A stretch of DNA of 64,000 nucleotides from an uncultured Clostridia bacterium (GTDB taxonomy: Bacteria > Bacillota > Clostridia > Oscillospirales > Ruminococcaceae). A model generated the notes under the pieces. That model worked only from the letters and a program-made list of their open reading frames with translations. It was not told where the DNA came from and made no database searches. Below are positions 1-64,000 of this stretch, piece by piece. A program made the position numbers and the translations under genes. Positions within the stretch are counted from its first letter, which is position 1. Every line of letters begins with the position of its first letter. Location: the NCBI GenBank assembly GCA_947625125.1, contig CANQNF010000006.1, positions 1 through 64,000 of the forward strand, read 5' to 3'.

Positions 1-12
1 TGGTTCCCGGCC

Positions 13-156
13 GCCGTGCGCCCACCGACCTCGCGCGTGGGCGAAGCCCCGCCGCACGCTTCGCGTGCGGCTCCCCCCGGCTCCGCCGGGGGGTCCCGCC
101 CCCAAAGGGGGGCGGGACGGGGCTTCGCCTTGCAGAAGGCTGCGGGGGCGCACGGC
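13..156. repeat. Cloverleaf-like palindrome cluster
   Basis: This GC-rich non-coding segment lies 3' of mtnN. An outer 11-bp perfect stem (13-23 with 146-156) encloses a second 11-bp perfect stem (40-50 with 119-129). The second stem encloses three back-to-back perfect hairpins: 51-59/63-71, 73-81/85-93 and 95-103/107-116, each with a 3-nt loop. The whole forms a branched fold on either strand. Its role is unknown: a structured RNA, a strong bidirectional terminator or a repetitive extragenic element are possible. The window starts only 12 bases upstream, so it may extend further. Confidence 0.7.
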
Positions 157-196
157 CCCGTCTTTAGCTTTACTATGTGTATTTTATCCGCAGATA

Positions 197-877
197 TTAC
201 GCACTGTATAATACCGCCATCAGCGCTTTCACGCACTCGCCTGCGGCCTGCTCCACCGATTTTTCCGCCTCCTCGGCGCCCCCGAAGAGGCTGTCCGAGA
301 CGGATTTTATCATCAGCACCGGCACGCCCGCCCTGTCTGCGGTGAGAAGGATCCCCGCCGCCTCCATCTCGCAGATGTCCGCGCCGAATTTCTCGTGCAG
401 CTCCCGCTTTTTTTCGGGGTCGGCAACGAACTTGTCCCCGGAGGCGCAGACTACCCTCTTAAGCCCCGGGACGGCTCCGCACGCCCGCTCCAAAAGGGCC
501 TTATCGGTTTCCAAAAAGACCGATGGATAGGAAATATATCTTGCCGGCTCGCAGCCGTCAATAGCCGAGGTGTCGAAGTCGTAATGGACGACCTTTTCAA
601 CGACGGCGGTCCTGCAAAGGCTCATCTCCTCGGTGAGGCCGCCGACGATGCCGTAATTTATTATGGCCTGAACGCCGTATTTTGTTATCAGCGTCTGCGC
701 GGCACCTGCGGCATAGATTTCCCCTGCGCCCGAGCGAGTGAGATAAACTTCGTGCTCCCCGATCTTATAGACAGATACGTCTATTCCGGTCACGGTCTCC
801 CGCCGCACAGGCGCGCCGAAAGCCGCCATCGCAGACTCTATCTCCCGCTCCATCGCAACTATCATTCCTATTTTCAT
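197..877 (-). CDS. mtnN: 5'-methylthioadenosine/S-adenosylhomocysteine nucleosidase
   Basis: The product is a 226-residue cytosolic enzyme of the PNP/UDP phosphorylase superfamily. The family hydrolyses methylthioadenosine and S-adenosylhomocysteine, releasing adenine for methionine salvage and removing inhibitors of methylation. The N-terminus MKIGMIVAMEREI is typical. Near residue 170 the segment DICEMEAAGI carries the ribose-binding Met-Glu, and the following SVSDSLFGG holds the catalytic Asp (family knowledge). The length is normal (about 230). The ATG at 877 follows GGAGGG with good spacing. The gene is monocistronic here, with its own promoter just upstream and diverging from the two-component operon. 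No defect is seen. Confidence 0.93.
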   Translation of the reverse strand: MKIGMIVAMEREIESAMAAFGAPVRRETVTGIDVSVYKIGEHEVYLTRSGAGEIYAAGAAQTLITKYGVQAIINYGIVGGLTEEMSLCRTAVVEKVVHYDFDTSAIDGCEPARYISYPSVFLETDKALLERACGAVPGLKRVVCASGDKFVADPEKKRELHEKFGADICEMEAAGILLTADRAGVPVLMIKSVSDSLFGGAEEAEKSVEQAAGECVKALMAVLYSA

Positions 878-904
878 GTGAGCCCTCCGAAATTCTTTTT
901 TACT

Positions 905-933
905 ATTTTATCACGTTGCTGCGGTTTTTTCAA
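905..933 (-). promoter_or_regulatory. SigA-type promoter of mtnN
   Basis: On the minus strand TTGAAA (933-928) is followed after 17 bases by TAAAAT (910-905), about 28 bases before the mtnN start. Confidence 0.6.
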
Positions 934-971
934 CAGATATTCCGAAAATAGGCGGGAAAATTCCTGAAAAA

Positions 972-1014
972 TTCATAAAACAGTCACAAATGCCGGAAAG
1001 AAATGTTATATAAT
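972..1014 (+). promoter_or_regulatory. Promoter and possible autoregulatory site of the two-component operon
   Basis: TATAAT at 1009-1014 is a good -10 box. No good -35 box lies 17 bases upstream. Instead there is a direct-repeat-like pair TTCATA (972-977), N5, GTCACA (983-988), a layout typical of OmpR-family operators next to activated promoters. Almost the same pair lies before the HtrA gene at 49592-49608. Control by the adjacent regulator is inference. Confidence 0.45.
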
Positions 1015-1072
1015 AGATAAAAAGCCACGGCACATGCGGCCGCAAACGTTAAATTTAAGGGAGAGAAAATTT

Positions 1073-1747
1073 ATGGCACGGATTCTTATGGTCGACGACG
1101 AGGCTAAGATACGCGAGGTCGTCAAGGAGTATGCCAACTTCGAGGGCATCGAGGTCGTCGAGGCTGCCGACGGGATGGAGGCTGTCGAAAAGGTCAGAGA
1201 CGACCAGAACTTCGACTGCGTGGTCATGGACGTGATGATGCCGAAATTGGACGGCTATTCGGCATGCAAAGAGATCAAAAAAATAAAGAACATCCCCGTC
1301 ATCATGCTCTCGGCAAGGGGCGAGGAGTACGACAAGCTCTTCGGCTTCGAGGTCGGGATAGACGACTACGTCGTAAAGCCGTTCTCCCCGAAAGAGCTTA
1401 TGGCGAGAATAAAGGTCGTCATCAAAAGAAGCTCCCGGGAGCCACGCGAGGACGTCATCAAATACAAGGGCCTCGTTATAGACTTTGCCGCCCGCGACGT
1501 CATAATCGACGGCAAGAGAGCCCAGATGACCCCGAAAGAATACGATATTCTCTTCTTCCTCGCAAAGAACATGAACATCGCCATGAGCCGCGAAAAGCTT
1601 CTTGAGGAGGTCTGGGGATTCGACTTCTACGGCGACGACCGCACCGTCGACACCCACATAAAAATGCTGAGAAACAGCCTTGGCCCGTACCGCGACCTTA
1701 TCGTCACGCTCCGAGGAATGGGGTATAAATTTGACAACATCAAATGA
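1073..1747 (+). CDS. OmpR/PhoB-family response regulator
   Basis: The product is a 224-residue DNA-binding response regulator. The receiver domain (about 1-118) has the acidic pair in VDDE, a phospho-acceptor Asp near residue 53 in VMDVMMPKLDG, and the conserved Lys in YVVKPFSP. A winged-helix domain follows (about 130-224), ending in RTVDTHIKMLR and LRGMGYKFD, as in OmpR/PhoB proteins. The ATG at 1073 is chosen because AAGGGAGAG lies 8 bases upstream; a longer reading from 1034 has no such site. The kinase gene overlaps its end by 17 bases, so the two are translationally coupled. The signal sensed is unknown. Confidence 0.93.
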   Translation: MARILMVDDEAKIREVVKEYANFEGIEVVEAADGMEAVEKVRDDQNFDCVVMDVMMPKLDGYSACKEIKKIKNIPVIMLSARGEEYDKLFGFEVGIDDYVVKPFSPKELMARIKVVIKRSSREPREDVIKYKGLVIDFAARDVIIDGKRAQMTPKEYDILFFLAKNMNIAMSREKLLEEVWGFDFYGDDRTVDTHIKMLRNSLGPYRDLIVTLRGMGYKFDNIK

Positions 1748-3161
1748 TAAAAAGAAAAAGACGCTGACCGTCCGCGCCACCATCTGGGTCTATTTTGCGG
1801 TATTCACGGCTGCAATCTTAATAATCGTCTGGTTCTTCCAGGTCTTTACGCTGAACCGATATTACGAGATGTCGACCCGCTCAAAGCTCTACAAGATTTC
1901 GGCGGCCATCTCGTCCCAGTTCGACGAGGACTACCCCCTGTCGATAAGGGACGTTCTTGAGGATCTGGCATACAACAACACCGCCGCCATCGTCGTCACC
2001 GACAAAAGCGGCAACCCGATAATAAGCGCCGACTTCATGGGCGGGTTCTCGGTCCTCACCGCAAACAACGGCTTTCGGCTTTACGAGTACCGGCAATACG
2101 TCTTAAGCAGCGCCAACGGCAGGTTCATGTCCCAGACCGTAAACGAGCGCTTCGGCACCACCGAATACCTCTACGGCGAGGTCCTGCACGACGATTATAT
2201 CATCTTCATAAACACCTCCACCGAGCCCATCGGCCCCACCGTCGAGATAATAAAAGAGCAGCTGATTTTTATTTCTCTTATGACATTCTTCTTGGCGCTC
2301 TTTATCACGCTTATGCTCTCGAACCGCCTGTCAAGGCCGTTTAAACAGATAACGCGCTCGGCGGAAGTCCTTGCCTCGGGCGACTATACCGTTCATTTCG
2401 AGGGCGGGGGATATGCCGAAATAAACGAACTGTCGGACGCCCTTAACTATGCCGCCTCCGAGATCTCAAAGGTCGACAGTTTAAGAAACGACCTTATCGC
2501 CAACGTTTCCCACGACCTGCGCACGCCTTTGACGATGATAAAAGCGTATGCCGAAATGATAAGGGATCTCTCGGGCGACAACCCCGAAAAGCGGGCCGAG
2601 CACCTCTCGGTCATCATCGACGAATCCGACCGCCTCACAGAGCTTGTAAACAGCCTTTTGGAGCTTTCACGTCTCCAAAACGGCGCCATAGAGCTTGAAC
2701 GCCACCAGTTCTCGGTGCAGGAGTTTATCTCATCGGCGCTGACAAGATACGAGGTGCTGTCCGAGCGGGAGGGGTACTCGTTTGAGTTTGAGGCGGACGA
2801 GGACGTCATCTGCTACGGCGACGAATCAAGGCTCGCGCAGGTGCTCTATAACTTTATAAACAACGCCGTAAACTACTCGGGCGATTCAAGAAGAATCATC
2901 ATCCGCCAGAAAAATCTTGAGGACACCGTGCGAATAGAAGTCGTCGACTTCGGGGTAGGCATAGCTAAGGAGCGCCTGCCGCAGATTTTCGACAGATACT
3001 ATCGCGACGAGCGCACCAAGCGGGACGTGGTCGGCTCGGGCCTCGGGCTGTCCATAGTCAAGGAGATAATGAGACTCCACGGCTTAAGATTCGGCGTTCA
3101 GAGCGAGCTCGGAAAAGGCTCGACGTTCTGGTTCGAGATGAAAAAAGCGGAGGAGCAATAA
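1731..3161 (+). CDS. Membrane sensor histidine kinase
   Basis: This is the partner kinase of the preceding regulator, 476 residues. Transmembrane helix 1 is at about 17-40, an extracytoplasmic sensor at 40-175, helix 2 at about 180-205, then HAMP, and a HisKA domain with the phospho-acceptor His near residue 261 in NVSHDLRTPL. The HATPase domain has an N box (NFINNAVNYS), a G1 box (DFGVGI) and a G2 box (GSGLGLSIV). All catalytic motifs are intact. No ATG lies in frame near the start. The TTG at 1731, with a GAGGAATGGGG site inside the regulator gene, is preferred over a TTG at 1680. The sensor domain gives no ligand clue. Confidence 0.9.
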   Translation: MTTSNDKKKKTLTVRATIWVYFAVFTAAILIIVWFFQVFTLNRYYEMSTRSKLYKISAAISSQFDEDYPLSIRDVLEDLAYNNTAAIVVTDKSGNPIISADFMGGFSVLTANNGFRLYEYRQYVLSSANGRFMSQTVNERFGTTEYLYGEVLHDDYIIFINTSTEPIGPTVEIIKEQLIFISLMTFFLALFITLMLSNRLSRPFKQITRSAEVLASGDYTVHFEGGGYAEINELSDALNYAASEISKVDSLRNDLIANVSHDLRTPLTMIKAYAEMIRDLSGDNPEKRAEHLSVIIDESDRLTELVNSLLELSRLQNGAIELERHQFSVQEFISSALTRYEVLSEREGYSFEFEADEDVICYGDESRLAQVLYNFINNAVNYSGDSRRIIIRQKNLEDTVRIEVVDFGVGIAKERLPQIFDRYYRDERTKRDVVGSGLGLSIVKEIMRLHGLRFGVQSELGKGSTFWFEMKKAEEQ

Positions 3162-3171
3162 TAATAAAAAA

Positions 3172-3199
3172 CAGCTGCACGGATACTGCCATGCAGCTG
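3172..3199. terminator. Bidirectional terminator
   Basis: A perfect 8-bp stem (3172-3179 with 3192-3199) has a T-rich tract on the plus side and a TTTTTTATTATT tract on the minus side. It serves the convergent kinase gene and the minus-strand gene ending at 3206. Confidence 0.8.
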
Positions 3200-3205
3200 A
3201 TTTAT

Positions 3206-3565
3206 TTAACCTGATTTTTTTCGCCTGTCCGAGCGAACGAGCGCGTATATAAGCCATCCCGCCGCTATCCCGGCGCAGAAGCTCAGGGGAAAGACCGTCA
3301 GCGCCAGCGCCCCGACTCCGAGTAATAAAAGCCCGAGGCTGTCCCAGCCGTCGGCAACAAGTACCGCGGCAATAATAAGGCCGACTCCGGCAAAATTCAT
3401 CACCGTAATTATAAGCTTGCATATTATCGCGGGAATAAGCTGCACGCCCTTAGAGCCCGAAAAGAAGCAGAAAAGAGTCTGTATCCCGGCGCCCAAAACC
3501 AGCACCCCGCTTAAACACATGCTCCAAATCATTTGCTGCGCAAAATCGCTTTCAAAAACCTCCAT
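3206..3565 (-). CDS. Small hypothetical membrane protein
   Basis: The product has 119 residues. I do not recognise the family. Three or four hydrophobic segments (about 12-35, 45-65, 68-90 and 92-112) are followed by the basic tail RSDRRKKSG, so the C-terminus is probably cytosolic. The ATG follows GGAGGGAACAG. It lies 48 bases downstream of the permease gene on the same strand and could be the last gene of that transcript. It shares the terminator at 3172. No catalytic motif is seen. Confidence 0.7.
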   Translation of the reverse strand: MEVFESDFAQQMIWSMCLSGVLVLGAGIQTLFCFFSGSKGVQLIPAIICKLIITVMNFAGVGLIIAAVLVADGWDSLGLLLLGVGALALTVFPLSFCAGIAAGWLIYALVRSDRRKKSG

Positions 3566-3613
3566 CTGTTCCCTCCTTAAGATATCCGCCCGAGAGGACC
3601 CGGGCGGTATTTT

Positions 3614-6430
3614 TTAATCTTCGCCCAGCTTCAGGGCCTTGTTGATGTTGATTTGCTTGATAAGTCTTGCGATGACGATGAAGCCGACAATGAGCATCAC
3701 CAAAACTATCGCGTAGAGCTTATAATAGTCGCTCCTCTGAGACACTACCCTGAACGGCGGGACCTGGTCGGTGACGTTGTAGAGCACCTGGAACAGCGGC
3801 ACGAAGATGTCCGAAGCTATGCCGCCTATGATTATTGACAGGAATATCGACACGCCCGAGACAAGCAGCTGCTCGTAAACTATCATAGCGATTATTTCCC
3901 TGAAGCTCATGCCCATGGCGCGCAGAATGCCGAATTGCAGGGTCCTGCCCTTGATGGAGAGTATCCAGTAAATTAAGAACCCGATAAAGCACATCGCCAT
4001 GATGGTTATGAATCCGAGGGTCAGAGCGCCGTTCACGCCCTGTAAGACCGCGTCGGTCTTTGAGCCGATTATAAGCTGAGAGGCCACGTCGAGCCGTGTG
4101 GCGACGATGTCCCTGTCGACTACTGCCTGATAGAGCGCCGAGATGTCCGCGTCGTCCGCAAGGTCGAGCCAGACCTCGTAAGGCTCGGTTATCGTCATGA
4201 TGTTCATGTAGTCGTAATTTAAGATGACGAAGTCGCGGTACTCGCCCGCAGAGTTTTTGTCATAGGGATTGAGCGACGGCCAGTAGTCCACGACCGCGAC
4301 GACGACCGTCTCGAACCAGTCGTTTCTCGCCCACTTGACCTCGACGACGTCTCCCGGCTCCACTCCCTTTTTATCGGCATAGGACTTTGAGATGATTATT
4401 CCGTCCTGACATTCGTTCAGGGCGTTTATGTAGTTGTTGATATGTGTCGGCAGGAGGTCGGAGCGGAACCATGCCACCTTGGCGAACTGGCTCGGCACTA
4501 TGGCCATGGCGTGCACGTCGGCGGTGGTGGATTCATCAAAGCGAAGCTGAACGGCGTCGCGCTGGAACACCGGCGTTGCAAGCTCGACTCCGGGCAATGT
4601 AGAATAGCGCTCGAACTCCGGCTCGGTGTACTGAGTAGCGGAGCTCTCCTCGCCGGTCTCGGGGTCTGTGACCCTGACTCGGCTGGTCTTCCATGCCTCG
4701 GAAATGACCGCGTCGGCTCCGAGGTTATATCGAATCCTCTCCTCGGTATTTCGGTTGATGGCCCTTGCGGTATTTGCCGAGAAGATGCCGAGCGCGACGG
4801 TGAGAATTAAGAATATCATGATAAACTTTTCTCTTCCCGTTGACGAGCGGCCGATGTTATTTAGGGAGATATAAGCCGCCGGGGACCAGTGCTTGCGGCC
4901 TATCATGTAAACAAGCCTTATGAAATACGGGTAAACCCTCACGCACAGAAGCGCAGCGCCCAGGATAAAGACGGTAGAAGCTGCGAACATCAGCGGGTTC
5001 ATCGTCGAGGAGGTGTCGACAATGCCCTGTGCGACAAGATTGTCGTTTAATCTGTTGTACCACCAGAGCCACACAAGCGGCAGCACTACGCAGAAAACGT
5101 CAAGGAAAGAGCGCTGCCAGAACGGCTTTTTCTGCGCATGGGCTTTTGACTGCTTGTGCATGACTATAGATACCCTTGAGGCGGGTATTATCGGCAGCAG
5201 GGTCGTGACAAAGAATACTCCCACCGCGGCCAAAGCGTAGCCGAACGCCGTCAGGGATAGTTTTGCGTGCAGAGCCGGCCTGTTCACGAATTCAAGGAAG
5301 CCGTTTGATACGCCTAAGATATTGCAGAGCCCGAGCCCCACAAACGGGCCTATGAGCGCGGATATTGCGCCCAGAATGAGCGTTTCGTAGGCGTAGATGC
5401 GAAGTATCTGCCATGACGAAGCGCCGCGGGATTTTAGCATCGCTATCTCGTTTCGCTCGCTCTCGATGTTGAGCTGGGACACCATGAACAAATAGAATAT
5501 CAGCATCAGGATTACCGGGATGTCGAGCATGAGAAGTATGTACTTTAGGGACGCGGCCTTTGCGGCATAGTCCTCAAGGACCGCCTGCGCCGGGACGTTG
5601 AACGTCGCGTTGTCGTCGGCGTACTTCTCGGCCTGGACCTTGAACTGGTTCCTGACGTGCTTGATGACGTTCATGTCGAGGTGCTGGTAGTCGATGATTA
5701 TGCGGCAGTCGACCTGGTTGACGTTTACGACCCCTGTCATTATCACGTCGTCGATAAGCGTGTTAAAGTCGCAGAATACCGTGTTGTCGTACTCCGAAAG
5801 GCCCTCCGACCAGTAGGTGTCGTTTTGGTCCGAAAGCTCAAAGACTCCGACTATTTTGATTTTTACCGTGTCGCCGGGGGTGAGGATGTTAGTTACCTCA
5901 TACACCGTGTCGGGGACTACCTGAGCGACCTGTAAAGCCTTTTCGGTGCAGATGACCTCGTAGACGTCGCCGTCCTGCTTGCCGGGCTCGAACATCCTGC
6001 CCGAAACAAGGTTTATATGGTCGCCGATGTCGGTCATGCCCCCGAGTTTTACCAAGGAGCGCTGGCCGTTTTCGCTTTCGACGTTCGCGATGTAAAGATA
6101 CGCGTCGGACGTGTAGCATTTATGGGTCAGAAACGGGACGTAGAGATCGTTGAAGCGGCTTACCGCCTTTGAGTATACGTCCCTTACGATGTCCCTCTGC
6201 CGAACGGCGTTCGAGCCGGAAACAATCGTCTTTGAAACGGCGTAAACGCCGGGATACTCGCCGGTATCCTCCTGGTACGCCTGCATATCCTTTATAAGCA
6301 TCCTTTGCAGGGACGCATGCATGTAAATAGGTATCGTGCTCGTCATGGCGGTCGCCATTATGAAGCCGATCAAAAGGCAGATCACCATCCATTTGGTGTT
6401 CCGCATTTTGCGAATTAGAAGAGTCAGCAT
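3614..6430 (-). CDS. FtsX/MacB-type ABC transporter permease (two-domain)
   Basis: The product is a 938-residue permease of the FtsX/ABC3 superfamily in a duplicated arrangement. There is an N-terminal helix (about 12-32), a large extracytoplasmic domain (about 35-290) and a group of helices with the segment ARSNEIAML-like SERNEIAMLKSRGAS (near 330). More helices follow, then a second extracytoplasmic domain (about 565-790) and a C-terminal group with FGILRAMGMSFREI. Such proteins work with a cytosolic ATPase in lipid, lipoprotein or drug export, or as mechanotransmitters. It lies 24 bases after the membrane-fusion gene, so they form an operon. The ATPase gene expected beside it is missing from this window. 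Confidence 0.88.
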   Translation of the reverse strand: MLTLLIRKMRNTKWMVICLLIGFIMATAMTSTIPIYMHASLQRMLIKDMQAYQEDTGEYPGVYAVSKTIVSGSNAVRQRDIVRDVYSKAVSRFNDLYVPFLTHKCYTSDAYLYIANVESENGQRSLVKLGGMTDIGDHINLVSGRMFEPGKQDGDVYEVICTEKALQVAQVVPDTVYEVTNILTPGDTVKIKIVGVFELSDQNDTYWSEGLSEYDNTVFCDFNTLIDDVIMTGVVNVNQVDCRIIIDYQHLDMNVIKHVRNQFKVQAEKYADDNATFNVPAQAVLEDYAAKAASLKYILLMLDIPVILMLIFYLFMVSQLNIESERNEIAMLKSRGASSWQILRIYAYETLILGAISALIGPFVGLGLCNILGVSNGFLEFVNRPALHAKLSLTAFGYALAAVGVFFVTTLLPIIPASRVSIVMHKQSKAHAQKKPFWQRSFLDVFCVVLPLVWLWWYNRLNDNLVAQGIVDTSSTMNPLMFAASTVFILGAALLCVRVYPYFIRLVYMIGRKHWSPAAYISLNNIGRSSTGREKFIMIFLILTVALGIFSANTARAINRNTEERIRYNLGADAVISEAWKTSRVRVTDPETGEESSATQYTEPEFERYSTLPGVELATPVFQRDAVQLRFDESTTADVHAMAIVPSQFAKVAWFRSDLLPTHINNYINALNECQDGIIISKSYADKKGVEPGDVVEVKWARNDWFETVVVAVVDYWPSLNPYDKNSAGEYRDFVILNYDYMNIMTITEPYEVWLDLADDADISALYQAVVDRDIVATRLDVASQLIIGSKTDAVLQGVNGALTLGFITIMAMCFIGFLIYWILSIKGRTLQFGILRAMGMSFREIIAMIVYEQLLVSGVSIFLSIIIGGIASDIFVPLFQVLYNVTDQVPPFRVVSQRSDYYKLYAIVLVMLIVGFIVIARLIKQININKALKLGED

Positions 6431-6454
6431 CCTAAGACCTCCGTGTAGCTTTCC

Positions 6455-7501
6455 TTACCTGATGATAACCTCGTCTCCCTCTTCGAGCCCGGAGGTTATC
6501 TCGACCAGCGAGCCGCTCTGTAAACCGAGGGTGACGTTGACCTGGACTCTCTGATTGTCCTTGAAAACATATACGCACTTCACTCCGTCGACCGTCTTTA
6601 CAAGGTTTGCGGAGATGACTATTACGTTCTCTCTGCTGTCGAGAACAAGAAGCGTGTCCGCGATATTTCCGACGGCCGTGCTGTCCGGGATGAGGTCGTT
6701 GAACCTGACTGTTACAGAATCGGATATATCTCCTAAGACGTCCTCGCCGTTTTCGTCCTTAAGGGCGGACTTGTTGGCCTCGTCCCACTGTCTGCCGCTC
6801 ATGTTGGCGACTATCGTGCCGTCGTAGTATTCTCCCTCATATCTTATTTGTATGGGACGGCCGATCATAAATTCTCCTACGTCGTCGTCCGGGTCGATCT
6901 TTATATAAAGGTCTGTAACGTCGATGACCGTAACGACGTCGACTCCGGGATTGACCCAGTCGCCCGGCGAGCATGTCAGAACATAGGAAACCGTTCCCGA
7001 CACTCCCGAATAGAGCTTGGCGGCCTCTTTTTCCTCATAGAGCTTGTCGAGGTCGTTCTGCATAAGCTCGACGTCGAGCATTTCTTTGGCCTTGACGGTC
7101 TCGGATTCATGCTTCTCGACTGCTATGTCATATTCAAGCTGTTCGCGGTATAATTCCTTTTCGGTCCTTGCGATGGTGTTGTCGAGCTCATACGTCTCGA
7201 ACTCGGCAAGAAGCTGACCCTCGGTCACGCTGTCCCCAGCCGAAACATATATGGCCTTGATATTTCCGCCGCTGTTCTGGAATCTCGCCTTATACTCGGT
7301 GCCCGAGGCGATGGTTCCCGGGGTAAGTATCTGCTTGACGATATCCCTTTTTGTGGCGGTGGTGGTAGTATAAGAGACCTCGTTTTCCCTTACGACGGGC
7401 GCTTCGAGAAGCTCCTCCTCCTCGGGAAGAAAGTAGCAGCCGCTCATCGAGAAAAGAACGGCTGCGGCGGCAGCCGAGGCGAGTAAAATACGTTTCAGCA
7501 T
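6455..7501 (-). CDS. Membrane-fusion (HlyD/RND adaptor-like) lipoprotein
   Basis: The product is a 348-residue periplasmic-adaptor-type protein, surface-anchored here. A signal peptide ends in the lipobox FSMSGC (Cys near residue 22). Then come a biotinyl/lipoyl-like hairpin domain (TPGTIASG, VSAGDSVTEGQLLAEFE), a coiled coil of about 40 residues and a second half lipoyl motif (GVSGTVSYVLTCSPGDWV), with beta-barrel domains to the end at VKCVYVFKDN. This is the MacA-like layout that couples to FtsX-type permeases. The start could be the ATG at 7504 or 7501; 7501 has better spacing (8) from AGGAGG. It is the first gene of the permease operon. Confidence 0.88.
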   Translation of the reverse strand: MLKRILLASAAAAAVLFSMSGCYFLPEEEELLEAPVVRENEVSYTTTTATKRDIVKQILTPGTIASGTEYKARFQNSGGNIKAIYVSAGDSVTEGQLLAEFETYELDNTIARTEKELYREQLEYDIAVEKHESETVKAKEMLDVELMQNDLDKLYEEKEAAKLYSGVSGTVSYVLTCSPGDWVNPGVDVVTVIDVTDLYIKIDPDDDVGEFMIGRPIQIRYEGEYYDGTIVANMSGRQWDEANKSALKDENGEDVLGDISDSVTVRFNDLIPDSTAVGNIADTLLVLDSRENVIVISANLVKTVDGVKCVYVFKDNQRVQVNVTLGLQSGSLVEITSGLEEGDEVIIR

Positions 7502-7552
7502 CATGATATCCTCCTAAAGTGCGAAAACAGCTTATTTTACATTTATAGTAAT

Positions 7553-7581
7553 ATTCTATCAGATTTCTGTACAAAAATCAA
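7553..7581 (-). promoter_or_regulatory. Promoter of the membrane-fusion/permease operon
   Basis: On the minus strand TTGATT (7581-7576), spacer 17, TAGAAT (7558-7553), about 50 bases before the start codon. Confidence 0.5.
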
Positions 7582-7633
7582 GGGGAAACGAAAAAAAGAT
7601 TTGGCGAAAAGGGGAATGCCAACCGGGCACAAT

Positions 7634-7664
7634 AAAAAAGCCATCTCAGCTCTTTGAGATGACT
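7634..7664 (-). terminator. Intrinsic terminator
   Basis: The stem CATCTCA/TGAGATG (7642-7648 with 7655-7661) is followed on the minus strand by TTTTTT. It ends the transcript of the gene at 7671-8528. Confidence 0.8.
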
Positions 7665-7670
7665 TTCCCC

Positions 7671-8528
7671 CTACTCCCCCGAAGCCTCCACGTCTTTCTT
7701 TATCTTTTCAAATATCGGCAGGATCTCCTCGACGTTTTTCCTCATCGTCTCCTCCGAGGTCGACAGCAGTTTTGCAGGCTCTCTTATTCCGAGATAGACC
7801 CCCTCCGGCATGGCCTCCCACTTGAGCTTTTCCCGCGTATATTCGCAGTTTATCAAAAGCCCCAGTTCCGTTATCCTGTCGTCGCCGGGATATTTTTCCC
7901 GCATGTCCCAAAGTATAAAATCCGTCGGCTGGTCGGACAGCACTAAAACGTTCTCGCCGGTCTGGAGCTGGCTCATCAGCTGCGCCTGGGAAGCCGTCGC
8001 GGTGTTCGGGTCGGAATAGTCGAGGCTGATGTTATATGCCATGACGTTGACTTTCCCGTCGCCGTTTTTGTCGTCCGCATAGCTCTCGAAAAATTCCTCT
8101 ATTTCCTGGGTACGGTAATAGAATCCCGGGTCTGAGGACACGACGAGAACGTTGTAGTCGACCTTTTCGGCAGTCACCATGTCAAATGTTATATAACCCA
8201 CAATAATTATCATCGCCGCGACGAACAAAATAAGCCATTTCGAGCGGTACCATGCGCCGGAAATTTTCTGCCCCAAAGACAGCTTCGGCTTTTCCTCGTG
8301 GACTTCTTTTATCACGTCCGAACTCTCGATAACGCCCTGTTTAAGCTTCATCAGCTCGATTTTTCGGTCCTGAAGATTTTTTTCATACTCTGCCCGCTCG
8401 CGCTCTTCGGTTTCCTTTTTTTCCTGAATCAGACGCTCGCGCTCGGCTTCCTCCTCGAGCTCCTGCCGCCTCAGCTCTTTTTCAAATTCTATGTCTTCTT
8501 TCGGGATGAACCCGTCGCGCTTTTCCAT
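7671..8528 (-). CDS. Hypothetical single-pass membrane protein with charged coiled coil
   Basis: The product has 285 residues; no family is recognised. The first ~85 residues are strongly charged (runs of Glu, Arg and Lys) and predict a long coiled coil. One transmembrane helix follows at about 113-132 (WLILFVAAMIIIVGYITFDM), then an extracytoplasmic domain of about 150 residues (VDYNVLVVSSDPGFYYRT onward) with an alternating pattern, possibly alpha/beta. The charged N-terminus would be cytosolic. The ATG at 8528 has GGAGG 7 bases upstream; an earlier ATG at 8534 is only 1 base from it. The gene stands alone, with its own terminator. Confidence 0.75.
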   Translation of the reverse strand: MEKRDGFIPKEDIEFEKELRRQELEEEAERERLIQEKKETEERERAEYEKNLQDRKIELMKLKQGVIESSDVIKEVHEEKPKLSLGQKISGAWYRSKWLILFVAAMIIIVGYITFDMVTAEKVDYNVLVVSSDPGFYYRTQEIEEFFESYADDKNGDGKVNVMAYNISLDYSDPNTATASQAQLMSQLQTGENVLVLSDQPTDFILWDMREKYPGDDRITELGLLINCEYTREKLKWEAMPEGVYLGIREPAKLLSTSEETMRKNVEEILPIFEKIKKDVEASGE

Positions 8529-8712
8529 ACGCATGCCTCCGGAGAATATTTGATTATATTGTAGCACAAAAGAGATGAAAATACAATAGTAGTCAGAGAA
8601 TAGTTATTAGTAGTTAGTTTCAGGGCGTCGCCTGCGGCGACGATTGAAAGGTGCGGAAAATCCTGAAAGTGCATGAACATGAATAATAAACATAATACGC
8701 ATTATTGGAGCA

Positions 8713-9032
8713 AAAATGCTTAAAATGCGTATTATCCACAAAAGTGCAATATAAATTTTTCGGCAGCAATTCCGAGAATTATTTATTGATTTAAACTACT
8801 AAAGTGATTTTTGCATTTATATCTCTGTGAATTTTAAGCATTTTAAGCACTATAGGGTCTAAAATGCTTAAAATGCGTATTATCCACAAAAGTGCAATAT
8901 AAATTTTTCGGCAGCAATGCCGAGAATTCTTTATTGATTTAAACTACTAAAGTGATTTTTGTATTTATATCTTTGTGAATTTTAAGCATTTTAAGCACGA
9001 TAGGGTCTAAAATGCTTAAAATGCGTATTATC
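8713..9032. repeat. 148-bp tandem repeat (2.2 copies) with terminal inverted repeats
   Basis: Copies start at 8713, 8861 and 9009, exactly 148 bases apart; the third is cut after about 24 bases. The first two are nearly identical. Each is framed by a 14-bp inverted repeat (8713-8726 with 8831-8844 in copy 1) followed by TATAGGGTCT. The unit is AT-rich, unlike the flanking genes, and has no open frame. A partial inverted copy (AATACGCATTATT) lies just before copy 1 at about 8693-8706. It sits between a tRNA terminator and the gene at 8528. It may be a MITE-like element or a structured RNA. Confidence 0.85.
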
Positions 9033-9102
9033 CATAAAACTCCGGAAGAGAGCTTCTACCCTCTATCCTCTATTCATCTATCTTCTAAAAAGTAAAAAGC
9101 AA

Positions 9103-9129
9103 CAAAAAATCCCCCGGAAACCGAGGGAT
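9103..9129 (-). terminator. Terminator of the tRNA operon
   Basis: A 9-bp stem (9109-9117 with 9121-9129, loop of 3) is followed by TTTTTTGTT on the minus strand, directly 3' of tRNA-Gly. Confidence 0.85.
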
Positions 9130-9130
9130 G

Positions 9131-9206
9131 TGGAGCGGATTACGAGGCTCGAACTCGCTACCTCCACCTTGGCAAGGTGGCGCTCTACCGGATGAGCTAA
9201 ATCCGC
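9131..9206 (-). tRNA. tRNA-Gly (GCC)
   Basis: It is 76 nt with encoded CCA (9131-9133). The acceptor GCGGATT pairs with AATCCGC. The anticodon stem CCACC/GGTGG holds the loop TTGCCAA, anticodon GCC. The T arm has TTCGAGC. It is last in the four-tRNA operon. Confidence 0.95.
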
Positions 9207-9296
9207 GGATAGTAGTTAGAGAATAGTTGTTAGTAGTTAGTATTTTTAAAAACATCTAACAACTAACAGCTAACAACTAAACAACTAAAAACTATT

Positions 9297-9372
9297 TGGT
9301 GCCTCCGATCGGAATTGAACCAATGACACGGGGATTTTCAGTCCCCTGCTCTACCAACTGAGCTACAGAGGC
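9297..9372 (-). tRNA. tRNA-Phe (GAA)
   Basis: It is 76 nt with encoded CCA (9297-9299). The acceptor GCCTCTG pairs with CGGAGGC. The anticodon stem GGGGA/TCCCC holds CTGAAAA, anticodon GAA. It is third in the operon. Confidence 0.95.
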
Positions 9373-9446
9373 AAGCAGAAGTTAGATGTCAGATGATTAG
9401 AAGATAGAAAATCTATCCTCTAACCCTCTAATATCTATCATCTGAA

Positions 9447-9523
9447 TGGCGACCCGGATCGGGCTCGAACCGACGACCTCTAGCGTGACAGGCTAGCGTT
9501 CTAACCAACTGAACTACCGGGCC
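9447..9523 (-). tRNA. tRNA-Asp (GTC)
   Basis: It is 77 nt with encoded CCA (9447-9449) and discriminator G. The anticodon stem CTAGC/GCTAG holds CTGTCAC, anticodon GTC. It is second in the operon, only 5 bases from tRNA-Val. Confidence 0.95.
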
Positions 9524-9528
9524 ATTTA

Positions 9529-9604
9529 TGGTGGAAACAATAGGGCTCGAACCTATGACCCCTTGCTTGTAAGGCAAGTGCTCTCCCAGCTGAGCTATGC
9601 TTCC
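9529..9604 (-). tRNA. tRNA-Val (TAC)
   Basis: It is 76 nt with encoded CCA (9529-9531). The anticodon stem CTTGC/GCAAG holds CTTACAA, anticodon TAC. It is first in the operon, about 25 bases downstream of the expected transcription start. Confidence 0.95.
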
Positions 9605-9635
9605 TTATCGCGCTCATAACCGAGGCGACTTGCAT

Positions 9636-9664
9636 ATTATAACCCATAATCGCGGAATTGTCAA
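9636..9664 (-). promoter_or_regulatory. Consensus promoter of the tRNA operon
   Basis: On the minus strand TTGACA (9664-9659), spacer 17, TATAAT (9641-9636): a perfect SigA promoter, as expected for stable RNA. Confidence 0.9.
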
Positions 9665-9743
9665 GGGGTTTTTCAAAAATTTTTTGAAAATTTGTTTTCC
9701 TGCGCATTATTCGGATTTATTGCCGAGATACTTTAAATTTCAT

Positions 9744-9772
9744 TTGACTTTTTTCTCCCGATATGCTATTAT
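9744..9772 (+). promoter_or_regulatory. Promoter of secA
   Basis: TTGACT (9744-9749), spacer 17, TATTAT (9767-9772), about 58 bases before the secA start. Confidence 0.7.
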
Positions 9773-9829
9773 ATATTTAACTGTAAAATCGAGGCAGTAT
9801 ATTCTTATTCTCAGAAAGGACTTTCAAGA

Positions 9830-12679
9830 ATGGGTTTATTGGATAAAATTTTCGGCACATACAGCGAAAGAGAGCTTAAAAAAATCGAGCCGATAAAGGA
9901 AAAAGTCTTGGCCTTGGAGGAAAAATACAGGGCCATGCCCGAGCGGGAACTCCAGTCTCAGACCGAGCTGTTCCGTGAGCGATTAAAGGCAGGCGAGACC
10001 CTTGACGACATAATGCCGGAGGCGCTCGCTGTCTGCCGTGAGGCCGCCGACAGGGTCTTAGGGAAAAGGCCTTTCCCGGTACAGATTATCGGCGCCATAG
10101 TTTTGCATCAGGGCAGGATAGCCGAAATGAAGACCGGCGAGGGCAAAACGCTCGTCGCCTGTCTGGCGGCATACCTCAACGCGCTTTCCGGCGAGGGCGT
10201 TCACGTCGTCACGGTAAACGACTACCTTGCCAAATTCCAGGCCGAGGAGATGGGCAGGGTATACCGCTACTTGGGCCTCACCATCGGCGTGGTTTTATCG
10301 ATGAAGTCGGGCGAGCTTTATGATGTCGCGCAGAGAAAGGCCGCCTACGCCTGCGACATAACATACGGCACCAACAACGAATTCGGCTTTGACTATCTTA
10401 GGGACAATATGGCGAAAAGAAAGTCCCAGAGAGTCCAGCGCGGCCACGCCTTTGCCATCGTCGACGAGGTCGACTCGATTTTGATCGATGAGTCGAGGAC
10501 TCCTTTGGTCATTTCGAGCAAGGCGGACGACGCTTCCGAGATATACAAAAAAGCGGACAGCTTTGCTAAAACTCTCCGCAAATTCGTGGTCGTCGAGACC
10601 GAGACAAAGACCGACACCGACTCCGCTTACGACGGCGACTACATTGTCGACGAAAAGGCCAAAACAGCCACGCTTACCCGTTCGGGCGTTGAAAAGGCGG
10701 AGCGCTGGTTCGGGGTGGAGAACCTGTCCGACCCCGAGAACGTCACGCTTTTGCATCATATAAACATCGCCATCAAGGCCAACGGGGTCATGACGAAAGA
10801 CGTCGACTATGTCAAAAAAGACGGCGAAATCATCATCGTCGACGAATTCACCGGCCGTCTCATGTTCGGCAGACGGTTCCGCGACGGCCTCCACCAGGCG
10901 ATAGAAGCCAAAGAGGGAGTCACGGTGCAGCACGAGTCCAAGACCGTCGCGACGATAACTTTCCAGAATTACTTCAGGCTCTATAAGAAGCTCTCCGGCA
11001 TGACCGGCACCGCCGCCACCGAGGAAAACGAGTTCCGCGAGATATACAAGCTCGACGTCGTGGTAGTGCCGACGAACAGGCCGATGATAAGAATAGACCA
11101 CGACGACGTGGTTTATAAGCATGAAGCCGCAAAGTACAACGCCGTCGTAGAGCAGATAATCAAGTGCCACGAAAAGGGCCAGCCGGTCCTTGTCGGCACG
11201 GTGTCGATAGACAAATCCGAGAGGCTGTCAAAGCTTCTTGACCGCAGAGGCATAAAGCACGAGGTCTTAAACGCCAAATACCACGAAAAAGAGGCTCAGA
11301 TAGTCGCCCAGGCAGGTCAGCTGGGAGCAGTCACCATCGCCACCAACATGGCGGGACGCGGCACCGACATCATGCTCGGAGGAAACGCGGAGTTCCTTGC
11401 GAAAGAAGACCTTATAAAGAACGGCTATACCGAAGAGCAGATATACGACATCACCGGCTTCACCGAGACCGACGACGAGGAGATAAAAGCCGCCCGCGAG
11501 GAATATGCGAAGCTTTTGGCGAAATATTCCGCCGAGATAAGCGAAAAGGCAAAGGCCGTCAAGGCTGCCGGCGGGTTGTTCATCATCGGCACCGAGCGCC
11601 ATGAATCAAGGCGTATCGACAACCAGCTGAGAGGACGTTCCGGCCGTCAGGGCGACGAGGGCGAATCGAGGTTCTATCTCTCGCTCGACGACGACCTGAT
11701 GAGACTTTTCGGCGGGGATAGGATAACCGGCCTCATGGAGACGATGAACGTGCCGGACGATATGCCCATCCAGGCGAAAATGATAACTTCGGTCATAGAG
11801 TCCTCCCAGAAAAGGGTCGAGGCCCGCAACTTCGGCATAAGAAAGAGCCTGCTTGATTACGACGACGTAATGAACGCACAGCGTGAAATCATCTACTCTC
11901 AGCGCTCCAAGGTCTTAGAGGGCGAGGACATCTCCGAGTATATCCAGAAGATGATAAAGGACTTCATTTCGGACAGCGTGAACACCTACCTTGTCGGCGA
12001 CGAGCCCGAACACTGGAACATGGCGGGCTTAAGAGAGCATCTTGCGGGGCTGTTTGACGACGGCAGAGACTTTAAGTACAGCTTAAGAGAGCTCGACGAA
12101 CTGACTAAAGACGACCTCATCGCCGCCGTCTCAAAGGACGCAGAGGAGAAGTATAAGCTGAAAGAGGCCGAGATAACTCCCGCCATCATGAGAGAGGTCG
12201 AGCGCCAGTCGCTTCTTAAGATGGTGGACGACAAGTGGGTCCAGCACCTTGACGACATGGACGAGCTCAAGCGGGGCATGGGACTTCGCTCCTACGGCCA
12301 GCACGACCCGATAGTCGCGTACAGGACCGAGGGCTTTGACATGTTCGACGAGATGATAGCGTCGATTTGCGAGGACACGGTGAGGATGCTCTATCATGTC
12401 AAGCTTATAGTCAGAGAGGGCGAAGCGCCCGCTACGAATCAGCCCGCTCAGGACTCCGGGAAGCCTGCAAATTTAAGCTATAACAAAGAGGACGCGGGAA
12501 CCGTCGGACAAAGAAACGCCTCCAAAAAGACCGGTAGGGGAGCCGTCGACGGCGGGAGCACCAGGACCGCAAACGAGCCTTACCGCAACCCGAACAAGGT
12601 CGGCAGGAACGACCCCTGTCCCTGCGGGTCGGGCTTAAAGTACAAGAAGTGCTGCGGAAGAAACGACAATCAGCAATAA
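9830..12679 (+). CDS. secA: Preprotein translocase ATPase SecA
   Basis: The product is the 949-residue motor that pushes unfolded preproteins through SecYEG. The N-terminal half has [15 protein letters not shown]-like Walker A (MKTGEGKT near residue 100), [10 protein letters not shown] (Walker B/DEAD) and [14 protein letters not shown]. The preprotein cross-linking region follows, then the second ATPase domain with [10 protein letters not shown] and RGRSGRQGD. The scaffold/wing domains come next, then the zinc-binding SEC-C tail (CPCGSG, KYKKCC). The length is slightly above the Firmicute norm (about 840), mainly from an insertion near residue 540 and the tail linker. AGAAAGGA precedes the ATG. 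Its partner secY is at 29372. Confidence 0.98.
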
Positions 12680-12705
12680 TTTTTAATAAACGGGGTGAAA
12701 TATAT

Positions 12706-13932
12706 ATGGCAAACGTTTTCAGCGCCGCTGACATACTCCTGCCGAAAACGGCGGAGATAGAGAAGTGGTCGGTCGTGGCATGCGACCAGTATACCTCGCA
12801 GCCCGAGTACTGGGAAAGAGTCAGCAACACGGTCGGGAGCGCGCCCTCGGCTTTAAGGCTCATCCTGCCGGAGATATATCTCGGGCAGCCCGAGACCGAG
12901 GCACGAATTCAAAAGGTGAACGAAAATATCAGGGAGTATCTTTCCGAGGGTATTTTTGAGGAATACAAAGACGCGCTCGTCTATATCGAGAGGATACAGT
13001 CGGACGGAAAGCTCAGGGCGGGCGTCGTCGGAAAGATAGACCTTGAGTGCTATGACTTTACGCCCGGCTCGAAGTCAAAAGTCAGGGCTACCGAGGCGAC
13101 CGTCGTCGAGAGGATACCGCCGAGGCTTGAAATAAGAAAGAACGCCGAAATCGAGCTTCCGCATATAATGATCTTAATTGACGATATGAGCAGGGGCGTT
13201 ATAGAGCCTCTTGCGGCGCTTAAGCCCCAGATGAAGCGGCTTTACGACTTTGATCTGATGTTCGGCGGGGGTCATATTTCGGGGTATCTCATGCCCGCCG
13301 AGATACAAAAAGAATTCCTGAACGCGCTTGATAAATATTCCGACGGCCGGGAGATGCCTTTTGCGATGGGGGACGGAAACCACTCCCTCGCGACCGCCAA
13401 GGCCCACTATGAGGCCCTCAAGGCCGCAAACCCCGGGAAAGATATGTCCTCGCATCCCGCAAGATACGCGCTTTGCGAGCTGACGAACTTACATTCCCCG
13501 GCGCTTGAATTCGAGGCCATACACCGCATCGTCAAGGTCTCCGACCCCTATAAATTCATCCTCGAAATGTCGATGGAATTGGGTCTGAGCGGCCTCGAAG
13601 CCGAACAGCGTGTAAAGATACACCGCAACTACGGCGTGAGGGATTTATACATAAGAAACCCTCTGCACAGGCTGGCGGTAGGCTCGGTACAAATCTTTAT
13701 AGACCGCTATATCAAGGAAAACGGCGGTCAGGTCGACTATATCCACGGTTCCGACGTTTTAAGGCGGCTTTCGATGGAGGACGGGGTCATCGGGTTCGAG
13801 CTTGAGCCGATGAAAAAGGAGGAGCTTTTCCCGACGGTCATCGCCGAGGGCTCTCTGCCCAGAAAGACGTTCTCTATGGGCGCCGCCCAGGACAAGAGGT
13901 ACTATCTTGAAGCAAGAAGGATAAGCGGCTGA
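12706..13932 (+). CDS. DUF1015 family protein
   Basis: The product has 408 residues. It matches the DUF1015 family, whose biochemical function is not settled. Typical motifs seen are the N-terminal PKTAEIEKWSVVACDQYTSQ, the central FGGGHISGYL, and MGDGNHSLATAKAHYE, a conserved GDGNHRxA-like segment that suggests a ParB-like nuclease/NTP-binding fold in related proteins (uncertain). The ATG at 12706 follows CGGGGTGA, 27 bases after secA, so co-transcription is possible. Its stop overlaps the next start (TGATG). Confidence 0.85.
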   Translation: MANVFSAADILLPKTAEIEKWSVVACDQYTSQPEYWERVSNTVGSAPSALRLILPEIYLGQPETEARIQKVNENIREYLSEGIFEEYKDALVYIERIQSDGKLRAGVVGKIDLECYDFTPGSKSKVRATEATVVERIPPRLEIRKNAEIELPHIMILIDDMSRGVIEPLAALKPQMKRLYDFDLMFGGGHISGYLMPAEIQKEFLNALDKYSDGREMPFAMGDGNHSLATAKAHYEALKAANPGKDMSSHPARYALCELTNLHSPALEFEAIHRIVKVSDPYKFILEMSMELGLSGLEAEQRVKIHRNYGVRDLYIRNPLHRLAVGSVQIFIDRYIKENGGQVDYIHGSDVLRRLSMEDGVIGFELEPMKKEELFPTVIAEGSLPRKTFSMGAAQDKRYYLEARRISG

Positions 13933-14555
13933 TGAAAAAAATATACGTTATCTTTTCGGCGACGGACTTAAAAATCGGCCAGATGATAAGATTCGTCACA
14001 CGAAATCGCTACAACCACTGCTCGATATGCCTAAGCGAAGATTTAAAAAGATTTTACTCATTTTCAAGAGTTTACCGCTCAAACCCGCTTATCGGCGGCT
14101 TTGTCGTCGAATCGCCGCTTCGCTACACCTTAAGCTCCAGGACCGGGCTTAAAATAGTCGAGGTCGAGGTGACGGACGAGGCATACCGCAGGGTAAAGGA
14201 ACTCATCGGCTACATGGGCGAGCACGGCGACGAGTATGTTTATAATTATTTCTCGGCGCTTACATATCCTTTGGGAATGAAATTTCCGAGCCGGAACGCC
14301 TTTACCTGCGCCGAATTCACACGCGAGATACTAAAGGCCGCGGGCATAGCAGTCCCGAAAAAGGCGAACATCTACGAGATGGAGAGGCGCCTCGAGGGCC
14401 TGCCGACGACCGAGGGCCTTGCGGTTGATATTTTGGGGCCGACGGTCTGGGGCGAGGACAGGTATCTTGAGCACATCGGCAAAAAGAAGCAGGCCGTTCA
14501 GATCGCGAAGCGCTTCGGACGTCTCGTAGCGGGCGCGCGCTTAAGCCCGCCGTAG
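13932..14555 (+). CDS. Permuted NlpC/P60-like (YiiX/YebB-type) putative cysteine peptidase or amidase
   Basis: The product has 207 residues and no signal peptide. An N-terminal His in RNRYNHCSICL and a later Cys in FTCAEFTREIL are in the order expected of circularly permuted papain-like NlpC/P60 (LRAT-type) enzymes. Those cleave amide or acyl bonds in cell-wall or lipid substrates. Residues around YNYFSAL fit the fold too. It overlaps the DUF1015 gene by one base and is followed by a terminator, so the two form a unit. The substrate is unknown. Confidence 0.75.
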   Translation: MKKIYVIFSATDLKIGQMIRFVTRNRYNHCSICLSEDLKRFYSFSRVYRSNPLIGGFVVESPLRYTLSSRTGLKIVEVEVTDEAYRRVKELIGYMGEHGDEYVYNYFSALTYPLGMKFPSRNAFTCAEFTREILKAAGIAVPKKANIYEMERRLEGLPTTEGLAVDILGPTVWGEDRYLEHIGKKKQAVQIAKRFGRLVAGARLSPP

Positions 14556-14563
14556 AAAAATAT

Positions 14564-14595
14564 TGCCCCTCACGGTTTTCGTAAGGGGTATTTTT
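14564..14595 (+). terminator. Intrinsic terminator
   Basis: CCCCT (14566-14570) pairs with AGGGG (14584-14588), followed by TATTTTT. It ends the secA-side transcript and lies between convergent genes. Confidence 0.7.
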
Positions 14596-14611
14596 ATGTC
14601 ATTTTTTAGGG

Positions 14612-15265
14612 TCATGCTTCTCCTGTCAGAAAATTGCATAAATCCTCCGCCGTCTCAAAGACTCCGATGGCGCCTGCTTGTAAAAGCTCGTCGCGGGAGC
14701 CGTAGCCGTACAAAACGCCGAGGCATTCAAGCCCGTTTTCCTTAGCGCCGATAACGTCGTAATCGCGGTCGCCGACCATCACCGCCTCGCTTAAGTTTTC
14801 GGGGGACAGCGCGTGCAGAGCCGCCGAAACGACCTCGGACTTCGTCATATCCTCGCCGTCAAGAGGGATGCCCTTTACAACGTCGAAAAATTTCAGCAGG
14901 GAAAAATGCTCCAGGATTTTGAGGCAGAACGGCTCGGGCTTCGACGTCGCCACCGCGAGCGCAAACCCCTTATCCTTAAGCCTTTGGAGGCATTCCCGCA
15001 CGCCCGGGTAGACGGAATTTTCAAACATCCCCTTTTCCCGGAAATATTCCCTGTAAACGTCGACCGCCTCCCGCGCACGGCTCTCGGAAAAGCCCGCGAA
15101 TTTCATGAACGACTCAATGAGCGGCGGCCCGACAAACCGCGAAAGCTCGGCCTCGTCGTAGTTTTCTATGCCGTAATGGCGGTAGGTGTATTTAATCGAG
15201 TTGATTATTCCCGGTGCGCTCTCGGTGAGCGTTCCGTCAAGGTCAAAGAGTATATATTTATACAT
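14612..15265 (-). CDS. HAD hydrolase, phosphoglycolate phosphatase-like
   Basis: The product has 217 residues. HAD motif I is FDLDGTLTES (nucleophile and general acid Asp), motif II is the Thr/Ser in AVATSKPEP, motif III a Lys near TKSEVV, and motif IV is GDRDYDVIGA. A C1-type cap lies at about 17-85. This subgroup includes phosphoglycolate phosphatase and pyrophosphatase-like PpaX; the substrate cannot be fixed. It follows polA by 22 bases on the same strand, preceded by GGGAGAAAC, so it is probably co-transcribed with polA. Confidence 0.87.
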   Translation of the reverse strand: MYKYILFDLDGTLTESAPGIINSIKYTYRHYGIENYDEAELSRFVGPPLIESFMKFAGFSESRAREAVDVYREYFREKGMFENSVYPGVRECLQRLKDKGFALAVATSKPEPFCLKILEHFSLLKFFDVVKGIPLDGEDMTKSEVVSAALHALSPENLSEAVMVGDRDYDVIGAKENGLECLGVLYGYGSRDELLQAGAIGVFETAEDLCNFLTGEA

Positions 15266-15287
15266 TTTTGTTTCTCCCTGTTTTTTG

Positions 15288-17813
15288 TCATCCTTTTGCG
15301 TCGTACCAGCTCTTGCCCGAGCCGACTTCGGCCGTGAGAGGCACCGCCATCTTTACGGCCTGCTGCATCTCCTCCGAAAGCGCCTTTGCGGCAGCTTCCT
15401 TGCATTCCTCCGAGGTCTCGACTATGAGTTCGTCATGCACCTGCAAAATAAGCTTCGCGTCAAGATTTTCCTCTTTCAGGCGGCGGTAGACCCGTATCAT
15501 CGCGATTTTTATGATGTCTGCGGCGGTGCCCTGGATGGGTGCGTTCATGGCGGCGCGCCTGCCGAAAGCCTTTAAGTTTCGGTTCGAGGCCTTAAGCTCG
15601 GGGATGTACCGCCGTCGGCCGAAGAGGGTCGTCACATAGCCGGTCTTTTCGGCGCTCTCAACGGTTTTCTTCATAAATTCATCTATCATCGGGTAGGTGC
15701 CGAGGTAATTTTTTATATATCTGTCCGCGTCGGCGACCGAACAGTTTATGTCTTTTGAGAGGCTGAAAGCGCCGATACCGTAGATTATTCCGAAGTTGAC
15801 GGCCTTGGCGGCGCGCCTCATGTCCGAATCTACGAATTCCTCCGGCAGCCCGAACACCTGCGAAGCGGTCCTTGTGTGAATATCCGCGCCGGATAAAAAC
15901 GCCTCCTGCATATTTTTATCGCCGCTCATCGACGCAAGTACCCGAAGCTCAATTTGGCTGTAGTCGGCGTCGAGCAGGGTCTTGCCCTCGGCGGCGATGA
16001 AAAATTTCCGCATATTCCTGCCGAGTTCCTTGCGGACCGGGATGTTTTGCATGTTCGGGTTCGAGGAGGATATGCGGCCGGTCCTTGTTTCGGTCTGTTT
16101 GAATTCCGAGCGCACTCTGCCGTCGGGGCAGACCTCCGCCAAAAGCCCGTCGACGTAAGTCGAGAGAAGCTTTGTCAGGGTCCGGTAGTCGAGGATGTCC
16201 TGAATTATCGGGTGTATGGGCAGAAGCTCCTCCAAAACCTCGGCGCTCGTCGAATAACCCCGGTGGTTCTTTTTTCCTTTCGGCAGCCCGAGCTCGTCAA
16301 ATAAGACCTCGCCGAGCTGTTTCGGGGAGCTGATGTTGAATTCGCGGCCGGCCTGAAGATAAATCCTTTCCTCAAGTTCGGATATATCCGCCTTTAAGCC
16401 GTCGCCGAAAGAGCGTATGCCGTCGGAATCGACCCGCACGCCCAAGACCTCCATCGAGGCCAGGACCTCGCAGAGCGGCTGCTCAATATCGTATAAGAGC
16501 GAGGCCATTCCCGCGTCCTCGACCCCTTTTTTCAGGACGTCCCGAAGCTTCGGCAGGGCATGAGCGCCCGGGTGCGGGGAGTCCTCATTATACGCTACGG
16601 AATTTGCAGCGCATAAATTACTAATAGTATAATCTGACGCCTGAGAATTCAGCAAATACCCCGCCAAATCGCAGATAAATTTAAGCCCGCCCAGCTCCCT
16701 GCCGTTTTCAAAGCATAGCTTATAAGCGCCCTTTGCCGAAAAAGCGGTCTTTGGGCAGCCGTCCGAGAGGTAGTCTAAAATCAGTTCTTTGTCGGATGAT
16801 GTGTAAATAAAGTCCCCCGAGACGATCTCTATATCATCATCCAAAATAAAGCAGCTTTCCGACTTGGCGATTTCTTTTAAGTCGTCCCGGCCGAGTTCCC
16901 TGACCGAAAGTTCCTTCCGGGGTTCCGAGGATTTCTCCGCCCCTACATTGGCCGACCGTTTCAGCCCAAGGCGGTCGATAAGCTTGAAGCACTCAAGTTC
17001 CGTAAGAAGTTTCGAGGCGGCCTGCTCGTCCCTCTGCCCGGGAAGATAGTCCTCGATTTTTTCGGGTATCGGCGCGTCGCGCACGATAGTCGCGAGCCAC
17101 TTCGACTCAAAAGCCGAATCGCGGCCGTTTATAAGCTTGCTCTTAACGCCCGCCGAGAGATCGGCATGCTCCAAATTTTCATATAGATTTTCAACGCTGC
17201 CGAATTTTTTTATCAGCGTGAGCGCCGTTTTTTCGCCTATTCCGGCCACGCCGGGGATGTTGTCCGAAGAATCCCCCATGAGCGCCTTTACGTCGATAAG
17301 CTGCAAAGGCTCGACGCCGTATGCCTCAAAAAATTTGTCCCGGTCATAGCTTAAAGTCTCACGCATCGACGAGAATCTCACCGTGACCCTGTCCGAGATA
17401 AGCTGGAACGAGTCGCGGTCGCCGGTAAGGACGTAGGCTTCGTTCCCCGAATCGGAAAAGAGCTTTGATACCGAGCCCAAGACGTCGTCGGCCTCGTAAC
17501 CCGAAAGCTCGACGATTTTAATGCCGAGGTTTGAAAGCAGTTCCTTGACCTTTGGCAGCTGCATGGCGAGTTCATCGGGCATGCCGTGGCGGTTCGCCTT
17601 GTAGTAGTCGCATTTAAGATGACGAAACGTCTTTTCGGGGAGGTCGAACGCGACCGCGGTGCAGTCCGGCGCGAGGAGCTCCTGCTCTTTAAGAAAAATA
17701 TTCATAAAGCCGGTGACGGCGTTTGTCGGGAAGCCCTTTGAGGAGTTCAGGACTTTGATGCCGTAAAACGCCCGGTTTAAAATCGAGTTGCCGTCGACGA
17801 TGAGAATACGCAT
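15288..17813 (-). CDS. polA: DNA polymerase I
   Basis: The product has 841 residues. It joins Okazaki fragment processing and repair synthesis. The 5' nuclease domain (about 1-290) has VDGNSILNRAFYG, GYEADDVLG and LMGDSSDNIPGV. The middle region (about 300-440) corresponds to the 3'-5' exonuclease fold but lacks the usual DTET motif (ILDDDIEIVSG instead), so proofreading is probably lost, as in many Firmicutes. The polymerase domain has motif A DADYSQIELR, motif B RRAAKAVNFGIIYG and motif C QVHDELI. The minus-strand ATG is preceded by GAAAGGGG and a TATACT -10 box. It is first of a two-gene unit. Confidence 0.97.
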   Translation of the reverse strand: MRILIVDGNSILNRAFYGIKVLNSSKGFPTNAVTGFMNIFLKEQELLAPDCTAVAFDLPEKTFRHLKCDYYKANRHGMPDELAMQLPKVKELLSNLGIKIVELSGYEADDVLGSVSKLFSDSGNEAYVLTGDRDSFQLISDRVTVRFSSMRETLSYDRDKFFEAYGVEPLQLIDVKALMGDSSDNIPGVAGIGEKTALTLIKKFGSVENLYENLEHADLSAGVKSKLINGRDSAFESKWLATIVRDAPIPEKIEDYLPGQRDEQAASKLLTELECFKLIDRLGLKRSANVGAEKSSEPRKELSVRELGRDDLKEIAKSESCFILDDDIEIVSGDFIYTSSDKELILDYLSDGCPKTAFSAKGAYKLCFENGRELGGLKFICDLAGYLLNSQASDYTISNLCAANSVAYNEDSPHPGAHALPKLRDVLKKGVEDAGMASLLYDIEQPLCEVLASMEVLGVRVDSDGIRSFGDGLKADISELEERIYLQAGREFNISSPKQLGEVLFDELGLPKGKKNHRGYSTSAEVLEELLPIHPIIQDILDYRTLTKLLSTYVDGLLAEVCPDGRVRSEFKQTETRTGRISSSNPNMQNIPVRKELGRNMRKFFIAAEGKTLLDADYSQIELRVLASMSGDKNMQEAFLSGADIHTRTASQVFGLPEEFVDSDMRRAAKAVNFGIIYGIGAFSLSKDINCSVADADRYIKNYLGTYPMIDEFMKKTVESAEKTGYVTTLFGRRRYIPELKASNRNLKAFGRRAAMNAPIQGTAADIIKIAMIRVYRRLKEENLDAKLILQVHDELIVETSEECKEAAAKALSEEMQQAVKMAVPLTAEVGSGKSWYDAKG

Positions 17814-17960
17814 AAGCGCGCCCCTTTCGCAGGTTTTTTAATAGTATAGCACAAATTTTCGGATTTGAAAAGGGGTAAAGGGATTAAATTTAAGCGGAGG
17901 TAATGGAAAGTGTGATATAGGTAGGGGCGGGATAAAAATGGGGCTGCGGGGAGGGGGACA

Positions 17961-18400
17961 AGGTATTCGCGCTTCGCGCTCATGCTATTTAAAAGTCCCC
18001 CTCCCCTAACCGGGCTTTCAGAAAACCTACGGCGAGCGCAGCCCCCTCCCCTCAGGGGAGGGGGTCAGGGGGAGGGGGATACTTCAAATAGCATGAGCCA
18101 CGAAGTGGCGAATACCTTTTGAGCATGGGCGGCGCAGGAGGGATCGTCAAAAAGTCACTTCACAATCCTTTAGGATTTGAAGTGACTTTTTCGCACTATG
18201 TTTTGGCGACAGCCCCCTCCTTGAGGAGGGGGTTGGGGGAGGTGAGCTAAAATAGTATGAGCGCGAAGCGCGAATACCTTTTCTCCATGGGTAGTGGCAG
18301 GAAGCTCGTAAAAATCCATCTCAATAACTTTAGTTTTGAGATGGATTTTCCGCACAAACTCATTGCAACGTTCTTCTGACTTCCGACAATCTGTCATCTG
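17961..18400. repeat. Composite hairpin-repeat cluster I
   Basis: This fills most of the 858-base gap between polA and glnN. It has three copies of a core (AAATAGCATGAGC-GAA-GCGAATACCTT type): inverted at 17961-17990 and direct at 18086-18120 and 18249-18282. The cores are linked to C/G-run hairpins (CCCCTCCCC/GGGGAGGGG). Two terminator-like stems follow: 18152-18190 (TCACTTCA.../...TGAAGTGA) and 18308-18346 (AAATCCATCTCA.../...TGAGATGGATTT). The middle of each core varies but stays self-complementary (GCGC-GAA-GCGC, CCAC-GAA-GTGG). No coding sequence is credible here. Confidence 0.8.
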
Positions 18401-18605
18401 TCCTCTGACTGCTCCTCCCCCAAGGGGAGGGGCGCTTCTGTCCCCCCGCTTCCTCCTCCTCCGCTGACCTCTTGTTCCCCCCTGGGAGTGCCCATTCCGC
18501 CCACATTATAAAAATTATTTGCAGGATGACTTGCCGTTACTAAACGCTTTTCACTTCTCCCTTTTCATTTAAATGCGGCCGCTTCGGCCCCTCCCCCTCT
18601 TTGTA

Positions 18606-18634
18606 TTGACAACCGCCGAAAAAAGTTATATACT
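18606..18634 (+). promoter_or_regulatory. Promoter of glnN
   Basis: TTGACA (18606-18611), spacer 17, TATACT (18629-18634). The start codon lies 38 bases further on. Confidence 0.85.
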
Positions 18635-18671
18635 CATACTGTCACTCTTTATAATACACTGGAGGAATAGT

Positions 18672-20759
18672 ATGTCCGACATCATTTCCGAAACTTTCGG
18701 CAGCGCGGTCTTTAACGACAGGGTCATGCGCGAACGGCTTCCCGTCGACGCCTACGAGGCCCTCAAAAAGACCATCGAATCCGGCAGGCCCCTTGATTCG
18801 TCCGTCGCCTCTAAGGTCGCCTCAGCCATGCGCGACTGGGCGATAGAGCATGGCGCTACCCACTTCACACACTGGTTCCAGCCCCTGACCGGCATAACCG
18901 CCGAGAAGCACGACAGCTTTTTATCCGGCATAAAAGACGGCACGCCGATCATGGAATTCAAGGGCAAAGAACTCATCAAGGGCGAGACCGACGGTTCAAG
19001 CTTCCCGTCAGGCGGGCTCAGGGCGACGTTTGAAGCCCGCGGCTATACTGCATGGGACCCGACCTCGTACGCTTTTATCAAGGAAAATACCCTCTGCATT
19101 CCTACCGCTTTTTGCTCATACAGCGGCGAAGCTCTCGACAACAAGACCCCGCTTTTGCGCTCGATGGAGGCGCTTAATCGCTCTGCAAAGAGAATTCTGT
19201 CGCTTTTCGGCGTTGAAACAAAGGGCGTAATTTCGACGTGCGGGCCCGAGCAGGAATATTTTTTGATCGACAGGGACATGTACGCCCGCCGAAAAGACCT
19301 TATCTTCACCGGCCGAACCCTTTTCGGCGCAAAGCCCCCGAAAGGGCAGGAGCTTGAGGACCACTACTACGGCATGCTCAAAATGAAAGTCAAATCGTTC
19401 ATGAGAGATTTGGACGAGGAGCTTTGGAAGCTCGGGGTCATGGCTAAGACCGAACACAACGAGGTCGCCCCGTCTCAGCATGAGCTCGCGCCCATCTACT
19501 CTACCGCAAATATCGCCTCAGACCACAACCAGCTGACGATGGAGCTTCTCAGGAAAGTCGCACACCGTCACGGTTTCAAATGCATACTCCACGAAAAGCC
19601 GTTCGAGGGTATCAACGGCTCGGGCAAGCACGACAACTGGTCGGTACAGACCTCCGAGGGCGTAAACCTGTTCGAGCCGGGCAAAACTCCCCGCGAGAAC
19701 GCACAGTTTCTCATGTTCTTATGCGCAGTCATCAAGGGCGTGAACGAGTACCAGGACCTTTTGAGGATATCCGTGGCCTCCGCCGGAAACGACCACCGTC
19801 TCGGCGCAAACGAGGCTCCCCCGGCGATAATCTCGATGTTTTTGGGGGATGAGCTGACCGAAATACTTGAATCCATCGTCGCGGGCAGCAAATACGAGGG
19901 CAAAAAGAGGATAGATATGGAGATCGGCGTGGACGTCCTGCCCCACTTCAAACGCGACACAACGGACCGCAACCGCACGTCTCCGTTCGCCTTTACCGGC
20001 AATAAATTCGAGTTCAGAAGCCCCGGCTCGTCAAGCTCTATCGCCATTCCCACGACGGTTTTAAACGCCGTTTTGGCAGACGAGCTGGACGGATTCTACA
20101 ACGAACTCAAGGACGCCGAGAATTTCAACGAAGCCCTTGAGGAGCTTATCCGCAGGACGATAAACGAGAACCGCGATATTCTTTTCAACGGCGACGGCTA
20201 CAGTGAGGAATGGGTCAAAGAGGCCGAGCGCAGGGGTCTGCACAATCTCAGAACCACACCGGACGCCCTGCCGCATATACTTGATGAGAAAAACGTCTCG
20301 ATGATGGAGCGCCAGGGGGTATTCTCGAAAATCGAGCTCGAGTCGAGGTACCACATCTACCTCGAAAATTACTGCAAGGTGATAAAGATAGAAGCCCTGA
20401 CGATGATAGATATGTCAAAAAAGGATATTCTTCCGGCCGTTTCTACATATGTCAGAAAAATGGCGGAGGTCGTCTCGGGTCTTCGGGGCGTCGCCGAGGT
20501 CGAGTGCGGGTTCGAGATGGATATGATAAAGCGGCTGACATCGCTTTCGACCGAGATGTACGAGAGGATGCTGAGGCTCGAGGAGCTGAGCGATTCCCTC
20601 GGCCACATAAACGACCAGGCCACCGCGAACCGCCTAAGGGACGAGATACTCCCGGCGATGGCGGACTTAAGGGCAGTCGCGGACGAGATAGAGACGCTTG
20701 TCGGCGAGAAGTACTGGCCCTATCCGACGTACGGCAGGATGCTGTTCGCTGTGGAATAA
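18672..20759 (+). CDS. glnN: Glutamine synthetase type III
   Basis: The product has 695 residues. It makes glutamine from glutamate, ammonia and ATP in the cytosol. The length (about 700, against 450 for type I) and the motifs [28 protein letters not shown] and [13 protein letters not shown] mark the GSIII (GlnN) family, which lacks adenylylation control. The ATG at 18672 is chosen for GGAGGAATAGT; an upstream frame extension to 18573 overlaps the promoter. It is monocistronic, with a strong promoter and terminator. Repeat clusters flank it on both sides. Confidence 0.96.
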
Positions 20760-20763
20760 TAAA

Positions 20764-20796
20764 ACCCCTGCAAGGCCGAGGGTCTTGCGGGGGTTT
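20764..20796 (+). terminator. Terminator of glnN
   Basis: CCCCTGCAAG pairs with CTTGCGGGGG, followed by TTTT, 5 bases after the stop codon. Confidence 0.85.
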
Positions 20797-20880
20797 TCAA
20801 CATGGGAGCATGGTTAAAAAATTAGATTTATCTATTTAAAGCGGCAAAGCGCACGGCTTTCCGTAAAAATAGGGTCATGA

Positions 20881-21205
20881 CGGAGCCCCTCCCCTAAGGG
20901 GGAGGGGTCGGGGGGAGGGGGTATCTCAAATAGTATGAGCGAAGCGAATACCTTGTCACGTCAGCCATTGTAGGCCGCAAGCCCAGAGTCAAAGCTTTGA
21001 GGGGGGCGTGGGGAACGGTAGTCCCCCCACGCAGCTTCTTTTTTGATTCTTTTTTCTTCTCGGAAGAAAAAAGAAGAGCCCTCTCTCCCTCCGGGAGCTA
21101 TCAGAGGACAGAGGACAGATTGTCAGAAGAGCGTTGCAATGAGTTTGCGCGGAAAATCCATCTCAAAACTAAAGTTTTCGAGATGGATTTTCACTCTATG
21201 TTCGG
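20881..21205. repeat. Composite hairpin-repeat cluster II
   Basis: It has a C/G-run hairpin (20886-20915), one core copy (20928-20954) and a block at about 21006-21083 with two hairpins. These are CGTGGGG/CCCCCACG, and a perfect 13-bp stem of TTCTTTTTTCTTC type with loop TCG. A heptamer-like stretch at 21100-21130 and a terminator-like stem AAATCCATCTC.../...GAGATGGATTT (about 21154-21191) follow. The order of parts matches cluster III at 22490. No gene is seen. Confidence 0.8.
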
Positions 21206-21232
21206 TCGAGCGTCTCCCTCGCCTACCCCATT

Positions 21233-21838
21233 TTAAAACCTAAACTCTACCTCCCATTCGCCTTGGAGCTCGGCGATGCTGCCGTCGGGGAGTTTGGCGG
21301 CTATTCCCTCGACGATGAGAGTGTAATTCCTCTCGGGCCTAAGATACCCCTTGTAGGGCTCTTTCTCAAGATAAAGCGCATAGTCCTTGACGTACTCCTT
21401 GACCTTGAAGCCCTTGCCGGCGTCGCTTGTGAATTCACCGCTGAGCTTGCCGTAGTTGCCGAAATATGGCGTTGTTGCCCCCGAGTAATAGCCCTTTAGC
21501 TCATAGGTGTAAATATAGGGGTCTGCGTAGCTTCCGTCGGTCGATTCCACCGTGAATTTTACGATATTCCGGCTGACTTTTTCGGCAGTTATGCTGACGC
21601 TTTCGTCATAGATATACACCGCGTTTTTCTGCTCAAAAATACCCACTCGCCTTGAATTGAAAAGTCCCGCCGCCCCGACAGGCAGGATAATTATTGCAGC
21701 GGTAAGAACTGCCGCCAAAATAACCGTAACAAGCTTCTTTTTTGAAACGGTTATCCGTTTTTCACCATAGTCGAGCGCCTCGTCAAGATAGCTGTCGCCG
21801 ACGTTTTCTATCATTTTTTCGAGCATTTCATTTGTCAT
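21233..21838 (-). CDS. Probable membrane-anchored anti-sigma factor
   Basis: The product has 201 residues. A short cytosolic N-terminus (about 1-32: MTNEMLEKMIENVGDSYLDE) precedes one transmembrane helix (about 37-58, KKLVTVILAAVLTAAIIILPVG) and an extracytoplasmic beta-rich domain with no recognised fold. The N-terminus overlaps the sigma factor gene by 11 bases and has GGAGTG upstream of the ATG at 21838. This position, directly downstream of an ECF sigma gene, is the main evidence for its role (inference). No zinc-type HxxxCxxC anti-sigma motif is present. Confidence 0.7.
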   Translation of the reverse strand: MTNEMLEKMIENVGDSYLDEALDYGEKRITVSKKKLVTVILAAVLTAAIIILPVGAAGLFNSRRVGIFEQKNAVYIYDESVSITAEKVSRNIVKFTVESTDGSYADPYIYTYELKGYYSGATTPYFGNYGKLSGEFTSDAGKGFKVKEYVKDYALYLEKEPYKGYLRPERNYTLIVEGIAAKLPDGSIAELQGEWEVEFRF

Positions 21839-22382
21839 AATTTTCACTCCTTGCAATATATTCCCTTAATTTTTTCTTCAGCCGAAACAGCGCGGACTTG
21901 ACTTTTTCCTCTTTCATGCCCATATCACGGGCTATCTCCGGCACGCTGTCAAAGAAAAAGTATCTCTTTAAAAACATCGCCCTCTGCTCGCGGCTGAGTC
22001 CCTTAAGAAACCCGTCGATAGTCATTCCGAGCTCGACCCTGCCGATTTCGTCGGCCGCCTTATCATCGCCCAAAGCATCTTCAAGCTCTGACAGCGGCAG
22101 GCTGTCAACCGACCTTTTTGCCGCAAGATCATGCCTGAGTTTTCTTACCGAAGCGTTTCTCACGGTGCGGCATATGTATGCCCGAAGATTATCAGGCGCC
22201 GCCGGCGGTATAGCGTTCCAAAGATTCAGCAGCGCGTCTGCGACAGCCTCCTCAGCGTCGCCGGGATCGGGAAGAATGTTCGACGAAATTCTTTTGAGAA
22301 GCCCGGCATATTTTGCCCGGATCTCTGAAAGCGCGTTCTCGTCGCGCGCATTCATAAGAGCGATTATCTCCCGGTCGTCCAC
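21828..22382 (-). CDS. ECF-type RNA polymerase sigma factor
   Basis: The product has 184 residues. Region 2 (about 10-80) includes DAEEAVADALLNLWNAI and LRAYICRTVRNAS. A linker is rich in Asp and Glu, and region 4 (about 125-178) has LSREQRAMFLKRYFF and the helix-turn-helix SVPEIARDMGMKEEKVKSALFRLKKKL. It starts at a GTG at 22382 behind GAAAGGAG. It is co-transcribed with the membrane protein that overlaps its end, so release is probably triggered at the membrane. Targets are unknown; no obvious autoregulated promoter was identified upstream. Confidence 0.9.
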   Translation of the reverse strand: MDDREIIALMNARDENALSEIRAKYAGLLKRISSNILPDPGDAEEAVADALLNLWNAIPPAAPDNLRAYICRTVRNASVRKLRHDLAAKRSVDSLPLSELEDALGDDKAADEIGRVELGMTIDGFLKGLSREQRAMFLKRYFFFDSVPEIARDMGMKEEKVKSALFRLKKKLREYIARSENYDK

Positions 22383-22489
22383 GTTATCACTCCTTTCGGC
22401 TTCAACTATAAGATGCAGAAAAAACGGAAAAAGGTTTCGGGAAATTGAAAAAATTTTTTGATTGGATTTTAGAAAGGTTCGGGCAAAAC

Positions 22490-23530
22490 GTCGCTCCTCC
22501 CCCCTTGGGGGAGGGGTCGGGGGAGGGGTATTAAAAATAGCATGAGCGAAGCGAATACCTTGTCATGTCAGCCATTGTTGGCCGCAAGCCCGAGTCAGAG
22601 CTTTGAGGGGGCGTGGGGGACGGTAGTCCCCCCCGCAGCTTCTTTTTTGATTCTTTTTTCTTCTCGGAAGAAAAAAGAAGAGCCCCCTCTCCCTTTGGGG
22701 GAGGGGGTTGGGGGTGGAGGGGCGGCCAGAGGCCAGATGACAGATTGTCAGAAATCAGAAAAGCACGGCAAAGAGTTTGTGCGAAAAATCCATCTCAAAA
22801 CTAAAGTTATTGAGATGGATTTTTTACGAATCTCCTGCCACTACTCGGCGACAAGGTATTCGCGCTTCGCGCTCATGCTATCTTAAATTCCCCCTCCCCC
22901 ATCCGGGCTTGCGAAAAAGTTGGGGATAGCATAGCCCCCTCCCCCAAGGGGAGGGGGTCAGGGGGTGGGGGTATCTCAAATAGCATGAGCGAAGCGAATA
23001 CCTTATCCCCCGGGTCGGGCGCGGAGGGTATATTAAAGCCCGCATCAGTTTCCATTCGGAAACGGATGCGGGCTTCCCCAACTTAAGTGCGGTCGGGCTC
23101 CCCCCTCCTTGAGGAGGGGGTCAGGGGGAGGTGACTTAAAATAGCATTCGCCACGTCAGTGTCGAATACCTTTTTATCTCGGAAGGAGCAGGGGTACTCA
23201 GAAAATCCCCATCAGAATCCGCAAGGATTTTGATGGGGATTTTAAGCAAAGCTTGGCTGAAGCGCAGCTCCCCTCCCTTGGGGGGGAGGGGTCGGGGGAG
23301 GGGGATTTTAAATAGCATGAGCGAAGCGAATACCTTATCCCCCGGGTCGGGCGCGGAGGGTATATTAAAGCCCGCATCAGTTTCCATTCGGAAACGGATG
23401 CGGGCTTCCCCAACTTAAGTGCGGTCGGGCTACCCCCCTCCTCAAGGAGGGGGTCAGGGGGAGGTGACTTAAAATAGCATGAGCGCGAAGCGCGAATACC
23501 TTATCCTTTAGGATTTGAAGTGACTTTTAC
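22490..23530. repeat. Composite hairpin-repeat cluster III
   Basis: This fills the 1.19-kb gap between the sigma gene and spoVAC. It has six core copies: direct at 22535, 22978, 23138 (diverged middle), 23310 and 23470, and inverted at 22853-22881. Each lies beside a C/G-run hairpin. A block like that at 21006 recurs at 22613-22685. Terminator-like stems lie at about 22786-22826 and 23197-23243. A segment of about 170 bases (22978-23147) is repeated almost exactly at 23310-23480. It includes a long stem GCCCGCATC.../...GATGCGGGC. Short open frames here follow the repeats and are not genes. Confidence 0.85.
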
Positions 23531-23569
23531 CTCCAAGCTTCGCTCGCCCATCACTCTCCTCAACCTCCC

Positions 23570-24019
23570 TCACCCTCCTATCATCCTCGCGGCCCAGTAT
23601 ATCAGCCCATACAGCACGCTCGCGGCCGTGCCGTAGAGGATGACCGGGCCGGCGATGGCGAAAATCTTCGTCCCGACGCCAAGTACCCACCCCTCGGTCC
23701 GAAATTCGATGGCCGGAGAAACTACCGCGTTCGCAAAGCCCGTTATAGGCACCAACGTCCCGGCGCCGCCGTGCTTGGCGGCCTTGGGATAGAGCCCGAC
23801 CGCCGTCAGTATCGCCGAGAAGAGAACAAGCGTTATCGACGTGTATGCGGCCGCTGAGTCCTGCTCAATTCCGACGGCCTTGAACATGTTCAATATCCCC
23901 TGCCCGATAAGGCATATCGCGCCGCCTATTAAAAACGCTTTCGGGATGTTCAGATACGACCTTGAGGGCATGCTCGCCTCGTCGGCCATCTCTTTGTACT
24001 GCGTATTCGACATTTTCAT
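23570..24019 (-). CDS. spoVAC: Stage V sporulation protein AC (spore dipicolinate channel subunit)
   Basis: The product has 149 residues. It belongs to the SpoVAC/SpoVAEB family; in Bacillus, SpoVAC is a membrane channel for calcium-dipicolinate in the forespore inner membrane. Several helices are seen (about 28-48, 58-80, 85-105 and 120-145). The hallmark segments are FLIGGAICLIGQ, the conserved VPITGFANAVVSPAIEFRTEG and AGPVILYGTAASV. The ATG at 24019 has GAGGAG 7 bases upstream. The partners spoVAD and spoVAE are not adjacent: repeats follow on one side and rplQ lies on the other. Confidence 0.9.
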   Translation of the reverse strand: MKMSNTQYKEMADEASMPSRSYLNIPKAFLIGGAICLIGQGILNMFKAVGIEQDSAAAYTSITLVLFSAILTAVGLYPKAAKHGGAGTLVPITGFANAVVSPAIEFRTEGWVLGVGTKIFAIAGPVILYGTAASVLYGLIYWAARMIGG

Positions 24020-24173
24020 AATACCGCTCCTCAAATGCTTTTTATGCTATTTTCTCCGAAAATCTGATTTATATTCGGTTTTGGGGCATTTTTTTGGGAG
24101 CATAGTTCTGCGGCTTACGCGACTGCATGTAAAAAATATACTAAATATTACTTTTTGTATATTATTTTTGACA

Positions 24174-24203
24174 GAAAAATCCCTCCCCGGGTCGGAGAGG
24201 GAA
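24174..24203 (-). terminator. Terminator of the ribosomal supercluster
   Basis: On the minus strand TCCCTC and GAGGGA form a GC-rich stem (24180-24202) followed by TTTTTCTG, 11 bases after rplQ. Confidence 0.8.
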
Positions 24204-24213
24204 TCTTTGCGTC

Positions 24214-24558
24214 TTAGTCCACAAGCTCGATTATCGCCATCTCAGCTGCGTCGCCGCGTCTGGGACCGGTCCTGATAATTCTTGTGTAGCCGCCCTTGCG
24301 GTCTGCGTACTTAGGGGCGATTTCATCAAAGAGCTTCTTAGCGACGCTCTCTTTGGTTACATAGGCGAAAACCTGACGCTTGGAGTGTAAGTCTCCCGTC
24401 TTTGCGAGAGTGACCATCTTCTCCGCCATCGCGGAGACTTCCTTGGCCCTTGTGACCGTCGTCTCGATTTTGCCGTTTTCAAACAGGTAGGTGACCATCG
24501 CACGGAGCATTGCTCTTCTGTGGTCGGTCGTCCTGCCAAGCTTTCTTGTGCCCGGCAT
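24214..24558 (-). CDS. rplQ: 50S ribosomal protein L17
   Basis: The product has 114 residues. L17 binds 23S rRNA near the exit tunnel. The start [19 protein letters not shown] is diagnostic. It is the last gene of the alpha operon, 110 bases after rpoA. That gap holds a short stretch of GTCAGA-type heptamers (24579-24620). No cobalt/ECF transporter genes follow, unlike in many Firmicutes. Confidence 0.97.
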
Positions 24559-24667
24559 GAAAATTCAACTCCTTTTATTGGAAGTCAGAGGTCAGAGGCA
24601 GGCTCTAATAACTGTCTGACCGCTGGGTTTTTGTATTGCGTTTTCAGCAGCTTTTTATACTGCGATT

Positions 24668-25624
24668 TTACTCGTCGGAGGAAGACATCTCGTAGCCCAA
24701 GGATCTTAACTTCTCCTTGACCTCGTCGAACGACTTCTTGCCGAGATTCCTGACCTTCATCATTTCCTCTTCGGACTTTTCGATCAGGTCGTTTACAGTG
24801 TTTATGCCCGCTCTCTTGAGACAGTTGAAAGATCTTACCGACAAGTCAAGTTCCTCAATGGTCATCTCAAGGACCTTTTCCTTGGACTTGTTATCCTTCT
24901 CAGCCAAAATCTTATCCACGCCTGTATCTTCGGACAGGTTGACAAACAGATTCAGATGCTCGTTGAGGAGTTTGGCTGCCATCGAGACGGCTTCTTTTGC
25001 GGAGATGACTCCGTCCGTCCAGACCTCAAGCGTAAGCTTGTCGTAATCGGTGATCTGACCTACACGGGTATTCTCGACCGTGTAGTTGACCTTTACAACC
25101 GGGGTATAAATGCTGTCCACGGCGATAAGCCCGATAGGAGCATTCTGCATATGCGCCTTGTTCTTCTCGGCGGAGACATATCCCCTGCCGCGGTCAAGAA
25201 CAATTTCCATATAAAGCTTTGCGTCGGAATCAAGAGTTGCGATGTGCATGTTGGGGACTAAGATCTCGACCTCGGAGTCGGTCTTGATATCGCCCGCAGT
25301 CACCTCGCACTCGCCCTCCGCCTCAATATATACCGTCTTCGGACCGTCGCAGAAAAGCTTCGCGGTGAGTCCCTTAAGGTTGAGGACTATCTCGCTGACA
25401 TCCTCGCGGACGCCGGGAACGGTTGAAAGTTCATGGTGTATGCCGTCGATCTTTATAGACGTAACGGCTACTCCAGGGAGAGATGAAAGCAATACGCGTC
25501 TAAGACTGTTGCCGATAGTAGTGCCGTAACCGCGCTCAAGCGGCTCCAGAACAAACTTGCCGTAGGTGCCGTTTGACTTGAGCTCAACCACTTCTATATT
25601 CGGCCTTTCGATTTTTTCAAGCAT
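24668..25624 (-). CDS. rpoA: RNA polymerase subunit alpha
   Basis: The product has 318 residues. The N-terminal dimerisation domain (about 1-230) has [16 protein letters not shown] and [14 protein letters not shown]. After a linker, the C-terminal domain (about 250-312: [35 protein letters not shown]) contacts UP elements and activators. The ATG at 25624 has GGAGG 7 bases upstream; a TTG 6 bases earlier is less likely. A 128-base gap separates it from rpsD; no clear internal promoter was found. Confidence 0.98.
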
Positions 25625-25752
25625 TTGCAAGCCTCCATTTCTTTAGTGGCAAACATATTTTTTCAGGATATATGACCAGAATAACATATGACCCGGGTCG
25701 CAATATCCCGAAAAAACTGCGCCCTCCCGTATATTTTGTCTTCGTTCAGGAA

Positions 25753-26349
25753 TTACTTGGAGTAGAGCTCGACGATAAGGTGCTCCTCGACCTCGTAGTC
25801 AAGGTCCTCCTTTACGGGGAGCCTTACTATGCTCGCGGTGAGGTTATCGCGGTTCATATCGATCCACGTCGGGATGACTCTGCCGTTGGTTCCCTCTACG
25901 ATCTCCTGGAACTTCACGCTCTTCTTGGAGCTCTCGCGCAGAGCGACCACGTCGCCGACCTTTACGCGGTAAGACGGAATGTCTACTCTGTGGCCGTTGA
26001 CGTTGAAGTGGCCGTGAGTGACGAGCTGTCTTGCTTCGCGTCTTGTGAGGGCGAGGCCCATCCTGAAGACGACGTTATCGAGTCTTGACTCCAAAAGCGT
26101 CAGAAGATTGGCGCCGGCCTGACCCTCCATCTTTTCGGCTCTCTCGTAGATATGCCGAAACTGCTTCTCTCCGGGGCCGTAGATGAATTTCAGCTTCTGC
26201 TTCTCTTTAAGCTGCTGCTTATAATCGGACTCCATCTTCTTGAAACCGGAAGCGGAATGCCTCTTGGTCTCCTTGCCGACGCCCATGACCATAGGGCTGA
26301 TACCTAAAGACTTGCATTTCTTTAAAATAGGTTCTCTGTTTACAGACAT
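25753..26349 (-). CDS. rpsD: 30S ribosomal protein S4
   Basis: The product has 198 residues. S4 is a primary 16S rRNA binder and, in Bacillus, an autogenous repressor. An S4 RNA-binding domain lies at about 92-150 (RLDNVVFRMGLALTRREARQLVTHGHFNVNG). It lacks the N-terminal zinc-binding CxxC cluster (only one Cys, in ILKKCKSLG), so it is the zinc-free form. The ATG at 26349 follows CGGAGGATATTTTACA. Unlike in Bacillus, it lies inside the alpha operon between rpsK and rpoA. Confidence 0.97.
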   Translation of the reverse strand: MSVNREPILKKCKSLGISPMVMGVGKETKRHSASGFKKMESDYKQQLKEKQKLKFIYGPGEKQFRHIYERAEKMEGQAGANLLTLLESRLDNVVFRMGLALTRREARQLVTHGHFNVNGHRVDIPSYRVKVGDVVALRESSKKSVKFQEIVEGTNGRVIPTWIDMNRDNLTASIVRLPVKEDLDYEVEEHLIVELYSK

Positions 26350-26446
26350 TGTAAAATATCCTCCGTTTTTTATAAGATTATCGGGTCTCAATTTAAACGC
26401 ACCCGACGCTGAGTAAACTTAAACTCAGTTGTGGCAGAATCTGAAA

Positions 26447-26851
26447 TTAAACTCTGCGGCGTTTGGGCGGACGGCAGCCGTTGTGAGGAATGGGGGTAAC
26501 GTCCTTGATGAGTCTTACCTCAAGCTCCTCGGACTGGAGCGCTCTGATGGCGGCTTCACGTCCCTGGCCGGGGCCGTTTACATATACCTCAACGATCTTG
26601 AGGCCGTGCTCCTTGGCGGCTCTTGCGGCAGTCTCTGCTGCGGACTGAGCTGCAAAGGGAGTGGACTTCTTGGAACCGCGGAAACCTAAGCCTCCTGCGG
26701 AAGCCCACGAGATCGCGTTGCCCTGCATATCGGTGATGGTGACGATGGTGTTGTTGAACGAGGACTGGATATGAACCTGTCCCATTTCGATGTTCTTTCT
26801 TTCTCTGCGGCGTCTTACGACGGTCTTCTTACCGGATTTCTGCTGAGCCAT
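26447..26851 (-). CDS. rpsK: 30S ribosomal protein S11
   Basis: The product has 134 residues. S11 lies at the mRNA exit platform. [14 protein letters not shown] and the conserved tail [17 protein letters not shown] are present. It follows rpsM by 14 bases with a good AGGAGG site, so it is coupled in the alpha operon. Confidence 0.97.
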
Positions 26852-26865
26852 GGTTATATCCCTCC

Positions 26866-27234
26866 TTACTTCTTCTTATTTGCGATGGTCTTTGCGGGAC
26901 CTTTTCTTGTTCTCGCATTGGTCTTTGTTCTCTGACCTCTTACCGGCAGACCTCTTCTGTGACGGGTACCGCGGTAGCATCCTACCTCGATAAGGCGCTT
27001 GATATTGAGCTGTACTTCTCTTCTCTTGTCGCCCTCGACGATGAGATGGTGGTCGATATATTCGCGGAGCTTTGCTACGTCTTCCTCAGACATATCCTTG
27101 ACTCTGACGTCGGGGTCGACGCCGGTCTCCTTGCAGATCTTGGTCGCGGTGGGCTGGCCGATACCGTAGATATAGGTCAGAGCGACTTCGATTCTCTTAT
27201 CTCTGGGAAGGTCGATACTTGCTATACGAGCCAT
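26866..27234 (-). CDS. rpsM: 30S ribosomal protein S13
   Basis: The product has 122 residues. S13 forms bridges to the large subunit and contacts P-site t[28 protein letters not shown] and the basic tail [20 protein letters not shown] are typical. It follows rpmJ by 28 bases. Confidence 0.97.
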
Positions 27235-27262
27235 GCTTTAAATGCACCTCCATTAAGTGTTT

Positions 27263-27376
27263 TTAACCCTGACGCTGCTTGTGCTTGGGATTCTCGCAGA
27301 TGACCATAACGCGGCCCTTGCGCTTGATTACCTTGCACTTTTCACACATCGGTTTAACTGAAGGTCTTACTTTCAT
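27263..27376 (-). CDS. rpmJ: 50S ribosomal protein L36
   Basis: The product has 37 residues, read directly from the minus strand: it begins [20 protein letters not shown] and ends in PKHKQRQG. Three Cys (11, 14, 27) and a His (32) give the zinc-binding form. It sits between infA and rpsM, the usual place. GAGGTATTTCA precedes the ATG. Confidence 0.96.
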
Positions 27377-27420
27377 TGAAATACCTCCTCGATTTTCTGT
27401 GAAGATTTTTCTCTAATATT

Positions 27421-27639
27421 TTACTTTGTTCTCCAGGTGATCCTGCCCTTGGTAAGATCGTACGGAGACATTTCGACCGTGACCTTGTCTCCGGGAACTA
27501 TTCTTATATAGTTCTGTCTGAGCCTTCCGGAAATATGGGCGAGAATTTTGTGGCCGTTTGCAAGCTCCACCTCAAAAACCGCGTTGGGTCTTGCGTCGGT
27601 AACTGTGCCTTCAAGTTCGATTACATCTTCCTTTGACAT
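27421..27639 (-). CDS. infA: Translation initiation factor IF-1
   Basis: The product has 72 residues. It is a single OB-fold protein that blocks the ribosomal A site during initiation. [39 protein letters not shown] and TKGRITWR are conserved. It follows the KOW gene by 14 bases. Confidence 0.97.
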
Positions 27640-27653
27640 TTTTATCTCTCCTT

Positions 27654-27932
27654 TCAGTCTCGGTCTTTTTCGCCTGCGCGCTCTGGGTCAGTGAACGCGC
27701 CGAGTGTTCTGCGCAATTTTTTATCCGTCAGGCCGGTTAGCTCTATTCTCCCGAGGGAGGGTGAAATGTGTCGGGGATTTTTCGGCTTAGGGTCCAAAAG
27801 CTTATGCCTTTTCCCGTCGGCCGCATATACCCGGCGGTCGGATATCCGGCAAGCAACGTATAGCCGGCCCCGATCCTTTCCCGCAAGAGATCTGACTACC
27901 GAACCGATAACGACTTCGTTTCGGTTCTCCAT
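27654..27932 (-). CDS. KOW-domain (L14e-like) RNA-binding protein
   Basis: The product has 92 residues. An N-terminal KOW/SH3-like motif ([22 protein letters not shown]) is followed by [17 protein letters not shown], as in L14e/L6e/L27e-like proteins of Firmicutes whose genes lie between map and infA. A role at the ribosome is likely but unproven. Its start overlaps the map stop by one base, so it is translationally coupled. The rest of the protein is basic and has no other domain. Confidence 0.85.
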
Positions 27933-28687
27933 TATTCCTCCGGTGCAGTCATTACCCTGACCCCCGTAGAGGTCACGGCAAGAGTATGCTCGAAGTGTGC
28001 CGAGAGACTTCCGTCGACCGTTTTGACGGTCCAGCCGTCGGGGAGAACCCTGACCGCGGCCTTGCCCTCGTTTATCATCGGCTCGACGGCTATCACCATT
28101 CCGGGTATGAGCCTCGGACCGTGGCCCGCCTTGCCGTAGTTGGGGACCTCGGGGTCCTCGTGGAGATTCCTGCCGACGCCGTGGCCGACGAATTCTCTCA
28201 CGACGGAGAACCCGCGCTCCTCGTTGAACTGCTGAATCAGCGCCGAAATATCGCCTATCCTCATTCCGGGCTGTATGGTCTTTATCGCTTCAAGAAGGCT
28301 TCCCTCGGTGGACTCCATCAGCGCCCTCGCCTTTTCGGAGATCTCCCCGACGGCAAAGGTCCTTGCGGAATCGCCGTGGTATCCGTCGATATATGCTCCG
28401 ACGTCGACCGAGACGATATCTCCCTTTTTGAGCTTCTCGGTCTTGGACGGAATGCCGTGGATGACGGTATCGTTTACCGAGATGCAGGCCGAAGCCGGGA
28501 AGCCGTTATAATGCAGAAACGACGGCTTGGCTCCGTGGGAGACGATGTAGTCGTGGACTATCCTGTCAAGGTCGTAGGTGGACATGCCCTCGTGGATGGC
28601 CTTTCCCGCTGCGACTAAGGCGCCACCGGTGATGAGGCCGGCCTTGCGCATTTTCAGCAGCTCCTGAGTAGTTTTGACATTTATCAT
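27932..28687 (-). CDS. map: Methionine aminopeptidase type I
   Basis: The product has 251 residues. It removes N-terminal Met from nascent proteins in the cytosol. Metal ligands are visible: Asp in SVDVGAYIDG, Asp in YHGDSARTF, His in GHGVGRNLHEDP, and Glu in AVEPMINEG and FEHTLAV. The N-terminal zinc/SH3-binding extension is absent (type Ia). It follows adk by 3 bases. Confidence 0.97.
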   Translation of the reverse strand: MINVKTTQELLKMRKAGLITGGALVAAGKAIHEGMSTYDLDRIVHDYIVSHGAKPSFLHYNGFPASACISVNDTVIHGIPSKTEKLKKGDIVSVDVGAYIDGYHGDSARTFAVGEISEKARALMESTEGSLLEAIKTIQPGMRIGDISALIQQFNEERGFSVVREFVGHGVGRNLHEDPEVPNYGKAGHGPRLIPGMVIAVEPMINEGKAAVRVLPDGWTVKTVDGSLSAHFEHTLAVTSTGVRVMTAPEE

Positions 28688-28690
28688 CTT

Positions 28691-29323
28691 TTAATCATTT
28701 ATCGCCGCTAAGGTGAGGCGGGTCGTCTCGGCGACCTCCTCCTGTCCTATGACGGTCTTGAGCTTGCCTCTTGCCTCATAGAAATCCTTCAGGGGAGCGG
28801 TCTTTTCGTGGTAGACCTTTAAGCGCTCCAAAACGGTGGCGGGCTCGTCGTCCTTGCGGATGACGACTTTGCCGCCGCAGGCGTCGCATACGCCCTCGAC
28901 CTTTGTCGGCTTGAACTGAACGTGATAGGAGTTGCCGCAGGATTCGCAGACGCGTCTGCCGCCTAAACGCTCGGCTATTTTCTCGTCGGGGACGTATATC
29001 TCGATGACCTTGTCGATATTGACGCCCATCTTCTCAAGAGCCTCCGCCTGGGGAACGGTTCTCGGGAAGCCGTCAAGGATGAAGCCGTCCTTGCAGTCGG
29101 GTTCGGATATCCTGTCCTTGAGGATGCCGATGACGACCTCGTCGGGAACGAGCTCTCCCGCGTCCATATACTTCTTGGCTTCAAGTCCGCTCTTGGTGCC
29201 GTTTTTAACGGCCTCTCTGAGGATGTTGCCGGTGGATATAGCCGGGATACCCTTTGCGGCGCAGATTACCTCCGCCTGAGTTCCTTTTCCGGCACCCGGT
29301 GCGCCCAATAAAATCAGATTCAT
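28691..29323 (-). CDS. adk: Adenylate kinase, zinc-containing
   Basis: The product has 210 residues. It interconverts ATP + AMP and 2 ADP. The P-loop is GAPGAGKGTQ. The AMP-binding segments STGNILREA and GFPRTVPQAE are present. The LID domain (about 125-160) has CESC and CDAC, which bind structural zinc as in Gram-positive enzymes. It lies between secY and map, the classic spc order. Confidence 0.98.
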   Translation of the reverse strand: MNLILLGAPGAGKGTQAEVICAAKGIPAISTGNILREAVKNGTKSGLEAKKYMDAGELVPDEVVIGILKDRISEPDCKDGFILDGFPRTVPQAEALEKMGVNIDKVIEIYVPDEKIAERLGGRRVCESCGNSYHVQFKPTKVEGVCDACGGKVVIRKDDEPATVLERLKVYHEKTAPLKDFYEARGKLKTVIGQEEVAETTRLTLAAIND

Positions 29324-29371
29324 GCTTGCGCTCCTTTCACTTTTTGATTTCTTTCGGGACTGCCGAATATA

Positions 29372-30667
29372 TTATTCAAGGAATCCCTTATGGTGTCTCA
29401 TCATGAGCTGGCTCTCAAGCTGTCTTACGGTCTCGAGCGCAACGGACACGACGATGAGGATTGAAGTACCGCCCAATGCAACGGCCTGTACTCTGGTGAC
29501 CTGTGCGAAGATGATCGGGAAGAGCGCTACAATGCCCAAGAACAGAGCGCCGACAAGAATGAGTTTGGAAAGTATTCTTGTGATGTAGTCGGAGGTGGGC
29601 TTGCCGGGACGGATGCCCGGAACGCCGCCGTTGTTCTGTCTTAAGTTGTTGGCGATCTCGACCGGGTTGTACTGCATCGAGACGTAGAAGTAGGAGAATA
29701 CGATTATCAGGATGAAGTAAAGGGTCGCGTAGATCGGGCTGGTCTGGCTGAATGCTCTCATGAAGCCGTACCAGAACGTGCCGACCTCGGGCTCGCCGGT
29801 GAACATCTCGATGGTCTGAGGGATGGAGAGGAACGACATCGCGAAGATTATCGGCAGAACGCCCGCCATGGCTATCTTTATAGGAAGATAGGTGGACTGG
29901 CCGCCGTAGATCTTGCGGCCGACGACTCTCTTGGCATACTGAACGGGAATTCTTCTTTCGGCGTTATCCATGAAGATAATGAACGCTATCATTAAAACGA
30001 AGAGGATGATCATTATCGGGATGAGGATAATGTACCAGAAGTTTCCGGTCTGGGCGAGGGTGGAGAACGTCTCTCCGAACTGGGGAGGGAGGTTCGCGAT
30101 GATACCCGCAAAGAGGAGTATGGACACGCCGTTGCCGATGCCGAATTTATCTATCTGGGCTCCGAGCCAGATAACGAGCATTGCGCCCGCGGTGAAGCAG
30201 CAGATGATGACTATTTCGGCCATTGCCTTTGAGAATCCCTCGGTGTAGGTCAGAGAGCCGGAGTTTTTCAGGGTGAGGTAGTATGCCCACGACTGGAAAG
30301 CGGCTATCGCGAGGGTGGAATACTTGGTGATCTTATCGAGCTTCGCTCTGCCGCTCTCGCCCTCCTTGGCCATGCGCTCAAGGGCGGGGATAGCAAACGT
30401 AAGAAGCTGGATGATGATCTGCGCGTTAATGTAGGGCGAGATCGAGAGGCACATAAGAGTGGCTCTTGAGAATGTTCCGCCCGAGAAGAGGTTCAGGGTT
30501 GAAAATACGCTGTTGCCTCCGCTTATCATCTCAGCGACAGCGGTGGGGTCCAGAAACGGGACCGGGATAAAGCCGCCGAGACGGTAGATGATCACTATAA
30601 AGAGGGTAAAGAGGATCTTTTTACGGATGTCCTTGACCTTCCAAGCGTTTTTTATCGTCTCGAACAC
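29372..30667 (-). CDS. secY: Protein translocase subunit SecY
   Basis: The product is a 431-residue channel with ten transmembrane helices. VIIYRLGGFIPVPFLD, GIGNGVSILLFAGI, ERRIPVQYAKRVVGRK (cytosolic loop) and the conserved GVPGIRPGKPTSDYI are present. The start is a GTG at 30667, just after the rplO stop, with GAGGTGG upstream. It works with the SecA encoded at 9830. SecE is not in the window. Confidence 0.97.
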   Translation of the reverse strand: MFETIKNAWKVKDIRKKILFTLFIVIIYRLGGFIPVPFLDPTAVAEMISGGNSVFSTLNLFSGGTFSRATLMCLSISPYINAQIIIQLLTFAIPALERMAKEGESGRAKLDKITKYSTLAIAAFQSWAYYLTLKNSGSLTYTEGFSKAMAEIVIICCFTAGAMLVIWLGAQIDKFGIGNGVSILLFAGIIANLPPQFGETFSTLAQTGNFWYIILIPIMIILFVLMIAFIIFMDNAERRIPVQYAKRVVGRKIYGGQSTYLPIKIAMAGVLPIIFAMSFLSIPQTIEMFTGEPEVGTFWYGFMRAFSQTSPIYATLYFILIIVFSYFYVSMQYNPVEIANNLRQNNGGVPGIRPGKPTSDYITRILSKLILVGALFLGIVALFPIIFAQVTRVQAVALGGTSILIVVSVALETVRQLESQLMMRHHKGFLE

Positions 30668-30668
30668 C

Positions 30669-31112
30669 TTATACCACCTCTGCCTCTCCGCCGGCCTTCT
30701 CTATCTTCTCCTTTGCCTGAGCCGAGAAAGCAGCGGCTTTAACGGTGAGCTTTTTGGTGAGCTCCCCGTCTCCTAAGATCTTGATACCGTCGAGCTCCTT
30801 TTTGACGACGCCGGCAGCCTTTAGAAGCTCGGCGTCTACAACAGTGCCGTCGACGAATTTCTCAAGGTCGGAGACGTTTACCGTCGCATAGTTGGTTGCG
30901 AATTCGTAGTTATTGAACCCTCTCTTAGGGATTCTTCTTGCAAGTCTTGTCTGGCCGCCTTCAAAGCCGGGTCTTACTCCGCCGCCGGAGCGGGCGTTCT
31001 GGCCCTTATGTCCCTTTGCGGCGGTCTTGCCCCAGCCTGAGCCGTGGCCTCTGCCGACTCTTTTAGCCTCGCGGGTCGAGCCCTCGGCGGGAGCCAAATC
31101 GTGCAGTTTCAT
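30669..31112 (-). CDS. rplO: 50S ribosomal protein L15
   Basis: The product has 147 residues. [20 protein letters not shown] and the Gly/Arg-rich [19 protein letters not shown], which threads into 23S rRNA, are typical. It is followed after one base by secY. Confidence 0.97.
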
Positions 31113-31130
31113 TTGCTACACCTCCTTAAT

Positions 31131-31307
31131 TTATTCTTCGGTAACTTTGATCAGGTGTACTATCTTCGTGATTTTACCTTTAGTTGCTTCATTGTCGGGC
31201 TGAACGGTAACGTCGCCGATCTTGCGAAGCCCTAAGGCGTTCGCGGTAGCGATCTGGTTCTTGAGTCTGCCGTTGAGGCTCTTTACAAGTTCGATTTTAA
31301 GCGACAT
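31131..31307 (-). CDS. rpmD: 50S ribosomal protein L30
   Basis: The product has 58 residues, read directly from the minus strand: [18 protein letters not shown], then [14 protein letters not shown], ending in VHLIKVTEE. This is the bacterial L30 pattern (one alpha/beta ferredoxin-like domain). The start ATG overlaps the rpsE stop by one base (TGATG), so it is coupled. rplO follows after 18 bases. Confidence 0.96.
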
Positions 31308-31825
31308 CAGTTCTCCCCTCCTTTAGCAAAGATCTCCTTGACGGTCTTTCCCCTCTTGGCGGCGACTTCTTCGGCGCTCTTAAGGGAGCCGAGGCCGTTA
31401 AAGGTGGCGCGCACGACGTTGCAGGGATTGTTGGAGCGAAGAGACTTCGTTCTTATATCCTTGATGCCCGCAGCCTCGATGACCGCACGGACGGGGCCGC
31501 CGGCGATAACTCCGGTTCCCTCTGCGGCGGGTCTCAAGAGGACTCTGCCCGCGCCGTAAACTCCGACGATCTCGTGGGGGATGGTGGTGCCTTTCAAGGG
31601 GATAGTGATCAGATTTTTCTTGGCGTCTTCGATCCCTTTGCGGATAGCGTCGGGGACTTCGCTCGATTTGCCGATGCCGAAGCCTACGGTGCCGTTGCCG
31701 TCGCCGACTACCATCAATGCGGAGAATTTCATGATCCTGCCGCCCTTAACGGTCTTCGATACGCGGTTTATCGCAACGCGCTTTTCGATATCAAGCTGTA
31801 ATTTGGACGCGTCTATAATAGCCAA
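31307..31825 (-). CDS. rpsE: 30S ribosomal protein S5
   Basis: The product has 172 residues. The double-stranded RNA-binding-like N-terminal domain has [23 protein letters not shown], and the C-terminal domain has [18 protein letters not shown]5 shapes the mRNA entry site and decoding accuracy. It lies between rplR and rpmD in the spc order. Confidence 0.97.
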
Positions 31826-31842
31826 AACGATTACCTCCTTCT

Positions 31843-32202
31843 TTAGAACTTCAGTCCGCCCTCACGCGCGCCGTCAGCCAAAGCTGCAACGCGGCCGTGA
31901 TAGACATAGCCGCCTCTGTCGAAGACGACCTCTTCGATGCCCTTGTCGCGGCAAAGCTCGGCGATCATTGCGCCGACCTTTTTCGCGCCCTCGACGTTGC
32001 CGCCGTTGCCGTCAAAGCCCTTTGCCATGCTCGAAGCTGCGCAAAGAGTGACGCCGGTGACGTCGTCGATGACCTGGGCATAGATGTGCTTAGCGGAGCG
32101 GAAGACGCAAAGACGCGGGGTCTCGGCGGTGCCGCTTACCTTGGAACGGACTCTTAAGTGGCGGTGAGCTCTTGCCTTGGCTCTATCAATTGTTTTTACC
32201 AT
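31843..32202 (-). CDS. rplR: 50S ribosomal protein L18
   Basis: The product has 119 residues. L18 binds 5S r[21 protein letters not shown] and the C-terminal [24 protein letters not shown] are diagnostic. It follows rplF by 18 bases. Confidence 0.97.
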
Positions 32203-32220
32203 AGCTTAACTCTCCTTTAA

Positions 32221-32772
32221 TTACTTCTTAGCGCCCTTGCCGGCCTTACCGGCCTTGCGGACGATGACCTCGCCGTCATAGCGGATGCCCTTGCCCTTAT
32301 AGGGTTCCGGGGGACGTTTTGCTCTTATTTCGCAGGCAAACTGTCCGACCTCCTGCTTGTCGATGCCTTTTACAAGGATCTGGTTGGGCTGGGGGACCTC
32401 GAGCTTGATGGTGTCGGTCTCGGAGACTACGACCTGGTGAGAGTAGCCGAGGTTAAGGATGACGTCCTTGCCCTGTTTGGCGGCGCGGTAACCTGTACCC
32501 TCGATGACCAGAAGCTTCTCGTAGCCGTTGACTACGCCCTCGACCATATTGTGCACAAGGGTCCTCGTGAGGCCGTGGAGTGATTTTGAGAGCTGCTCGT
32601 CGTCGGGACGGGCAACCTTGATTTCGTTATTTTCAACCGCTATAGAAAGAGTCGGGTTGAAAGCCTTGGTTAAAGTTCCCTTGGGACCCTTGACGGTCAC
32701 GACGTTGCCGTCTGCAACGCTGATTTCAACGCCCGCGGGGACAGTTATAGGCTTAAGTCCTATTCTTGACAT
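32221..32772 (-). CDS. rplF: 50S ribosomal protein L6
   Basis: The product has 183 residues and two L6 repeats. [36 protein letters not shown] and the signature [14 protein letters not shown] are present. The C-terminus has a short Lys/Gly tail ([12 protein letters not shown]). Confidence 0.97.
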
Positions 32773-32782
32773 AACTTCCTCC

Positions 32783-33181
32783 TTACCAGACGAACGCTAA
32801 AATCTCGCCGCCGACCCCGAGCTCTCTGGCCTTTTTGTCGGTCACGATGCCCTTGGAGGTCGAAACGATCGCTACGCCCAAGCCCTTCATTACCTTCGGC
32901 ATATCCTCGCAGCTCGAGTATATCCTGAGTCCCGGTTTGGAGACTCTTCTGATGCCGGAGATAACGGAGGTCTTGTTCTCGTCATATTTCAGTGTGATTC
33001 TTATAATTCCCTGCTTGCCGTCGTCGACGACCTGATAAGCCTTGATGTAGCCCTCGTTCAAGAGGATCTCGGTTATCGCCTTTTTGACGTTTGACGCAGG
33101 AATATCGACAGTAGCGTGTCTTGCCGAGCTCGCGTTGCGAATTCTCGTCAGAAGATCCGCTATAGTATCAGTTATCTGCAT
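32783..33181 (-). CDS. rpsH: 30S ribosomal protein S8
   Basis: The product has 132 residues. S8 binds the central domain of 16S rRNA and, in other bacteria, represses the spc operon. [17 protein letters not shown] and the C-terminal [20 protein letters not shown] are typical. Confidence 0.97.
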
Positions 33182-33200
33182 TCCGTTTTCCTCCTTTAAT

Positions 33201-33386
33201 TTACCAGCTTGCCTTCTTTACGCCCGGGATCTGACCGTCGTGCGCAAGTTCTCTGAAGCAGATACGGCAGATGCCGAACTTTCTCAAATAGCCGTGAGGT
33301 CTGCCGCAGATCTTGCAGCGGTTGTAAGCACGAGTCGAGTACTTAGGCTTCGCCTGCTGCTTTAAAATCATTGATTTCTTAGCCAT
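33201..33386 (-). CDS. rpsZ: 30S ribosomal protein S14, zinc type
   Basis: The product has 61 residues. [20 protein letters not shown] carries the CxxC-x12-CxxC zinc ribbon of the type Z protein. The start [20 protein letters not shown] is typical. Only this zinc form is seen in the window. Confidence 0.97.
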
Positions 33387-33401
33387 TTCATATCCTCCTC
33401 A

Positions 33402-33941
33402 TTACTTAGCGAACGGAGCGCCCAGCATAGAAAGCAGCTCCTTGGCTTCTTCGTCGGTCTTGGCGGTGGTGATGAAGTTGATGTCCATGCCGCGGACCTT
33501 GTCTACCTTGTCGAACTCGATCTCGGGGAAGATGAGCTGCTCCTTGATGCCGGTGGAGTAGTTGCCTCTGCCGTCAAAGGAGTTGGGGCTGATTCCCTTG
33601 AAGTCTCTTACTCGCGGGAAAGCGACGTTGAAGAGCCTGTCGATGAATTCGTACATCATGTCGGAGCGAAGCGTTACCTTGACGCCTATCGGCATGCCCT
33701 CTCTGAGCTTGAAGTTCGCGACGGACTTCTTTGCCTTGCAGACGATGGGCTTCTGGCCGGTGATGGCCGCGAGGTCGGAAACGACCGCGTCGACGACCTT
33801 AGAGTTTTCCTTTGCCTCGCCGCAGCCGACGTTAATGACGACCTTGTCGAGCTTGGGGATCTGCATGACGTTCTTATAGCCGAATTTCTTCATCAAAGCC
33901 GGAGCGATCTCGTTGACATATTGATCTTTAAGTCTTGCCAT
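33402..33941 (-). CDS. rplE: 50S ribosomal protein L5
   Basis: The product has 179 residues. L5 binds 5S rRNA and contacts P-site t[23 protein letters not shown] and [23 protein letters not shown]-type segments are present. The ATG at 33941 is preferred because GGAGG lies 8 bases upstream; the ATG 6 bases earlier is too close to it. Confidence 0.97.
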
Positions 33942-33954
33942 CTGCATATCCTCC

Positions 33955-34275
33955 TTACTTCAGCTCGGCGCCGCAGCGCTTGCAGACTCTTACCTTTTTG
34001 CCCTCGTCGTCGGTCTTGACGCCGTATCTGACGCCTCTTCCGCACTTGGAGCAGTAAAGCGCCACCTTGGAGGCGTACATAGCGGCCTCGGCCTTGACGA
34101 TTCCGCCCTCCTCGCCCTGACGGCGGGGCTTGACGGACTTGGTGGCGATGTTTGCGCCCTCAACGATAAGCTTGCCCTCCTTGGGAGCTACGGCTAAGAC
34201 CTTGCCTCTTTTGCCCTTGTCCTTACCGCTGAGAATAACTACGGAGTCGCCGGTCTTAACGTGTATCTTGTTCAT
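33955..34275 (-). CDS. rplX: 50S ribosomal protein L24 with C-terminal zinc ribbon
   Basis: The product has 106 residues. The KOW domain ([21 protein letters not shown]) starts large-subunit assembly. The C-terminus has CSKC and CKRC (about 80-101), a zinc ribbon found in part of the Firmicute L24 family. Confidence 0.96.
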
Positions 34276-34289
34276 ATATCGGTTCCTCC

Positions 34290-34658
34290 TTAAAGTACCT
34301 CGGGGGCCAGAGACAGGATCTTTACGAAATCGTGGTCTCTTAATTCTCTGGCGACGAGGCCAAAGATACGGGTCCCTCTCGGTGTTTTGTCTTCCTTGAT
34401 GATAACGGCGGCGTTCTCATCAAAACGGATATAGGTGCCGTCGTCGCGGCGAAGACCCTTGGCGGAACGGACGATGACCGCCTTAACGACGTCGCCCTTC
34501 TTTACCATGCCTCCCGGAGCCGCTTTCTTGACGGACGCCACTACGACGTCGCCGATATTGGCATACTTGCGGCGAGTGCCGCCCAAAACTCTTATGCACA
34601 TAAGTTCCTTAGCGCCGGTGTTATCTGCAACCTTGAGTCTGGTCTGCATCTGTATCAC
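34290..34658 (-). CDS. rplN: 50S ribosomal protein L14
   Basis: The product has 122 residues. [19 protein letters not shown] is the standard start and is read from a GTG at 34658, with AAGGAGG 8 bases upstream; the later ATG would cut the conserved [18 protein letters not shown] is conserved. L14 forms an inter-subunit bridge and binds the silencing factor RsfS. Confidence 0.97.
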
Positions 34659-34693
34659 AGCAAGTTCCTCCTTTCAAAATCTTAAAACTTTTG

Positions 34694-34951
34694 TTACTTG
34701 GAACGCTCGACGATTCTTACAATGCGCCATCTCTTGTCCTTGGAAAGGGGGCGCGTCTCCATGATCTCGACCTTGTCGCCGACGTGCGCGGAGTTTTCCT
34801 CGTCATGAGCCTTGAACTTTACGGTCCTCTTGATTATTTTCTTGTAAAGGGGGTGGGAGACGTTGTCGGCGATGGCGACTACTACCGTCTTGTCCATCTT
34901 GTCGGATACGACCGTGCCCACTCTTGTCTTTCTAAGCTTTCTTTCGCTCAT
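34694..34951 (-). CDS. rpsQ: 30S ribosomal protein S17
   Basis: The product has 85 residues with an OB fold. [21 protein letters not shown] and [20 protein letters not shown] are diagnostic. It follows rpmC by 18 bases. Confidence 0.97.
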
Positions 34952-34969
34952 TTATTTTCCTCCTCTCAA

Positions 34970-35161
34970 TCACTCGGATTCCCGCTGACGGATAAAGGTC
35001 ATCACTCTGGCGATATCCTTCTTGACGGCCTTGATTCTCATCGGGTTGTCGAGCTGGTTGACAGTGTGCTGGAAACGAAGGTTGAAAAGCTCTTCTCTCA
35101 AATCGGCGAGCTTAGTCTGCATCTCATTAAGAGACATTTCTTTGATTTCACTTGTTTTCAT
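34970..35161 (-). CDS. rpmC: 50S ribosomal protein L29
   Basis: The product has 63 residues in a helical hairpin. MKTSEIKEMSLNEMQTKLAD and LFNLRFQHTVNQLDNPMRI are typical. L29 is a docking site near the exit tunnel. The ATG at 35161 is preferred; GGTGAG inside the end of rplP serves as ribosome site, and a GTG 6 bases earlier overlaps it. Confidence 0.96.
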   Translation of the reverse strand: MKTSEIKEMSLNEMQTKLADLREELFNLRFQHTVNQLDNPMRIKAVKKDIARVMTFIRQRESE

Positions 35162-35163
35162 AC

Positions 35164-35589
35164 TCACTCACCATCCGTTTCTGCGTCTTTCTTGACAAAC
35201 TTGCACTTGATGGGCAGCTTGTGAGCCGCAAGACGCATAGCTTCTCTTGCGACCTCTTCGCTTACGCCGGCGATCTCGAACATGACCTTGCCGGGCTTTA
35301 CGACCGCGACCCAGAACTCGGGCGTACCTTTACCGGAACCCATTCGGGTGCCGAGCGCCTTGGTAGTTACCGGCTTGTCGGGGAATATCTTTATCCATAC
35401 CTGTCCGCCGCGCTTGATGTAACGGGTCATTGCGATACGGGCGGCCTCGATCTGCGCCGAGGTGATCCAGGACGGCTCCAAAGCCTGGAGGCCGTACTCT
35501 CCGTATGCTACGAAGTTGCCTCTTGTAGCCTGGCCTTTCATTCTTCCGCGGTGCTGCTTGCGGTGTTTAACTCTCTTTGGAAGTAGCAT
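35164..35589 (-). CDS. rplP: 50S ribosomal protein L16
   Basis: The product has 141 residues. [21 protein letters not shown] and [21 protein letters not shown] are diagnostic. L16 positions A-site tRNA. The start overlaps the rpsC stop by one base. Confidence 0.97.
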
Positions 35590-36374
35590 TATTTAGTACC
35601 TCCTTCTCTTCTTGACTCGCTTCTCTCGCCTCTCGGAGGACGGTTGTCGCTGCGGGGGCGGCGAGGCCTGTCGGACCTGTCGTCGTTGTTTCTCGGACGG
35701 CGGTTCTTCGGGCGTTCGGGTCTTTCTTCTCTTGCGGCGGCCTCTCCCTTAAGGACTTCGCCCTTGTATATCCAGACCTTGACGCCGATGCGGCCGTAGG
35801 TGGTGGCAGCCTCTGCGGTGCCGTAGTCGATGTCGGCACGGATGGTCTGAAGCGGGATGGTGCCCTCATGATAAGTTTCGCTTCTTGCGATCTCGGCGCC
35901 GCCCAAGCGTCCGGAGGCCTTGGTCTTGATGCCCTTGGCGCCAAGCTTCATGGCTCTTCCGATGGCGCCTTTCATAGCGCGTCTGAATGCAATACGATTT
36001 TCAAGGTCTAAAGCGATCTTTTCGGCGACGAGCTGTGCGTTGAGATCGGGGGATTTGACCTCGAAGATGTTTAAGGAGACGGTCTTGCCTATCTTCTTTT
36101 CGATGTCGGTCTTGAGCTTCTCGATGGCCTCTCCGCCTCTGCCGATAACATAACCGGGCTTGGCGCAGTGGATGTTGATCTTGACCTTATCGGCGAATCT
36201 TTCGATTTCGATCTTCGGTACTCCGGCGGAGTAGAGATTCTTCTTGATATAATTGCGGATGTTGTAGTCCTCAACAAGGGTGTCGCCGAAGGTGCTCTTA
36301 TCAGCAAACCAGCGGGAATCCCAATCTTTAATGATTCCTACACGCAGTCCGTGCGGATTAACTTTTTGTCCCAT
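35589..36374 (-). CDS. rpsC: 30S ribosomal protein S3 with long Arg-rich tail
   Basis: The product has 261 residues, against about 215-235 in most bacteria. The KH domain ([17 protein letters not shown]) and the C-terminal domain ([20 protein letters not shown]) form part of the mRNA entry channel. After VWIYKGEVL (about 210) comes a low-complexity tail of about 50 residues rich in Arg, Pro, Glu, Asp and Ser. It is probably disordered. The frame is intact and the stop overlaps rplP. Confidence 0.96.
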
Positions 36375-36391
36375 AGTTTACCTCCTTCGGC

Positions 36392-36727
36392 TTATTCTTT
36401 CTCTTTGAGAACCAGTGTGACGTGGGAAGTTCTCTTTAAGATCCTTGCTCCGCTGCCCTTTGCTCTTGCCTGATATCTCTTTATCGTGGGGCCGGGGCAT
36501 ACGAAGCACTCTGAAACATAGAGGTTCGTCCTATCCATGTGGTGGTTGTTTTCCGCGTTGGCGGCTGCCGAGTTCAGGAGCTTAATGAGATATTCGCACG
36601 CCGACTTGGGGGTGTGCTTTAAGATTGCGAGCGCCGTTTCAATGTCCTTGCCTCTTATAAGATCGAGCACTATCTCGACCTTGCGGGGAGCGATACGGGC
36701 GCCGCGAAGTATTGCCTTAGCTTCCAT
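36392..36727 (-). CDS. rplV: 50S ribosomal protein L22
   Basis: The product has 111 residues. L22 lines the exit tunnel with a long hairpin. [29 protein letters not shown] and [19 protein letters not shown] are diagnostic. The macrolide-relevant loop is not unusual. Confidence 0.97.
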
Positions 36728-36749
36728 TTACATTTTCCTCCTTTCGGCA

Positions 36750-37031
36750 TTACTTGCCGTTGTTGGAAGTCTTCGACCCGGCATGACCCTTAAAGGTCCT
36801 TGTCGGTGCGAATTCTCCGAGGCGGTGGCCGACCATGTCCTCGGTCACATATACCGGGATATGCTTGCGGCCGTCGTGGACGGCAAATGTATGACCAACG
36901 AATTCAGGGAAGATGACGGAGGCTCTGCTCCATGTCTTGATCGCCTTTTTCTCTCCCGTTTCGTTCATAGCGACGACCTTTTTGTAGAGGGAATCCTGCA
37001 CATATGGTCCTTTTTTAACACTTCTACCCAT
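36750..37031 (-). CDS. rpsS: 30S ribosomal protein S19
   Basis: The product has 93 residues. [38 protein letters not shown] and [18 protein letters not shown] are diagnostic. S19 forms a pair with S13 in the 30S head. Confidence 0.97.
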
Positions 37032-37054
37032 TTATTCATCTGCCTCCTTTCGGC

Positions 37055-37888
37055 TTACTTGGCGTTGCGGCGCTTCACGATATACTTATCGGAGCGGTTC
37101 TTCTTAGCTCTGGTCTTATAACCGAGAGCAGGCTTGCCCCAAGGAGTAACCGGTGAGGGATGACCGACAGGCGACTTTCCTTCGCCGCCGCCGTGGGGGT
37201 GGTCGCAGGGGTTCATGACCGAGCCTCTGACGGTAGGTCTTACGCCCATGTGACGCTTTCTTCCCGCTTTTCCGAGGTGGACGTTCTCGTGGTCGATGTT
37301 GCCGACCTGGCCGATAGTCGCCATGCAGTTGGCGGGGATATATCTCATTTCGCCGGAGGGAAGCCTTACTAAGACCTTGCCCTCTTCACGGCCCATCAGC
37401 TGAGCCATGTTGCCGGCGGAACGCACGAGCTGAGCGCCCTTGCCGGGGTAGAGCTCGATGTTGTGGATGAAAGTACCGACGGGGATGTTGATAAGAGGAA
37501 GCGCGTTGCCGGGCTTGATGTCGGCCGCTGCGCCTGCGCAGACGGTATCGCCGACCTTTAAGCCGTTGGGGGCGATGATATAGCGCTTCTCGCCGTCCTC
37601 ATACTGCACGAGGGCGATATGAGCGGAACGGTTGGGGTCGTACTCAAGGGTGAGGACCTGCGCGTTCATGTCGAGCTTGTTTCTCTTGAAATCGATAACG
37701 CGGTATTTTCTTCTTTCGCCGCCGCCGTGATGGCGAACGGTGATTCTGCCGTAGCTGTTTCTGCCCGAGGTCTTCTTAAGAGGTTTTAAGAGGCTTCTCT
37801 CGGGCTCGACCTTGGAAAGAACGCTGTAGTCGGTAACTGTCATACCGCGGCGTCCGTTCGTGGTCGGCTTATAGCTCTTTATAGCCAT
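37055..37888 (-). CDS. rplB: 50S ribosomal protein L2
   Basis: The product has 277 residues. L2 is needed for peptidyl transferase assembly. [20 protein letters not shown] and the signature [20 protein letters not shown] with its conserved His are present. It is separated from rplW by 230 bases, an unusually wide gap for this operon (see the repeat at 37946). Confidence 0.97.
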
Positions 37889-37945
37889 TTGTATCTCTCC
37901 TTAAAGATTATAGGTTTATCGGGAGCCCATTCCCATACTTTTAGA

Positions 37946-38119
37946 AGTTAGAACGTCAGAGCGTTAGAAGATAGAAATTGTTTTTGAAGCTTTTTCACGA
38001 GCTTTTCCCTTGCGGCTTTTTCACGGCTTTCAAAGGCGTCCGGATCGCGGATGTTGCAAACTTCCGCAAGCCCTCCGAAAGCGTTCTATCTTCTATTCAT
38101 CTATCCTCTATCTTCTAAT
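37946..38119. repeat. Inverted-repeat-bounded insertion inside the S10 operon
   Basis: The 230-base gap between rplW and rplB holds a segment whose left edge (37949-37978, TTAGAACGTCAGAGCGTTAG...) and right edge (38086-38119, TTCTATCTTCTATTCATC...) are partly complementary. TTAGAAGATAGAA at 37966-37978 is matched by TTCTATCTTCTA. The edges belong to the same heptamer-like repeats seen around the tRNAs. The middle has two TTTTTCACG motifs. It has no open frame. Confidence 0.65.
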
Positions 38120-38415
38120 CAGATCATTCCGTCGAAGAACGGGATAGTCTTGGAGCCCTTGGCGAGGGTGACGACCGCTTTCTTCCAGGAGGGAGTGGTT
38201 CCCTCGTATCTTCCCATTCTGCGGGTCTTTCCTCTGACGGAGACGGTGTTGACCTTGGCGACCTTGACGCCGAAAGCCTGCTCCACAGCGGACTTGATCT
38301 CATACTTGTTGGCGGTCTTAAGGACCCTGAAAGTGTATTTGCCGTGCCGAAGCGCGTCCATGGAGGCCTCGGTTACGACGGGTCTTATGATTATATCATG
38401 AGCGGTCTTTACCAT
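38119..38415 (-). CDS. rplW: 50S ribosomal protein L23
   Basis: The product has 98 residues. DIIIRPVVTEASMDALRHGKYTF is typical. L23 is the docking site for SRP and trigger factor at the tunnel exit. The start overlaps the rplD stop by one base. Confidence 0.97.
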   Translation of the reverse strand: MVKTAHDIIIRPVVTEASMDALRHGKYTFRVLKTANKYEIKSAVEQAFGVKVAKVNTVSVRGKTRRMGRYEGTTPSWKKAVVTLAKGSKTIPFFDGMI

Positions 38416-39038
38416 TAGCAGTATACCTCCTCGATCTTGGCGACGGCGTCCGTCACGACGATGAATTTATCGTGGTTAAGGATGTCGTATACATTAAGGG
38501 TGTTCACAAGAGTCGTCTTTACGCCGGGGATGTTTCTTGCGCTCTTTACGAGCTTCTCATCGACGGCAGTGTTGACTATAAGGGCCTTTTTGTCAGCGCC
38601 GAGAGCCTTTAACATCTCTACGACGTTCTTGGTCTTTATCCCCTCGAAGTCGATGGCGTTGAGAACTATCACGTCGCCGTCGGCAAGCTTAGAGGAGAGC
38701 GCGGACTTCATTGCGAGCCTGCGGACCTTTTTGTTGATGGTGTAGCGGTAGCTTCTCGGCTTCGGTCCTAAGGCTACGCCGCCGTGGGTCCACTGAGGAG
38801 AGCGGGTCGAGCCCTGTCTTGCATGGCCGGTGCCCTTTTGTCTCCAGGGCTTGCGGCCGCCGCCGGAAACCTCGGTCCTTGTGAGAGTTGACTGTGTGCC
38901 CTGTCTCTGGTTTGCGAGATAGTTGACTACCATCGCGTGCATGACGGGGACGTTGGGCTCTACTCCCCATACAGCGTCGTTAAGCTCGGCTTCGGATACC
39001 TTATTGCCCTTAACGTCAAAAACAGAAATCTTAGACAT
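38415..39038 (-). CDS. rplD: 50S ribosomal protein L4
   Basis: The product has 207 residues. The extended loop QGTQSTLTRTEVSGGGRKPW (about 45-64) reaches the tunnel; it is followed by RQKGTGHARQGSTRSPQW. In enteric bacteria L4 represses the S10 operon; whether it acts on the leader here is not known. Confidence 0.97.
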   Translation of the reverse strand: MSKISVFDVKGNKVSEAELNDAVWGVEPNVPVMHAMVVNYLANQRQGTQSTLTRTEVSGGGRKPWRQKGTGHARQGSTRSPQWTHGGVALGPKPRSYRYTINKKVRRLAMKSALSSKLADGDVIVLNAIDFEGIKTKNVVEMLKALGADKKALIVNTAVDEKLVKSARNIPGVKTTLVNTLNVYDILNHDKFIVVTDAVAKIEEVYC

Positions 39039-39056
39039 ATGTTATCCTCCTTCCGA

Positions 39057-39692
39057 TTAAGCCTTCTTAACGCTGTCCCTGACGGTGACAATGCCGTTCT
39101 TCGGGCCGGGGATAGCTCCCTTTACAGCGATAAGGTTATTTTCAGCGTCTACCTTGACGACCTCAAGATTAAGGATAGTTACCTTTTCTGCGCCCAAATG
39201 GCCCGGCATACCCTTGCCCTTGAATATCCTCGACGGAGACGAGCAGGCGCCCATAGAGCCGGCGTGACGGTGAACGGGGCCGGTACCGTGGGTTTCCTTT
39301 AATCTGTGATTGTTCCAGCGCTTGATAGTGCCGGCGAAGCCTTTACCCTTGGAAGTGCCGCTGACGTCGACGATGTCGCCTACGGCGAAAGTATCCGCCT
39401 TGACAATGTCGCCGACGTTGATGTTCGAGATATCGTCAAGTCTGAATTCCTTGAGGTGCTTCTTAAGAGCGACGTCGGCCTTTTTGAAGTGGCCGGTGAG
39501 AGGCTTCTTGAGGCTCTTTGCGGTGGCGTCGCCAAAGCCAAGCTGTACGGCTTCGTAACCGTCGTTTTCGGCGGTCTTCTTCTGGACGACGACGCAGGGG
39601 CCTGCCTCGATTACGGAGACCGGTATCACTTTTCCGGCCTCAGTGAAGATCTGCGTCATGCCGATCTTCTTACCGATGATTCCTTTTTGCAT
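39057..39692 (-). CDS. rplC: 50S ribosomal protein L3
   Basis: The product has 211 residues. [13 protein letters not shown] starts the protein and [18 protein letters not shown] leads to the loop near the peptidyl transferase centre. It follows rpsJ after 96 bases with no clear structure in between. Confidence 0.97.
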
Positions 39693-39788
39693 TTTAATTT
39701 TCCTCCTATGCGGTTATTGGTCGGTTTCCCGACATGACCCTGGGCGTGTATTCGCTTGGAAACCTGAAATATCGGTTTCTTTGGGAGA

Positions 39789-40103
39789 TTACTTGATCTC
39801 CATTACGATGTCAACGCCGGCGGGGAGTTCAAGATTCTGGAGCGCCGAAGTGGTTTCGGGCGTCGGGTGGAGAACGTCGATGAGTCTCTTGTGGGTCCTG
39901 AGCTCAAACTGCTCGCGGCTGTCCTTGTTTACAAAGACGGAGCGCAAGACGGTCACGATCTCCTTGTCGGTCGGGAGCGGTACGGGTCCGGAGACCTTGG
40001 CGCCGCTTCTTTTGGCTGCCTCGACTATCTTGGCGGCCGCCGCGTCGACGTTGGAATGTTCATAGCCCTTGATCTTGATCCTGATTTTTTCATTGACTGC
40101 CAT
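39789..40103 (-). CDS. rpsJ: 30S ribosomal protein S10
   Basis: The product has 104 residues. [20 protein letters not shown] and [20 protein letters not shown] are diagnostic. It also takes part in transcription antitermination with NusB. It is the first gene of the supercluster; AAGGAGGCAGTTTTA precedes the ATG. A leader of about 325 bases lies upstream. Confidence 0.97.
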
Positions 40104-40203
40104 TAAAACTGCCTCCTTAAAAATAGTTCTGGGGGCTCAAACCCGCCTGTGACGGGGGTTTATCTGCATATTAACACGCTCCCGTGCGTTTCTTTTTCCT
40201 CCC

Positions 40204-40236
40204 ATAAAAAACGCCGAAAAACTCAACGCTTTTCGG
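40204..40236 (-). terminator. Intrinsic terminator (attenuator) in the S10 leader
   Basis: On the minus strand CCGAAAA (40236-40230) pairs with TTTTCGG (40220-40214), followed by CGTTTTTT. It lies about 200 bases after the promoter and 100 bases before rpsJ, where readthrough must occur. The remaining leader (40104-40203 and 40237-40430) has other stems, such as AAACCC.../...GGGTTT at about 40139-40161. This suggests attenuation control of the whole r-protein cluster. Confidence 0.65.
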
Positions 40237-40433
40237 AGGACCAAATACCGCACTTCTGAGTTTTAAGCCATAAAGCGCTGGCGGCTTAGCCGTCCGCAAG
40301 ACGCGCCCCGAATAGGCTTATGTGTCAGTAATTACAGTCGCCCGGTTTAAAATCGGACATACTCGGCCGAAATTACCTGCAAATGCAGCAACCTTCGGCT
40401 TCATCGCATATCTGTCGCAGTCACGCAAGGTAT

Positions 40434-40463
40434 AATATATCACTTTGACCGCCCTTAAGTCAA
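40434..40463 (-). promoter_or_regulatory. Promoter of the S10-spc-alpha cluster
   Basis: On the minus strand TTGACT (40463-40458), spacer 18, TATATT (40439-40434). Confidence 0.65.
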
Positions 40464-40543
40464 TACTTGGGCAAAATTTTACCTGTAGAAATTTCTGCGA
40501 ATTTTTACCGGGATTTTATGCAATTTATACAAAACCACAAGGT

Positions 40544-41242
40544 TTAGTTTTGAATGGCGGAAATATCCACAACATTTTCCACCTTTTCCACGGAGTTTAT
40601 GTCCGAGATGTCTATAAAATATCGGTAGCTTACGGTCTCGTCGCCGTTTGTTATCTCTGCGTTTTCGTAGAACCGCACCAGCGCTCCGCCGCTTTCAAAC
40701 AAATAATCGGCGGAAAAGGCCGTGAGCTGACCCTCGCCGGAATACTGCGAAGCGATTTTTGAAACGGCGTATTCATGGTGCACCTCGACGCCGTTCGGGC
40801 AGTCAAGAAGCGCAGCCGTCTCTATATAGGACTGATCGGGGATGACCCCCGCCTTATAAAAAAGTATGAGCCCCTCGTCGGCCATCGGGTATTTTATATC
40901 CCGGGAATATGCCGTAAAATCGCGGTCGGTGATGTCGAGCATGGTGATATTGCCGTTGTCGTCGGTGAACTGCTCGCGGCCGTTGTTGTACTGCGCAAGG
41001 CGGACACCGTCTGATTCGGCCTCGTAGGAATAGGTCATGATGTCCTTTTCGTCGTATTTAAAGACAAATTCCTGCTCAATATCGCCCGTTTCGGCATTCG
41101 TGACCGTAACCCGGGCAGAGTCCAGAGAAGCGTAGCTCTGCCGTGCGGCAAGTATCAGCTCCTCGCCGGGAAGCGGCTCGGCCGTGGCGCAGCCGGTCAG
41201 CAGAATTATTAACATCAACGCCGCGAAAACTGTCCTGCGCAT
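40544..41242 (-). CDS. Hypothetical lipoprotein
   Basis: The product has 232 residues. The signal peptide MRRTVFAALMLIILLTGC ends in a lipobox, so the mature protein starts at Cys18 and is anchored outside the membrane. The mature part is beta-rich (FKYDEKDIMTYSYEAESDG, FTDDNGNITMLDITDR) and recalls LolA/outer-membrane-lipoprotein-sorting-like folds found in Gram-positive lipoproteins, but no firm family can be given. The ATG at 41242 follows GGGAGGTATT. It lies 82 bases after the S1-domain gene and may be the last gene of the yab operon. Confidence 0.72.
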   Translation of the reverse strand: MRRTVFAALMLIILLTGCATAEPLPGEELILAARQSYASLDSARVTVTNAETGDIEQEFVFKYDEKDIMTYSYEAESDGVRLAQYNNGREQFTDDNGNITMLDITDRDFTAYSRDIKYPMADEGLILFYKAGVIPDQSYIETAALLDCPNGVEVHHEYAVSKIASQYSGEGQLTAFSADYLFESGGALVRFYENAEITNGDETVSYRYFIDISDINSVEKVENVVDISAIQN

Positions 41243-41323
41243 AATACCTCCCGAAGCATAAAGCCCCCACACGGGAGCTTTATTATAATATGTATATATT
41301 TTCTGATTTCTGATTTCTGTCTT

Positions 41324-41842
41324 CTACTTGCGCCTGCCCCGTTTTTTGACGTCCATGTTCTTGAGGCCGGACATGCGGTCCTCGCTCGAGACCTTGAACC
41401 GGGAGAGCATATCCTCAAAGCCCGCGTCGGTCACGGTAGAGCGCGGTTCGTAGGCATACTCGTAGTCCTCGGGGGAGAATACCTCTTTCTTGACGGGCTT
41501 GGGCGGTTTTTTAGGAGCATGGTGCGCGGGCCTCTGGGCGTCGGCGTCCTTGTCCTTTGCGGGGACCGCCTCTTGCCTCGGCCTCGGCGGGCGCTGGGTT
41601 CTCGGGCGCTCCTCGGCCCGTTTCATCGAAAGGCTGATCTTTCCGTCGTCGGCTATACCGATGACCTTGACCTTGACCGTCTGCCCCTCGGAGACGTGCT
41701 CATGAATATCGCTGACATAGCTTTGCGCGACCTCGGAGATGTGGACCATCCCCGATTTGCCGCTGCCTAAATCCACAAACGCGCCGAACTTAAGCACGCC
41801 CGTGACTTTTCCCTCTAAGATCTGACCGACTTCCAACTGCAT
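41324..41842 (-). CDS. yabR: S1 RNA-binding domain protein (YabR-like)
   Basis: The product has 172 residues. One S1 domain (about 1-72: EVGQILEGKVTGVLKFGAFVDL, MVHISEVAQSYV, KISLSMK) is followed by a Pro/Lys/Arg-rich tail and a C-terminal helix (FEDMLSRFKVSSEDRM). The order yabP-yabQ-divIC-yabR is the same as in Bacillus subtilis, which supports the name. RNA binding is likely; the biological role is poorly defined. Confidence 0.87.
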   Translation of the reverse strand: MQLEVGQILEGKVTGVLKFGAFVDLGSGKSGMVHISEVAQSYVSDIHEHVSEGQTVKVKVIGIADDGKISLSMKRAEERPRTQRPPRPRQEAVPAKDKDADAQRPAHHAPKKPPKPVKKEVFSPEDYEYAYEPRSTVTDAGFEDMLSRFKVSSEDRMSGLKNMDVKKRGRRK

Positions 41843-41886
41843 TTGCTGTGATTTCCTCTTCCCTGTGGTAGTGCCGAAAATTTGCT

Positions 41887-42186
41887 TTATTTGGTCTTGG
41901 CGTAAAATCTTCGCTCACGCGGATACGCATAGCCGAGCTTTTCTACCGCGACGGTGAACATATACTCTTCCTCGTCGGTGGTCTTGAGGATGCGCTGGTA
42001 TTCATCGTTGGCCTGTCGGGTCTCGGTGATCTCCGACTCCAACTTTTCGATCTGCATCCTTTGTTCGGCTATATCCGCCTGGGTCTGGATTATGAGCGCC
42101 ACGGCGTAGACAAGCACTATAGCGAAAAGACAGAGCTTGAGCAGATCCCCAAGGTGGGATTTGCGTTTTCTCGTTTTTTCCGCCAT
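41887..42186 (-). CDS. divIC: Septum formation initiator DivIC/FtsB family
   Basis: The product has 99 residues. It has a short basic cytosolic N-terminus, one transmembrane helix (about 15-35, LKLCLFAIVLVYAVALII), an extracytoplasmic coiled coil (about 37-75) and the C-terminal motif VEKLGYAYPRERRFY typical of FtsB/DivIC. It joins FtsL and DivIB in the divisome and in sporulation septation. Context (yabQ before, yabR after) supports it. Confidence 0.9.
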   Translation of the reverse strand: MAEKTRKRKSHLGDLLKLCLFAIVLVYAVALIIQTQADIAEQRMQIEKLESEITETRQANDEYQRILKTTDEEEYMFTVAVEKLGYAYPRERRFYAKTK

Positions 42187-42283
42187 GATCCTTGCCTCCT
42201 TTTTTGCCGACGCCGCATAAAGCTTCGCGGATAAACTTGGCGAAATCTATGACAGAGCATACTTCGCCGAGATATATTATACA

Positions 42284-42748
42284 TCATTCGGCCTCGGTTT
42301 GGCAAGGATTTTCTTTCATTTTCTTGGACTTTTTCATAAAAAACGGCATTACAAACAAAACAGCTGTTATTTTTTTGAGTATTCTGCCCAAATTTGTCAA
42401 CAATTTTCTTACAAATTTAACCGCAAAAGCAACCCCGGCCGACACAGTTCTGCCAAGAGTGAGAATATATGCCAAAAAACCGGCAATCATGCCCATGAGG
42501 ACGAAGCCCCGAAGCTCTCCTCGGCAGAGAGCGGTGCAAAACGTATAGAAACCGAGACCGAATGCCGAGGTAAAGGCCACATCTTCAAAGAACACCGCCA
42601 AGGACGGGTGGGGGACGCTCAGCCTCAGCGCACGGAAAATGTCATAAAGAGCGCCGAAAACTGTCCCCAAAACAAACGATAAAAGAAGGAGCCGGAGTTC
42701 GAGGGAGACGCCGAAGAAGTGGCTTGCCCAGACCTGTTCCTTAGTCAT
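42284..42748 (-). CDS. yabQ: Spore cortex biosynthesis protein YabQ
   Basis: The product is a 154-residue integral membrane protein. Helices lie at about 15-38, 50-72, 77-98 and possibly 120-138. LLLLSFVLGTVFGALYDIFRALR is the YabQ family pattern. In Bacillus, YabQ sits in the outer forespore membrane and is needed for cortex synthesis. It overlaps the yabP stop by 4 bases (ATGA). Confidence 0.92.
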   Translation of the reverse strand: MTKEQVWASHFFGVSLELRLLLLSFVLGTVFGALYDIFRALRLSVPHPSLAVFFEDVAFTSAFGLGFYTFCTALCRGELRGFVLMGMIAGFLAYILTLGRTVSAGVAFAVKFVRKLLTNLGRILKKITAVLFVMPFFMKKSKKMKENPCQTEAE

Positions 42749-43017
42749 CTTGCAAGCTTACCGAAGAAGCCGGTTTTTTTCTTTTTTTCCTTGTCGCCGT
42801 AGACGATGGAGCGGATATCTCCGTCTATTTGCATGTCGCCGGTGTCGACGTTCATGGCGTTGACGTGGAGGGCTTTTCCGCGGACGACCATTTCGCCGAG
42901 TGTGGTATAGAGGGAGATTTCGTTTTCGTCGAAGCTGTCGACGTCGGTCACGCCGGAAAGCTCGAGGGTGGTGCGGTCGGTTAGTATAGCGCTGTGGTGT
43001 GCTGTCATTTCGGGCAT
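42745..43017 (-). CDS. yabP: Sporulation protein YabP
   Basis: The product is 90 residues of the YabP/YqfC family, a small beta-rich domain: HHSAILTDRTTLELSGVTDVDSFDENEI, with a basic tail. The ATG at 43017 follows AAGGAGGCCTCTCT; a longer frame to 43338 runs into the palindrome array and is rejected. In Bacillus its mutant has no strong phenotype, and it is made in the mother cell under SigE. It is the first gene of yabPQ-divIC-yabR. Confidence 0.9.
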   Translation of the reverse strand: MPEMTAHHSAILTDRTTLELSGVTDVDSFDENEISLYTTLGEMVVRGKALHVNAMNVDTGDMQIDGDIRSIVYGDKEKKKKTGFFGKLAR

Positions 43018-43159
43018 AGAGAGGCCTCCTTTTTTAAAAGGATATGCGGGAGGGGGAGGAGATAGAAGTGGGGGAGGAGAGCTGGTGCTAACTTTCACCT
43101 TTGTGCCTCTCCCCCCCTCGCTCGCTCTGGCTTTCTGCTGGCCGCTACCTTTCGGGGAC

Positions 43160-43566
43160 AACCCTTGCAGGGTTTGCCCGCAGTTGCGATGTTTTGTCTG
43201 TGAACACGAGCAATCAATCGTTTTCGATTGCGAAGTGTGAACAGGAACAAAACACGCTACTGCTACCCCTTTCCGGCGCCCGACGGCAGATACCTGCCGT
43301 CGGGTCGGGGAAACCCCCGGCGAGGGTTTCCCCGGCAAAAACTGTCCACCGGACTGTTTTTGCTCCCTTTCCTGCGCTTCGCTATCGCTTATCCCTCGAG
43401 AACGCTTGCCGGCGTTCTCTCGGGGGATTTCGCAGCCTGCGGGCTGCGACTCGGGGAGAACTTGCGCTTAAAACTCTGTTCCAAAGCTCCGGCGAAGCTT
43501 TGGAACTGCAAGTTTTTACGCAACTGTTCTACCGCCCCCCAAGACCCCTGCAGCCTTGAAAGGCTG
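43160..43566. repeat. Chain of nine stem-loops
   Basis: This fills most of the 642-base gap between yabP and the binding-protein gene. Stems: 43160-43164/43170-43174; 43190-43197/43247-43254 enclosing 43215-43220/43225-43230; 43279-43289/43294-43304 (11 bp); 43307-43316/43324-43333 (10 bp); 43335-43347/43351-43363 (13 bp, one mismatch); 43398-43405/43412-43419; 43431-43437/43442-43448; 43479-43488/43496-43505 inside 43459-43465/43508-43514; 43551-43557/43561-43566. No two stems share sequence. Open frames across it follow the palindromes and are not convincing. Confidence 0.8.
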
Positions 43567-43611
43567 GCGAACTTTTTAGTTTTTTCTCTCCCCCACCTTT
43601 TCCATCCCCAC

Positions 43612-43643
43612 ACAAAAAGCCCGCCTCGGGTGAGACGGGCTCG
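43612..43643 (-). terminator. Terminator of the first binding-protein gene
   Basis: AGCCCG (on the minus strand from 43641) pairs with CGGGCT, followed by TTTTTGTG. Confidence 0.8.
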
Positions 43644-43659
43644 TTTCCTTTTTACCGAT

Positions 43660-45117
43660 TTACTCAGCGACAAAGTTGTCGACTTCGGAGTTCAGCTCCT
43701 CAAGATAGTACGCGATCTGATCCTCGTGCTGCTCCTTTATCTGCGCCCATGTCTGAGCGTCCGACTGCATGCCGTTGCGCTCGATGTCCGTGCAGATCTT
43801 GCCCAGTGAAGAGCCCAGCGCGTTCTCGTCATACGCCAAAATTACGTTCTCGCCGTTCGCCAGCTCTACGCACTTGTCGTACATGTCGAGCATCTCGTCC
43901 GTCCAGAGGTACTTCTCGACTTTCTGCTTTCTGTCGACGCTCATGACGGTCGGGTCGATCGCCTTGAATCTGTCGCACATCGCCAAAAGCGCCACGCCCT
44001 CGGGGTTAGGTGCATTCTTTACGATGCAGTATCCCATCGGGTCGGACTCGACAAGCTGTTCGCCGTTTCCGTTGGGATCTCTCGGCATCGGTACGAACAT
44101 AAGCTCGTTGGCCGTTACGTCGGCATACTCGGCAGAGATCTCGTCGACGGGGCCGGTAATGTGGTACGGTCCGCCGCAGCTGAACAGAAGATCTCCCTCT
44201 TTAAGTCCGTCGCCGAAGTCGGCAGCGCCGGAAGCTCCCTGGTTTCTGACTTTATAGCCCTTGGCATAGTAGGGATAAATGCACTCGTTCTTGTTAAGAT
44301 CGTAAAGGAGGTTGCCGGCGCGCTCAAGGCCGACGTCGTCCATGTTGGAAACAAACTTGTCAAGCTCGACGTCATAAGATACGAGCGGCTTGCCGCAGGA
44401 GCGCTGGAGGGCTCTTGAATAGAACCAGCCGTCAAGGGCATAGCGGTCGTCGTCGGGGTCGGAGAAGTCCGTGCACATTTCATAGAACTCGTCCCATGTC
44501 CATTCATTATTATAGAACAGCTCGGCCGGGTCGTCGAAGCCCCACTCGTCGAAAACTCTTCTGTTGTAGGCGAGGATATTGCCGAAGTAGAGGTCGGTGC
44601 AGAGAAGATAAACGTCGTCGCCGATGGAGAAGTAGTTTCTCATGTAATCGGAAATGCCGTCCCAAAGCGGGTCGTCAAGGTCGATGTAGTCGTTTATCGG
44701 CTGGAATGTGTTATGTAACGCATAATAGGGGAAATTCTCGGTCTCGGCATTGTAGAAGTCGGGGGATGTGCCCGCGAGCATCAGGTTGGCGAGCTGAGAG
44801 AATCTCTCGTCCCATACGCACTCGACCCAGTCAATGTCGCAGCCGTATCTGTTTTTAAAGGTGAAGTAGCCGGTGTTGACGACCTCTCCCTCGGAGTAGT
44901 TGTGGAAATCGTCAAACCATGCGTACCAGGTGATACGAGCGCCGGCGGCAGGTGTAGCTTCCGCTTCGGGAAGATAGATGCCTGCGGCGTTAAGGATCGC
45001 TTCAGAGTCCTCGGTGGAAAGGGTGAGTTCGATGGGAACTCTCTTTTTTCCGCCGCAGCCGACAAGAGCAACGATCATGATCGCGGCGAGGAAAATCGCC
45101 AACAGCTTTTTTGTCAT
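43660..45117 (-). CDS. Extracellular solute-binding lipoprotein (paralog 1)
   Basis: The product has 485 residues. The signal peptide ends in the lipobox ALVGC (Cys21), then GGKKR. The fold fits the family 1 sugar-type ABC substrate-binding proteins: an N-terminal lobe with ITWYAWFDDFHNYSEGE, and a hinge region with YNRRVFDEWGFDDPAELF and EWTWDEFYEMC. Members bind sugars or other small solutes outside the cell. It is 50-60 percent similar by eye to the genes at 45326 and 56194 (not computed). No permease or ATPase lies nearby. The ATG at 45117 follows GGAGG; the longer frame is rejected. Confidence 0.87.
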   Translation of the reverse strand: MTKKLLAIFLAAIMIVALVGCGGKKRVPIELTLSTEDSEAILNAAGIYLPEAEATPAAGARITWYAWFDDFHNYSEGEVVNTGYFTFKNRYGCDIDWVECVWDERFSQLANLMLAGTSPDFYNAETENFPYYALHNTFQPINDYIDLDDPLWDGISDYMRNYFSIGDDVYLLCTDLYFGNILAYNRRVFDEWGFDDPAELFYNNEWTWDEFYEMCTDFSDPDDDRYALDGWFYSRALQRSCGKPLVSYDVELDKFVSNMDDVGLERAGNLLYDLNKNECIYPYYAKGYKVRNQGASGAADFGDGLKEGDLLFSCGGPYHITGPVDEISAEYADVTANELMFVPMPRDPNGNGEQLVESDPMGYCIVKNAPNPEGVALLAMCDRFKAIDPTVMSVDRKQKVEKYLWTDEMLDMYDKCVELANGENVILAYDENALGSSLGKICTDIERNGMQSDAQTWAQIKEQHEDQIAYYLEELNSEVDNFVAE

Positions 45118-45178
45118 TTTACGAACCTCCAAGTAAATTTTTCTGCAAAAAGCCGTGATAAAAAAATCCGGCAAAAAT

Positions 45179-45207
45179 ATTTTAACATACGGCCGCGTCT
45201 ATTTCAA
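45179..45207 (-). promoter_or_regulatory. Promoter of binding-protein gene 1
   Basis: TTGAAA (45207-45202), spacer 17, TAAAAT (45184-45179) on the minus strand. Confidence 0.6.
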
Positions 45208-45251
45208 CTGTCAGAATAAACAAAAACTTGCACAAAATTTTTACATATCAA

Positions 45252-45288
45252 ACAAAAAATTGCGAGCAGGATACTTTCATATCCTGCC
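45252..45288 (-). terminator. Terminator of binding-protein gene 2
   Basis: GCAGGATA pairs with TATCCTGC (45287-45280 with 45273-45266), followed after a few bases by ATTTTTTG on the minus strand. Confidence 0.75.
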
Positions 45289-45325
45289 CACGGGAAACTA
45301 TTATAGAGGGATGGGAAAGGCTTTA

Positions 45326-46825
45326 TCAGGCCGGCTGGTCGGCGGCGAGATCCTCGACGCTCACCTTTCCGCCGCTGGCTATGAACTCGCTGACCTGCTT
45401 GTTGAGCTCCTCGATGTAGTAATCTACGTTGTCGGAGTAGGTCTCCTTGAGCTGGGCCCATGTCTGAGCGGCGTCGCGGGAAGTGGCGTGGCCGGAGGCG
45501 CCGATAGCGCCCTCGTAGCCGACTATGCCGTCAAGCTCGATGCCGTAGCCGTCGTTGTAGTTGACTATCGGGCTGCCGGTGTTGGCAAGGTCGTAGCAGA
45601 TCTGATCCATCTCGATCATCTCGTCGGTCCAGCCGTAGGTCTCTCTGAGCTGCTTTTCGTCTATAGCTCTTACGGTCGGGTCGATCTTCTTGAAGCGCTG
45701 GCAGGTGATGATAAGAGCAGCGCCGTCGCCGTTAGTAGCGCCGTTGATGATGCAGAAAGCTTCGGGGGTGGACTGGATGTAATATTTGCCGTCGCCCTGA
45801 GGGTCTCTCGGAAGCGGAACGAACATAAGCTCGGTAGAGGTGTCGCCCCAGGTGTTGGCATTCTCGGCGATAGGTGCGGTGAAGCCCCAAGGAGCAACTA
45901 TCCAGAAGAGGCACTTGCCGTCCTTGACGCCTGCGCCGGTGGCGGAGTCGTCTCTGCACGCCCAGGTGTTCCACCAAGGATAAGTGCAGTCGTTCTTGTT
46001 AAGGTCATAGAGATAGCCGGCGGCTCTTTCAAAGCCGGGGTCGTCAAGGTTAGAGGAGAACGTGCCGCTGGCGGGATCCCACGGTACGAGCGCCTTGCCT
46101 ACGGAGTTGTAGAACGAAGCGGAGAAGTACCAGCCGTCGAGGGCGTAACGGTCCTCATCGGCGTCGGAGAATTCCACGCACATCTCATAGAATTCGTCCC
46201 AGGTCCACTGGTCGTTGGCGTAAAGCTCGGCGGGATCGTCAAAGCCCCATTCGCTTATGACTCTGCGGTTATAAGGGACTACCTCGCCGTAATCGGCGCT
46301 GACGACCGCGGCATAGGTATTTCCGCCCATGCCGAAGTAGTTGTAGGCGTAGTCTTTCATTTCCGACCAAAGGGGAGAATCAAAGTCTATGTAGTCGTTG
46401 ACGGGAGCAAACATGCCCTTCATTACATAGTAGGGGAAGATAGCGGCTTCGCCGGGGAACAGATCCGGGGGGGTGCCGGCAAGAAGATTTCTTGCGAGAT
46501 CGTTCCAGCGCTCGGCCCATTCTACCTGTACCCATTCAAGGCTTCCGCCGTACTTCTCTTTAAAGGTATAGAAGCCGGTGTTTACTATCTCGTCCTCGGA
46601 ATAGTTCTGGAACGGGTCGTAGTGAGCGCACCACTTGACGGTGGAGCCTGCTCCGGGAGCGGAATCGGCGTCGGGAAGAGTTATGCCCGCTGCGCGAAGA
46701 ATGGCTTCGGAGTCCTCCGTGGAAAGCGTGAGCTCGACTACCTGACGTTTTTTGCTGCCGCATCCTACGAGCGCTACTATCATGAGCGCCGCAAGTGCCA
46801 CGGCAATTATTCTTTTCAGTTTCAT
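45326..46825 (-). CDS. Extracellular solute-binding lipoprotein (paralog 2)
   Basis: The product has 499 residues. The lipobox ALVGC gives Cys22. It shares with paralog 1 the segment LTLSTEDSEAIL just after the lipobox, the VKWCAHYDPFQNYSEDE lobe, PYNRRVISEWGFDDPAEL and the C-terminal TWAQLKE motif. A C-terminal extension (KVSVEDLAADQPA) is unique. It has its own promoter and terminator, so the two adjacent genes are separate units. It was probably produced by duplication (inference). The ligand is unknown. Confidence 0.87.
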   Translation of the reverse strand: MKLKRIIAVALAALMIVALVGCGSKKRQVVELTLSTEDSEAILRAAGITLPDADSAPGAGSTVKWCAHYDPFQNYSEDEIVNTGFYTFKEKYGGSLEWVQVEWAERWNDLARNLLAGTPPDLFPGEAAIFPYYVMKGMFAPVNDYIDFDSPLWSEMKDYAYNYFGMGGNTYAAVVSADYGEVVPYNRRVISEWGFDDPAELYANDQWTWDEFYEMCVEFSDADEDRYALDGWYFSASFYNSVGKALVPWDPASGTFSSNLDDPGFERAAGYLYDLNKNDCTYPWWNTWACRDDSATGAGVKDGKCLFWIVAPWGFTAPIAENANTWGDTSTELMFVPLPRDPQGDGKYYIQSTPEAFCIINGATNGDGAALIITCQRFKKIDPTVRAIDEKQLRETYGWTDEMIEMDQICYDLANTGSPIVNYNDGYGIELDGIVGYEGAIGASGHATSRDAAQTWAQLKETYSDNVDYYIEELNKQVSEFIASGGKVSVEDLAADQPA

Positions 46826-46876
46826 AGTTGACCTCCATTTTTATCTGCGCACTTTTGCGCAAAATCTTACATGAAT

Positions 46877-46905
46877 ATTATATCACCAATTGAAAAAATC
46901 TGCAA
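46877..46905 (-). promoter_or_regulatory. Promoter of binding-protein gene 2
   Basis: TTGCAG (46905-46900), spacer 17, TATAAT (46882-46877) on the minus strand. Confidence 0.65.
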
Positions 46906-46974
46906 TTATGAATTATTACAAGATTGCGCTGTTAGTTTTGTATATAATATCAAAAATTTTTAACTATACGTTAA

Positions 46975-47007
46975 AAAGGGATGTGCCCTTGGCGGGCGCA
47001 TCCCTTT
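46975..47007 (-). terminator. Terminator after the SH3-domain gene
   Basis: A 14-bp stem with one mismatch (46975-46988 with 46994-47007) is followed on the minus strand by a T run (TTTTTAACG). Confidence 0.75.
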
Positions 47008-47056
47008 AGAAAACAGATGTCAGAAGTCAGAAATCAGAAGAGGTCAGACAGGCTTT

Positions 47057-48115
47057 TCATTCCTCCGGTTCGGCTGTTTCGGATAATTCGGAAGAATCGG
47101 GTTCGGCCGGAGGCTCGGTCTCGGCGGAGGCTCGGCTTCTTGACTGTCTTGCAAGATAGGCCGACATCTCGGGGTCTACCGCCACCGGCGGCCTCGTCTG
47201 GGCGGTGGTTGCTTCGGCGGTCTCCTCCTCGTCGAATGAGACAGCAGTGGTCTCGGCGGTGGTCTCCTCCTCGGTAGTCTCCTCCTCGGTCGTGACCTCA
47301 GGCTCGGTGGTCTCCTCGGTAGTGACGGCTTCGGCGGTGACGACGGTGCGGCGCTCGCTTAAGTTGTCCGCCCTGACGTACATGACCGTTCCGCCGTACC
47401 AAATCGAAGCCCAGCCGTCCTCGGAAATCTCAATAACCTCGACGCGCTCGTTGGTGTAGAAATACCCCATTATCATCGAGTCGTGGTCGGGCCGCAGGCG
47501 TATGTTCGCCGTGGTGTTTGCATACATCCTGAACGTCTCGGGGGGTTCCATATAGGTCGTCGTTTCGGCCTCGGGGACGACGGTCGCGGGGGCCGTGGTG
47601 GTCGGCGGCGCAGTCGTGGCCTCGGGCTCCTTTACCGTTGTGACGACAGGCTCGGCAGGAAGCTCCGCAGGCGGCTCCTCCGGCTCGGGTTCTGGCTCTT
47701 TCGGGACATAGTCGTAAAGCCCGAGGGCGCTGCCCAAGCTGCGCAGCCTCTCCCCCAAGGGGAGATATTCGCTGTAATAGCTTCGGACGCTTTCAAAATA
47801 GCTTCCGTCGGCAAGCTTTTCGGCGCGGATCTTCGGCAGGGACTCGGCATGAGACAAAAACGCGAAGCTTAGCGCCATGAGAATGATCGTAAGGCCCAAA
47901 ACGGCAAAGCTCAAAAGGTCGGCCGTCATTTTCGAGGATTCGCGGGAGATGCCCAAAAACAGCTTCTCGGCCTTTTCGGACTCCCTGCGGGCGGCCTCGG
48001 TGTATTTTATATCGAACTCGTCGCCCTTTACGCCTATCTCAAACTTCGGGACTTCTCTTACAGGCTCCTGCTCCCGCACGGGCTGCGGGAGTTTTTTCTT
48101 TTTCTTTTTCGCCAT
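47057..48115 (-). CDS. Membrane protein with extracytoplasmic SH3-like domain and Thr/Glu-rich linkers
   Basis: The product has 352 residues. A Lys-rich cytosolic N-terminus (about 1-70) leads to one transmembrane helix (about 68-90, LLSFAVLGLTIILMALSFAF). An outside Pro/Glu/Thr-rich linker (about 138-190) precedes an SH3-type domain (about 195-255: NTTANIRLRPDHDSMIMGYF, VEVIEISEDGWASIWYGG), which in related proteins binds peptidoglycan. A second low-complexity part (TTEETTEPEVTTEEETTEE) follows. The linkers resemble those of cell-surface enzymes. It follows the MBOAT-like gene by 13 bases, so they form an operon. No catalytic domain is present. Confidence 0.78.
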   Translation of the reverse strand: MAKKKKKKLPQPVREQEPVREVPKFEIGVKGDEFDIKYTEAARRESEKAEKLFLGISRESSKMTADLLSFAVLGLTIILMALSFAFLSHAESLPKIRAEKLADGSYFESVRSYYSEYLPLGERLRSLGSALGLYDYVPKEPEPEPEEPPAELPAEPVVTTVKEPEATTAPPTTTAPATVVPEAETTTYMEPPETFRMYANTTANIRLRPDHDSMIMGYFYTNERVEVIEISEDGWASIWYGGTVMYVRADNLSERRTVVTAEAVTTEETTEPEVTTEEETTEEETTAETTAVSFDEEETAEATTAQTRPPVAVDPEMSAYLARQSRSRASAETEPPAEPDSSELSETAEPEE

Positions 48116-48128
48116 CCTTACCCCTCCC

Positions 48129-49421
48129 CTACTGCGCCGCCGCAGCCGCCGACAGTATCAGCAGAAGCATGCAAACCGCCGTCTCGCATAATCTTGCAAC
48201 AGCGTAGCGCTTCCCGCCCTTTTCGGCGAGCCTTTCAAAGCAGCGTGAAATAAGCCTTGTCAGCGGCGACGTGAATATAAGCCCCGCTATAAGCCAGAAC
48301 GCCCTGTGGGTCAGCTCATAATATAAAATGTATGTTATGTCATATTCATAGCGCTCCGACCCGAAAAGCTTCACAAGCCCGTCGGGACCGCCTCCCGCCA
48401 GTAAGACTGCCGAGAAAGCGACGACAACAGCCGTGAAAACTCCGTCGGCGGCGGGTTTTTTCCCGTCGTAGCGGCCGCTTATCGCCATGCCGATGAGTAT
48501 TATTATGAAGCATGCCGCGGCCGGGCGCTCAAGGATGTAAAGTCCTGCGGACAGCGCCGCCATCACAAAAAGCGATATATAAAATCCCGAAGCGCTCATA
48601 CGGCAGACAGTCTCGTATACCGTCCTGTCAAGCCCCGGCAGAAGCTCTCCGACGTGGGCGCAAAGCCCCGTCCTCGGGACAAAAGCCGAGATCTTTCTTT
48701 CCTCGGGAAGCCCGTTTATAAGGGCTATGCCCCTTGACATTTCGGTGAGGCCGGATATTAAAACATAGGCTTCGGCGGCGGTGATGACAATAAGCCAGAC
48801 GGCGTTTGCCCACGGGAACGCCTCGTATTCGGTGGCGGACAGCCTTACCCGCTCAAAGACAAGCCCGAAGAGGGAAGCGCGTGCGAAGCCGAATATAAAA
48901 ATCGGCAGACCGTCGGCGGCCTTTTTAAGGGAGGCCCGCCTTGTATCTAAGTATTTCCTGCTCTGGGCGTAGCTCAAAACCGGAGCCGAGAGCATCCCCT
49001 CAAAGGATATTAAATAAACCGCCAATTTCAGCCAGTTGGTCTCGGGAGAAAGCCCTCCCGAAACCTCGCTCAAATATCTTAACGCTCTGAGCGCAAAGAG
49101 GATGAATCCCACCGAAATAAGGGAGGATACAAGCGCGCCGCCGTTCGGCAAAAGCGCCGTCATCACGGCCGCCGAAATAACGGCGATAAGAGAACCAAGC
49201 TGCTCAAAATATTTAAATTTGGGAATAAGCCTGCCGCAGAGATATACCGCGAATATCGGGAGCACAATAAGAGCATAATAAATGCTGCGGCCCCAAATCA
49301 AAAACAGAAGCGACCCTATAAGCGAGGCCGTGTTTTTAGACCAGTTCTCGCTCAGGCAGAAGACTGCTATGAAATATACCGGCAAAAACGCAAAGACAAA
49401 TATAAGATCCGTGAATATCAT
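48129..49421 (-). CDS. MBOAT/AlgI-like multi-pass membrane protein, probably non-catalytic
   Basis: The product has 430 residues and 10 or more transmembrane helices. The N-terminus (FTDLIFVFAFLPVYFIAVF, SLIGSLLFLIWGRSIYYAL) matches AlgI/DltB-type O-acyltransferases. The catalytic region with the invariant His in a WHG-like motif is not found, and the middle (about 140-250) is diverged. It may be a degenerate or repurposed acyltransferase relative. Coupling to the downstream SH3-domain protein suggests a cell-envelope role. The family assignment rests on the N-terminus and topology only. Confidence 0.55.
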   Translation of the reverse strand: MIFTDLIFVFAFLPVYFIAVFCLSENWSKNTASLIGSLLFLIWGRSIYYALIVLPIFAVYLCGRLIPKFKYFEQLGSLIAVISAAVMTALLPNGGALVSSLISVGFILFALRALRYLSEVSGGLSPETNWLKLAVYLISFEGMLSAPVLSYAQSRKYLDTRRASLKKAADGLPIFIFGFARASLFGLVFERVRLSATEYEAFPWANAVWLIVITAAEAYVLISGLTEMSRGIALINGLPEERKISAFVPRTGLCAHVGELLPGLDRTVYETVCRMSASGFYISLFVMAALSAGLYILERPAAACFIIILIGMAISGRYDGKKPAADGVFTAVVVAFSAVLLAGGGPDGLVKLFGSERYEYDITYILYYELTHRAFWLIAGLIFTSPLTRLISRCFERLAEKGGKRYAVARLCETAVCMLLLILSAAAAAQ

Positions 49422-49491
49422 GCGGTCTTCCTCCCATCGGAAAATTCTGTTACCCGCGCCGGAAAATCCTCCCGGCCGGCTACAGTTTATA

Positions 49492-49520
49492 ATTATAACA
49501 CATTATGAAAATTTAATCAA
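49492..49520 (-). promoter_or_regulatory. Promoter of the MBOAT-like/SH3 operon
   Basis: TTGATT (49520-49515), spacer 17, TATAAT (49497-49492) on the minus strand. Confidence 0.65.
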
Positions 49521-49591
49521 GTATTATCGGAGCTATTTCTTGGAAACATATAATTTAAGGCACAAGTAAATCGCCAAAAATTCCGCTTTCT

Positions 49592-49622
49592 TTCATACAG
49601 TTTTCACAGTGTTCGATATAAT
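49592..49622 (+). promoter_or_regulatory. HtrA promoter with possible response-regulator site
   Basis: TATAAT lies at 49617-49622. There is no good -35 box. TTCATA (49592-49597), N5, TTCACA (49603-49608) resembles the pair before the two-component operon at 972-988. This fits an activated promoter (inference). Confidence 0.5.
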
Positions 49623-49701
49623 ATTAGATAAAAGAAGCGGTACATAAATGATAAGCCGCCGAAAAAAGAAGCGGTCTTTGGGCCTGAGGGAGGTTTAAGG
49701 C

Positions 49702-51441
49702 ATGAACGAATTTGACGCCATGGACAGAGGATCCGATATAAACTCCGAAGAAGCGTCCGAGAATGCGCAGGATGTTGAAAACGCCGCGCAGGAAGAAAAG
49801 AATGACGAAGAAAATGTCGATAAAGAGCTTAAAAATGAAGAAATGACGGCCGAGCCGGAGGAGGCCGTGCAGGAAGAACCTGCCGTCGCTTCCGAAGAAC
49901 CCGTTCAGGCGGCCGCTCCCGAAGAACCGAAACCGGCCGAGGAGGCAGCGCCCGTTCAGCCCGAGCCTCAGCCTCAGGACTATTCCCGGGCGGGGAGCTA
50001 TACTGAAACGCCGAATCAGTTCCGGCCTCAGCAGCAGCCCTACTACCACCAGCCCTATCCGTCTCAGGGGTACTACCGCCCCCAGACCAACGAGTACGTC
50101 TATGCGCCTCAGCCTCAGCCGCCGAAGAAAAAGAAAAACGTCGGCAAGGGTCTGCTCATAGCGCTCGGATGCGTACTTGCGGCGTTCGTCATCTCGCTCG
50201 CCTCCATCTCGGCGTTTCGGTACTTCACCTATGTGCCGGAGGATTCTCTACGCTCTAAGGTGCCGATCGAGGAGCACCAGTTCACAAACAAGTCCGACGA
50301 CGAGACTGTCATAGACGATGACGACGACGATGATGATAATGATAAAATAACGGCGGAAAAGGACGACGATGACGAGGACCTGCCGGAAAACGTGAACGAG
50401 GAAATAGACAACGATATTTCCGAGGAAACGGAGGACGACTCTCACACTAAGCTCAGAGATTTTCCGTCCGTCGAACAGCTTGCCGCTCCCGACGACGCGA
50501 TGAAGATACCCGATATTTATGACAAGGTCAGCCCGTCGGTGGTGGGAATTTCCGCTCCGGTACAGGGCGGGACCCAACTCGGCACGGGATTTATCATCAG
50601 CGATGACGGGTATATAGTCACCAACGCCCACGTCATCGAGGGGTATAATTCGACGGTAAAGGTCGTCGACAGGGACCTCAACGAATACGACGCCGAGGTC
50701 ATAGGTTCCGATGAGCAGACCGATATAGCAGTCCTGAGGATCGACCCGTCCGACTTCGATATAACCCCCGTGGAACTCGGTATCTCAAGCGATTTAAGAA
50801 TAGGAGAGCTTGCCATAGCCATCGGCAACCCCCTCGGGTTCGACCTGTACGGCACCATGACGACCGGAATTATTTCGGGACTCAACAGAACTGTCACAAT
50901 AGAGGACAACTCGATGACCCTTATGCAGACGAGCGCCGCCATCAACAGCGGCAACTCCGGCGGCCCGCTTATCGACGCGTACGGCAGGGTCATAGGCATT
51001 ACGTCCGCAAAAATCGACTCTATGTACGGCGAAAGCCTCGGATTCGCGATACCGATAGACGAAGCCATGCCGATAGTCAGAAACCTCATCGAATACGGCT
51101 ACGTTTTAGGCAGACCGAGCCTCGGCATTACGGGAATGGATATTACGAGAATGATTTCGCTGTTCTATAACATTCCCGAGGGAATCCAGGTCACCTACGT
51201 CGACGAGGGTTCGGGGGCATATGACGCCGGTATCATCGCCGGAGATATCATCATCGGCATCGAGGGCGAGACCGTAGAGAGCATGTCGGAGCTGAACGAA
51301 GTCAAGAAGCGCTTCTCCGTCGGCGACACGGTAACGCTGACGATATACCGCCCCGAAAGAAGCGAATGGGGCAACTCTCAGGGCCGCAGCTTCGACGTCG
51401 AGGTAGTCCTTACCGAAGCGTCGCCCGCGCCCCAGGGATAA
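49702..51441 (+). CDS. htrA: HtrA/DegP-family membrane-anchored serine protease
   Basis: The product has 579 residues. A long acidic, Pro/Gln-rich cytosolic N-terminus (about 1-145), one transmembrane helix (about 149-172) and an Asp-run linker (DDDDDDDD near 210) precede the trypsin-like domain. Its catalytic triad is His in TNAHVIEG (near 310), Asp in TDIAVLRI (near 340) and Ser in INSGNSGGPL (near 418). A PDZ domain follows (about 465-570). It degrades or refolds misfolded proteins at the cell surface. The acidic linker is longer than usual. The ATG follows GGGAGGTTTAAGGC. Confidence 0.95.
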   Translation: MNEFDAMDRGSDINSEEASENAQDVENAAQEEKNDEENVDKELKNEEMTAEPEEAVQEEPAVASEEPVQAAAPEEPKPAEEAAPVQPEPQPQDYSRAGSYTETPNQFRPQQQPYYHQPYPSQGYYRPQTNEYVYAPQPQPPKKKKNVGKGLLIALGCVLAAFVISLASISAFRYFTYVPEDSLRSKVPIEEHQFTNKSDDETVIDDDDDDDDNDKITAEKDDDDEDLPENVNEEIDNDISEETEDDSHTKLRDFPSVEQLAAPDDAMKIPDIYDKVSPSVVGISAPVQGGTQLGTGFIISDDGYIVTNAHVIEGYNSTVKVVDRDLNEYDAEVIGSDEQTDIAVLRIDPSDFDITPVELGISSDLRIGELAIAIGNPLGFDLYGTMTTGIISGLNRTVTIEDNSMTLMQTSAAINSGNSGGPLIDAYGRVIGITSAKIDSMYGESLGFAIPIDEAMPIVRNLIEYGYVLGRPSLGITGMDITRMISLFYNIPEGIQVTYVDEGSGAYDAGIIAGDIIIGIEGETVESMSELNEVKKRFSVGDTVTLTIYRPERSEWGNSQGRSFDVEVVLTEASPAPQG

Positions 51442-51487
51442 TAAATTTGCCATCTTCATTGCTTTTTCATATTTTTCCCTTTCTTAG

Positions 51488-51624
51488 GCTCCCGGGGTCA
51501 AGCCGGCTCCGGGAGCGACAAACCCCTTTTTAAGGGGCTGAAACAGCCCTCTTCCAGCATTTTTTAGTGCGCTGTTTTCATTTTTTCCCTCTCGGAAGAC
51601 AGCCGGTCGCAAGGCCGGCTGTTT
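51488..51624 (+). terminator. Chain of hairpins downstream of htrA, including terminator-like stems
   Basis: Consecutive stems: 51488-51495/51509-51516; CCCCTT/AAGGGG at about 51523-51537; GGGCTG/CAGCCC at 51535-51549; and a stem of about 12 bp at 51595-51626 (ACAGCCGG/CCGGCTGT core) followed by TTTTCC. At least the last is an acceptable terminator. After it, 51627-51711 shows only G-rich sequence with no gene. Confidence 0.55.
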
Positions 51625-51711
51625 TCCTGTCTTGGGGGAGGAGAAAAGGGGGTGGGGGCGGCAGAAGTCGCGAGCGAGGGGCGGGAGGGCCTCGTTTAAT
51701 AAATTACACAC

Positions 51712-51857
51712 GCGCTTTAAATCGCTAAACCCGTTCTCAATACCCTTATGCTCGATTCTATTTCGGCATAGCTGCGCTTTAAATCGCTAAATCAATCTTC
51801 TACAATTCGACTTCCCAACTTCTCATATGTACTCATGCACTTTAAAGTACTAAAGCC
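51712..51857. repeat. Three short repeats at 62-63-base spacing
   Basis: GCGCTTTAAATCGCTAAA starts at 51712 and 51774, and a diverged copy GCACTTTAAAGTACTAAAG starts at 51837. The intervening sequences are only weakly alike. The rest of the gap to sdpR (51858-52127) is AT-rich and shows no gene or repeat. Confidence 0.55.
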
Positions 51858-52127
51858 GCACTACCACCCGTGCCGTCCGAACCGGCTGCATTTCAGAATA
51901 AAACCGGAGCGGAAAGCAATGTAATGCCATATCATGCAAAAAATTCATAAAGTAAGCGATGGTCGCTTCCCTTGCACCACCTCAAAAAGTTTCCCGAGGC
52001 ATGCCCTCCCCGCCCACAATTACGCAAAAAACGTAGGGGAAGCAGTTAGTGCTGCAAAACACCATGCAAAAAAATAATATAGGTAAATTTGTTTCCCTCA
52101 CACCCTCAAAAAATTTTTCATCCCCTC

Positions 52128-52183
52128 TTGACAGCGCCTGAAAAATGTGCTATACTTCAATTAACACTTAAGTTAAATGTTAA
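52128..52183 (+). promoter_or_regulatory. sdpR promoter and palindromic operator
   Basis: TTGACA (52128-52133), spacer 17, TATACT (52151-52156). Immediately downstream, TTAACA (52161-52166), N11, TGTTAA (52178-52183) forms a palindrome at the expected transcription start. This is a natural site for autorepression by the ArsR-type protein encoded next (inference). Confidence 0.7.
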
Positions 52184-52206
52184 TTATCACGAAAAGAGGC
52201 GGTTCA

Positions 52207-52476
52207 ATGTCGCTGCAATCGACTCTGCGGGCGCTCGCCGACCCGACGAGGCGGAAAATACTGGAAATTTTAAAGGGCGGTTCGATGTCGGCCGGGGAGA
52301 TCTCGGAGCGCTTCGAGATGACGGCGGCGGCGGTCTCGCGCCACCTCTCGGTCCTCAAAGACGCGGGCCTGATACGCGACCGGCGGGACGGAAAGTTCAT
52401 TTTTTACGAGCTCAACGCCTCGGTTCTGGAAGAAATTATGCTATGGATATCGAATTTAAAGGACCCCGGGGAGTAA
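52207..52476 (+). CDS. sdpR: ArsR-family repressor, SdpR-like
   Basis: The product has 89 residues. It is a winged-helix protein: LRALADPTRRKILEILKGGSM, the recognition helix region EISERFEMTAAAVSRHLSVLKDAGLI and the wing RRDGKFIFYEL. It lacks the Cys pairs of metal-sensing ArsR proteins, as in SdpR. In Bacillus SdpR represses the sdpRI operon and is sequestered by SdpI at the membrane. An SdpI-family gene lies 1.45 kb downstream on the same strand. The ATG at 52207 is used; an in-frame ATG at 52177 would overlap the operator. Confidence 0.8.
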   Translation: MSLQSTLRALADPTRRKILEILKGGSMSAGEISERFEMTAAAVSRHLSVLKDAGLIRDRRDGKFIFYELNASVLEEIMLWISNLKDPGE

Positions 52477-52486
52477 ATTTTTGGCA

Positions 52487-53860
52487 GAATTTGGCGGTTT
52501 CCGCCGGCTGTATAGTTTATTTTTGGCATTTTCTTCATGACCGGGCTGCCGTGAGGGTGGTAAAGAGGGCGCACGACCGGCTTTAAGAGAATCGCGGCAA
52601 GGAAAAATTAGGAGGTCTTGGGGAGAGCCCCGTGGCAAATTTGGCGATTTCCGCCGGTTGAATAGTTTATTTTGTGGCATTTTCTTCATGACCGGGCTGC
52701 CGCAAGGGGGCTAAAGAGGGCGCGCAGCTGACCTTAAGCGAATCGTGACAAGGAAAAATTAGGAAGTCTTGGGGAGAACCCCATGCAAATTTGGCGGTTT
52801 CCACCGGCTGAATTGTTTATTTTTGGCATTTTTTCACGACTGGGCTGCCGTGAGGGGGATAAAGAGGGCGCACGACTTGCCTTAAGCGAATTGCGGTAAG
52901 GAAAAATTAGGAAGTTTTAGGGAGAGCCCTGTGCAAATTTGGCGGGTTCCGGACGGTTGCATGGTTCCTTTTGGGGCATTTTGCCAGAATATGGCTGCCG
53001 ATAGGGCAAAGAGGGCGCACGAATAGCCTGAAACGAATTGTGGCAAGGCAAAATTTTGGGGAGAGTCCCGTGACAAATTTGCGGTATTCGGACGGCTGTA
53101 TGATTTATTTTTGGCATTTTCTTCATGACCGGGCTGCCATGAGGGGGGAAATAGGGTGCACGGATAGCCTTAAGAGAATTACGGTGAGGAAAAGTTTAGG
53201 AGATTTGAGGAGTAAGACCTACGAAAAATCTGAGGATTTCGTCCGGTTGTGCGGTTTATTTCTGGGGGCTTTCGTCATGGTCGGGGTATCATGCGGAGGA
53301 AAAAGGCCGCATCAATGGGCACGCGATTTGGTCTAATAATCATGGCGAGGTCAAGACTAATGGGCTTTGGGGTGTATGCATTCCGGAAAGTCTGCGGATT
53401 TCGTCCGGTTGTGCGGTTTATTTTTGGGGGATTTCGTCAAGGTCGGGGGTATCGTGCGGAGGGAAAGGGTCGCACCAATCGGAGCGCGCCTTGCCCTAAA
53501 AATCATGGCGAGGTCAAGACTAATGGGCTTCGGGGTGTAAGCATTACGAAAAACCTGCGGATTTCGTCCGGTTGTGCGGTTTATTTTGGGGCTCTTTCTC
53601 AGGGTCGGGGGGGTCGTGCGGAGGGAAAGGGGCGCACAAATGGGAGCGAGCTTTGCTCTAAAAAGTCATGGCGAGGTCAAGACTAATGGGCTTCGGGGTG
53701 TAAGCATTCCGGAAAACCTGCGGCGTTCGTCCGGTTGTGCGGTTTATTTTGGGGGATTTTGTCAGGGGCGGGGGTATCGTGCGGAGGGAAAAGGTCGTAC
53801 AAATGGGAGCGAGCTTTAGCCTGAAAGAATCTGTAGGTTCAGAATTTCAGAGGGGTTCGG
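52487..53860 (+). repeat. Array of nine tandem structured repeats between sdpR and sdpI
   Basis: Units start at 52487, 52637, 52787, 52935 and 53075 (subfamily A, 140-151 bases) and at 53226, 53387, 53551 and 53714 (subfamily B, 161-164 bases). All start with a variant of AAATTTGGCGG-T/ATTTC-GNCCGG followed by a GTTTATTTT stretch, so A and B are homologous. Stems recur with changed bases but kept pairing: GGGG/CCCC (52620-52631) is AGGG/CCCT in unit 3 (52919-52930). GTGCG/CGCAC in B2 and B3 is ATGCGG/CCGCAT in B1 (53291-53312). Frames across the array shift between units, so it is non-coding. Confidence 0.9.
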
Positions 53861-53929
53861 GGAGAAATGATGATACAAAATGTAAAAAAACATTTAATAT
53901 TACAAATAGTATAGAAAAGAGGAGCGTTT

Positions 53930-54586
53930 ATGTTCAAAAAATATCTGAAATTGATAATTATTACCGGATTGATCACACTTCTGCCAATGGTTTTCGGGCT
54001 AATCGTCTGGAATAAATTGCCTGAGCAGATGCCGTCGCACTTCGGAATGTCGGGCGAGGCGGACGGCTATTCGTCGCGCACGTTCATGGTTTTCGGGCTG
54101 CCGCTTCTGATGCTTTGCGCGCACGTCTTTTGCGTCGTCGTCACGCTCGTCGACCCGAAGCGCAAAAATATCGGCAAAAAGCCGCTGGCGCTGCTGTTTT
54201 GGATCATCCCGGCGGTCACGCTCATTACGTCGGCGATGGTCTACTGCCACGCTTTCGGCAGAAAGTTCAACGTTTCGGTGGTAATGTTTGTATTTTTAGG
54301 CATTTTATACATGCTTCTCGGCAACTGGCTGCCAAAGGTCGGGCACAACTACAGCTTCGGGATCAGGACCCCCTGGACCCTAAACGACGAGGAAAACTGG
54401 CATGCCACCCACCGTTTGGGCGGGAAAACCTTTACCGCGGCGGGACAGCTGATGATAATTTTAGCGCTTTTATGCATTAAATTCAGGACTGTGGCGCTCA
54501 TCGCCATGATCGCCGTGACAGTCGTGAGCGTCTGCGTTCCGCTCGCGTATTCGTATGTTTATTATCTGAAGCATGGGAGGGAGTGA
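53930..54586 (+). CDS. sdpI: SdpI-family membrane protein
   Basis: The product has 218 residues. Helices lie at about 7-27, 50-72, 88-108, 115-135 and two at 170-212. The first half has the DUF1648 pattern (LPEQMPSHFGMSGEADGYSSR). The second half has the SdpI pattern LLGNWLPKVGHNYSFGIRTP with WTLNDEENWHATHRLGGK. In Bacillus SdpI gives immunity to the SdpC killing factor and sequesters SdpR. GAGGAGCGTTT precedes the ATG. No SdpABC toxin genes are in the window, so the signal sensed is unknown. Confidence 0.9.
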   Translation: MFKKYLKLIIITGLITLLPMVFGLIVWNKLPEQMPSHFGMSGEADGYSSRTFMVFGLPLLMLCAHVFCVVVTLVDPKRKNIGKKPLALLFWIIPAVTLITSAMVYCHAFGRKFNVSVVMFVFLGILYMLLGNWLPKVGHNYSFGIRTPWTLNDEENWHATHRLGGKTFTAAGQLMIILALLCIKFRTVALIAMIAVTVVSVCVPLAYSYVYYLKHGRE

Positions 54587-54777
54587 GGGGGAATGGCCGA
54601 AGCGGCCACATTAAGAAAACAGAGGTCAGAAATCAGACGTCAGAATTTCAAGGTATCGCCTATGGCGACGATTTTAAAAATAAAAATAACGCGAGCGATT
54701 TAGACGCTCCCTGATGGGGAGAGATTAAAAGGTATTCCTCTCCCCCCCCATTTTAAAACCCCCGAAAGGAGCCTACT

Positions 54778-55578
54778 ATGTTCGGAATTCAAAGTATAGC
54801 CGCGATGGCGTTTATCGGAGCCGTCACGGCGGCAATGCCGGTGGCTGCGGCGATCATCTACAAAAAATTAAACAAGGACGCGCCGGTGCCGCCGGTCGTC
54901 GCAGGAGCGGTCGTTTTCGTGATTTTTGCGATGGGTCTTGAGCAGGCTCTGCACACTTTCATGCTGCCTCTTGTCACAAAAAACGATGTCATATATGTTT
55001 TGTACGGCGCTTTCGCAGCCGGAATTTTCGAGGAAACAGGCCGGTTTATCGCCTTTAAAACTGCCCTGAAAAAATATAAAAGCCCCAAAGCGGCGGTGAT
55101 GTACGGTATCGGCCACGGCGGCTGCGAGGCGATCCTGATTTTAGGGGCGTCGATGATTTCGGGGATAGTTATCGCCGTGAGCGTCAACGCGATGGGGCTT
55201 GATAGGTTTGTGCAGATGTCCGTTCAGGGCAGGAGCGACCTCGAAAGCGCCGTTCGCGCGCAGATTTCCGCCTATGCTTCTATGACATTTTCAGGGGCAG
55301 CCGCACCGCTTTTCGAGCGCGCCGTTTCTATTATTTTCCACATCGCCATGTCCGTGCTCGTCTTCGAGTCGGCGCGGGTCGGCTCACGCTTGTGGCTCTT
55401 CCCGGCCTGCATTCTCGCTCACGCAGCCTTGGACATTCCCGCCGCGATGTACCAGCGCGGGCTCATCGGCCTCACCGCGGCCTACGCGGCAATGACGCTC
55501 CTGACCGTCGTGGCAGTTTTTGCGGCAGTCATGTCATACCGCAGGATGAGAAAGGCAGAGGAAGCAGGATGCTTTTAA
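54778..55578 (+). CDS. YhfC-family intramembrane protein
   Basis: The product has 266 residues and seven or eight transmembrane helices. The motifs FEETGRFIAF (near residue 85), GHGGCEA (near 115) and HAALDIP (near 222) give Glu/Glu/His/His/Asp residues arranged like the CPBP/Abi intramembrane metalloprotease relatives to which YhfC (DUF2324) belongs. Activity has not been shown for this subfamily as far as I know. GAAAGGAG precedes the ATG. It is monocistronic, with a good terminator. The 190 bases before it hold a heptamer stretch (54618-54650) and a short stem (ATCGCC/GGCGAC). Confidence 0.82.
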   Translation: MFGIQSIAAMAFIGAVTAAMPVAAAIIYKKLNKDAPVPPVVAGAVVFVIFAMGLEQALHTFMLPLVTKNDVIYVLYGAFAAGIFEETGRFIAFKTALKKYKSPKAAVMYGIGHGGCEAILILGASMISGIVIAVSVNAMGLDRFVQMSVQGRSDLESAVRAQISAYASMTFSGAAAPLFERAVSIIFHIAMSVLVFESARVGSRLWLFPACILAHAALDIPAAMYQRGLIGLTAAYAAMTLLTVVAVFAAVMSYRRMRKAEEAGCF

Positions 55579-55592
55579 GAAATGCCGAAAAT

Positions 55593-55633
55593 AAAAGCAG
55601 GTCCCCGTTTTCGGTTTCCTGCTTTTTATTTTA
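55593..55633 (+). terminator. Terminator of the YhfC gene
   Basis: AAAAGCAGG (55593-55601) pairs with CCTGCTTTT (55618-55626), followed by TATTTT. It overlaps the end of the convergent gene. Confidence 0.75.
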
Positions 55634-56134
55634 CCCTTGCGCTTCAAATGCGAAAATATCTTCCGGCGACCAAACGTGCGCCTTTTCGCAGATATAACCG
55701 CGTAGCCATAGCGTTCCGCCTACATTTCTGAGATACAGTCCCTTGGGAAAATTATCGTCCTCCTCCAAAAATTCCGATAATACCGTGACTGCGCCATCCG
55801 GGGCGCTATGCGTACCGCTCAGAACGCAGCTTTTGCTTTGTTCTTGGTCCGTATAGGCCAGCCGAAGAAACAGCCCGATATTCGGTTCGCACGGTCGAAG
55901 TCCTAACTTTTCTGCCCGAGAAAAAATATCTGAAAACACCGCTCCATATTCAAATCCCATCGAACGAAGCGAGCAAAGCTCCACAGTGACCTGCGTTCGC
56001 GTTACGTCTGTCCGAAATCGCGGATGCTCCATATAGACTTTTGCATATTCGTTGACGCTTATATGATCGGCATGTAAAATATCCGATACCCGATCTTTCG
56101 GGATAGGAAATATATTGCATTTTATTTCGGTCAT
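55631..56134 (-). CDS. Hypothetical protein
   Basis: The product has 167 residues. I do not assign a family. It is soluble, with no signal peptide or helix. The second half (LFLRLAYTDQEQ, then LYLRNVGGTLWLRGYICEKAHVWSPED) resembles a group of Firmicute proteins that databases often label helicase without a helicase motif; no Walker motifs are seen here. A weak GAGGCG-like site precedes the ATG. It converges with the YhfC gene and lies 60 bases after the third binding-protein gene. Confidence 0.65.
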   Translation of the reverse strand: MTEIKCNIFPIPKDRVSDILHADHISVNEYAKVYMEHPRFRTDVTRTQVTVELCSLRSMGFEYGAVFSDIFSRAEKLGLRPCEPNIGLFLRLAYTDQEQSKSCVLSGTHSAPDGAVTVLSEFLEEDDNFPKGLYLRNVGGTLWLRGYICEKAHVWSPEDIFAFEAQG

Positions 56135-56193
56135 AATTAAGCAGCCTACGCCTCTCTTTAGCTGTAGATACGAGCATTTTATCCGCCGCTCAT

Positions 56194-57657
56194 TTATGCC
56201 GTAAAGCCCTCTGCCGAGCCGGTCTCGATATAGGTTTGCAAGGTGGCGTTCAGTTCCTCAAGATAGTAGTCTATCTGCTCCGAATACTTTTCTTTTATCT
56301 GCGCCCAGGAGTTCGCGCCGCCTGTGCGCTGGATGTCCCAGTTCAGGTGGTCGTACGCGTCCTGAAGATTCTGCGGCAGGTTTCCGGTGTAGAACATTCT
56401 TACATTTTCGGCGGCGAGCCTCTCGCAGGTGTCCCACATCGCGAGCATCTCGTCGGTCCAGAGATAGACCTCCTTAAGAAGCTTCCTGTCGATATCTACG
56501 ACCGTCGGGTCGAGGACCTTGAATCTCATGCAGGAGGCTAAAAGCGCAGCGCCCGTCGGGTTCGGAGCGCCCGAGCAGAGCATGTAACCCGTCGGCTGAG
56601 AGTTGATATAGTAGTTGCCGTCGCCCTCCTCATATCTCGGAAACGGCACGAACATGCACTCCTCGGCGGTCATGTCTCCCCAAAGGGCTTTGATATTCTC
56701 GACCGGCTGCATATATGCGGCTTCAATGTTTATCGGGCAGAACAGGCAGAGCCCGTCGGTGACTCCGGTGCCGGAAGTGTCGCCTCTGCGAGCCCACCAG
56801 TCGGTGCCCTCGTGGTAGAAGCAGTCGTTCAATGAAAGATCGTAAATATACTGCATGGCGACCTCAACATACGGGTCGTCAAGGTTCGAGAAGTAGTTTC
56901 CGTTTTCATCTTTTTGTATCAGATAGCGCCCGCTCGATTCCTCTGCGAGGCCGTACACCACATACCACCCGTCAAGGGCATAGCGGTTCTGGTCGCCGTC
57001 GGAAAATTCAAGGCACATCTCATAGAATTTGTCCCATGTCCATTCATTGTCATAGAAAAGCTCGGCAGGGTCGTCGAAGCCCCATTCGTTTATAACTCTG
57101 CGGTTGTAGGGGATTACGTCCTTGAAAACGATGTCGTACACCATCGCAAAGTGCTTGTCGCCGAGGGCAAAGTACTCGGCCGCGTCCGCCATGCCCGACC
57201 AGAGCGGGTCGGTGTAGTCGATATAATCGTCTATCGGCTGATACATTCCCTTTAAGCAGTTGGACGGGAAAGTCGCGGTATTCGAGGTGCCCGCCAAGGT
57301 CATGTCGGGGGATGTTCCCGCCAAAACGAGATTGGCGAGCGTGTCGTTCATGTCCTCATATAAGACCTCGTGCCAGTCGAGCTTTCCGCCGTAGCGCTCG
57401 GTGAACGTGTAGTAGCCGGTGTTGACCATTTCGCCCTCGTCGTAGTTCTGGAACGGGTCCATCCAGCTGAGCCAGGACACCGTGCCGGCCTCGCCCACCT
57501 CAGCCGGGTCGGGAAGCCTTATGCCGGCCGCGTTAAGTATCGCCTCGGAGTCCTCGGTCGACAGGGTCAGTTCTATCGGCGTGCGCTTTCTTGCGCCGCA
57601 TCCGACAAGCAAAAAGATCATGACGAGCGCAAGCGCAAGAGAAAGAATTTTTTTCAT
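56194..57657 (-). CDS. Extracellular solute-binding lipoprotein (paralog 3)
   Basis: The product has 487 residues. The lipobox is LLVGC (Cys20). It shares LTLSTEDSEAILNAAGI, the VSWLSWMDPFQNYDEGE lobe, PYNRRVINEWGFDDPAELF and the end SWAQIKEKYSEQIDYYLEEL with the two copies at 43660 and 45326. Many aromatic residues (Trp, Tyr) in the lobes suit a carbohydrate ligand (inference). It has its own promoter and no transporter partners. It lies 10 kb from the other two, so the family has been spread as well as tandemly duplicated. Confidence 0.87.
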   Translation of the reverse strand: MKKILSLALALVMIFLLVGCGARKRTPIELTLSTEDSEAILNAAGIRLPDPAEVGEAGTVSWLSWMDPFQNYDEGEMVNTGYYTFTERYGGKLDWHEVLYEDMNDTLANLVLAGTSPDMTLAGTSNTATFPSNCLKGMYQPIDDYIDYTDPLWSGMADAAEYFALGDKHFAMVYDIVFKDVIPYNRRVINEWGFDDPAELFYDNEWTWDKFYEMCLEFSDGDQNRYALDGWYVVYGLAEESSGRYLIQKDENGNYFSNLDDPYVEVAMQYIYDLSLNDCFYHEGTDWWARRGDTSGTGVTDGLCLFCPINIEAAYMQPVENIKALWGDMTAEECMFVPFPRYEEGDGNYYINSQPTGYMLCSGAPNPTGAALLASCMRFKVLDPTVVDIDRKLLKEVYLWTDEMLAMWDTCERLAAENVRMFYTGNLPQNLQDAYDHLNWDIQRTGGANSWAQIKEKYSEQIDYYLEELNATLQTYIETGSAEGFTA

Positions 57658-57723
57658 AGCATTACCTTCTTTTCAAATTCAAAAAAGTGTTTTCAAAGCA
57701 GCGTTTGACCTTTTGTCCGATTA

Positions 57724-57752
57724 TTATAACATATCCTGCGAAAAAATGCAAG
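57724..57752 (-). promoter_or_regulatory. Promoter of binding-protein gene 3
   Basis: TTGCAT (57752-57747), spacer 17, TATAAT (57729-57724) on the minus strand. The rest of the 365-base gap to greA holds a 6-bp stem with 3' T run (57803-57824) and the greA promoter. Confidence 0.65.
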
Positions 57753-57912
57753 TATTTCGGAACACGAAATTGAGAATAGGGAATGGGGTTGAGGTTGTCG
57801 GCATGTGCGCGCCTGCACATTTTTAAATTGAGTCTTAATATTCCGAAATCCGATTTCCTCCCTCTGATTTCTTGAAAGGTCCGTTATGCCTCATCTTTTC
57901 TCCCTGCTGACC

Positions 57913-57941
57913 TTGACATATTCGGAAAAAACGTATATAAT
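57913..57941 (+). promoter_or_regulatory. Consensus promoter of greA-lysS
   Basis: TTGACA (57913-57918), spacer 17, TATAAT (57936-57941), followed by a leader of about 75 bases. Confidence 0.9.
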
Positions 57942-58022
57942 AGAAGTACTATGACCTTTTTCCGAGGCGGGATACCGCCGCGAAAAATATACCGACTACA
58001 ATTTTTCAGGAGGCTCCAAAAA

Positions 58023-58499
58023 ATGGCTATCAAATCTACCACAATGTCACGCGAGGGATTCAACAGGCTTCAGGAAGAGCTCGAAAAGCTCGTCACCGTC
58101 CGCAGAAAGGAAGTCGCCGAAAAGCTCAAAGAGGCGCGCTCCTACGGCGACCTCTCGGAGAACGCCGAGTACGACGAAGCAAAGAACGAGCAGGGAATGT
58201 TAGAGGCTCAGATCGCCGACCTTGAAATGACCATCGCGAACGCGGTCATCGTCGACGACGACTCTATAAACCTTGACGAGGTCGGCATCGGCTCGATGGT
58301 CAAGCTTAAAGACTTCGAGCTCGACGAAATTATCGAGTACCAGATCGTCGGCTCCACCGAATCCGACCCCGACAACGGCAAAATTTCCGACGAAAGCCCG
58401 ATAGGCAAGGCATGCCTTAAAAAACACGTCGGCGAGGTGTTCGAGGTGGAATGCCCTGCCGGAACGCTCACTTTCGAGGTGCTGGATATCAACAGATGA
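58023..58499 (+). CDS. greA: Transcription elongation factor GreA
   Basis: The product has 158 residues. The N-terminal coiled coil (about 5-75: EGFNRLQEELEKLVTVRRKE, SYGDLSENAEYDEAKNEQ) carries the acidic tip that triggers transcript cleavage in stalled RNA polymerase. The C-terminal FKBP-like domain has ISDESPIGKACLKKHVGEVFEV. The ATG at 58023 follows AGGAGGCTCC; a longer frame to 57951 is rejected. lysS follows after 41 bases; the greA-lysS pair is common in Firmicutes. Confidence 0.97.
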   Translation: MAIKSTTMSREGFNRLQEELEKLVTVRRKEVAEKLKEARSYGDLSENAEYDEAKNEQGMLEAQIADLEMTIANAVIVDDDSINLDEVGIGSMVKLKDFELDEIIEYQIVGSTESDPDNGKISDESPIGKACLKKHVGEVFEVECPAGTLTFEVLDINR

Positions 58500-58540
58500 C
58501 CGCTTTTTAGCGTTAAGCTCACAGGTTAAGGAGAATTGAA

Positions 58541-60115
58541 ATGACAGAGGAAATTTTAAACGAGGAAGTCGAGCTTTCGGGCGAGGAAATAAACGAGCTT
58601 AAGAAGATACGTCTTCAGAAGCTTGATGCGCTCAAGGCCGACGGCAAGGACCCTTTCAGGATAACAAGCTTTGACCGGAACACCACCAACACCGCCCTTA
58701 AAGCATACTACATCGCCGAGGAGGACAAGGCCAAGGCGGCCGCCGGCGACGATGAAGAAAAGCTTAAGACTCTCCTTGATGAGATAAAGGCGAACAAGTG
58801 GCGCATTGCCGGCCGTATCCTTTCTAAGCGCGATATGGGCAAGGCGAGCTTTATCGACGTCCAGGATTCCACCGAGCGCCTGCAGGTATATGTCCGCAAA
58901 AACGACGTCGGCGACGATTCCTATGCCGATTTTAAGAAGTTCGACATCGGCGATATAGTCGGCCTCGAGGGGTTTGTTTTCAGGACGATGAAAGGCGAAA
59001 TTTCGCTTCATGCCACCGACGTGAAGCTGCTGTCGAAATCGCTCCTGCCTCTGCCGGAAAAGTGGCACGGCTTAAAGGACAGGGACCGGCGCTACCGCCA
59101 GAGATACGTCGACCTTATTGTCAATCCCGACGTGAGAAAGACGTTCATAAACCGCTCTAAAATCATAAGCTCCATCCGCCGCTACCTCGATTCTCAGGGC
59201 TTTATCGAGGTCGAGACCCCGATGCTCGTCCAGAACGCCGGCGGCGCTGCCGCAAGGCCGTTTGAAACGCATTTCAACGCCCTGAACGAGGATGTGCGCT
59301 TAAGAATATCCCTCGAATTATATTTAAAGAGGTTAATAGTCGGCGGCATCGATCGGGTATATGAGATAGGCAGGGTCTTTCGCAACGAGGGCCTCGACAC
59401 CCGCCATAACCCCGAATTTACCATGATGGAGCTCTATCAGGCATACACCGATTACCACGGCATGATGGATTTGACCGAAAATCTTTATCGGCATGTCGCA
59501 AACGAGGTCCTGGGCACGCTTCAGATCCCCTGCGGCGACGTCGTTATAGATCTTGAAAAGCCGTTTGAGCGGATAACGATGGTCGACGCGGTCAAAAAGT
59601 ATACCGGGGTCGACTGGAACGACGTAAAAACCGACGAAGAAGCGTTCAAAATCGCGGACGAGCGCCATCTTGAATATGACAAAAACCGGCATAAAAAGGG
59701 CGATATTTTAAATCTTATGTTTGAGGAATACGTCGAGGAGCATCTTGTGCAGCCGACGTTTATCATGGATCACCCGGTCGAGATAAGCCCGCTCACAAAG
59801 CGCAAGCCGGACGACCCCGACTATGTCGAGAGGTTTGAGATGTATATAAACTGCGGGGAGATGTGTAACGCCTACAGCGAGCTCAACGACCCGGTCGACC
59901 AGCGCGAGCGTTTCATGCGCCAGGAGGAGCTTCTGAAATTGGGCGACGAGGAAGCGAACTCGATAGACGAGGACTTCATGCGCGCGCTTGAAATCGGCAT
60001 GCCCCCGACGGGAGGAATCGGCTTCGGAATCGACAGGATGATAATGCTATTAACAAATTCCCCGGCCATAAGGGACGTGCTGCTGTTCCCGACGATGAAA
60101 TCCCTCGACAAGTAA
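58541..60115 (+). CDS. lysS: Lysyl-tRNA synthetase, class II
   Basis: The product has 524 residues. The anticodon-binding OB domain (about 65-175: RIAGRILSKRDMGKASFIDVQD) precedes the class II core with motif 1 (FIEVETPMLVQNAGGAAARP), motif 2 (FRNEGLDTRHNPEFTMMELY) and motif 3 (GGIGFGIDRMIML). An insertion of about 25 residues near 365 (DERHLEYDKNRHKKGDI) replaces the usual short helix. AAGGAGAATTGA precedes the ATG. It is last in the greA operon. Confidence 0.97.
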   Translation: MTEEILNEEVELSGEEINELKKIRLQKLDALKADGKDPFRITSFDRNTTNTALKAYYIAEEDKAKAAAGDDEEKLKTLLDEIKANKWRIAGRILSKRDMGKASFIDVQDSTERLQVYVRKNDVGDDSYADFKKFDIGDIVGLEGFVFRTMKGEISLHATDVKLLSKSLLPLPEKWHGLKDRDRRYRQRYVDLIVNPDVRKTFINRSKIISSIRRYLDSQGFIEVETPMLVQNAGGAAARPFETHFNALNEDVRLRISLELYLKRLIVGGIDRVYEIGRVFRNEGLDTRHNPEFTMMELYQAYTDYHGMMDLTENLYRHVANEVLGTLQIPCGDVVIDLEKPFERITMVDAVKKYTGVDWNDVKTDEEAFKIADERHLEYDKNRHKKGDILNLMFEEYVEEHLVQPTFIMDHPVEISPLTKRKPDDPDYVERFEMYINCGEMCNAYSELNDPVDQRERFMRQEELLKLGDEEANSIDEDFMRALEIGMPPTGGIGFGIDRMIMLLTNSPAIRDVLLFPTMKSLDK

Positions 60116-60165
60116 AAGCGCGTAAAATCGGGCTTTAGCAGGCTTTTCAAAAGCGAAAAACCGCG

Positions 60166-60187
60166 ATTTTATATCAATTTTATATCA
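60166..60187. repeat. ATTTTATATCA direct repeat at the element boundary
   Basis: ATTTTATATCA occurs twice back to back (60166-60176 and 60177-60187). It recurs at 60978-60988 upstream of the repressor, with a one-base variant at 60998-61008. It could be a repressor operator or the core of an attachment site. The other end of the element is outside the window. Confidence 0.5.
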
Positions 60188-60196
60188 AAATTCTGA

Positions 60197-60229
60197 AAAA
60201 CCTCTTTGCTTTGTCGGCAAAGAGGTTTT
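60197..60229. terminator. Bidirectional terminator of lysS and the repressor gene
   Basis: AAAACCTCTTTGC (60197-60209) and GCAAAGAGGTTTT (60217-60229) form a perfect 13-bp stem with loop of 7 and T-rich sequence on both sides. Confidence 0.85.
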
Positions 60230-60251
60230 GATTTTTGGCTTGAAGCGGGCG

Positions 60252-60923
60252 TTATTTTGCGGCGGGGCATTTGTCAATATCACTCTTTAGCGAGCGCAAT
60301 CTTTTATCAACCAATGCTTGCAGATCATCATTGTTTAGCGATTCTTTTGCACTTTCGTAATTTTTCAAATGAATTATAAAGTGCGTGTTTAGGTATTCGT
60401 TTGAAGTGCTTGGGAAAAAGCTATTTTGATAAACAGGGAAGATAATAGCAGGATATTTGAATTCACGCTCTATATATTCGTTTGGCTCTATATCAGGTCC
60501 GTCATAATCTTGGGGTAATTCCGGCGGGGCAAACTCTTTAATAGTAACCTCGCCGAACGAAATACGCTCCGCCGAAAACCAATCTGCAAGGGTTTGGGCT
60601 ATTCCGTAAGTAGATATATCCGTTTTGCCTATTCGTCCGCGCCCTAAAAGCTCATCAACAGAAACACCGAAAAATTCCGCAAGCTCCGTAATTTCGACCA
60701 AATCCGGCAAGGTAGATTCAGAATAGCTCAATATATTTGACAGTTTGCTTTGAGCGATTCCCGTTTTATTCACAATATCGGCCTGCTTGCAATTCTTTTC
60801 CCGCATAAGGCTTTCGACCTTTCCCAAAAATTGCTTTTTAATTTCGGCTTTTCTTTCGGCTTTAGGATTTTCTCCCGCTTTCCTGCCGCTTTTATCTTGA
60901 TTCTGATTTTTTATCTTTTTCAA
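60252..60923 (-). CDS. XRE-family transcriptional repressor of a mobile element
   Basis: The product has 223 residues. A Lys/Glu/Arg-rich N-terminus (about 1-30) is followed by an HTH_3 domain (about 33-95: KQADIVNKTGIAQSKLSNILSYSE, LAEFFGVSVDELLG). The C-terminal domain (about 110-215) has no match I can name; it is not the S24 LexA-type peptidase domain of phage cI. The base composition is AT-richer than the flanking core genes. The start is TTG at 60923 behind AAAGGGGG. It is divergent from the primase operon, as for a lysogeny-type switch. Confidence 0.8.
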   Translation of the reverse strand: MKKIKNQNQDKSGRKAGENPKAERKAEIKKQFLGKVESLMREKNCKQADIVNKTGIAQSKLSNILSYSESTLPDLVEITELAEFFGVSVDELLGRGRIGKTDISTYGIAQTLADWFSAERISFGEVTIKEFAPPELPQDYDGPDIEPNEYIEREFKYPAIIFPVYQNSFFPSTSNEYLNTHFIIHLKNYESAKESLNNDDLQALVDKRLRSLKSDIDKCPAAK

Positions 60924-60977
60924 TGATATGCCCCCTTTAAAATTATGTGATTTTCTGATTAAATAATCGAAAATTCT

Positions 60978-61028
60978 ATTTTATATCAGAATTGATTATA
61001 TTATATCAGACATGATACAATATGTCAA
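60978..61028. promoter_or_regulatory. Divergent overlapping promoters with repressor sites
   Basis: Leftward: TTGACA (61028-61023), spacer 17, TATAAT (61005-61000), a perfect promoter for the XRE gene. Rightward: TTGATT (60992-60997), spacer 18, TACAAT (61016-61021), for the replication genes. The two overlap. The motif ATTTTATATCA (60978-60988) and its variant (60998-61008) lie across both, so one protein can block either. Confidence 0.7.
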
Positions 61029-61087
61029 GACGGAAGCCGACAGGGGTCGACAGCCGTCTATAAAAAATAATGAAAGGAAGATTTTTC

Positions 61088-61303
61088 ATGCGAAAAAGGG
61101 AAAAGTTTTCAAATCCGCTCGACGCAATCAAAACCGGCAGGATTGAGGACGCTTGCGCGCGGTATGGCTTAGGGCGCGGGTTAATGAGAAAGACAGCCGC
61201 CGACGCAGGAGCAATTATTCGGGTGGGCAGCTGCCTGCTCTACAACTTCACTTTACTTGACCAATATTTTGACGCGCTATCACAGGGAGGGCCAAACGCA
61301 TGA
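61088..61303 (+). CDS. Small DUF6462-like/excisionase-like DNA-binding protein
   Basis: The product has 71 residues. MRKREKFSNPLDAIKTGRIE precedes a possible helix-turn-helix (RIEDACARYGLGRGLMRKTAADAGAI) and a final LLYNFTLLDQYFDAL. The pattern fits the short MerR/excisionase-like proteins (such as DUF6462) often encoded on Clostridial integrated elements. The ATG at 61088 has GAAAGGAAG 7 bases upstream; the ATG at 61070 lies inside that site. Its stop overlaps the next start by 4 bases, so it is coupled to the primase gene. Confidence 0.65.
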   Translation: MRKREKFSNPLDAIKTGRIEDACARYGLGRGLMRKTAADAGAIIRVGSCLLYNFTLLDQYFDALSQGGPNA

Positions 61304-63615
61304 CGGACGAACTCAAGAAAGCGGCCCTGCTTTATGCTTCAATCGGTTGGCGCGTTTTCCCGCTCAAGCCCGGGGCGAAGATACCCGCGACCCGCGACGG
61401 CTTCAAGTCCGCGACAGCCGACCCCGCAAAGATTGAGGAGTGGTGGTCGGAAAATCCAAATTTTAACATCGGGTGCGCGACCGGAGACAACGGTCTCTTT
61501 GTGATCGATGTTGATAAACATGGCGCAATCGACGGTAATACCGCTTTCAATGCGTGGCAATCCGTTTTTGGCAACTTTCCGCCGACGGCTTACACCGCAA
61601 CCCCGCGCGGGGGAAACCATTATTTTTACAGGGCAGATGGCGCGGCGGTTCGCACCCGCGCAGGCGTTTTTGACGGCGTCGATGTCAGAGGCTCGGGCGG
61701 CTATATCGTTTTACCGCCGAGCATTGTCAACGGTATTGTTTACAAATGGGTTGCTCACCCGCTCATCTGCGGCGTCGCTTTGGCGGGTTCAAACGTTTTG
61801 GATTTTGTTCGGCATAAGGCGAGCGGCAAGCAGGACACCGACGGAGAGGCGGCAAATCGCGTCGCTGACGCGCCCACGGCATTACCCGCGATACTTGACG
61901 CGGAAAGCGCCGACGCGCCTCTCAGCGTGATTCTGGCGGCTTTCGCGGAAAGTGGGATCACTCTCCCGCCGTGGGCGACCGCCGAAGTCCCCGAGGGCTG
62001 CCGAACCGATACCATGATCCGCCTGCTTGGATTCTTTCAGGCTCTTGGCGTCGCTGATTCCGACATCTTCACCGTCGCCCGCGCATATAATCGTGAGCGG
62101 TGCGTCCCGCCGCTTGACGATTCCGAGCTTGAGCGGGAAGTTTTCCCGTCGTTGTCGCGTTGGCTGAAAGGCTCATCGCCGCAGGCTAAGACGCTCGCCC
62201 TGCTTGCACGCTTACGCGAAATCAAGCCGGAAACGCGCTTCAAGTGGGCGGATTCTGGTAACGCTGAATTATTCGGCGAGCTTTCCGCTGACCGCTTTCG
62301 GTTTGTGCATACGGCCAAATCGTGGTACATATATCGCGGCAAATTCTGGGAGCGGGACACAACTAACCAGAGCTTGGCCGCCGATCAGGTGCGGACAATC
62401 GGCGCGGCTCTTAGCAGCTACACAGCGGGCCTTGCCGACGAAAAGACCCGCGCCGATTATGGGAAATTCGTTGCGCGGTGGGGAAGCCTAAAAACCCGCG
62501 AAAACATTCTGCGCGACGCCGCTACCCTCCCGCGGCTTTGCGTCGGCACTGAAGCTTTCGACCGCGATCCGTATTTGTTCAACTGCTTAAACGGAACTAT
62601 CGACCTGCGCACGGGTGAATTCCGTGAACACCGTCCCGACGATTTGTTAAGCAGAATAGCAGGCGTTTTCTATGACCCCGCCGCGCGGTGCGCCCGTTGG
62701 GAGCAGTTTATCGATGAAGTCACCTGCGGCGATAAGCAACTCGCGCAGTATATCCAAAAAACCTTGGGTTATTGTCTATCAGGTGACACCTCGCGCGAAT
62801 GCTTCTTTATTGGATACGGACCCCTAACCCGCAACGGCAAGGGAACTCTCGTTGACGTGTTCAGCCGTCTGCTTGGCGACTATGCGGCAACCGCAACGCC
62901 CGAAACCTTTGCCGTCCGTAAAAACACGGATTCCCGCTCGGCTTCCGGCGATATAGCCCGCTTGCAGGGTGCGCGTTTTGTGTCTGTATCTGAACCGGGG
63001 AAAGACTTGACCTTAAACGCCGCCCTCGTCAAACAGCTAAGCGGCGGCGACACCGTTACCGCCCGAGCGCTGTACGAGGCCGAGCGGGAATACAAACCGC
63101 AATTCAAAATCTTCATCGCGACAAATCATTTACCGTATATTTCCGATTCCACGCTCTTTACATCTGACCGCTTGAAAGTTATCCCGTTTAACCGTCATTT
63201 TTCGGAAGCTGAGCGCGATCCCGACCTTAAGCGAAAATTGACAAGCCCCGAAGCTTTGAGCGGCATTCTGAACTGGGCTCTTGACGGTTGGAAAATGTTA
63301 CAATCTGAGGGCTTGAAAGATCCGCCCGCCGTGAGGCAGTCGGTAAACGATTATCGCTCGCTTAGCGATAAAACCGGCTGTTTTATTTCCGACTGCTTGC
63401 AAGCGGCTGAAAATAAGAAAACGCCGCTGAAACAAATTCACACGGCGTACCAAGAGTGGTGCTACAACGCCGGCTTGCGTCCCGAGGGGATCAACGAATT
63501 TTTGAAGTCGCTCGCGTCCGCCGGCATAATTACCAAACGCGCGCGACCCGACGGAGCAGAAAGAACGGCCGCAGCGGTGCAAATGGTTATCGGTTATGAG
63601 TTGAAAAACATTTAA
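61300..63615 (+). CDS. Bifunctional primase-polymerase/P4-type helicase
   Basis: The product has 771 residues. The N-terminal AEP primase-polymerase domain (about 1-200) has the metal-binding DVD (IDVDKHG, residues 70-72), the NHYFY motif with the conserved His (near 107) and GVDVRGSGGYIVLPPS. The middle has a D5-N-like region (LFNCLNGTIDLRTG). The helicase (about 490-700) has Walker A (GPLTRNGKGT, near 510) and an SF3-type core (KIFIATNHLPYI). Such proteins start replication of prophages, satellites and plasmids. The overall length fits. It follows the small gene with a 4-base overlap. Confidence 0.93.
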   Translation: MTDELKKAALLYASIGWRVFPLKPGAKIPATRDGFKSATADPAKIEEWWSENPNFNIGCATGDNGLFVIDVDKHGAIDGNTAFNAWQSVFGNFPPTAYTATPRGGNHYFYRADGAAVRTRAGVFDGVDVRGSGGYIVLPPSIVNGIVYKWVAHPLICGVALAGSNVLDFVRHKASGKQDTDGEAANRVADAPTALPAILDAESADAPLSVILAAFAESGITLPPWATAEVPEGCRTDTMIRLLGFFQALGVADSDIFTVARAYNRERCVPPLDDSELEREVFPSLSRWLKGSSPQAKTLALLARLREIKPETRFKWADSGNAELFGELSADRFRFVHTAKSWYIYRGKFWERDTTNQSLAADQVRTIGAALSSYTAGLADEKTRADYGKFVARWGSLKTRENILRDAATLPRLCVGTEAFDRDPYLFNCLNGTIDLRTGEFREHRPDDLLSRIAGVFYDPAARCARWEQFIDEVTCGDKQLAQYIQKTLGYCLSGDTSRECFFIGYGPLTRNGKGTLVDVFSRLLGDYAATATPETFAVRKNTDSRSASGDIARLQGARFVSVSEPGKDLTLNAALVKQLSGGDTVTARALYEAEREYKPQFKIFIATNHLPYISDSTLFTSDRLKVIPFNRHFSEAERDPDLKRKLTSPEALSGILNWALDGWKMLQSEGLKDPPAVRQSVNDYRSLSDKTGCFISDCLQAAENKKTPLKQIHTAYQEWCYNAGLRPEGINEFLKSLASAGIITKRARPDGAERTAAAVQMVIGYELKNI

Positions 63616-63729
63616 CAATGTTAAATGTGTGTCGCGTGTGTCGCCTTTCCTGAGAGTATTCTATAAATTTTTTCCCCGCGCTGATATATAATATATACTT
63701 CCCATGAGTGGGCACACACGCGACACACA
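63608..63729. repeat. Nested inverted repeats around the next promoter
   Basis: A 9-bp stem (63608-63616 with 63620-63628) lies over the primase stop codon. A perfect 16-bp inverted repeat of TGTGTGTCGCGTGTGT type has arms at 63626-63641 and 63714-63729, 72 bases apart, around an AT-rich region with TATAAT (63687-63692). It could be a replication origin, a terminator or an operator. Confidence 0.65.
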
Positions 63730-63756
63730 CCAAAATTTACCAAAAGGAGAAACAGC

Positions 63757-64000
63757 ATGGAATTTTCATTTTTTAGCACCGAGCTTGACCGTTTTATCGA
63801 CTGCGACGAGGCGAAACAGCTGCCGTCCGACGACCTCAAAAAGCTGTTGGCTGAACTGGCTGAAAAGAACGGACACAAAATAGTCTGGCGCGGTGATAAT
63901 CTTTGCGACCTGCTGCCGACGGTCCGCGGCGTTTTGCCTTGGTACGACGCACCGATCAGCGACGTTATCAGTTACTACTTTTCGCGGTACGATTTTAACG
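63757..64000 (+). CDS. Partial hypothetical protein of the mobile element
   Basis: The open frame starts at an ATG behind AAAAGGAG and runs off the end of the window (81 codons seen). The start reads MEFSFFSTELDRFIDCDEAK and later WRGDNLCDLLPTVRGVLPWY. It is soluble and acidic; I recognise no family. It lies 141 bases after the primase gene, beyond the inverted repeats. Confidence 0.6.
   Translation, partial: MEFSFFSTELDRFIDCDEAKQLPSDDLKKLLAELAEKNGHKIVWRGDNLCDLLPTVRGVLPWYDAPISDVISYYFSRYDFN

Follow-up and report, generated by a model that had tools for sequence, protein, structure and literature searches.

In Bacillus subtilis, the sdpRI operon encodes its own repressor together with an immunity protein that is integral to the membrane, according to the part of the source available (PMC6818787). 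The locus described here has the same gene pairing, an ArsR-type repressor gene followed by an SdpI-family gene, but differs from that account (PMC6818787, in part) in that the pair is split by 1.45 kb of repeats. For the repeats themselves, a described case for comparison is that of the staphylococcal STAR elements which, in the accessible portion of one report (PMC3532100), are intergenic direct repeats with stable locus-specific sequences and with locations that differ among species. The repeats described here are likewise intergenic direct repeats. However, STAR elements as presented in that portion (PMC3532100) are interspersed over many loci, whereas the unit described here was found at one locus only. 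Among the literature matches listed on the sdpR-sdpI operon or on intergenic tandem repeats, no title or beginning of an abstract describes repeats between sdpR and sdpI.

Tandem units between sdpR and sdpI

In the window (the whole stretch of 64,000 nucleotides that was analysed), the gap between sdpR and sdpI is filled by nine head-to-tail units without spacers at 52486-53875 (Table 1). The array begins 9 nt past the sdpR stop codon and its end is 54 nt short of sdpI. TRF gave two matches here, one at 52488-53201 with a period of 148 and 4.8 copies and the other at 53225-53817 with a period of 163 and 3.7 copies. We also used a sequence-only profile of the nine units, R1, which models no base pairs. 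It re-finds all nine units with E from 3e-38 to 1e-27 (window 52488-53870), as expected of a profile built from them. TRF and the profile thus bear out the preliminary description, which had placed nine spacerless units of 140-164 bases here; as cut by us they are 140-163 nt long.

The units form two subfamilies, type A (units 1-5, 140-151 nt) and type B (units 6-9, 163 nt). Identity is 68-87% inside A, 69-89% inside B, and 53-65% between the two. Units 1-3 are 84-87% identical, and units 4 and 5 are 68-78% identical to the remaining type A units. Similarly, units 6-8 are 84-89% identical and unit 9 matches them at 69-76%. Because the most similar pair is 89% identical, no unit copy is recent, as had been proposed, and this value together with the identity between A and B supports an old age of the repeats. 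The further claim that all units keep the same block order holds broadly. The exceptions are about 12 extra nt present in type B and absent in type A, unit 4, which is 8-11 nt shorter than the remaining type A units, and unit 9, where the 3' third aligns poorly. From the sequences, we infer that the array would have formed in two amplification rounds starting from one common unit.

Table 1. Positions of the array units, the flanking genes and sites, and other tandem arrays in this genome and in the sister genome G319. Positions are those of the window unless a locus (L) is named.
Feature	Position	Strand	Remarks
Sigma-70 promoter-like site of sdpR	52128..52156	+	TTGACA-17-TATACT, TG before -10; 11/12 consensus matches
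Palindrome TTAACACTTAAGTTAAATGTTAA	52161..52183		Just past sdpR promoter; candidate SdpR operator
sdpR-like ArsR-family repressor gene	52207..52476	+	Pfam HTH_5 2.1e-16; adjoins sdpI in relatives
Unit 1, type A	52486..52636	+	151 nt; profile match
Unit 2, type A	52637..52785	+	149 nt; profile match
Unit 3, type A	52786..52933	+	148 nt; profile match
Unit 4, type A	52934..53073	+	140 nt; profile match
Unit 5, type A	53074..53223	+	150 nt; profile match
Unit 6, type B	53224..53386	+	163 nt; profile match
Unit 7, type B	53387..53549	+	163 nt; profile match
Unit 8, type B	53550..53712	+	163 nt; profile match
Unit 9, type B, most diverged	53713..53875	+	3' end poorly matched; end set by unit length; profile match stops at 53870
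AT-rich leader and ribosome-binding-like site 5' of sdpI	53876..53929	+	From sequence
sdpI-like membrane protein gene	53930..54586	+	Pfam SdpI 1e-20, DUF1648 2.3e-20
Own-genome array	8713-9039		2.2 copies of a 148-nt unit, 96% matching; four tRNA genes nearby
Own-genome array	L086 14163-14762		116-nt unit, 5.2 copies, 95% matches
G319 array (390-kb sample)	L098 15940-16184		83% matches; broken frames
G319 array (390-kb sample)	L101 7204-7934		92% matches; broken frames

A promoter scan of 51450-54000 returned a single strong plus-strand site, the one listed for sdpR. A second, weaker promoter-like site on this strand lies further upstream (51778-51806, 9/12 matches), and two overlapping minus-strand promoter-like sites lie between the array and sdpI. 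We found no plus-strand terminator-like site inside the array, and one on the minus strand (53326-53307). Because the only strong plus-strand promoter-like site is before sdpR and the array holds no terminator-like site on that strand, a single transcript whose long gap between the genes is untranslated is the simplest inference. Judged from this promoter and terminator scan, sdpR, the array, and sdpI are probably carried on one mRNA. The palindrome TTAACACTTAAGTTAAATGTTAA is likely the operator of SdpR, and by eye 11 of 13 genus loci have a similar palindrome upstream of sdpR (in L063 the 75-nt view cuts it and L067 is without one).

Several other sequence elements were noted in the window. 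The octamer ACATTTAA at 53890-53897, in the gap between the array and sdpI, matches half of the relatives' palindrome, which may be chance in AT-rich DNA. Between htrA and sdpR there are three copies of the motif CTTTAAANNNCTAAA (51715, 51777, and 51840), out of six in 464 kb of this genome; 390 kb of the sister genome G319 have none. Low-complexity intergenic filler with words such as CTAACAACTA and CAGACGTCAGA is visible by eye at 9200-9300 and 54610-54650. An S10-Clostridia ribosomal protein leader (Rfam RF03136) is at 40335-40412 on the minus strand and speaks for an origin within the Clostridia.

To compare the locus in relatives, we searched for SdpI. Of 119 family genomes 51 have a match, as do 19 of the 31 genomes of the genus, with this genome counted in both. 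An SdpR match precedes SdpI in all 29 family loci compared, which are the best matches among the 50 other genomes with SdpI, weaker ones being left out; the estimated gap is -18 to +20 nt. A further 18 genus loci comprise 17 from the SdpI search of the genus genomes plus L004. In 13 of these both genes are side by side, sdpI starting 10-70 nt past the point where the sdpR alignment ends (10-19 nt in L004, L062, and L064). The remaining five have weak SdpI matches (E 1.7e-5 to 3.2e-4) and are without SdpR. In total, sdpR and sdpI are adjacent in 41 of 41 relatives' loci holding both (L004 counted once), with a longest gap of 67 nt. This agrees with the earlier statement that the two genes are usually close in other Firmicutes and supports the view that an array inside this normally tightly linked pair is unusually placed.

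The 67-nt spacer is that of G319, the nearest relative by SdpI (62%). YhfC follows sdpI both there and in the window, and htrA, the upstream neighbour in the window, was not found on the 10-kb contig of G319. The leader between the array and sdpI has a weak, nonsignificant resemblance to the G319 spacer (44 of 500 shuffles were equally good). From the relatives' loci we conclude that the array arose in the lineage of this genome.

Strand composition of the array

The sense strand of the array has a G content of 0.337 and a C content of 0.173, giving a GC skew of 0.322. None of 2180 equally long windows sampled from 464 kb of this genome reaches this value, the largest skew among them being 0.26. 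Additionally, C is below G in every 78-nt stretch of this strand, which is the case in none of the 2180 windows. In the unit alignment, G makes up 47% of the 40 invariant columns, whose skew is 0.65. By contrast, the skew of the variable columns is 0.17. Invariant columns make up 19 of 52 G columns and 21 of 93 other columns (p 0.08). The best-conserved stretch of the units is around GTTTATTTT, and conserved columns are not clearly clustered, since the lowest-entropy 12-column window was equalled in 428 of 5000 permutations and the variance in 3735 of 5000.

At the length of a single unit, such a skew is less unusual. A value of 0.30 is reached by 289 of 9186 windows of 150 nt and by 68 of 920 that are noncoding-like, with stops in all six frames. 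Because skewed noncoding-like windows of this size are not rare, one skewed founder unit suffices for the skew of the array. The differences between the A and B consensus sequences are nearly symmetric (A: C 13, G 11; B: C 11, G 16). With this symmetry and the smaller skew among the variable columns, there is no visible sign that the skew is maintained. We set aside a selected G-rich transcript as its cause: the skew is extreme at 1.4 kb, but not for a founder unit, and it is lower where the columns vary. Strand-biased deamination was also rejected, since within unit clusters C/T and A/G differences occur in similar numbers (11 against 13 among units 1-3, and 8 against 7 among units 6-8).

These observations bear on an alternative in which selection acts on the array as a spacer. 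Being long and C-poor on the sense strand, it would make sdpI later or weaker than sdpR and would also avoid Rho, giving a slower loop of repressor and immunity protein. Consistent with this, the array has been retained though it has no recent copies, the excess of G over C is unbroken along it, its invariant columns are G-rich, and just 5' of sdpI the scan gave no plus-strand promoter-like site. In B. subtilis, Rho has a specificity for C- and U-rich RNA, as stated in the part of the source at hand (PMC13323073), which fits the same idea. However, the bias is weaker at the variable columns and nearly absent from the A/B differences, G columns are not significantly more conserved than others, and a skewed founder unit is not rare. 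The idea that the strand is C-poor in order to avoid Rho, as has been described for B. subtilis genes (PMC13323073), is conceivable but not supported, and we consider the selected spacer as a whole unlikely.

Folding, copy searches and coding potential of the units

Another alternative sees structured regulatory RNAs in the units, such as sponges or small RNAs released by processing. The preliminary description had taken the array for structured RNA and had named a lack of base-pair support as a ground for refuting this. We folded one stretch of 136-147 nt per unit, which starts a few nt inside the unit and, in units 6-9, stops 12 nt before its end. Folding z-scores relative to shuffles were -0.76 to +1.77 for the nine sense-strand units and -0.51 to +1.44 for the antisense, so the units fold no better than shuffled sequence on either strand. 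The consensus fold has 11 pairs at -3.65 kcal/mol, and in three of these pairs some sequence has both partners changed. It does not beat column-shuffled alignments, which fold at least as well in 143 of 200 cases for the sense strand and in 39 of 200 for the antisense; for the subfamilies the counts are 51 of 200 (units 1-5 alone) and 49 of 200 (units 6-9 alone).

Two small hairpins can be drawn by eye, pairing columns 68-73 with 88-93 and 154-157 with 164-167. In these, 75.6% of cells pair and two of the 10 pairs are changed on both sides, which speaks for structure. However, the helices were hand-picked. Their double changes were equalled in 94 of 500 shuffles and their covariation score in 49 of 500, and sliding the register by +2 scores 0.231 compared to 0.239. 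The array has no Rfam match at the gathering score, and a lax search gave only E from 1.1 to 4.1. G-quadruplexes were rejected as well, because the two motifs on the plus strand equal what shuffles give (mean 1.98). Base-pair support is thus absent, with no convincing covariation among nine paralogues, a set of limited power in which a weak structure is possible. Together, these results argue against structured units, and regulatory RNAs of this kind appear improbable.

We also considered an arrival or remnant of a mobile or dispersed element. In its favor, the units do not resemble the 67-nt spacer found in G319 (196 of 200 shuffles were equally good), so no source of the founder unit was found there. 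Against it, no inverted repeat was found in the array, and in this genome the unit profile matches only these nine places when 150 of 573 first-look candidates are scored and E up to 1 is allowed, with no second copy found by blastn. At E 0.001 the profile has no match in 30 other genus, 395 other family, and 393 other order genomes. These sets (31, 396, and 394 with this genome included) overlap one another. For the genus, 100 first-look candidates were scored; the family and order searches took seven per genome with stricter filters and recovered eight of the nine own units. Four weak matches (E 0.04-0.07) in three other genus genomes were taken as chance.

A blastn search with the whole array in 297 family genomes, with two candidates scored, gave besides itself one 30-nt match, in G074 (E 6.8e-4). 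We rejected this as a relative of the units because the surrounding sequence is unrelated by eye and the profile E is 0.013. There was no blastn match in phages and plasmids. For wide searches we used a two-unit pattern, which matches six places in the window. It has no match in IMG/VR and 10 single matches in 84,980 species genomes. The 10 are from unrelated lineages and one of them reaches the unit profile, at E 1.5. The phage, plasmid, IMG/VR, and species-genome collections may exclude this genome. As judged by these sequence searches, there is no convincing relative of the unit in genus, family, or order genomes, in phages, plasmids, or IMG/VR, or, with the pattern, in 84,980 species. A mobile origin is therefore highly unlikely.

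The noncoding nature of the units, assumed from the start, is supported by several measures. Stop trinucleotides number 50 on the plus strand (51.9 in shuffles) and 46 on the minus strand (43.4). Differences between similar units are spread about evenly over the three codon positions, as judged from counts only. A search with five of the longer frames gave nothing in Pfam at E up to 1 and only two weak PHROG matches (E 0.28 and 0.48). Decayed protein-coding repeats are accordingly extremely unlikely: some frames are stop-free for 423-450 nt, but the unit lengths (151, 149, 148, 140, 150, 163) are mostly non-multiples of three and neither codon periodicity nor stop counts point to coding.

Origin and role of the array

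These data favor the idea that the array is an old, lineage-specific noncoding repeat of the minisatellite type, which acts, if at all, as a passive untranslated spacer between cistrons; we hold this to be probable. It is most likely an ordinary tandem-duplicated spacer that is unusual mainly by its location. One unit of about 150 nt between sdpR and sdpI would have been tandem-duplicated again and again, with subfamilies A and B amplified separately later, possibly via slippage or unequal crossing-over. The array would be transcribed from the SdpR-controlled promoter as an untranslated stretch of about 1.45 kb, if the genes are cotranscribed as predicted. The only likely effect would be passive, in that the added distance probably leads to less or later sdpI relative to sdpR.

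Other arrays place this reading in context. Two further tandem arrays with broken frames, intergenic by eye, are present in the 464-kb sample of this genome, and the sister genome has two with broken frames (Table 1). Such arrays are thus not rare in either genome. The gene just downstream of the L086 array may encode a glutamine amidotransferase or asparagine synthase, which its start resembles by eye. The sdp unit profile does not match the array at window 8713-9039. Compared to the two other own-genome arrays, which are 95-96% matching, the sdp array is more diverged and lies inside an operon; the L098 array of the sister genome (83%) is about as diverged. Genome-wide intergenic bloat was rejected as an explanation, since crude coding density in the samples is 0.88 in this genome and 0.87 in G319, which is no difference.

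The sdp array comes closest to bacterial intergenic minisatellites or VNTR loci. It is like these in its head-to-tail noncoding units, the lack of a detectable fold, its lineage-specificity, and the presence of other intergenic arrays in the genome. It differs in having diverged units and in separating a repressor gene from the partner gene within an operon. Two observations go against a passive spacer. About 1.4 kb of apparently unconstrained old DNA inside an operon has not been deleted, and the extreme G-over-C skew with G-rich invariant columns could reflect selection on a transcript. The persistence of the array without recent copies is puzzling.

The array serves as a controlled example of intergenic tandem repeats that resemble structured RNA to the eye and yet give no sign of structure. 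It is also conceivable, although quite doubtful, that selection has retained a long, C-poor, untranslated spacer made of repeats between the genes of a repressor and of its controlling membrane protein, where it would delay or damp the feedback loop that the two form. Under such selection, the array would be a simple instance of repeat number setting the timing of an operon.
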